From Chitinophaga pinensis (lineage in GTDB: Bacteria > Bacteroidota > Bacteroidia > NS11-12g > UBA9320), in NCBI GenBank assembly GCA_945890595.1, contig CAMDCQ010000003.1, positions 1 to 33,433 of the forward strand: a stretch of DNA of 33,433 nucleotides, read 5' to 3'. The position numbers and the translations under genes are program-made. The notes beneath the pieces were generated by a model. It made no database searches, was not told where the DNA came from, and was given only the letters and a program-made list of their open reading frames with translations. Below are positions 1 to 33,433 of this stretch, one piece after another (positions within the stretch are counted from its first letter, which is position 1; each line of letters starts with the position of its first letter).

Positions 1-252
1 TTTGTAGGAGCCAATGGTTATCGCATAATAGACACTCCTGGTATCAAAGATTTTGGTATGGTGGATATGCAACCTAGCTTGGTTTCACATTATTTCCCAG
101 AAATGCGTGCACTGTTAGCAGGTTGTAAATTTAACGACTGTGTGCATACCGAAGAACCTGAGTGTAAAGTAGTAGAAGCCTTGCACAATGGAGAGATAAG
201 CCCTAGTAGATATGTCAATTACCTAGGCATTTTAGAAGAGGTGACTAAATAA
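1..252 (+). CDS. rsgA: Ribosome small subunit-dependent GTPase A, C-terminal part (truncated by window edge)
   Basis: Frame is open from base 1: FVGANGYRIIDTPGIKDFGM...; DTPGIK G3 motif followed by the C-x6-C-x-H-x5-C zinc motif (CKFNDCVHTEEPEC) of RsgA/YjeQ. Confidence 0.93.
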   Translation, partial: FVGANGYRIIDTPGIKDFGMVDMQPSLVSHYFPEMRALLAGCKFNDCVHTEEPECKVVEALHNGEISPSRYVNYLGILEEVTK

Positions 253-712
253 TCTGTAATCCACCTTCGTCATTGCGTATTTTTACTTCCCAAGTCTTAT
301 CTGGAAGTAATAGTACAGATGCAATAAACGAATCGTATGGCATTCGCTCACCCCATTCTTCTGGAGAAATAAAAGAAAGAATTTTAGTTCCATTCTTCTC
401 ATACAGGTGATATACCTCATGTATTTTAGGCGTGAATTTCATCTCCGCTTCATATATCCCATAAGAGACTTCCAAACGAGCTTCGATTTCGCGTACCTGA
501 TTCATAATAACATCCGCTTGCTTGCGCAGCATAGTCATTTGCTGCTCTGCATGTTTTTGCATAGCTTCTACGGCAGAAGCTTTTATTTTACCTTTATTTT
601 CAGGATTAATAACGGGTGACGATACAGATAATGGTATAGGTGAAAACTTCGCCTCCCCCGTATAATACTGCTTTATCTCTTTATCTTCACTCATGGTAAC
701 CTTATAAACCAC
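245..712 (-). CDS. DUF2452 domain-containing protein
   Basis: 155-aa ORF with the FSPIPLSVSSPVINPENKGKIKASAVEAMQKHAEQQM...LRKQA pattern typical of DUF2452 proteins of Bacteroidota. Confidence 0.75.
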   Translation of the reverse strand: MVYKVTMSEDKEIKQYYTGEAKFSPIPLSVSSPVINPENKGKIKASAVEAMQKHAEQQMTMLRKQADVIMNQVREIEARLEVSYGIYEAEMKFTPKIHEVYHLYEKNGTKILSFISPEEWGERMPYDSFIASVLLLPDKTWEVKIRNDEGGLQII

Positions 713-783
713 TTTAAGTGCATATAGTTCGTTTAATTCTGTATAATCTAAAAACTTTGAGGTATTACTATTGTTTAACCACT

Positions 784-1377
784 ATGAAAAATACACTTCT
801 TATGGCTTTAGTGATATGGGCTTCAAGCTGTACATCTACTAAAAAAAATAATACCACTAGCCAAACCTCTATGAGCACACAAAATACCACAACCCAAAGC
901 AAAAGCTTTTATGACTTTTCGATAGCAACGCTAGATGAAAATGGCGCTATCAATATGGCAGACTATAAAGGCAAAAAAATACTGATTGTAAACGTTGCAT
1001 CAAAATGTGGCTACACTCCACAATACGAAGGTTTACAAAAACTTTATACCGAACATGGGGACAAAGTACAAATCATTGGTTTTCCTTGTAATCAATTTAT
1101 GGGACAAGAACCAGGTGGCAAAGAAGATATTGCTAGTTTTTGTCAAAAAAATTACGGAGTCACTTTTCCGCTAACTACAAAAATAGACGTGAAAGGAAAG
1201 GATCAACATGCCATATATGAATGGTTAACTTCTAAAGATTATAACGGAATTGATGATTATAAAGTGGGATGGAATTTTAATAAATTCCTTCTAGATGAAA
1301 ACGGAAAATTGATAGCACACTACGATTCAGGTGTTACTCCTATGAGTGAAGAACTTGTTAATGCCATTTTAAAGTAG
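784..1377 (+). CDS. Glutathione peroxidase family lipoprotein
   Basis: NVASKCGYTPQYEGLQKLY, GFPCNQFMGQEPG and KVGWNFNKFLLDENG motifs. ATG at 784 gives a lipoprotein signal (MKNTLLMALVIWASSC); the 718 start is less likely. Confidence 0.9.
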   Translation: MKNTLLMALVIWASSCTSTKKNNTTSQTSMSTQNTTTQSKSFYDFSIATLDENGAINMADYKGKKILIVNVASKCGYTPQYEGLQKLYTEHGDKVQIIGFPCNQFMGQEPGGKEDIASFCQKNYGVTFPLTTKIDVKGKDQHAIYEWLTSKDYNGIDDYKVGWNFNKFLLDENGKLIAHYDSGVTPMSEELVNAILK

Positions 1378-1427
1378 AATCTTTCCCCTTAATATTGGAC
1401 GTTAAAGGTCTTTATCATTTCTTAAAC

Positions 1428-3344
1428 TTACGGAAGAGCAGATTTAATAAACTTGCTTAAGAGTGACTTATCTTCCGTATTGACTTTTATCGTGTATAAG
1501 CCGTTTGCTAAGGAAGACACATCTACTTGAATCATATTGTTTGTAGGTGTGTTAATCTGTTCTTTAAGTATTAGACGGCCTTGCAAGTCGTAAATAAGTA
1601 GTTCATTTACCTTTTTGTCTTCTACATAAATGTTCAACTCTCGGTAAGTTGGATTAGGAAATAACGTTATGCCTGTAAGATCTAGATGTAATCCTTCAAG
1701 CACTACATCCTTGGAGATAAGCCAGAAATTAGGATCAAAATAGAGTTCCTCCACCTTAAAACCCAAGTCTAATATTGCGTTTTGATTACCCACTGAATGG
1801 TCTACTATAAACAGGGTATCCTTATTTTCCCCTTTCGCACGGTACTCTATTTTAAGTGGAAAAAAAGATACCGAAGGATGCGAAGTAACTTGACTTATAG
1901 CGAGTGCTACTTTACCCGCGGGTAGCCTATTCCAAACTGTAGTTATGGTGGGCCAGCCTTCTTTGTAAATATAACGATCAAAAAAATCGGTTAAATCCTG
2001 ACCTGATTCTAGTTCCAGTGCTTCTTTAAAATCTACTGTGTGAGCAAAACCGTAGCACAATTCAGCATTTGCCATGTAATTCCGCGTAGCGTTAAAAAAC
2101 ACATCGTCGCCCAGCTCCCAGCGCAACAGATGCAATACTTTTGCCCCTTTGCGATAACGCATATCTCCAAAAAATAGATTGTTCACGTTAGTGGTATCGT
2201 AGGCAAAAACGGCACCATCTGTATTCCGAGTAATTCTATTATTGCACGTTTTTAAAAAGTCAATAAATGGTAGCTTCCCTTGTACCATTTCTCGAGCGAG
2301 TCCATTGGCATAGGTTGCCCAGCCTTCGTTTAACCATAAATCTGCCCAACTACCGCAGGTTATCTTATCTCCAAACCATTGATGCGCAAGTTCATGCGCC
2401 ATAAGGTCAAATCCTAGATCACTCATGGAGCTCATGGTTTGATGCTCCATACCTCCACCTCTTGCAAACTGGGCATGCCCATACTTTTCCTTTTTAAACG
2501 GATAATCACCAAACAAACTGTCAAATGCGCGCATCATTCCGTGTATGGCTAAACTAAGAGTATCTGCAGCAGGTTTATAGGCTGGATACAAGTAATCTAA
2601 GTGATAAACACTGTCGCCACCACTCAGCGGTATGTAAAAACTTTGCTCATAATAATTGGTAACGGTAACTGAAACTAAATAGGTTGAGATGGGGTAGCGG
2701 TGTTTCCAATGGTAAACCAAACTGCTGTCTGACAAGGTATCTACCCCTTGCAACATGCCTTGTCCTGCGGCTTTATTGCCTTTTGGGATGGTATACTCAA
2801 AGTCCATGGAATCTATTTTATCTGTAAGCTGCTGCTTACATGGCCACCAACCGTAAGCTCCATAAGGCTCTGATAATGTCCAGGCGATAGGCCCATCTTG
2901 CGTATAATCAAAGTTAAAACCGTACTGATCGTTCTTACTCGGATCACCTTGATAGTATATTTCTATCGCTATTTTATTACCTTTATTTTGATTAGGGATC
3001 GTTATAGAAACTTCGTCGTTTTGATGAGAAAACGGTATGGACTTATTCTGGAAGATTACAGAATCTACGGTCATTCGTATGTCCAAATCAAACGAAAACG
3101 TATTAAAATTACTTTCTAAAGCGACTAATTCAGAGTATACACTCCCTTTTATAAAACGTACAGCAGGATCTATCTGTAGTTTTAATTTATGATAGATAAT
3201 GTCGTACGATTGACCGCTGAGCTTTGACTTAAAGTTTTGTTTAGCCGCATAGGCAGCCTTTTCGCCTTTTATGATAGCCTCTAAATCTTGTCCAACAGCA
3301 GAAACACTAAGGGCAACTAATATACTAAAAATGAAATTTCGCAT
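1428..3344 (-). CDS. M1 family metallopeptidase (aminopeptidase N-like) with T9SS C-terminal sorting domain
   Basis: HELAHQWFGDKITCGSWADLWLNEGWATY zinc site, GGGMEHQTM exopeptidase motif, C-terminal LFPNPTYRELNIYVED...GLYTIKVNTEDKSLLSKFIK T9SS domain. Start at internal Met 3344 (MRNFIFSILVALSVSAVGQ signal peptide) preferred over 3398. Confidence 0.92.
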   Translation of the reverse strand: MRNFIFSILVALSVSAVGQDLEAIIKGEKAAYAAKQNFKSKLSGQSYDIIYHKLKLQIDPAVRFIKGSVYSELVALESNFNTFSFDLDIRMTVDSVIFQNKSIPFSHQNDEVSITIPNQNKGNKIAIEIYYQGDPSKNDQYGFNFDYTQDGPIAWTLSEPYGAYGWWPCKQQLTDKIDSMDFEYTIPKGNKAAGQGMLQGVDTLSDSSLVYHWKHRYPISTYLVSVTVTNYYEQSFYIPLSGGDSVYHLDYLYPAYKPAADTLSLAIHGMMRAFDSLFGDYPFKKEKYGHAQFARGGGMEHQTMSSMSDLGFDLMAHELAHQWFGDKITCGSWADLWLNEGWATYANGLAREMVQGKLPFIDFLKTCNNRITRNTDGAVFAYDTTNVNNLFFGDMRYRKGAKVLHLLRWELGDDVFFNATRNYMANAELCYGFAHTVDFKEALELESGQDLTDFFDRYIYKEGWPTITTVWNRLPAGKVALAISQVTSHPSVSFFPLKIEYRAKGENKDTLFIVDHSVGNQNAILDLGFKVEELYFDPNFWLISKDVVLEGLHLDLTGITLFPNPTYRELNIYVEDKKVNELLIYDLQGRLILKEQINTPTNNMIQVDVSSLANGLYTIKVNTEDKSLLSKFIKSALP

Positions 3345-3470
3345 TGGCTTTACAAACTTATGCATCTCTACTGTTTTTGAGCAACTCCTGCTGATCATAT
3401 TTTAGCATTATTAGTAACTAATTAAGGAGCGATGCTGTAGCAGTTGTGTAGCTTAACGGGACTTTAACTA

Positions 3471-5468
3471 TTATTCTAAATTAATTGTTTGTCCCTTAGG
3501 AAACTTCACTTGATACTTAAAGTTAAGCTCTGTAGTTTTTTGTGAATCTATGGTTAACTCCCATTTAAGTTCGCCTGTTTGCTCCGCATGAATTGCACCA
3601 TTTTTATCCTTTAACAGCACCTCTATGTCTTTTGGCATGCTGCTTACAGGCACTTGATCGTACACAATTAAGTTGATAGGTTGTTGTTTATTATTCCTTA
3701 CTTTTATTTCAAACTGACGTTTTTCTAAAGTCTCTTTCCCGATAAATTCTCTACTGGTTTGCGACTTTACTTTTTGTCGGCTAATAAGCACATTTTTATC
3801 TCTACCCAATGATATATTTAGCGTGTCTGATAGAAAACGCACATCTAAAATAGACTTGCCAATATAGGTGCTCTCAAAATATAAATTAGCTTCACCTTCA
3901 AGAAGATTATACTCACTCCAGTCAGCTACTCTGGCTATTAAAAATGCTGCTTTCTCTAATTTTGGAACACTTCTGTACTCGTAATACGCTGGCACCTTTG
4001 CTTCATTTATCGAAACCACCTTCTGCTTACCATCGCTTTTTATCGTAAAAGGTATATCGAGTGTTATTTCTAAGCTAGTTTGATTTTCCAACGGCATTAC
4101 AGCAATAGGCGTAGAAACATATACCTGTTTATCTTTTCGGGGCGCGGTAAGTGAAAAACGGTTGTAGCCTGTGCTTACCAATCCCTCCGTTTCTGCCCAA
4201 GTATAGCTTTGTAAGGGTGCTGATGCAGAATATTGCATATCATCATCCGACTCCAAGAAAGAACGATTTGCATCCATATTAATCTGAATTTGAGCGTTAT
4301 TTTGTGTGCTGGTAAGCACAATGTTATTTCCTGCACTTGCACTTACCGATTCATACATATCTCCGAAACCAATGCTGCTCACAAAAAGTTGATTTTTACC
4401 TTGAGGCAAGGTGATGGACCAATTACCATTTTCGTCCGTAATTGTGCCTATTGACGTTCCTTGTACCTTAATAGTGGCATAAGCAATTGCCGCTCCATTT
4501 GCATCGGTTACTCTGCCAGATGCTTGCGAAGCATTGCTGCTTATATAGTTGCCTAAGTTGTACGAATTTTGAGTAGCGTTAGCCTTGTATGGGTTTGGAT
4601 TATAGCCGGCGTCTACATAGTTTAGATAGTACGGTGTTAGCACAGGCAAATCACCACTTTGATATGGATTTGCATTGCTAAAGGTAAGACTTACACCATC
4701 CCAATCCTCCCCGGTATTTTGCTGCACATTTGCTTTGTATATAAGGGTGAGTGGGTCATTTATCGTTTGTACGCGTATATCGTAACTCGGATACCAGCTG
4801 GCATGATTAACCAAGTAACTCAATTCAAATTGGCCACTGGTAGATTTATTTGCTTGGAGCTCCAGAAGTATTTCGCTCGTATTTTGAGTTAACTTACTAT
4901 TTATGGCATCTAGTTGATTTCTAAATTTGCTCATAGCCGAGCTAATATCTGCTTTTTGGTAGCTGTGCTTGTTTCTTTTTTTAGCAATAAGTAGCAATTC
5001 ATCATAATAAAACTGATGTACGGCACGAAAAGTAGCTGCGTCTAAATTATCGTTTTGGCCCTTTATGCCCCTATTTGTTTGTAAAAATTGTTCACTTTGA
5101 TTCAGCGTATTTAGCTCGATATCTACCAGTTTAGATTTGGCCTGATAGTAATTTAGGCTGTCTGATATTTTCTTTAAATCACCAGATAGCTCTTTCTCGT
5201 CCATATAGTTCATTTGATGGCGAATAGATAAAATGGTAAACTCTCCATTGCCTTTTACTTGTATGGTTTTAGCATCTAAGTACGGAGATAATTCTGTGAT
5301 GCGCAGGGTTTGTGTACCCCCAGATAGTTTAGAAGTAAATGAACGAGTTACCTGGGCTCCATTTAAAAAAACGGTTACTTTTTTAATATCTGATTTTATC
5401 TCATCTAAAGCAAAAGAAGAAACACTCAGGAAAATAGTAAAAGCGATGAAGATGATTTTTTTTAGCAT
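3471..5468 (-). CDS. MuiA / DUF4139 family protein with internal carboxypeptidase-regulatory-like domain
   Basis: Signal peptide, N-terminal VTVFLNGAQVTRSFTSKLSGGTQTLRITELSPYLDAKTIQVKG (DUF4140-like), SYLVNHASWYPSYDIRVQTINDPLTLIYKANVQQNTGEDWDGVSLTFSNANP (DUF4139), and an inserted ASGRVTDANGAAIAYATIKVQGTSIGTITDENGNWSITLP module. Confidence 0.87.
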   Translation of the reverse strand: MLKKIIFIAFTIFLSVSSFALDEIKSDIKKVTVFLNGAQVTRSFTSKLSGGTQTLRITELSPYLDAKTIQVKGNGEFTILSIRHQMNYMDEKELSGDLKKISDSLNYYQAKSKLVDIELNTLNQSEQFLQTNRGIKGQNDNLDAATFRAVHQFYYDELLLIAKKRNKHSYQKADISSAMSKFRNQLDAINSKLTQNTSEILLELQANKSTSGQFELSYLVNHASWYPSYDIRVQTINDPLTLIYKANVQQNTGEDWDGVSLTFSNANPYQSGDLPVLTPYYLNYVDAGYNPNPYKANATQNSYNLGNYISSNASQASGRVTDANGAAIAYATIKVQGTSIGTITDENGNWSITLPQGKNQLFVSSIGFGDMYESVSASAGNNIVLTSTQNNAQIQINMDANRSFLESDDDMQYSASAPLQSYTWAETEGLVSTGYNRFSLTAPRKDKQVYVSTPIAVMPLENQTSLEITLDIPFTIKSDGKQKVVSINEAKVPAYYEYRSVPKLEKAAFLIARVADWSEYNLLEGEANLYFESTYIGKSILDVRFLSDTLNISLGRDKNVLISRQKVKSQTSREFIGKETLEKRQFEIKVRNNKQQPINLIVYDQVPVSSMPKDIEVLLKDKNGAIHAEQTGELKWELTIDSQKTTELNFKYQVKFPKGQTINLE

Positions 5469-5656
5469 AGCTGATTAATACGGCACAAGTTATAAAGGTA
5501 AACGGGAAATGGAATGTTTTTATTAGAAAATGAACATACTGTGACCTATTTGAAGATACATACTTAAATAATGTTAAAGCGACGTGACAGTATAGTTTTA
5601 CATACTTATAAATTTGAATGCTTCAGTATGGTTATTTTTCTACCTTTGCCTTACCC

Positions 5657-6130
5657 TTGAAAAAATACCTTTTCATACTAGCCATCACCGCGTTTTTATT
5701 TGTTGGGTGCAACGAAGATGTATTGGTAGATGAATATCATACACTCCCTGTTTCAGGCTGGGAATACAAAGACGTTATCACCGATTCGTTTGAAGTATTG
5801 GAACCCGGGCACTATCACCAACTATCAGCCAATTTGAGAATAAACGGCGATTACCCTTACGCTAATTTTCATGTAAAAATGAACATTACTTTTCCAGACA
5901 GTAGTTCAAAAGAATATAACGTACCCCTTCAACTTGCAGAGAAATCTGGCAAATGGTTAGGTTCAGGATTGGGAGATGTTATCACCTTTAGAATTCCCGT
6001 TTTTCATAGAAAATTTTTAACCCAAAAGGGAAAATATACCGTTTCCATAAGTCAAGATATGCGATTGGAGTCTGTTCCAAACATAGTATCTGCTGGCTTA
6101 AGAGTAGAACAACAAGAAGAAATATTTTAA
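5657..6130 (+). CDS. gldH: Gliding motility lipoprotein GldH
   Basis: (M)KKYLFILAITAFLFVGC lipobox followed by GldH-type sequence. TTG at 5657 proposed as start because a -7-like TACCTTTG (5641-5648) lies inside the longer ORF that begins at 5618. Confidence 0.82.
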   Translation: MKKYLFILAITAFLFVGCNEDVLVDEYHTLPVSGWEYKDVITDSFEVLEPGHYHQLSANLRINGDYPYANFHVKMNITFPDSSSKEYNVPLQLAEKSGKWLGSGLGDVITFRIPVFHRKFLTQKGKYTVSISQDMRLESVPNIVSAGLRVEQQEEIF

Positions 6131-6134
6131 CAAC

Positions 6135-7529
6135 ATGAATAATTACGACGTAGCAATAATAGGAAGTGGGCCAGGCGGATATGTATGCGCTATTCGATGT
6201 GCACAGTTAGGACTTAAAACCGCTATCATCGAAAAATACGCAACCCTCGGAGGCACATGCCTGAACGTAGGTTGTATTCCTAGTAAAGCGTTGCTAGATA
6301 GCTCTCATCAATATCATGATGCGGTACATAAGTTTGCCGATCACGGTATTAGCATCGGAACGCCTAAAATAGATTTTAAGCAAATGATTGCCCGTAAGCA
6401 AGGCGTGGTAGACCAAATGACGAAAGGCGTTGATTTCCTTATGAAAAAAAATAAGGTTGACGTGTACGTAGGAATGGGGTCATTTGTAGATGCCAATACT
6501 ATCCAAATAGACGGCGAAAAGAAAGAAACTATCTCTGCTAAAAATATTGTAATCGCGACCGGAAGTAAGCCAACTAGCTTTCCAGGAATGGAGATCGATA
6601 AAAAACGCGTAATATCTTCTACTGAAGCCTTAACCTTAACCGAAATACCTAAACACCTAGTGGTAATAGGCGGCGGTGTAATTGGCTTAGAACTCGGTTC
6701 TGTGTACCATAGGCTAGGCGCTGAAGTGAGCATAGTAGAATATGCCGACAGTGTAATCTCTACCATGGATGCTGGCTTAGGTAAAGAAATGGGACGTATC
6801 TTAAAGAAACAAGGTATGAACTTATACCTGGGTCATAAAGTTACATCAGTAACTACCAATGGTAAAGTGGTTACGGTAAAAGCAGAAGGCAAAAAAGGGG
6901 ATATAGCGTTAGAAGCAGACTATTGTTTGGTATCGGTAGGCAGACGTCCGTATACAGATGGACTAGGCGCAGACAAAGCAGGAGTTAAACTGGATGATAA
7001 AGGAAGAATAGAAACCAACGGTCATTTACAAACCAATGTTCCGACTATCTACGCGATAGGTGATGTGGTAAAAGGTGCTATGCTTGCCCACAAAGCAGAA
7101 GAAGAAGGCGTGATGGTTGCAGAAATATTAGCTGGACAAAAACCCCATATCAATTACAATCTTATCCCAGGCGTAGTATATACATGGCCTGAGATTGCAG
7201 GAATCGGCCAAACAGAAGAGCAACTTAAAGCTTCAGGAATAAAATACAAAGTAGGTCAATTCCCATTTAGAGCCAATGGTCGTGCAGTTGCAGGCATGGA
7301 TACTGATGGTTTTGTAAAAATACTAGCCGATGCAGAGACGGATGAAGTAATTGGTGCCCATATGATAGGACCACGTGTTGCCGATATGATTTCTGAAATC
7401 GCCGTTGCTATGGAGTTTCGTGCAAGTGCCGAAGATATTGCGCGTATTTGCCATGCCCATCCTACAACAAGTGAAGTAACCAAAGAAGCTGCACTAGCGG
7501 CCACTGGCAATCGGGCGTTACACTCTTAA
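6135..7529 (+). CDS. lpdA: Dihydrolipoyl dehydrogenase
   Basis: GSGPGGYVCAIRCAQLG FAD motif, GGTCLNVGCIPSKALL redox disulfide, GGGVIGLELGSVYHRLG NAD motif, C-terminal HAHPTTSEVTKEA. Confidence 0.97.
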   Translation: MNNYDVAIIGSGPGGYVCAIRCAQLGLKTAIIEKYATLGGTCLNVGCIPSKALLDSSHQYHDAVHKFADHGISIGTPKIDFKQMIARKQGVVDQMTKGVDFLMKKNKVDVYVGMGSFVDANTIQIDGEKKETISAKNIVIATGSKPTSFPGMEIDKKRVISSTEALTLTEIPKHLVVIGGGVIGLELGSVYHRLGAEVSIVEYADSVISTMDAGLGKEMGRILKKQGMNLYLGHKVTSVTTNGKVVTVKAEGKKGDIALEADYCLVSVGRRPYTDGLGADKAGVKLDDKGRIETNGHLQTNVPTIYAIGDVVKGAMLAHKAEEEGVMVAEILAGQKPHINYNLIPGVVYTWPEIAGIGQTEEQLKASGIKYKVGQFPFRANGRAVAGMDTDGFVKILADAETDEVIGAHMIGPRVADMISEIAVAMEFRASAEDIARICHAHPTTSEVTKEAALAATGNRALHS

Positions 7530-7543
7530 GTTAACTGCGCCAT

Positions 7544-8929
7544 CTAAAATTTATATTCTATCCCAAACTTTAGACCATGCGTGATAAGTTTCTGATCGTA
7601 ACTTTTCATTATAGAGTTTAGTGATATGGTATAATTATATAGCGTAAACACATTTATATTGTTGAACATGGTAAATTTCGCTCCTGTTGACACGTGTGGT
7701 TGATAGAGTACGTTAGTAAGATAATCAGCAGATAGCAAACCTACTTCGTATACGATTTGACCATCCACATTCCCTTGATTTATGGTATAAAGACCTTTTT
7801 GATTTTGCAAAAATGAAGCGGTAAACCCCAGCTCTCCAAACAACTTAAATCGATTGAATGATTTTTGATATTGAACCACTAACGGAACATTAACATAGCT
7901 TATGCGGGTTTCGCAATCCTTGCAGGCTGTAAAGACTGACGAATCGGTTGTAGCTTTAATTTCTTTTTTGATTAATGATATGTTATTTCCCGAAGGAGTC
8001 GTCGTATAAGTACGTTTTATGATAGCATAAGAAGTATCGTACGTAGTAGCATATGTAAACGATTTATAATTGGTATTTTCTCGTATTACGGTTTGTCCTA
8101 GTCCTAATTTGAGCGCCCAATCCCCTAGCTGTACACCAAAATCTAAACCGTAATTGGTAACCCTAAAAGGAATCTCGTCGGTCTGAATATGATACAATTC
8201 ACTTGATACTTTTTGTTTGGCGTAAGCAAAATTCCCTGCGTAAACACTAATAAAATAGTGCACTGGAGGTTTGTGAGGTGTTAATACGATTGCACTCCAT
8301 AACGAATCTTCATCATCCACTTTTTCAGGTATATTCCAAGTGGTGTCTACTTTCATTTCGTTTACAAGATTCATCCATTTCGCATCCTGCCAATTAATAA
8401 CCATTTTTAAATCGGATTTTTCATTTTCTACGAGTTGAGTGAAAACCTCTGTTTGCTGCATTATCTCGGAGTCCATAAAATCTAAATTATCGAGCATCCA
8501 AGGTTCAGAATACAATTTATTCTTACCTTTAATTTGCGTGTATGGATTCCGTTTGGGGAAGATTTGGCTTTTGCCGAAAATAATATTCTCATTTTTACGA
8601 CGAGATGTCTGAGATAAATTCTTTGCTCTTTTTTGAGCGAAAGCTTCCTCCCATTTTGGAGATTCCTTAATGATGCTTGATGCACTTGTATTTTGCCCCT
8701 TAGAAAACAGATGAGGTTTATTCCCTTTTTTAAGAACACTGTAGGATAAGACACATAATACTATAAGCGCAACTGCTATCCCGGTTCGGAATAGCCAAAA
8801 GACCAATACGCCTTTGTGATCATCCTCTAACAATTCTTCCATTCTATCCCAATCCGCTGAAGAATAGGGAACTGTTGGTTTGCCCAGTTTCTCTTTTAAA
8901 AAATCATCTAACGTATTCTTCTGACTCAT
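7544..8929 (-). CDS. Single-TM protein with C-terminal outer-membrane beta-barrel-like domain; candidate dual-membrane-spanning anti-sigma factor
   Basis: N-terminus LDDFLKEKLGKPTVPYSSADWDRMEELLED (cytoplasmic-type), one TM segment VLVFWLFRTGIAVALIVLCVLSYSVL, long polar linker, PorT-like beta-rich C-terminus ending HGLKFGIEYKF. Start codon overlaps the sigma gene stop (ATGA). Confidence 0.75.
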   Translation of the reverse strand: MSQKNTLDDFLKEKLGKPTVPYSSADWDRMEELLEDDHKGVLVFWLFRTGIAVALIVLCVLSYSVLKKGNKPHLFSKGQNTSASSIIKESPKWEEAFAQKRAKNLSQTSRRKNENIIFGKSQIFPKRNPYTQIKGKNKLYSEPWMLDNLDFMDSEIMQQTEVFTQLVENEKSDLKMVINWQDAKWMNLVNEMKVDTTWNIPEKVDDEDSLWSAIVLTPHKPPVHYFISVYAGNFAYAKQKVSSELYHIQTDEIPFRVTNYGLDFGVQLGDWALKLGLGQTVIRENTNYKSFTYATTYDTSYAIIKRTYTTTPSGNNISLIKKEIKATTDSSVFTACKDCETRISYVNVPLVVQYQKSFNRFKLFGELGFTASFLQNQKGLYTINQGNVDGQIVYEVGLLSADYLTNVLYQPHVSTGAKFTMFNNINVFTLYNYTISLNSIMKSYDQKLITHGLKFGIEYKF

Positions 8930-9492
8930 TTTATTAAGCTTCTTTTAAAATTCTCATTTCGTTGTCTTTCTTCTAATAAGGTTTTCATCATTCTCCTAGC
9001 TCTATTGAGGTGCCATCTACTTACTCCTTCAGATATTTTTAACAGTTTTGCAATTTCTTTATGCGAATACCCATCTATCACAAAAAGATTCAGTACATTT
9101 TTGTTAATGGCAGGTAATCGATGAAGAAGTTCTAGCACGTCACTTTCTTCTAAATTCTGTTCCCCCTCATTCAAAACAAGATTTTCATCTTCATCTAGGT
9201 CCTCCGTGACAACTATTTTGCGTTCATAACTGGCGTTTTTTCGATACTCATCTATGCTGGTATTTATCGCAATATTTCGTATCCATGTGGCCAAGGCAAA
9301 TTGGCTATCATAGTTATTAATACTTTTAAGCACCTTAAAAAATGAGGTATTTATAAGGTGACTAATCTGATTTTGGCTTGCAGAATACCGACTCGCAATA
9401 TTATGTAACAGTGGATAGAATGCCTTATATAATGCATTCTGAGACCTCCTATCTTTGCGAATACAGCCTGCTATAATTTCGTCTATTTGCAA
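8926..9492 (-). CDS. RNA polymerase sigma factor, sigma-70 family (ECF)
   Basis: Sigma2-like FALATWIRNIAINTSIDEYRK and sigma4-like LLHRLPAINKNVLNLFVIDGYSHKEIAKLLKISEGVSRWHLNRARRMM; apparent TTG start. Confidence 0.9.
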   Translation of the reverse strand: MQIDEIIAGCIRKDRRSQNALYKAFYPLLHNIASRYSASQNQISHLINTSFFKVLKSINNYDSQFALATWIRNIAINTSIDEYRKNASYERKIVVTEDLDEDENLVLNEGEQNLEESDVLELLHRLPAINKNVLNLFVIDGYSHKEIAKLLKISEGVSRWHLNRARRMMKTLLEERQRNENFKRSLIK

Positions 9493-9538
9493 AACAAATT
9501 AGAAGACACATGATGTGCCTGCCTACTTAAATTTTTGA

Positions 9539-11491
9539 TTATTTGGATAAAAACAACTTTTTGGTTGTCATTTTGTCTCCCATTGATATCTGCACAAAAT
9601 AGATTCCATGTTTAAATCCGTTCATGTCAAGTTGGATGTGCGAATTAGAAGTGCTTATCCCGTCTTTACTCCCAAGCACCTCTTGACCATACGCATTTAA
9701 TACTTTAATCTCTATCGGTGCATTGATTATATTCGTTAAAGCAACCGTTACGATACCATTGGTAGGGTTAGGATACAGCACCACGTTAGTAGTTTTTTCA
9801 ATGCTCGAAACTCCTAACTCTTCCTGTGACAGGATATTAACTGTAAACCCGTCTTTTTTAAGAACTTCACCCTTAGAATTCATGCCAATAGAATCACAAA
9901 ACTGACTGTAACAAGAATTATCAAGATCAATAATTGTTAAGCAAAGTTCGTACTTTCCAAAGGCCGCATACTCGTGAGTTGGCTTTGCAGATGAACTTAT
10001 ATTTCCATCTCCAAAATCCCATATATACTGTGTTGAAGGAGTAGTGTTGGTACTATTATCTACCACATACATCGTATATGCTATATTTGTGTCTACTGCT
10101 ATATAATAGGATGCATTACAGTTAAACAGCGCCGGAATAGATACTGTTTTACACAGTGAATCACAAACTCGACCATAGGCATCTAAGACATATAAACAAA
10201 CAGTAAAGTCCCCGCTATACGTGTACTCATGATCCAACGAATTGCCATTGGTTGTATCTTTTGCCCCGTCCCCAAAACTCCATATACGAACAATTGTTGA
10301 GTCTGCATTGGTAGAATCTGTTAGGTAGATTTGCGCATACTCTCGTGTAAGCGAGAAATTAGGAGTTGGGCATGGCTCGTTATAAGGACATCCTGTAGAA
10401 GGCGAACTAAGTAAGTTAGCATAATCTACCCGTCCATAAATATTAAAATTATCCTGGTAGTCAGAAATGCTTGCATTTATTGCTAAGGTATCTGTCGTAC
10501 CCCAATAGTTGGAGGTCAGATCGATCCTTGTACTGCTTGTAGGGTTAGGATTTGAACCCGCAATGCGTACTTTTTTAGGCGTATTATCGAAATTATTATA
10601 ATGAATATTTAATATCGGATCGATGTAATTAGCGGTATATCGCTCAAGGCACAGTGCTGCAGAATAGGATCGCGTAGCGTCATAACCAACAGAGTCTAAA
10701 TTATTGTTTTTGAAATTAAACGTGTTTTGGATTTGACCATAGAAGCCCACCAAAATACCATATTTGATATCAATAAAATCATTACATAAGAGGTCTAAAT
10801 CCCCACGTTGTCCAAATCTGATTTCGTCTAAGTATTTAAAAGTGTTTCCTTTAGCATAGAATATACCTGTAATTTGCAAACCCCGGGCGTAGCTAACAGA
10901 GCTATTCAGCATGACCGTTTTTAAAGAATCTCCTGAAAGATATATTGCAGTTCCTTGGTGATATGACGTGCCTTTTACACCTTCTATTTCACAATTTAAA
11001 ATAGTTAGATTAGACTTATCGTAACCAATGTTGTAGGCATATATGCTATAGTATCCATTATAAACTCTCGAATTTTCTATTCTAAAATTGGTGCTTTGTA
11101 TGTCAAATATTTTGTTGGCTACACCGGTACCTTCTACATCAGCATATCGTATAATTGCTTCTCCACCTTTAGCTGCGTAGCGAATGCCACTTTTTTGTTT
11201 ATAGTTAATGATCAACCCTGAGACATGCACAATAGAATCTGCCTTGCCGAGGATGTTGAATGCTCCGTCAATATACAATGTGGTATAACCTCCTGCTCCG
11301 ATAATTTCTGCACCGGGCATAACTGTGACGGTAACTCCTGTATCAATATAAGTGTTTTGTGGCAGAGAATAAGGGCTTCCCGCTGCAGTCCATACTTGAT
11401 TGCTTAAGATAAGTGGTGAAACTGTAGTTTGTGAAAACGAATAACTAAGTGAAAAAAAAGAAAATAAAAAGGTAAGTAATCTATAATTCAT
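9539..11491 (-). CDS. T9SS-secreted protein with right-handed parallel beta-helix-like repeats and PKD domains
   Basis: Signal peptide; two PKD-type motifs (IWSFGDGAKDTTNGNSLDHEYTYSGDFTVCL, IWDFGDGNISSSAKPTHEYAAFGKYELCL); T9SS CTD VVLYPNPTNGIVTVAL...GIYFVQISMGDKMTTKKLFLSK. Confidence 0.87.
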   Translation of the reverse strand: MNYRLLTFLFSFFSLSYSFSQTTVSPLILSNQVWTAAGSPYSLPQNTYIDTGVTVTVMPGAEIIGAGGYTTLYIDGAFNILGKADSIVHVSGLIINYKQKSGIRYAAKGGEAIIRYADVEGTGVANKIFDIQSTNFRIENSRVYNGYYSIYAYNIGYDKSNLTILNCEIEGVKGTSYHQGTAIYLSGDSLKTVMLNSSVSYARGLQITGIFYAKGNTFKYLDEIRFGQRGDLDLLCNDFIDIKYGILVGFYGQIQNTFNFKNNNLDSVGYDATRSYSAALCLERYTANYIDPILNIHYNNFDNTPKKVRIAGSNPNPTSSTRIDLTSNYWGTTDTLAINASISDYQDNFNIYGRVDYANLLSSPSTGCPYNEPCPTPNFSLTREYAQIYLTDSTNADSTIVRIWSFGDGAKDTTNGNSLDHEYTYSGDFTVCLYVLDAYGRVCDSLCKTVSIPALFNCNASYYIAVDTNIAYTMYVVDNSTNTTPSTQYIWDFGDGNISSSAKPTHEYAAFGKYELCLTIIDLDNSCYSQFCDSIGMNSKGEVLKKDGFTVNILSQEELGVSSIEKTTNVVLYPNPTNGIVTVALTNIINAPIEIKVLNAYGQEVLGSKDGISTSNSHIQLDMNGFKHGIYFVQISMGDKMTTKKLFLSK

Positions 11492-11587
11492 ATTTGATGG
11501 TTGTGTACTCCTATATACGCAAGCTGTACCTGTGATGTTAGGGAATAAATAAAGAAAAAATGAATTGAACGCTTAAACTTCGTAATT

Positions 11588-13870
<2,283 letters not shown>

Positions 13871-13995
13871 GTGTAACACTATTGTATCCCTAAAACGCTA
13901 TTATGGAATCTATCTATGCTTAAGTTACGGCATACTCAAAAATATCTTTGTACTGTAATAGCTAAAAAACAACTTGTTCATATACATTTGCTCCA

Positions 13996-14099
13996 ACAAA
14001 GGGGTGCTTTGCAGACCACAATTTCTGCATTGCTGAGATGATACCCACGATTCGCTTCTGCGAACGAAACCTGATGCAGATAATGCTGCCGTAGGGAAT
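13996..14099 (+). ncRNA. TPP riboswitch (THI element)
   Basis: GGGGTGC...GCTGAGATGATACCC...CTGATGCAGATAATGCTGCCGTAGGGAA matches the THI-box core. P3-like GCAGA/TCTGC and P4-like TTCGC-TTCT-GCGAA hairpins present. A -7-like TACATTTG at 13983-13990 is just upstream. Confidence 0.93.
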
Positions 14100-14126
14100 A
14101 AAAGATAGTAAGGTATCTCTCAACAC

Positions 14127-14154
14127 TCCTGTAATTTTAAAATAAAACACAGGA
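14127..14154 (+). promoter_or_regulatory. Putative RBS-sequestering hairpin (riboswitch expression platform)
   Basis: TCCTGT (14127-14132) is perfectly complementary to ACAGGA (14149-14154), which directly precedes the ATG at 14155. Confidence 0.5.
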
Positions 14155-16641
14155 ATGAAAAAACAATCAAGTATAAGCCGCCAGGTAGCTTCTTTACTCT
14201 CACTATTTGTGATATCTACCACGATATGCTCTGGGCAAAACACCTTCAATGCTCAACTAAAAAATGCAAGTAGCTATGAGCCTATAGCCTCTGCATTTAT
14301 TAGGTTAAGTAACAAGCAAAAAACATTTACCGCCTACTCTACCGAAAATGGCTCCATCTACATAGAAAATATTCCATCGGGAAAGTACCAAGCAGCAATA
14401 ACCCATGTAGGATATAAAACATTCGTTGATTCTTGCGTGGTCTATGTTAATGCACAAAAAAGTCCCGAGAAGATTTTCTTTTTATTGCCCGATATGGCAT
14501 TTTTAGATGCGGCAGTTATTACGACCGTACGTGCAAAAAATACTACCCCATCCACATTTACAAATATCAAAAAGGAAGAAATAGAAATGATGGATCAAAG
14601 TAAAGACTTCCCATTTTTACTTAATATGACGCCAAGTACCGTCATATCTTCAGACGCTGGAAATGGCGTGGGTTATACTGGAATTCGTATACGTGGCATT
14701 GATCCTACGCGCGTAAATATTACGGTGAATGGAATACCTATAAACGATGCCGAAAGCCAAGGAATGTACTGGGTAAATATGCCAGATCTTGCTACCTCCA
14801 CTGAAAGTGTACAGATACAACGAGGAGTGGGCACAAGCACAAATGGAGCCGCCGCTTTTGGCGCAAGTGTAAATATTCGCACAAATGAATTACCCAAAGA
14901 AACATCCACGCAAACAAGCTTTGGAGTGGGGAGTTTCAATACTCAACGGTTTTCTCTGCTCCACAACACAGGTAGATTAAAAAATAATTGGGCGTTTCAA
15001 CTCAGAGGCAGCTTGATACAAAGTGATGGATACATAGACCGTGCAAGTTCAGATTTAAGATCTGCTAACTTGGTAGCTGCTAAATATTGGGATAAATCTG
15101 TTTTCAAAACCAATATCCTCCTTGGTAGTGAGCGCACGTATCAAGCGTGGTGGGGCGTACCTCAGACTGTTTATAAGGGAGATATAGCAGGCGAAAACAG
15201 GTACATCAATCAACTGGCTATAGGTGGGGATGATCTTCAAAACTTACAAGAAAGTAATAGCAAAACCTATAATTACTACACCTATGAAAATGAGGTAGAT
15301 CGCTATACACAAAATCACTATCAGTTTTTCTTTGACCACGAATTCAGTAGCTTTTTAAAGCTAAATACAGCGGCGTATATAACGACAGGTAAAGGATACT
15401 TTGAGCAATTTAAAGCCCAAGAAACACTTGCTGATTACGGTATTGGAAGCCTACAACCAACCGGCGACACTTCCTTCGTAGGTGATGTGATACGCAGAAG
15501 ATGGTTAGATAATACGCTAGTAGGAACCATTGCTAATGTGACCTATAATCGAAATAAATTTGAAACGATAATTGGCGGCGGGTTGAGCAGCTACAATGGA
15601 CGTCATTTTGGAGAAGCTATCGCTACCCAATTTACGGATTATGAAGCCATCAATGCTATATATTATGACAACAACGCGACCAAAATAGATGGGAATTTCT
15701 ACGTTCGTCAGTCTTATAACTACAATAACTTAATTCCTTATATCGACTTACAATACCGCACGGTAAATTATCAATTTGAGGGTTTAGACGACAGTCTTAA
15801 CCTTGCTCCGCAAGAAGTAAATTTTTTGTTCTTTAATCCTAAAATAGGTATTACCTACCTCCTTAAAAACAACACCTTTTACGGCGTATTTGCCGTAGGT
15901 AACAGAGAGCCGGTTCGCGATGATTTTAGAGACAATAAAACCAGTACTAGGCCCTTGCCTGAAACTATGGAAAATATAGAAGTAGGATATAGATATGCGA
16001 ACAAAAGAAAGCAGCTGAATGTAAATTTTTATAGCATGCAGTACACTAATCAATTGGTGCTAACAGGAGCAGTAAATAATGTGGGGCAAGCTATTCGTAC
16101 CAACGTAAAAAACAGCTATCGTAGTGGAATAGAATTTGATTTTCAATACCCTATTACTAAAAAATTACAAGGCGGAGGAAATATGACACTATCAGAAAAT
16201 AAAATTCAGGACTTTACGCAGTACACAGATGACTGGGATAACTGGCCCACACAGATTAGTGAGCAATTTGTAAATACCGATATAGCCTTCTCTCCGAACA
16301 CCATCGCTGCAGCTCTTTTGAGCTATAAAGCAAACGCCTTTTTTACGTTAAATGCTAGTGGCAAGTATGTCGGCAAACAATATTTGGACAATACTCAAAA
16401 TGATATGCGAAGCTTGGATGCTTTCACCAATGTAGATTGTAGTATTAACTACGCCCATGCCGAATTAAAAAGCGCTAAAACCATTAATGTCGGACTGCAC
16501 TTAAACAATGTCCTTAACCAATTTTATGCCCCTAATGGATATACCTTTAGTGGGTATTTAGGTGGTGACAGACAGGATTTTAATTATGTATACCCTATGG
16601 CTGGGTTTAATTGGATGATGAAGGTGAATGTCCTCTTTTAA
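14155..16641 (+). CDS. TonB-dependent outer-membrane receptor, probably for thiamin or a thiamin precursor
   Basis: Signal peptide, CarboxypepD-like N-terminal domain, plug (SSDAGNGVGYTGIRIRGIDPTRVNITVNGIPINDAESQGMYWVNMPDLATSTESVQIQRGVGTSTNGAAAFGASVNI), barrel ending in MKVNVLF; preceded by TPP riboswitch. Confidence 0.93.
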   Translation: MKKQSSISRQVASLLSLFVISTTICSGQNTFNAQLKNASSYEPIASAFIRLSNKQKTFTAYSTENGSIYIENIPSGKYQAAITHVGYKTFVDSCVVYVNAQKSPEKIFFLLPDMAFLDAAVITTVRAKNTTPSTFTNIKKEEIEMMDQSKDFPFLLNMTPSTVISSDAGNGVGYTGIRIRGIDPTRVNITVNGIPINDAESQGMYWVNMPDLATSTESVQIQRGVGTSTNGAAAFGASVNIRTNELPKETSTQTSFGVGSFNTQRFSLLHNTGRLKNNWAFQLRGSLIQSDGYIDRASSDLRSANLVAAKYWDKSVFKTNILLGSERTYQAWWGVPQTVYKGDIAGENRYINQLAIGGDDLQNLQESNSKTYNYYTYENEVDRYTQNHYQFFFDHEFSSFLKLNTAAYITTGKGYFEQFKAQETLADYGIGSLQPTGDTSFVGDVIRRRWLDNTLVGTIANVTYNRNKFETIIGGGLSSYNGRHFGEAIATQFTDYEAINAIYYDNNATKIDGNFYVRQSYNYNNLIPYIDLQYRTVNYQFEGLDDSLNLAPQEVNFLFFNPKIGITYLLKNNTFYGVFAVGNREPVRDDFRDNKTSTRPLPETMENIEVGYRYANKRKQLNVNFYSMQYTNQLVLTGAVNNVGQAIRTNVKNSYRSGIEFDFQYPITKKLQGGGNMTLSENKIQDFTQYTDDWDNWPTQISEQFVNTDIAFSPNTIAAALLSYKANAFFTLNASGKYVGKQYLDNTQNDMRSLDAFTNVDCSINYAHAELKSAKTINVGLHLNNVLNQFYAPNGYTFSGYLGGDRQDFNYVYPMAGFNWMMKVNVLF

Positions 16642-16677
16642 GCACTGGTAATAGGTCATGGATTTTATGGTAATTTT

Positions 16678-17349
16678 CTACTTTAGTATAGATTCCCCAT
16701 TTAAGTCTGTTGTTAATATGTCACTCATATAGTCGAAGAACGGTCTTATCGCCACAAAAGTCTTCATGACTTCTTCTGTAAACGACGGATCAAGCACTTC
16801 TATGTCTGTAAAACTTCTAAACGCATAGAATTGCTTCATTTGAATCCATTTAATATGAGGATGCTCTTTGTCAAAGTCCCGCGGCGCAGTTGCTACTCTA
16901 TCTCCTCTTAGCTCGTCAAAATACAGTTTAAATGTTTTATCCGAAGTGATTTGAGTAATGATAGATTGATCCATTTCAAATTCCTTTCGTATTCTGAATA
17001 AATCCTCTTTCGAGGGATCATAGAATCCGCCTCCAACAACGGTTTGATTCCCTGGTTGAATACTCATGTAATAACTACCTCTCCGTGAATCCCCTAAACG
17101 CGTGTAATAGCCACTGAAGTTGGTTTTATAAGGCGATTTGTTGCTGCTAAATCGTACATCACGATTAATTCTAAAAATCTTTGAATTCTCAATTTTATCC
17201 ACCACATCTAACTGACTATGGACTTCTTTTATCAATGCTAAAACCTGACTTCTTGAGAGATCGTAGTTTTTTTTGTGCAGGGTAAACCATTCGCGCGTGT
17301 TATTGGCGGCAAGGTCATTTAAAAATGAAAATGTAGTCTGAGATAACAT
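16678..17349 (-). CDS. DUF2461 domain-containing protein
   Basis: FLNDLAANNTREWFTLHKKNYDLSR, FRINRDVRFSSNKSPYKTNFSGYYTRLGDSRRGSYYMSIQPGNQTVVGGGFYDP motifs. Confidence 0.88.
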   Translation of the reverse strand: MLSQTTFSFLNDLAANNTREWFTLHKKNYDLSRSQVLALIKEVHSQLDVVDKIENSKIFRINRDVRFSSNKSPYKTNFSGYYTRLGDSRRGSYYMSIQPGNQTVVGGGFYDPSKEDLFRIRKEFEMDQSIITQITSDKTFKLYFDELRGDRVATAPRDFDKEHPHIKWIQMKQFYAFRSFTDIEVLDPSFTEEVMKTFVAIRPFFDYMSDILTTDLNGESILK

Positions 17350-17407
17350 AAATGATTCGTAATATGGGTTATAAATTTAATTTAGCCTAGTTCATTAAAG
17401 CACAAAA

Positions 17408-17437
17408 AAAACGCCCCCAATAATTTGAGGACGTTTT
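17408..17437 (-). terminator. Rho-independent terminator (T/A tracts on both sides, possibly bidirectional)
   Basis: Minus strand AAAACGTCCTCAA-ATTA-TTGGGGGCGTTTT: 13-bp stem (with two G-T pairs) followed by a T tract; 20 nt past the 17457 stop. Confidence 0.8.
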
Positions 17438-17456
17438 AATTTTTTTTAGGACAGAA

Positions 17457-17681
17457 CTATTCAGCTACTGTAGCAGATGTATCCGCAGTTGCTGTAGTGT
17501 CAGCTGCCATAGCCGCTGCTTCAGCTGCTGCCATAGAATCTGCAGTTGCTGCTGCTGCAAGAGAATCTGCAGTTGCTGCCGCTGCTGCTTCTGCAGCACC
17601 ATTGTCAGATTGAGAACAAGAAGTAAGTGTGATAGCTGCAACAGCTACAACTAAAACTAATGCATTTCTAAGTTGTTTCAT
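17457..17681 (-). CDS. Small alanine-rich lipoprotein with 9-aa tandem repeats
   Basis: Lipobox ITLTSC after a hydrophobic signal; repeats AAATADSLA/AAATADSMA; downstream terminator. Confidence 0.75.
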   Translation of the reverse strand: MKQLRNALVLVVAVAAITLTSCSQSDNGAAEAAAAATADSLAAAATADSMAAAEAAAMAADTTATADTSATVAE

Positions 17682-18093
17682 TTTGGTTTGTATTTAAATG
17701 TAATAATAGTGCAAATATGTATTTTTGGTTAATATGTTGTTCCTCATACTTTTAAGTTTTAAACAAAATGTGTCTGTTTTGGCATAAAAAAATCATAACT
17801 TGTTGATTTTCAGATGTATTATTTTTTTGTTAATTCTTAAAAACAGGCTCAAAATGGACATTAACAACCCTATTTCTTGCGTAATCCTAGTATGAAGTTC
17901 GTTGTTGTAAGCGTTTTTCTTCTTGAAACATTAAAAAACATCCTAAAAACCTCAACAAAAAATAGTCCTAAAGACGCATCAGTAGACCATTATTTCTGAA
18001 GCTATTTGAAAAAACAGATTTTCATTTACACTATTTAACATAGATTTGCATCCATCAAAAGGCGTTCTATTAGAATGTCTTTTAAATACAATT

Positions 18094-18168
18094 CGGGATG
18101 TAGCTTAGTCCGGCTAAAGTGCACGTCTGGGGGGCGTGAGACCGTGGGTTCGAATCCCGCCATCCCGA
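18094..18168 (+). tRNA. tRNA-Pro (anticodon GGG)
   Basis: Acceptor CGGGATG/CATCCCG, T arm GTGGG-TTCGAAT-CCCGC, anticodon arm CACGT-CTGGGGG-GCGTG (GGG); C1:G72 typical of tRNA-Pro; no encoded CCA. Confidence 0.93.
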
Positions 18169-18226
18169 CAAAAATTTAGAACAACGGGCGTTTCGTCTAA
18201 AAATCTAAGAAGCAGAGTTAAAATCA

Positions 18227-18517
18227 ATGGCAAGTTTTAAGGAAATAATAAGTGGAGATGTGCCCGTTTTGGTAGATTTTAGTGCAGAATGGTGCGGCCC
18301 GTGTAAAATGATGGTCCCAATTCTAGAACAAGTGAAAAAAGAACTTGGTGAAAAAGTTAAAATCGTTAAAATCGACGTAGATAAAAATCAATCTTTGGCC
18401 AGCACATATCACGTACAAGGAGTTCCTACTTTAATAGTTTTCAAACAAGGAAAACAAGTTTGGCGCGAAAGCGGCGTGCGACAAGCGAGCGAACTAGTTA
18501 CTATTTTAAAAAGTTAG
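18227..18517 (+). CDS. trxA: Thioredoxin
   Basis: [21 protein letters not shown] active site and [14 protein letters not shown]; 96 aa. Confidence 0.95.
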
Positions 18518-18571
18518 ATTAGAGACCCGTGGTAATTCATGGCCTACTCTAAAGATCTAAGCATCTTACCC

Positions 18572-19405
18572 CTACGGCAGATACTCCTTCTTAAAGTTAG
18601 GTTTACGTTTCTCTAAAAAAGCATCACGGCCTTCTTTAGCCTCGTCGGTCATATAGGCTAATCGTGTAGCTTCTCCTGCAAATACTTGTTGGCCTACCAT
18701 GCCATCGTCGGTTAGATTCATGGCAAACTTTAACATTTTTATACTGGTTGGCGATTTTTCCAAAATTTCTTGAGCCCATTGGTACGCTGTATCTTCTAAC
18801 TCTGAGTGGGGAATTACCGCATTTACCATTCCCATATCAAACGCCTCTTGAGCGTTATAATTCCTGCCTAAGAAGAATATCTCACGAGCTTTTTTCTGCC
18901 CTACCATTTTGGCTAAATATGCAGAACCGTATCCACCGTCAAAACTAGTAACATCAGCATCTGTTTGTTTAAAAATAGCATGCTCTTTACTTGCTAAGGT
19001 CAAATCACAAACCACGTGCAAACTATGCCCACCGCCTACAGCCCATCCTGGCACAACTGCTATTACCACTTTAGGCATAAAGCGAATCAAGCGTTGCACA
19101 TCCAAAATATTAAGTCTGTGGTAATTATCTTCCCCTACATAACCTTTATGCCCGCGTGCTTTTTGATCGCCGCCGCTGCAAAAACTATAAACCCCATCTT
19201 TGCTACTAGGTCCTTCAGCACTGAGTAAAACTACACCAATGCTTAAATCTTCTTGTGCGTCGTGAAAAGCATCCAACAATTCACTGGTGGTTTTCGGACG
19301 AAAGGCATTTCGTACATCAGGCCTATTAAAGGCAATACGTGCTACGCCATTGCATTTTTTGTAGGTAATGTCTTCGTATTGTTTTACGGTAGTCCAACTG
19401 ATCAT
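18572..19405 (-). CDS. menB: 1,4-dihydroxy-2-naphthoyl-CoA synthase
   Basis: FCSGGDQKARGHKGYVGEDNYHRLNILDVQRLIRFMPKVVIAVVPGWAVGGGHSLHVVCDLTLAS, TDADVTSFDGGYGSAYLAKMVGQKKAREIFFLGR. Start at internal Met 19405 preferred because of the promoter position. Confidence 0.95.
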   Translation of the reverse strand: MISWTTVKQYEDITYKKCNGVARIAFNRPDVRNAFRPKTTSELLDAFHDAQEDLSIGVVLLSAEGPSSKDGVYSFCSGGDQKARGHKGYVGEDNYHRLNILDVQRLIRFMPKVVIAVVPGWAVGGGHSLHVVCDLTLASKEHAIFKQTDADVTSFDGGYGSAYLAKMVGQKKAREIFFLGRNYNAQEAFDMGMVNAVIPHSELEDTAYQWAQEILEKSPTSIKMLKFAMNLTDDGMVGQQVFAGEATRLAYMTDEAKEGRDAFLEKRKPNFKKEYLP

Positions 19406-19409
19406 AAGG

Positions 19410-19439
19410 CAAAGGTAATGTGTCAAGTTCAAACTCAAG
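19410..19439 (-). promoter_or_regulatory. Predicted promoter of menB (CTTG-N18-TACCTTTG)
   Basis: Minus-strand TACCTTTG at 19417-19410, four nt (CCTT) before the ATG; implies a near-leaderless mRNA. Confidence 0.5.
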
Positions 19440-19747
19440 ATTCAATTTTTGTATCATTGAGAAGTGAACAAGTACATTCTGCTTTTATTCATATTGTCTT
19501 TTGAGATAAAAGGAAAATCATACACACAAACGCTAATAGGCTGTTTTAATAAAATGCAACCTGGCGTTTACGTGTACTTCCATGATATTTTTTAAAGAAG
19601 CAGTAAATCTACAAAACCAATCGTTTTTAGTACTAAAAGAGTAACGGTTAAAGATTGCTCGTGGTAGTTAATAAAAAACTCTTCACTATTCTAAAAGCAC
19701 TATTACCTCAAGAAATCAAAAACTGACTCCATTATTACTTTCAACGC

Positions 19748-19786
19748 CTGAGAGTTATGGCCTTGTGCAAGCCGAGAACCACTCAG
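19748..19786 (-). terminator. Possible terminator/hairpin downstream of the hipBST-like operon
   Basis: Minus strand CTGAG...GGCTT-GCACA-AGGCC...CTCAG nested inverted repeats just past the hipT stop; no T tract, so weak. Confidence 0.3.
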
Positions 19787-19801
19787 TAGCTTTTAAGTTA
19801 C

Positions 19802-20851
19802 TCACTTAACATGCTCTGGCACTAGCTCAAAACGTTTAGCCATTACTGACAAATATCCGCGTTTCATATCTTCACTCAAAAAGCTACTGTGCACCTTACC
19901 CACCATCTCCTTGTGACAGTAGTAAAAATTATGCAACATGGCATCCAACACTTTAACAGGCATTTTTAAGGTATCAAAGGCTTGTACAAAGTCAGTGTAT
20001 TTCAAATTGCTCTTTTTTCCATTGAGTGTAAGGGCTAACTCTTCGGTATCTCCAGGGTTTACAAGGGCAGTATTTACTAAATCATAAGCGGGGGAAAGGC
20101 TATAAGCTCCTTGTTCGTTGGCTAGTAACGAAAAGTTTTTGAGGTGCATATCTGCATTGCCCGTAAAATAAGAGAGAAGTACCTGCTCCCAAAAATTGGT
20201 GACATCAAAAGCAGGGTTACTACTGTATTTCAATACCGTTTTAGCTACCTGTTCATGGCTGCCTTTGTACTTATCCTCTGTGAGTCGCTCTGTAAGTTGG
20301 CACATATCTTCCATGTGCAATTTCCCATGACGAGTGCGGTCCACACGTTTAGTTATATAACAGCATGTTCCATCGGTCAGTTTTACAAGACTGTGAGGCA
20401 CCGCTGCTATGCCACATACATCAGCTAGGTGCATAGTAAGGTCTTCTACCTCAGGCAATTCGGCATAGTGCTTTGTTGGTGGCTTAAGTATATAGTCGCC
20501 GTACAAGCCTACTATTGTGAGTTTTTTTACAGGATTTTTATCCTTTTTGTGGTGCAAACTCAAGCTTAGTTTGGGCTGTACGCCGGTTACTGCCATGTGG
20601 CTTTGTACTACTTTTTGGGCAAGTTGCTCCAAGTCGTTAAACTTATAATCGAGCGTAGGGGTGTACAATTGACCAAAAAAACGCTTGTTGCACGCTTGGT
20701 GAAAATCTGCACCGAACTCCGTCAACGGTTTATAGCAAAACAAACAATTACGCATAGGTTTGTCATTGCCTGGTTCCTGCACAGCAGACAGCATTTCTTT
20801 GGTTGTCTCCCGATAGCTATCGGGACGGTATGTCTTCTTGTAATTTTTCAT
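19802..20851 (-). CDS. HipA-like kinase (HipT-like toxin candidate) with N-terminal Cys/His motif
   Basis: GVQPKLSLSL (glycine-rich-loop region), LYGDYILKPP, GNADMHLKNFSLL (catalytic), SPAYDLVNT (metal-binding); N-terminal CLFCYKPLTEFGADFHQAC. Start uncertain: MRNCLFC further in is an alternative. Confidence 0.88.
   Translation of the reverse strand: MKNYKKTYRPDSYRETTKEMLSAVQEPGNDKPMRNCLFCYKPLTEFGADFHQACNKRFFGQLYTPTLDYKFNDLEQLAQKVVQSHMAVTGVQPKLSLSLHHKKDKNPVKKLTIVGLYGDYILKPPTKHYAELPEVEDLTMHLADVCGIAAVPHSLVKLTDGTCCYITKRVDRTRHGKLHMEDMCQLTERLTEDKYKGSHEQVAKTVLKYSSNPAFDVTNFWEQVLLSYFTGNADMHLKNFSLLANEQGAYSLSPAYDLVNTALVNPGDTEELALTLNGKKSNLKYTDFVQAFDTLKMPVKVLDAMLHNFYYCHKEMVGKVHSSFLSEDMKRGYLSVMAKRFELVPEHVK
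20808..20825. repeat. Perfect 18-bp palindrome TCCCGATAGCTATCGGGA within the 5' end of the hipT-like ORF
   Basis: Read directly; encodes RPDSYRE in the hipT frame. Confidence 0.9.
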
Positions 20852-20913
20852 TTGAAAGTAATTTACTTTCTTCCTCTTTTTTTTTGTCTTACATCATAAG
20901 TCGTTCTGAGCTA

Positions 20914-21231
20914 TCAGGACTTTATCACACTCACCGCACCAATAGCGTCTTGGCAACAGGCTAGCAATAGGCCAAATCTGTCTCGCTCGTTTAGTTTCCA
21001 GTTTTGTTGTGCTATATCTAGCAGCCATCCTTCAGGTATTAGGCCATCAAAGAAAGGAAAGAGGACATTGCTTAGGAATGGTCTCTCTGACAGGGGTAAG
21101 GTTAGACTTACAGGCAACTCGTTGCATTGCAAATAAGCGTCATCGTATGTAAATGCATAACCATTTTCGTCCTCTGTTAAAACGCCTGCGAGTAGCGCAT
21201 TTCTATATACTAATGCACTTCTCATTGCCAT
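20914..21231 (-). CDS. HipA N-terminal-subdomain protein (HipS-like)
   Basis: 105 aa: ALVYRNALLAGVLTEDENGYAFTYDDAYL...PVSLTLPLSERPFLSNVLFPFFDGLIPEGWLLDIAQQNWKLNERDRFGLLLACCQDAIGAVSV matches the HipA N-terminal domain as a separate protein; overlaps hipB by 10 bp. Confidence 0.9.
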   Translation of the reverse strand: MAMRSALVYRNALLAGVLTEDENGYAFTYDDAYLQCNELPVSLTLPLSERPFLSNVLFPFFDGLIPEGWLLDIAQQNWKLNERDRFGLLLACCQDAIGAVSVIKS

Positions 21232-21452
21232 AATTTCGTTCTATCCATTTCAACTGGCCCAAGTTCGTGACCAAATAAACGAAGAACATCGTTCACCTTA
21301 TCCATGCGCAAACTGGCCTTACCTTGCTCTAGGTCTCTTACAAATCGTAATCCTACACCTGCTTTTTCTGATAATTCTAGTTGATTTATTTTGAGCGTCT
21401 TGCGACGTTGCTTCACAAATACAGCAAGTGACGTGAGTTCTTTTTCTTTCAT
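21222..21452 (-). CDS. HTH-type transcriptional regulator, HipB-like antitoxin candidate
   Basis: XRE HTH: LAVFVKQRRKTLKINQLELSEKAGVGLRFVRDLEQGKASLRMDKVNDVLRLFGHELG. Confidence 0.9.
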   Translation of the reverse strand: MKEKELTSLAVFVKQRRKTLKINQLELSEKAGVGLRFVRDLEQGKASLRMDKVNDVLRLFGHELGPVEMDRTKLWQ

Positions 21453-21598
21453 ATCTATACCTTTACTACTATATTACCGCAAATTTATTAATAATTTAAA
21501 CCTAATCGGGTATAAATTATATTTTTATTGATAATCTATACCTTAACTAGCATAGATATAGCGTTTTTAATACTATTTACACCTTATAAGGTATAAAT
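21453..21598 (-). promoter_or_regulatory. hipB promoter/operator region with four phased operator-like sites
   Basis: 24-bp sites at 21575-21598, 21534-21557, 21494-21517 and 21453-21476, with half-sites ATTTATACC/GGTATAAAT or GGTATAGAT and N6 spacer; -7-like TAAATTTG at 21487-21480. Confidence 0.7.
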
Positions 21599-21606
21599 AG
21601 TATTGT

Positions 21607-22215
21607 TTAATCTTTCGATTGAACAACGTTATTACAGCTGTCTGTATAAAATTTCATTCTATCTTGGAACTGATTACTCAAACTAGTATCGTCCGGATTG
21701 GTTTGCATTTTCCGCAGTAAATCGCGTGCTTGGTGATCGTGGTCGTAGTGATAGTCTATCCAAACATGGGGTTTTAGATAAAATAATAGAGCCAGTAAAA
21801 TCATAGGAAATAATCTACCTAAAGCCTCAGAATACGATTTATCCTTTATATTAATTTTACGCAGAACTAAACCCAATGCAAACAGTGCCATTAAAAGTCC
21901 AAAGGAGATAAATTGATCTGCGCCGGCCCATATGTTAATCGAAAATAATAAGCCAGTCCAGATGAGTGCAAGTGACACCCCGCAAAGGCGAAAGACAATG
22001 CTTTTAAATAGATCTTTCTTGAGGACTGTTTTATCTTTTAACCACTTACTAAGACCAATATCTTGATAGAGTAGCACTGAGCCGAAGATATCAATAATAC
22101 AAAGTACACTTACCGCTACACTAAGTATCTCATTAGCGAATGGCCAATGAACTACTTTAAAAACAAATCCAGTAAGCACACCCAAAATGGCTGCAATCTC
22201 TATGCGTTTCATCAC
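21607..22215 (-). CDS. Multi-pass membrane protein with GldL-like N-terminal motif
   Basis: Several hydrophobic helices; GFVFKVVHWPFAN resembles the K-h-x-H-W-P motif of GldL-type proteins; no full GldL sequence. Confidence 0.5.
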   Translation of the reverse strand: MMKRIEIAAILGVLTGFVFKVVHWPFANEILSVAVSVLCIIDIFGSVLLYQDIGLSKWLKDKTVLKKDLFKSIVFRLCGVSLALIWTGLLFSINIWAGADQFISFGLLMALFALGLVLRKINIKDKSYSEALGRLFPMILLALLFYLKPHVWIDYHYDHDHQARDLLRKMQTNPDDTSLSNQFQDRMKFYTDSCNNVVQSKD

Positions 22216-22251
22216 GCAAGAATAGCTAATTTTGCTATTGTCTCAATTAGC

Positions 22252-22300
22252 GCGTTTCTAGTAACTCACTTCTACAATAGCCTTCGCTGCTTGAGCGATG
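22252..22300 (-). pseudogene. Probable remnant of the 3' end of an iron-containing alcohol dehydrogenase paralog
   Basis: Minus-strand IAQAAKAIVEVSY* plus AAACG after the stop aligns with TPEAVKVIVEGSY* plus AAACG at the end of the intact gene 23289-24449 (33/47 nt identical by eye). Confidence 0.5.
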
Positions 22301-22394
22301 ATCGCACGATTTACTCTTTCGACAGGGACTATGCAATCACAAAACCAAAATCATGATTCTTTGTCTTGTTATTTCCCGTTAAATTCAAGGTCAA

Positions 22395-23258
22395 CTAAAA
22401 ATCATAAGAAAAACCCGCAGTTACAATTCCAAAATGTAGCCAATTTTTGACATATCCGTCGCTTGGCGGTCTTGAGTCATTAGACGTACCTACGGCTCCA
22501 CCTCCTAAGTATCTTAGGTTTACAAATGAACTTGCTTCTTTGGTTAACTTTAGGCCGCCTCGCAAGCTAGCATCTAAAATAGCACCTACTATTTCCGTGT
22601 TACTTCCATTCAGGTAGCTTACTGGTGCATAAATACCATCGGCTTCTATCTCCGCAAACGCCCTTTCGTTTATTTTAAATTTGCTTCGTAACTTCAGTGC
22701 AGGAACTATCCCTACGTCTCTATTGGTTCTAAAAAGTGACCCATCTCCCGAAGCGAAAGATATGGTCGCATTTCTGATTTGCACAGTGCCACCTATGGCT
22801 AAGTTTAGATTTTTGCTGTTGGGTAAAACTTCTCTCAAATAACTGAAACGGTAAAAAGGAAAATTGTAGAGTAGTTTTACATTGCTAGCAGCAGGAAACA
22901 CTTGATTGTCTACTATTAAATCGTCATTCAAATATACCTGCGACTCAATTTTTAATGGCTGATATAATAGAATAAATGTGTTCCTTTTCTTCCATTCTAG
23001 CTCTAGAGATAGCCTTGATATGGGGAATAGAACATCTTGTCCTCCATCGTTTTTATAATCAAAATAGGTTCCATTTTGCCCAAATTGCACTTTGTGGTCT
23101 AGCACACCCAAAAAACCAATTTCTGCTACCGCTTTGAACTTGTAATTTTCAGATGTAAAACTACTGGAAGTTTGAGCATTGGTCACTGATACTAAAAAAA
23201 TAGAAGAGCACAAGACCATGCTCCACCGTAATATTGTTTTTTCTATATTTGACATCAC
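22395..23258 (-). CDS. Predicted outer-membrane beta-barrel protein
   Basis: Signal peptide (MVLCSSIFLVSVTNAQ), alternating beta-strand pattern, C-terminal aromatic GIVTAGFSYDF. Confidence 0.65.
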   Translation of the reverse strand: MMSNIEKTILRWSMVLCSSIFLVSVTNAQTSSSFTSENYKFKAVAEIGFLGVLDHKVQFGQNGTYFDYKNDGGQDVLFPISRLSLELEWKKRNTFILLYQPLKIESQVYLNDDLIVDNQVFPAASNVKLLYNFPFYRFSYLREVLPNSKNLNLAIGGTVQIRNATISFASGDGSLFRTNRDVGIVPALKLRSKFKINERAFAEIEADGIYAPVSYLNGSNTEIVGAILDASLRGGLKLTKEASSFVNLRYLGGGAVGTSNDSRPPSDGYVKNWLHFGIVTAGFSYDF

Positions 23259-23288
23259 TCCAATAGGTTTTAAAAAAATAAAACGTTT

Positions 23289-24449
23289 CTAATAACTCCC
23301 TTCCACGATCACTTTCACCGCCTCAGGAGTAACTGTCTTGTGCTCGCCAAGAGCTATCCAGCCGCGTTCACGTAGCGTTTCACTTACTTTCTCAGCAGTT
23401 CCCTCACAGTCGTCAATGTAGTCCGACAAATGTGTTGGAATGTCGAGCGATTGAAAAAATTCTTCTGTCTTTGTAATGGCCATTCTCGCTCGCTCTTCGA
23501 GTGTACCTTCAGTTATGTTCCAAACGCGTTCACCGTATTGAGCTAGCTTTTCCTTTTTGCTTTCTAGGAAATGATGATAATGTCTTGGTGCTATTATGGC
23601 CAACGTTCTTGCATGATCTATACCATATAGTGCGGTGAGCTCATGACCTATAGCGTGAACTGCCCAATCGGTAGGCACCCCTTTTTGCAGTAGTCCATTG
23701 AGTGCCATAGTACAACACCACATAAAGTTTGCGGCTGAAGTATAGTCAGCTGGATTCTCCATTACCTTAGGAGCTGTTGCTACAAGACTATTCATGACGC
23801 TTTCTGCAAAACGATCTTGTAAATCTGCACCTATAGGATAAGTCATATATTGCTCCATCACATGGGTATACGCATCCGTTATTCCATTGGCAATTTGATT
23901 CTTTGGAATAGAAGCAACTACAGTAGGATCTAAAATACTAAATTTAGGGAAAAGTCCTGGTCCGCCCATCGCTAGTTTTTGACCAATTCCCCTGCGAGAA
24001 ATAACCGAACCACTGTTCATTTCGGTTCCAGTTGCAGGAAGTGTTAGTACCGTACCAAATGGCATTCCTACATCCGTTCTTATCGCCTTTGCCAAAATAT
24101 CCCAAGGCTCCTCGCCTTCGTAAAGTGCTGCTGCTGACAGAAATTTAACACCATCTATAACAGAACCACCACCTACAGCAAGTAAAAAATCAATTTTTTC
24201 CGATTTGATAATAGTCAATGCATCCATCAAAATTTCATATTCAGGATTAGCAGGTATGCCCCCAAACTCTATGTAGTCAAAATTCTTGAGAGCTTCGGTT
24301 ACTTGCTCGTAAACTCCATTTTTCTTGATACTTCCGCCACCATACAGCAACATAATATTGGCGTTAGGAGGAAGTTCTTGGGTAAGTTTTGCTATGGTAT
24401 CTTTACCAAAATGTATTTTAACTGGGTTTATTAATTCGAAATTGCGCAT
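23289..24449 (-). CDS. Iron-containing alcohol dehydrogenase
   Basis: LLYGGGSIKKNGVYEQV, AVGGGSVIDGVKFLSAAA, LPATGTEMNSGSVI, AVHAIGHELTALYGIDHARTLAIIAP. Confidence 0.95.
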   Translation of the reverse strand: MRNFELINPVKIHFGKDTIAKLTQELPPNANIMLLYGGGSIKKNGVYEQVTEALKNFDYIEFGGIPANPEYEILMDALTIIKSEKIDFLLAVGGGSVIDGVKFLSAAALYEGEEPWDILAKAIRTDVGMPFGTVLTLPATGTEMNSGSVISRRGIGQKLAMGGPGLFPKFSILDPTVVASIPKNQIANGITDAYTHVMEQYMTYPIGADLQDRFAESVMNSLVATAPKVMENPADYTSAANFMWCCTMALNGLLQKGVPTDWAVHAIGHELTALYGIDHARTLAIIAPRHYHHFLESKKEKLAQYGERVWNITEGTLEERARMAITKTEEFFQSLDIPTHLSDYIDDCEGTAEKVSETLRERGWIALGEHKTVTPEAVKVIVEGSY

Positions 24450-24489
24450 ACTAGTGTAACGAAGTAAACCAAAATTTGTTGGAATTTAT

Positions 24490-25146
24490 TTAAAACCTTA
24501 ACTCCTTCACCACAAATCGAGCAAACAACTCCTCTGAGTACCAGTTATATTTTTTGGTAAGGGCTATCGCTTTTTTATGATGTTCGTTTTTGTAGGCAAA
24601 TTGCATTATGGCTTCTTGGTTTTTCCATAGGCTAAATGTTGCCATTTCTAAAAGAGGTATATCTCCTATTCCTCTGGTAAATAGTAGTCCGGGGTTGTCC
24701 CACAAATCCCGATGTGACGTGGGCACGTAGTTCCAAAATCTAAAGAGTTTATGCCATTTTAGAGATGCACGAGTTATTACCCCTATTTGGTCATGCTCAC
24801 TTACTGTCAAATGCTTCATAGCTGCGAATGGAGTTTTACCATCCCATGTTCCATTTACTTTTATGCAACGTAAATCGTAGTTTATTATCTTGGAGCAACG
24901 TTGTTTGTACTCGTTTATAAACGAACTATCCTTAAAAAATAGCCCTGCGTCGTCTTCTGATTCCCAAACCGCTAAAAAAGCATATTCTGACCAGTCGGGC
25001 AAAACACTAAATCCTTTTTTGCCTGTACCTAGAAGTTTAAAAAACAACAGACCTTTAGTGTTTTTCAAAAGCCGTGACCCACCTCCCATCATTTTGAAGG
25101 CCCAGTACTTATGTTCTGTGACAGTAAAAAAGGTAAGTGTGGTCAT
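24490..25146 (-). CDS. Spheroidene monooxygenase (CrtA)-like protein
   Basis: KMMGGGSRLLKNTKGLLFFKLLGTGKKGFSVLPDWSEYAFLAVWESEDDAGLFF, LFTRGIGDIPLLEMATFSLWKN, FAYKNEHHKKAI resemble CrtA-like proteins; start at internal Met 25146 preferred. Confidence 0.72.
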   Translation of the reverse strand: MTTLTFFTVTEHKYWAFKMMGGGSRLLKNTKGLLFFKLLGTGKKGFSVLPDWSEYAFLAVWESEDDAGLFFKDSSFINEYKQRCSKIINYDLRCIKVNGTWDGKTPFAAMKHLTVSEHDQIGVITRASLKWHKLFRFWNYVPTSHRDLWDNPGLLFTRGIGDIPLLEMATFSLWKNQEAIMQFAYKNEHHKKAIALTKKYNWYSEELFARFVVKELRF

Positions 25147-25260
25147 TGCTAGCCTATGTAACACCAAGAACGTCTAATTGTTAGGAAGGCCTAGTAAACG
25201 AAACGGCTTGCGTAGGACGATTTTTTTATAATCGAGTATAAAATATCGCCTGAGTCACTT

Positions 25261-26130
25261 TTACTCCTTCAAAATATCTCCCACATTTGCTTTAATTCTT
25301 TGCGCAATGTCGTCAAGCGGCAAGTCATTATCATCTTGCCCAAAAGGGTCTTCTATTTCCTCCGCAAGTACCTCTATACTTACCAAAATGTAGAATATAA
25401 AAACTGCAATTAGAACCGTACCATAACCAAAAGAAGAAACAAACCCAATGGGAAGTGTGAAAACATAAATGAATATAAATTTCTTTAAAAACAGATTATA
25501 GGAGTACGGCATTGGGGTGTTTTTTATTCGTTCGCAAGCACCTGTTATGTTGGAGAAAGTATTCAAATTGGTGTCCATAGCCAAGTATTCTATATCGCTA
25601 ATTTCACCTTTGTTTTTCATAACACGCAGTCTATTATACATGAGTTGCGAGATATAACTGGGCTTATGAGATGCAGCATAAAAACCTTGATTTTCCTCGT
25701 CTGATAGTGCTATGGTAAGTTCTTCAGACTCATCTCGTAAGTGCCATTTTAGGGCAAATACATAGTTTGAAATCATCCGGTTAAAAAACGATATCGTATT
25801 TTTATCATTAGTGGTAGATGCTATCTTTATGGCTAGCGTACGCGTGTTGTTTACCAACTCTCCCCACCTTTTTCGTCCTTCCCACCAGCGGTCATACGCA
25901 GTGTTAGTTCTAAAAACAAGGAGCAGAGATAATACAAATCCAATGAGTGAATATACCGCAATGGCATCCTTAAATATATGCAAGTCCTTGAAGTAAGTGA
26001 GCTCCACGTGTGTTAATACAGCCGTCATACTGGCCAAAATCAACATCTCTGGTAATAAAATTCTTAATGTATCGCTTTTGGGTACTTTGAGTATCTGCGT
26101 AAACCAAATTTTAGGGTTGTACTTTATCAT
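25261..26130 (-). CDS. Bestrophin family ion channel protein
   Basis: ALVFRTNTAYDRWWEGRKRWGELVNNTRTLA-type motif, CERIKNTPMPYSYNLFLKKFIFIYVFTLPIGFV, EVLAEEIEDPFGQDDNDLPLDDI. Confidence 0.95.
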   Translation of the reverse strand: MIKYNPKIWFTQILKVPKSDTLRILLPEMLILASMTAVLTHVELTYFKDLHIFKDAIAVYSLIGFVLSLLLVFRTNTAYDRWWEGRKRWGELVNNTRTLAIKIASTTNDKNTISFFNRMISNYVFALKWHLRDESEELTIALSDEENQGFYAASHKPSYISQLMYNRLRVMKNKGEISDIEYLAMDTNLNTFSNITGACERIKNTPMPYSYNLFLKKFIFIYVFTLPIGFVSSFGYGTVLIAVFIFYILVSIEVLAEEIEDPFGQDDNDLPLDDIAQRIKANVGDILKE

Positions 26131-26195
26131 TATTGGCCAAAAGTAAGAGATTAATGTCATTTGCCATTGTATCTATTTTTACGTTAATTCGCCGA

Positions 26196-28097
26196 ATGTC
26201 ACGTTACATAGCAAAAAACCTAAGCGACTATAATCAACTCTACGCTGAGAATCTTTCCAACCCTTCACAATTTTGGGAAGAATTTGCCGCACAAGAATTT
26301 ACATGGCACCGCAAATGGGATAATGTACTTGACTTTGATCTTACTAAGCCTAACGTAAAATGGTTTGAAGGCGCTAAACTTAATATTACCGAAAACTGTA
26401 TCGATCGGCACCTTGCCACAAAAGGTGATCAAACAGCAATCATATTTGAGCCTAACGATATTCACGAGCAATCACTGCACATTTCCTATAGCGAATTGGC
26501 TAAAAATGTAAATAAAACGGCCAATATGCTAAAGGCCAATGGCGCCAAAAAAGGAGATAGAATATGTTTATACATGCCCATGACTCCAGAACTAGCCTAT
26601 GCCGTTCTGGCTTGCGCCCGCATAGGTGCGGTTCATTCTGTGGTATTTGCAGGTTTTAGTGCTAAGAGTTTGAGCGATAGAATAATGGATGCTCAATGCT
26701 CCATCGTACTCACCGCAGATGGCGGTTATCGCGGTTCCAAAACAACTCCACTAAAGGAAATCATGGACGAAGCACTAGAAAGCTGTGATTGCGTAAAAAA
26801 GGTTATCGTACTAAATAGAACCCATACCAAAATACCCATGGAATACGGGCGAGATGTATGGTGGCAAGAAGAATTTGAAAAGGCGAGCGATGTTTGTGTA
26901 GCAGAAATAATGGATGCTGAAGACATGCTCTTCATACTTTACACCAGCGGGAGTACAGGCAAACCAAAGGGCATGGTGCATACCTGCGGCGGGTATATGG
27001 TGTATACCAACTATTCTTTTCGGAATGTTTTTCAATATCAAGAAGGAGAAATATACTGGTGTACTGCCGATATAGGTTGGATAACAGGACATAGCTATAT
27101 AGTATATGGACCACTGAGTGCAGGAGCAACAACTGTACTATTTGAAGGGGTGCCAAGTTACCCTGATATGGGTCGTTTTTGGCAGGTAGTTGCCAAACAT
27201 AAAGTCAATATTTTTTACACCGCACCTACAGCTATTCGTTCACTAGCCACCTGTGATATAAATTTGGTAAACCAGCATGACTTATCAAGCCTGAGCAAAC
27301 TAGGTACAGTAGGTGAACCCATTAATCTTGAGGCTTGGGAATGGTACGACGAACATATTGGCAAACAAAAATGTCCCATAGTTGATACCTGGTGGCAAAC
27401 CGAAACCGGAGGAATTATGATTAGTAGCCTAGCAGGAGTAACCAAAGACATACCTACTTTTGCTACGCTTCCTTTACCTGGCATACAGCCTTGTCTGATG
27501 GATGAAAATGGACTGGAATTACCCGAGGGAGAACAAGAAGGTCGACTTTGCATAAAATTTCCATGGCCGAGCATGGCACGTAGCATTTACGGAGACCACC
27601 AGCGCTATGCAGACACTTATTTTAGTACATTCCCCGGCAAGTATTTTACGGGAGACGGAGCAAAACGCGACCTTGAAGGCAACTATCGCATTACAGGCCG
27701 GGTAGATGATATAGTGATTGTAAGTGGGCATAACCTCGGGACTGCAGAAATAGAAAATATAATAAACGAACATCCTCAAGTTGCCGAAAGTGCTGTAGTT
27801 GGTTATCCGCATGATGTAAAGGGAAATAGTATTTACGCGTACGTCACACTTAAGAATGACGGCAGTTACCATAGTCAACTAGAAAGTGAGATTAAAGAGT
27901 TGGTTTCACGAACCTTAGGTCCTATTTCTAAGCCCGAAAAAATTCAATTTACGTCAGGTTTACCTAAAACCCGTAGTGGCAAAATAATGCGTAGAATCTT
28001 AAGAAAAGTAGCTGCCAACGAGCTAGAAAACTTAGGCGATATAAGTACTCTGCTCAATCCAGAGTGTGTAGAAGAAATAATTGCCGGAAGGAAATAG
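26196..28097 (+). CDS. acs: Acetate--CoA ligase / acyl-CoA synthetase
   Basis: ILYTSGSTGKPKGMVHT, WCTADIGWITGHSYIVYGPL, DTWWQTETGGIMIS, YFTGDGAKRDLEGNYRITGRVDDIVIVSGHNLGTAEIE, KTRSGKIMRRILRK. Confidence 0.92.
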   Translation: MSRYIAKNLSDYNQLYAENLSNPSQFWEEFAAQEFTWHRKWDNVLDFDLTKPNVKWFEGAKLNITENCIDRHLATKGDQTAIIFEPNDIHEQSLHISYSELAKNVNKTANMLKANGAKKGDRICLYMPMTPELAYAVLACARIGAVHSVVFAGFSAKSLSDRIMDAQCSIVLTADGGYRGSKTTPLKEIMDEALESCDCVKKVIVLNRTHTKIPMEYGRDVWWQEEFEKASDVCVAEIMDAEDMLFILYTSGSTGKPKGMVHTCGGYMVYTNYSFRNVFQYQEGEIYWCTADIGWITGHSYIVYGPLSAGATTVLFEGVPSYPDMGRFWQVVAKHKVNIFYTAPTAIRSLATCDINLVNQHDLSSLSKLGTVGEPINLEAWEWYDEHIGKQKCPIVDTWWQTETGGIMISSLAGVTKDIPTFATLPLPGIQPCLMDENGLELPEGEQEGRLCIKFPWPSMARSIYGDHQRYADTYFSTFPGKYFTGDGAKRDLEGNYRITGRVDDIVIVSGHNLGTAEIENIINEHPQVAESAVVGYPHDVKGNSIYAYVTLKNDGSYHSQLESEIKELVSRTLGPISKPEKIQFTSGLPKTRSGKIMRRILRKVAANELENLGDISTLLNPECVEEIIAGRK

Positions 28098-28251
28098 GAT
28101 AACTGATTTAGGACGTAGGATATATCATCTGGGACTCCTGTCAGTTTTTGATAATGGCGGGCCTGGTATAGAAACGCCTCTTGGCAAGGCGAGGGTGTTC
28201 TTCAAATTCTATACTGATTTAATATAAATAGAGCCTTCAGGACTTCAGTTA

Positions 28252-29280
28252 CTACAACTGCCCAATCTCCCTAACCAAAGCCTCTACATTTTCACTAGCA
28301 GTTGCCCAACTGGTAATCAAGCGAATGGCTGAGTGGGTTTCATTTATCTTTCTCCAGTGATGAAACGTAAATTTTTGTGCTAAATGCTCAATCTGCGTAT
28401 TGCTTAAAATCGGAAAAATTTGATTGGTAATAGTATCTTCCCAAAATAGAATTCCCTTGTCTGAGAATGCTTGCTTCAATTTCATGGCTTGCTCATTAGC
28501 ATAACGAGCTAAGTCAAAGTACAAATCATCACGCAGCAATTCCTCAAATTGAATACCGAGTACTCGCCCTTTAGCTAACATAGCTCCACGCTGCTTTACA
28601 TGAAATGCAAAATCTTCTTGAAGTATGGGATTATTTATAACAATAGCCTCTCCCAATAATGCCCCATTTTTAGTACCTCCTAACCAAAAAACATCTGTAA
28701 GTCTGGCAACATCAGCCAGTGTCAAGTCGTTGTCTTTTGCGACAAGCGCATTACCTAGTCTTGCCCCATCCATAAACAAGTACAAATCGTTTTCCTTGCA
28801 AAAATTATAAACGTCTGTAAGCTCTTGTTTACTATAAATAGTGCCCATCTCGGTAGCATTCGAAATATATACCATACGCTGTTTTAGCACATGGGGTTTG
28901 TTCATGTGCGCATCTAAGACCTGCCGAATATGAGCTGGAGTTAGCTTGCCAAAGCTTGCTTCTATAGCATTTATTTTATGACCGGTAGCTTCTATTGCGC
29001 CTGTTTCATTGGTATAAATATGCCCAGTAGTTGCGGCTATTACACTCTCGTGAGGTTTCAAGCAGGCTGCTATTACAAGCATATTGGCTTGTGTTCCGCC
29101 GCTTACAAAATGAACTTTAGACGCTGGAGAATTCGCTTTTTCTGAGATTAGTGCAGCTGCTCTTTGGCAATATTCATCTACACCATAGCCGTCTTGTTGC
29201 ACCCTATTGGTACGGACAAGTGCTTCCAAAACACGAGGATGACATCCTTCAGAATAGTCATTTTTAAACGAGATAGTCAT
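28252..29280 (-). CDS. Low-specificity threonine aldolase / beta-eliminating lyase family
   Basis: FKNDYSEGCHPRVLEAL, VHFVSGGTQANMLVIAACLKPHESVIAATTGHI, LFMDGARLGNAL, FWLGGTKNGALLGEAIVI. Confidence 0.9.
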   Translation of the reverse strand: MTISFKNDYSEGCHPRVLEALVRTNRVQQDGYGVDEYCQRAAALISEKANSPASKVHFVSGGTQANMLVIAACLKPHESVIAATTGHIYTNETGAIEATGHKINAIEASFGKLTPAHIRQVLDAHMNKPHVLKQRMVYISNATEMGTIYSKQELTDVYNFCKENDLYLFMDGARLGNALVAKDNDLTLADVARLTDVFWLGGTKNGALLGEAIVINNPILQEDFAFHVKQRGAMLAKGRVLGIQFEELLRDDLYFDLARYANEQAMKLKQAFSDKGILFWEDTITNQIFPILSNTQIEHLAQKFTFHHWRKINETHSAIRLITSWATASENVEALVREIGQL

Positions 29281-29332
29281 GATACACTCAAAATTAACTT
29301 AAAAAATAAGTTATTCGTTGGCTAGCACAATT

Positions 29333-29782
29333 TTACTCCTGCTCTACCGTCCGTTTAGACTTACGATAGATGAACGAGTTAAAGATATTACGGCGAGCAA
29401 ATCGTTGCATTTTATCTGCATTTACCAACTTGGAAAACAGCGTTTTATTCACACCAAAATACTCGTACGTAGAGCCATCTGTAAAAGTAACCTCTAGTAA
29501 CATACTTTTGTGATGTAAGTCGTCAATACTCGCATTATTTATAGTCTCGTTATACTCATCCAATCCTTTGGCAATAGTTTCTGGAGCTATACTTATTAAA
29601 AAAGCATATCCATCTGTGAGTTGGCGACTCATTTCCTCTGCTTCTTCTTTCATGGTATCGTCAGCAGTGTGCTTATCGGGATGCCATTCTTTAACCAAAT
29701 TACGGTAGCTGGTTTTTAATTCCTTAAGATCTATTTCACCCTCTACTTGAAACAGTTTTTTGTATTGATTGATACGCTTCAT
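29333..29782 (-). CDS. J-domain protein with C-terminal KTSC domain
   Basis: ELKTSYRNLVKEWHPDKHT (J-domain HPD motif) and SMLLEVTFTDGSTYEYFGVNKTLFSKLVNADKMQRFARRNIFNSFIYRK (KTSC-like). Confidence 0.82.
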   Translation of the reverse strand: MKRINQYKKLFQVEGEIDLKELKTSYRNLVKEWHPDKHTADDTMKEEAEEMSRQLTDGYAFLISIAPETIAKGLDEYNETINNASIDDLHHKSMLLEVTFTDGSTYEYFGVNKTLFSKLVNADKMQRFARRNIFNSFIYRKSKRTVEQE

Positions 29783-29849
29783 TTATGCTCTGCTAAAAAA
29801 CGGTGCAAACCTATCCAAATAAGTGGGAATAACTGTTTTCTATTTAACC

Positions 29850-31517
29850 CTAGCTTAATCCAGTAATGACACCATTGTTATCTATGTCCATTCCTTCGCT
29901 GGCAGGTATTGCAGGCAAGCCTGGCATACGCATCATGTTTCCTAAAATAGGAATAAGAAATCCAGCGCCAGCTGCTATTTCAAATTCACGCACGGTGATT
30001 CTAAAGCCAGAAGGACGGCCGGTTAACTTCTCATTATCCGAAAATGATTTTTGGGTTTTTGCCATACAAATCGGCAATTGATCTAATCCAAGCTTTGCTA
30101 TGGTTCTTAATCCTGCTTCTGCCTCCGTAGCGTAATCTACACCGTCAGCACCGTATATTTCCTTGGCAATAGTTTCTATTTTTTCTTTTACAGGACTTGA
30201 CCAGTCATAAAGCGGTTTGAAATTACTCTTGCCACTTTCTATTTCTGCTACAACAGCTCTAGCCAAATCAGCAGTTCCATTACCTCCTTCAGCCCATCCT
30301 TTACTTAATACTGCTTTCACACCTACACTCGCGCATTTCTCTATCAGCCAATCTATCTCTTCTTGACTATCGGTATAAAAGTTATTAATTGCCACAACAC
30401 GCTGCAAGCCAAATTTAGCCATGTTTTCAAGGTGTTTTTCTAAGTTAGCGAATCCTTTTTGCACGCGTTCTAAACTAGCTGTATTGTACTCGTCTGCAGG
30501 CGAGCCTCCGTGGTGTCTTAACGCTCTAATAGTAGCTACAATGACTACCGCTTTGGGTTTTAGCCCTGCATAACCACATTTAATATCCAAGAATTTTTCT
30601 GCACCTAAATCTGCACCAAATCCTGCTTCGGTTACCACATAATCAGATAAACTCATACCCATTTTGGTAGCAATTATGGTATTAGTTCCTTGCGCTATGT
30701 TAGCGAATGGACCACCGTGAATAATGGCAGGATTGTGCTCCAATGTTTGCACTAAATTTGGTTTTATAGCATCCTTAAGCAATAAGGTCATTGCATTTTG
30801 CGCATTTAAATCACGAGCATATATAGGCTTTCTGTCGAAAGTGTAACCAACGAAAATATTACCCAACTTCTCTTTCAAATCATCTATGCTTTTAGCCATG
30901 CATAAAATAGCCATAACCTCACTAGCTGCAGTTATATTAAAGCCATCTTGCCTAGGAATACCATTCCCAGTACCTCCTAAACCAATCGTGATATCGCGCA
31001 AGGCACGATCATTCATATCTATAACTCGTTTCCAAATTATGGTGCGTGGGTCAATTCCCAGATTTCGTGTTTTACTCTGAATATTATTATCTATAAGCGC
31101 ACTCAGTAGATTATTTGCTTTTTCAATAGCCCCAAAATCACCGGTAAAATGGAGATTGATGTCTTCCATCGGCACAACTTGAGAATAGCCACCACCCGCA
31201 GCGCCACCTTTAATCCCAAAAACAGGACCCAGAGACGGTTCACGCAAAACCACTACAGATTTTTTACCAATTTTATTTAAACCTTCATTAAGCCCAATAG
31301 AAACTGTTGTTTTCCCTTCACCCGCCGGAGTAGGCGTTAAGGCCGTTACAAGTATTAGATTGCTCTTAGCTACCTTATCCTCGTCAATAAGACTAAGCGG
31401 TAATTTGGCTTTATATTTACCGTATTGTTCTAAATCATCCGCATCTATATTTAACTTAGCAGCAATTGTATTTATGTGCTGCATTTCTACTTTTTGGGCA
31501 ATGTCTAAATCTGTCAT
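29850..31517 (-). CDS. fhs: Formate--tetrahydrofolate ligase
   Basis: TALTPTPAGEGKTTVSIGLNEGLNKIGKKSVVVLREPSLGPVFGIKGGAAGGGYSQVVPMEDINLHFTGDFGAI; conserved C-terminus. Confidence 0.97.
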   Translation of the reverse strand: MTDLDIAQKVEMQHINTIAAKLNIDADDLEQYGKYKAKLPLSLIDEDKVAKSNLILVTALTPTPAGEGKTTVSIGLNEGLNKIGKKSVVVLREPSLGPVFGIKGGAAGGGYSQVVPMEDINLHFTGDFGAIEKANNLLSALIDNNIQSKTRNLGIDPRTIIWKRVIDMNDRALRDITIGLGGTGNGIPRQDGFNITAASEVMAILCMAKSIDDLKEKLGNIFVGYTFDRKPIYARDLNAQNAMTLLLKDAIKPNLVQTLEHNPAIIHGGPFANIAQGTNTIIATKMGMSLSDYVVTEAGFGADLGAEKFLDIKCGYAGLKPKAVVIVATIRALRHHGGSPADEYNTASLERVQKGFANLEKHLENMAKFGLQRVVAINNFYTDSQEEIDWLIEKCASVGVKAVLSKGWAEGGNGTADLARAVVAEIESGKSNFKPLYDWSSPVKEKIETIAKEIYGADGVDYATEAEAGLRTIAKLGLDQLPICMAKTQKSFSDNEKLTGRPSGFRITVREFEIAAGAGFLIPILGNMMRMPGLPAIPASEGMDIDNNGVITGLS

Positions 31518-31586
31518 ACTGTTCTAATTCTGAACGAATATACCATTTGAAGGTATCCACACATCTTTAAACCTATTCTAAATGTC

Positions 31587-31594
31587 TAACTTTG
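31587..31594 (+). promoter_or_regulatory. -7-like element TAACTTTG upstream of the SGNH hydrolase
   Basis: Matches TAnnTTTG; no clear -33 TTTG at N19-20. Confidence 0.35.
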
Positions 31595-31689
31595 ACCACA
31601 GGTTAGCATCTCTTTTTATCTTTTAGGTGAGGTAAACGATGCTATAAGAACCCACTTTAATACCATTAACCCCTTGTACAAAAATACGA

Positions 31690-32298
31690 ATGAGCGATTT
31701 TACAAAAACCTATTTAGCCTTGGGAGATAGCTATACTAGCGGCACTTCCATTGCGTTCCCCGTAAATTTTCCCAATCAGCTTGCCGATAGCATCCACGCT
31801 CTTACAGGCAAAACTATGGCCGTTAAAATTGTGGCACAAAACGCATGGAGAACCGACGATTTACAAAGAGCAATAAAACGAAGTGATTTAGATGAAACCT
31901 ATGATCTTGTTTCGCTACTTATTGGAGTTAATAATCAATATCAAGGTTTACCATTAGCTGATTTTGAGAGAGACTTTAGGCGCCTTTTGGATACCGCTAT
32001 TACCTTTTCGGGAAATAACAAGAATCGTGTTTTTGTGCTGTCCATTCCAAATTATGGATACACTCCTTATGGTGCAGAAAAAAAGGAACAAATCACCGAA
32101 GAACTAGCCTTATTTAATGCACTTTCCGAATCTATATGTAACGAATCAGGCATTGATTATTTCGATGTTACTGAAATCTCGTTGGAAGCAGAAAACAATC
32201 CGGACTATAGAGCCGGTGACAACCTGCACCCTTCTGCTTTACAGTATACAGCGTGGGTATCCTCTATTATCGATCGGGTACTAGAGAAACTCAACTGA
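31690..32298 (+). CDS. SGNH/GDSL hydrolase family protein
   Basis: YLALGDSYTSGTS block I, LLIGVNNQYQ block III, DNLHPSALQYTAW block V. Confidence 0.92.
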   Translation: MSDFTKTYLALGDSYTSGTSIAFPVNFPNQLADSIHALTGKTMAVKIVAQNAWRTDDLQRAIKRSDLDETYDLVSLLIGVNNQYQGLPLADFERDFRRLLDTAITFSGNNKNRVFVLSIPNYGYTPYGAEKKEQITEELALFNALSESICNESGIDYFDVTEISLEAENNPDYRAGDNLHPSALQYTAWVSSIIDRVLEKLN

Positions 32299-32329
32299 TA
32301 CCCTTCGCAAATTGAGTCCAGTCAAGGTA

Positions 32330-33433
32330 TTACTTAATCACTCCCATTTCCTTGCCTACTTTGATAAATGCTGCTATAGCTTTATCTAAGTGATGTTGGT
32401 CATGGCCTGCTGACATTTGAACTCTGATTCTTGCCTTACCTTTAGGCACTACAGGAAAATAAAATCCAATTACATAAATACCCTCTTCCAACATGCGTGC
32501 AGCCATTTCTTGCGCGACCTTCGCATCGTAAAGCATTAAAGGAACAATGGGATGAACGCCGGGCGTGATATCAAAACCAGCAGCAGTCATTTGCTCACGG
32601 AAATAGGTGGTGTTATATTCTAATTTGTCGCGTAATTCTGTAGTTTCACTCAGCATGTCTAGCACTGCAATACTTGCTCCTACAATACTTGGAGCTAACG
32701 TGTTAGAGAATAAATAAGGACGACTACGTTGACGCAACATTTCGATTATCTCTTTTTTACCAGAGGTGAATCCACCGCTTGCGCCACCTAATGCTTTGCC
32801 TAATGTACCAGTGATGATTTCTATTTTACCCATCACACCGCAATGTTCGTGAGTGCCTCTTCCTGTTTTTCCTAAAAATCCCGAACTATGGCACTCATCT
32901 ATCATAACGCTTGCATTGTACTTTTCTGCTAGCGCTACAATTTTATCTAGCTGAGCAATAGTACCATCCATAGAAAAAGAACCGTCAGTAACGATTACTC
33001 TATTTCGTTGTGCTTGGGAATCTTGCAACTGCTTTTCCAAATCTGCCATGTCATTGTGCTCGTATCTATAACGTACAGCTTTACACAATCTCACCCCGTC
33101 TATGATACTAGCATGGTTAAGCGAATCTGAAATTATAGCGTCCTCGGCATCAAAAAGGGGCTCGAATAACCCTCCGTTGGCATCAAATGCAGCAGCATAG
33201 AGAATCGTGTCTTCCGTACCTAAGAATTCAGAAATTTTTTGCTCTAATTCTTTGTGAATGTCTTGTGTACCGCAAATAAAACGTACCGAACTCATACCGT
33301 AACCGTGAGTATCAATAGCGTCTTTTGCTGCTTGTATTACCTTGGGATGCGAACTTAACCCCAGGTAATTATTTGCGCAAAAATTAACCACCTCTCCTGC
33401 AGTATCCGTCTTAATATCGGCTCCTTGAGGCGT
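32330..33433 (-). CDS. kbl: Glycine C-acetyltransferase (2-amino-3-ketobutyrate CoA ligase), N-terminus beyond window
   Basis: Frame open to the window edge: [87 protein letters not shown]. Confidence 0.95.

Follow-up and report, generated by a model that had tools for sequence, protein, structure and literature searches.

To understand how a predicted hipB-hipS-hipT operon might be controlled, we asked what the palindromic DNA directly in front of hipB is for, and which protein is likely to read it. The region in question is a 146-bp stretch (21453-21598) of the window, by which we mean the whole 33,433-nucleotide segment of DNA analysed here. The genes behind it lie on one strand in the order hipB-hipS-hipT:

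hipB, 21222..21452, minus strand: 76 aa, Xre/Cro-type helix-turn-helix protein (PF01381; TIGR03070 couple_hipB)
hipS, 20914..21231, minus strand: 105 aa, predicted antitoxin, HipA N-subdomain-1-like (PF13657; TIGR03071)
hipT, 19802..20851, minus strand: 349 aa, predicted HipA_C kinase toxin (PF07804, E 4.7e-44)

The hipB and hipS genes overlap by 10 bp, and hipT begins 62 bp after hipS. HipB scored 78.8 bits against TIGR03070 (curated cut-off 71.65). HipS resembles the N-terminal subdomain of HipA, and HipT is without that subdomain, matching PF07804 only. In systems of the hipBST class HipT is toxic, HipS neutralises it, and TrpS is the target. The Gly-rich loop of HipT reads AVTGVQPK; its pre-loop motif is AVT, for which the literature gives Ser/Thr-aliphatic-Ser/Thr and lists S-aliphatic-S and several variants. 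With PADLOC, HipS and HipT matched candidate families only weakly. None of 18 congeneric genomes contained a match to this HipB, which suggests that the distribution of the operon is patchy or horizontal. A perfect 16-bp palindrome, CCCGATAGCTATCGGG, is also present at 20809-20824, in the 5' end of hipT, and has no other copy in the 2.19-Mb genome.

An earlier note had described four phased, operator-like 24-bp sites in the 146-bp stretch, and we found both their sequences and their coordinates to be exact on the minus strand. Motif scores are those of a model from which the window was held out:

Operator 1, 21575..21598, minus strand: ATTTATACC-TTATAA-GGTGTAAAT, strong, score 26.5
Operator 2, 21534..21557, minus strand: ATCTATGCT-AGTTAA-GGTATAGAT, weak left half, score 11.6
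Operator 3, 21494..21517, minus strand: ATTTATACC-CGATTA-GGTTTAAAT, strong, score 23.2
Operator 4, 21453..21476, minus strand: TAATATAGT-AGTAAA-GGTATAGAT, weak left half, score 11.3

With centres at 21586.5, 21545.5, 21505.5 and 21464.5, the claimed gaps of 41, 40 and 41 bp were reproduced. Sites 1 and 3 are symmetric but for one position pair, as had been stated (8/9 half-site positions match). Sites 2 and 4 do have one strong half in common, GGTATAGAT, and a weaker one opposite: the left and right halves score -0.5 and 11.3 bits in operator 2, and -0.7 and 10.7 bits in operator 4. Since their left halves score about zero, we regard these two sites as half-degenerate. The note had also claimed that half-sites are kept between two units of about 81 bp and linkers are not; in our comparison 20/24 positions match in one pair of sites and 18/24 in the other, but just 4/17 in the 17-nt linkers. 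Operator 1 starts 8 bp past the stop codon of the upstream ORF and extends into an 18+18-bp inverted repeat (94%, near-perfect over 36 bp). Operator 4 adjoins the hipB ATG (21452), as proposed. The suggestion that AAAGG within it serves as a ribosome-binding site did not hold up, because Bacteroidetes mRNAs are without Shine-Dalgarno sequences (PMC6847099) and AGGTATA is the operator half-site itself. The window sites fit TATACC-N6-GGTATA and do not meet the E. coli HipBA code TATCC-N8-GGATA, in agreement with the note's view that the two codes differ.

Palindromes arise easily in A+T-rich intergenic DNA, which here is 22% G+C, and the window does hold several further 24-mers with 8/9 symmetry, so we asked how often such an array would appear by chance. 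To build the symmetric motif model we used the DNA upstream of 103 other hipB genes, leaving the window out. When the sequence was dinucleotide-shuffled 500 times, the mean score of the fourth-best site was -8.2 and no shuffle took it above 1.3, and the joint score of the real sites was never attained. Throughout the rest of the 33-kb window a single position scored at least 8. We also looked for a wider regulon by searching the 2.19-Mb genome for TATACC-N6-GGTATA with at most one mismatch: the matches were two members of the array, sites 1 and 3, and a single position within an ORF. A reversed-pattern control gave more matches than the real pattern, and because the count falls below that control we claim no wider regulon. 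A chance origin, already refuted by the conservation of the array over 104 loci, has a practically negligible probability.

Conservation was assessed in those 104 non-redundant loci, where 316 sites were found against 6.8 expected from shuffles, most loci carrying three or four. For loci other than the held-out window the motif model had been trained on the same loci, and the safeguards on these counts are a cross-validated assignment of operator codes and a repeat-spacing test that uses no motif. That motif-free direct-repeat test gave 405 versus 5.5 at a shift of 40 and 296 versus 6.3 at a shift of 41, with echoes at shifts 80-82 and 121. Among 307 adjacent spacings (both operator codes, A and B, defined below), 297 were 39-42 bp and eight were 49-52 bp, with none at 43-48 bp; the remaining two were 37 and 83 bp. 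The jump from ~40.5 to ~51 bp corresponds to one helical turn, and the same-face arrangement therefore appears to be kept; judged from these spacings, it is the same-face layout itself that appears to be conserved. Sites were concentrated in front of hipB: 22.5 kb of upstream DNA held 332, and 485 kb of flanking DNA held seven, of which most are themselves additional array members. The position of the last site relative to the ATG was conserved across loci, and third sites scored as high as the others. Where hosts are named they belong to Bacteroidota, apart from three loci of Chlorobiota, and across them the test that the note had proposed (half-site and ~41-bp spacing upstream of orthologous loci) came out in favour of the array. 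We regard the 146-bp stretch as a real local copy of a Bacteroidota-wide array of putative operators, placed four helical turns apart.

Two kinds of variation were seen among the loci. In L043 and L044 a second strong pair of operators, 41 bp apart, lies ~250-290 bp upstream of hipB, beyond the first pair. In L042, L048, L073 and L092 the array precedes a hipB gene with no hipS or hipT directly downstream, and solitary HipB regulators with the same operators thus seem to exist. The hipB genes of L088, L089, L091, L108, L117 and L126 are likewise without hipS/hipT directly downstream; the sites there are partly checked.

Next, we considered how the array is placed relative to the promoter, using these two features:

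-7 promoter element, 21480..21487, minus strand: TAAATTTG, an exact match to the consensus TANNTTTG
Predicted transcription start, 21475, minus strand: placed from the G of the -7 element

The first was correctly noticed in the earlier reading, as a -7-like element between sites 3 and 4. The G of the -7 element is at -5 in F. johnsoniae (PMC6847099), which puts the predicted start at 21475, within operator 4. Operator 4 spans this start and the entire 23-nt leader to the ATG; operator 3 spans about -42 to -19, that is, the -33 promoter region; and operator 1 lies ~100-123 bp upstream of the start. The register between promoter and array is fixed in most relatives: 49 code-A loci have exactly 7.5 bp between the -7 G and the centre of the last operator, which places the predicted start within that operator. 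Five others, including the window, have 15.5 bp; relative to most orthologues the window's -7 box is shifted upstream by 8 bp. A search for a conserved -33 TTG upstream of the -7 box gave only a weak excess ~22 bp upstream, and we found no good -33 TTTG in the window. As predicted from sequence, the layout is that of a polymerase-blocking repressor. With the predicted transcription start lying under the last operator, autorepression is likely, and most likely HipB represses its own toxin-antitoxin operon.

We then asked whether HipB itself could be the protein that binds these sites, which the note had offered as an inference. The HipB model (pLDDT 86.9) places the recognition helix at residues 35-43 (LRFVRDLEQ), including Arg36 and Arg39. 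Foldseek found 8ezt, HipB(Lp), as its best match (E 2e-3, probability 1.00), along with the HipB-operator complexes 4pu4 and 5k98, the latter a HipA-HipB-O2-O3 complex. Operator letters followed the helix. GLRFxR[DE] helices paired with TATACC-N6-GGTATA (code A) in 108/109 loci, with one tie, and ALTVxRK helices with TATATG-N6-CATATA (code B) in 37/37 loci, on the same grid of ~40 bp (five-fold cross-validated for both pairings). With the inner columns masked in site calling, GG was recovered in 82% of Arg36 half-sites and CA in 66% of those of the ALT class.

When the helix columns were left out of the HipB tree, four changes of residue 36 and one A/B code switch were inferred. This main switch counts as a single phylogenetic event, and the 145/146 agreement does not amount to 145 independent events. 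All four inferred losses of Arg36 coincide with loss of the inner G: the inner letters are mostly AA/CA with R36N (L002, L003), mostly AG with R36H (L033), and CA in the ALT class, and the GIH/GLH clade has TATAC-N7-GTATA, with sites exactly 40 bp apart in L056. The masked test is uninformative for the GIH/GLH clade, because the half-sites there are one bp closer, so a direct search was used instead. These losses would be the more independent part of the covariation evidence, on a short, weak tree of few columns, with many unresolved forks. In a profile alignment Arg36 aligns with Gln29 of the 434 repressor, an established base-contacting residue, and Arg36 may well contact the inner G of the half-site. 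HipB as the binder of the sites is well supported by this covariation between recognition helix and operator letters, a stronger footing than the note could give it.

The HipT loop motif is AVT/TVT in most code-A loci and AVP/TVP in code-B loci; toxin loop and operator code follow the same clades. Helices of the form GxRFxS[DE]LENG (L014, L012, L016) come with other palindromes, of the TTACCG-N2-CGGTAA type, which in L014 lie ~50-51 bp apart beside a full-length HipA partner and are possibly a further code on a five-turn grid. An outgroup test with the hipBA-type HipB of L014 found no relatives at the cut-off, so these sites are anecdotal.

How does the array compare with known systems? In E. 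coli K-12 hipBA, a HipB dimer binds each of several TATCC-N8-GGATA palindromes in front of the operon that encodes it; they differ from the window sites in half-site letters, in inner gap and in spacing, and HipA is one chain there. Closer is Legionella pneumophila, whose HipB binds three evenly spaced hipBST operators, O1-O3, with a motif of their own, as seen by gel shift (PMC10653801). As in the window, these are inverted repeats with six-nt arms upstream of hipB, their motif differs from that of HipBA, and some are asymmetric (PMC10653801). Unlike the mostly three or four sites at 40-41 bp from centre to centre in Bacteroidota, the three Legionella sites have 53-bp gaps, O1 lies 24 nt before hipB rather than adjoining its ATG, and the inner sequence, variable in the Bacteroidota array, is largely conserved (PMC10653801). 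The recognition helices differ too (GKTVIYD versus GLRFVRD in the window). If the Legionella operators are 18 nt long, with 53-bp gaps, their centres would be 71 bp apart, and 40.5, 51 and 71 bp would all be near whole turns at ~10.1 bp per turn. E. coli O127:H6 hipBST has the same three-gene order, and its HipB alone represses the promoter (PMC10627512, PMC6581861), being both required and sufficient for this (PMC10627512). The main text gives no operator sequence (PMC10627512, PMC6581861), and Legionella-type motifs are reported absent from that promoter. With the Legionella array and the O127 repression, this kind of arrangement is already known, and the uniqueness implied in the earlier note does not stand.

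Could something other than HipB on four operators explain the palindromes? Many Xre-type regulators use similar inverted repeats, and HipB binding here is deduced from sequence, so the sites could belong to some other host regulator with hipBST among its targets. Such a protein would have to use letters that track HipB's own recognition helix, at sites that are nearly absent elsewhere in the loci (seven in 485 kb), at chance level in the window's genome, and found also before hipB genes without hipS/hipT; we consider this quite improbable. Alternatively, the palindromes could act as RNA or DNA hairpins, operator 1 as a terminator for the upstream gene, where its inverted repeat directly follows the stop codon, or operator 4 in translational control, where it overlaps the start-codon context. 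However, transcription from the predicted start would leave operators 1-3 out of the hipBST mRNA, and RNA pairing leaves both the helical spacing and the covariation with HipB unexplained. This makes hairpins more improbable still, although operator 1 could conceivably have a side role in ending the upstream transcript.

A more serious alternative is that only the promoter operators are functional, and that operators 1 and 2 are relics of an 81-bp tandem duplication. The likeness of the window's two units, the dead left half of operator 2 and the many orthologues with three sites rather than four all fit such a history. Yet the sites are conserved between units whose linkers have diverged, third sites score as high as the others across loci, and the 39-42 bp spacing is held among loci with diverged linkers, shifts coming as a whole turn. 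We therefore think it unlikely that operators 1 and 2 are relics, though less so than the readings above.

Very probably, the 146-bp stretch is the hipBST autoregulatory region, with HipB dimers on four phased palindromes, the promoter blocked, and Arg36 reading the inner G. This explanation builds on what the sequences show: the sites exist, are conserved and regularly spaced, stand in register with the promoter and covary with HipB. A HipB dimer would sit on each of the four TATACC-N6-GGTATA-form palindromes, and the 40-41 bp layout would therefore bring all dimers to roughly the same side of the helix. Operator 4 lies over the predicted transcription start and the leader to the start codon, and operator 3 over -33, so that occupancy would block RNA polymerase. 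Operators 1 and 2 would continue the array upstream, where HipB-HipS-HipT complexes in contact with their neighbours would probably make occupancy higher. In each half-site, the inner G is probably read by Arg36 of the recognition helix. It is uncertain that all four sites would be filled, given left-half scores near zero in operators 2 and 4, and with these two half-degenerate, control of the window copy may be looser than in related loci. More tentatively, and with rather less than even confidence, we propose that the conserved functional element is the four-turn spacing and not the letters: HipB would have switched codes several times by way of a single recognition-helix position, Arg36, with adjacent HipB-HipS-HipT complexes still in contact along one DNA face, forming a cooperative scaffold that senses the HipS/HipT/HipB ratio.

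As far as the literature searched shows, the following are new: the operator codes of Bacteroidota, their four-turn grid, the register with the promoter and the way helix and operator covary. For hipBST operons across Bacteroidota this amounts to a code for the operators, a rule for their spacing and a promoter prediction, none of which we found in that literature. The array could be used for finding hipB genes and calling their true starts. The natural variants would serve as ready matched repressor-operator pairs for asking how specificity can depend on a single residue and what phased arrays do for toxin-antitoxin repressors.
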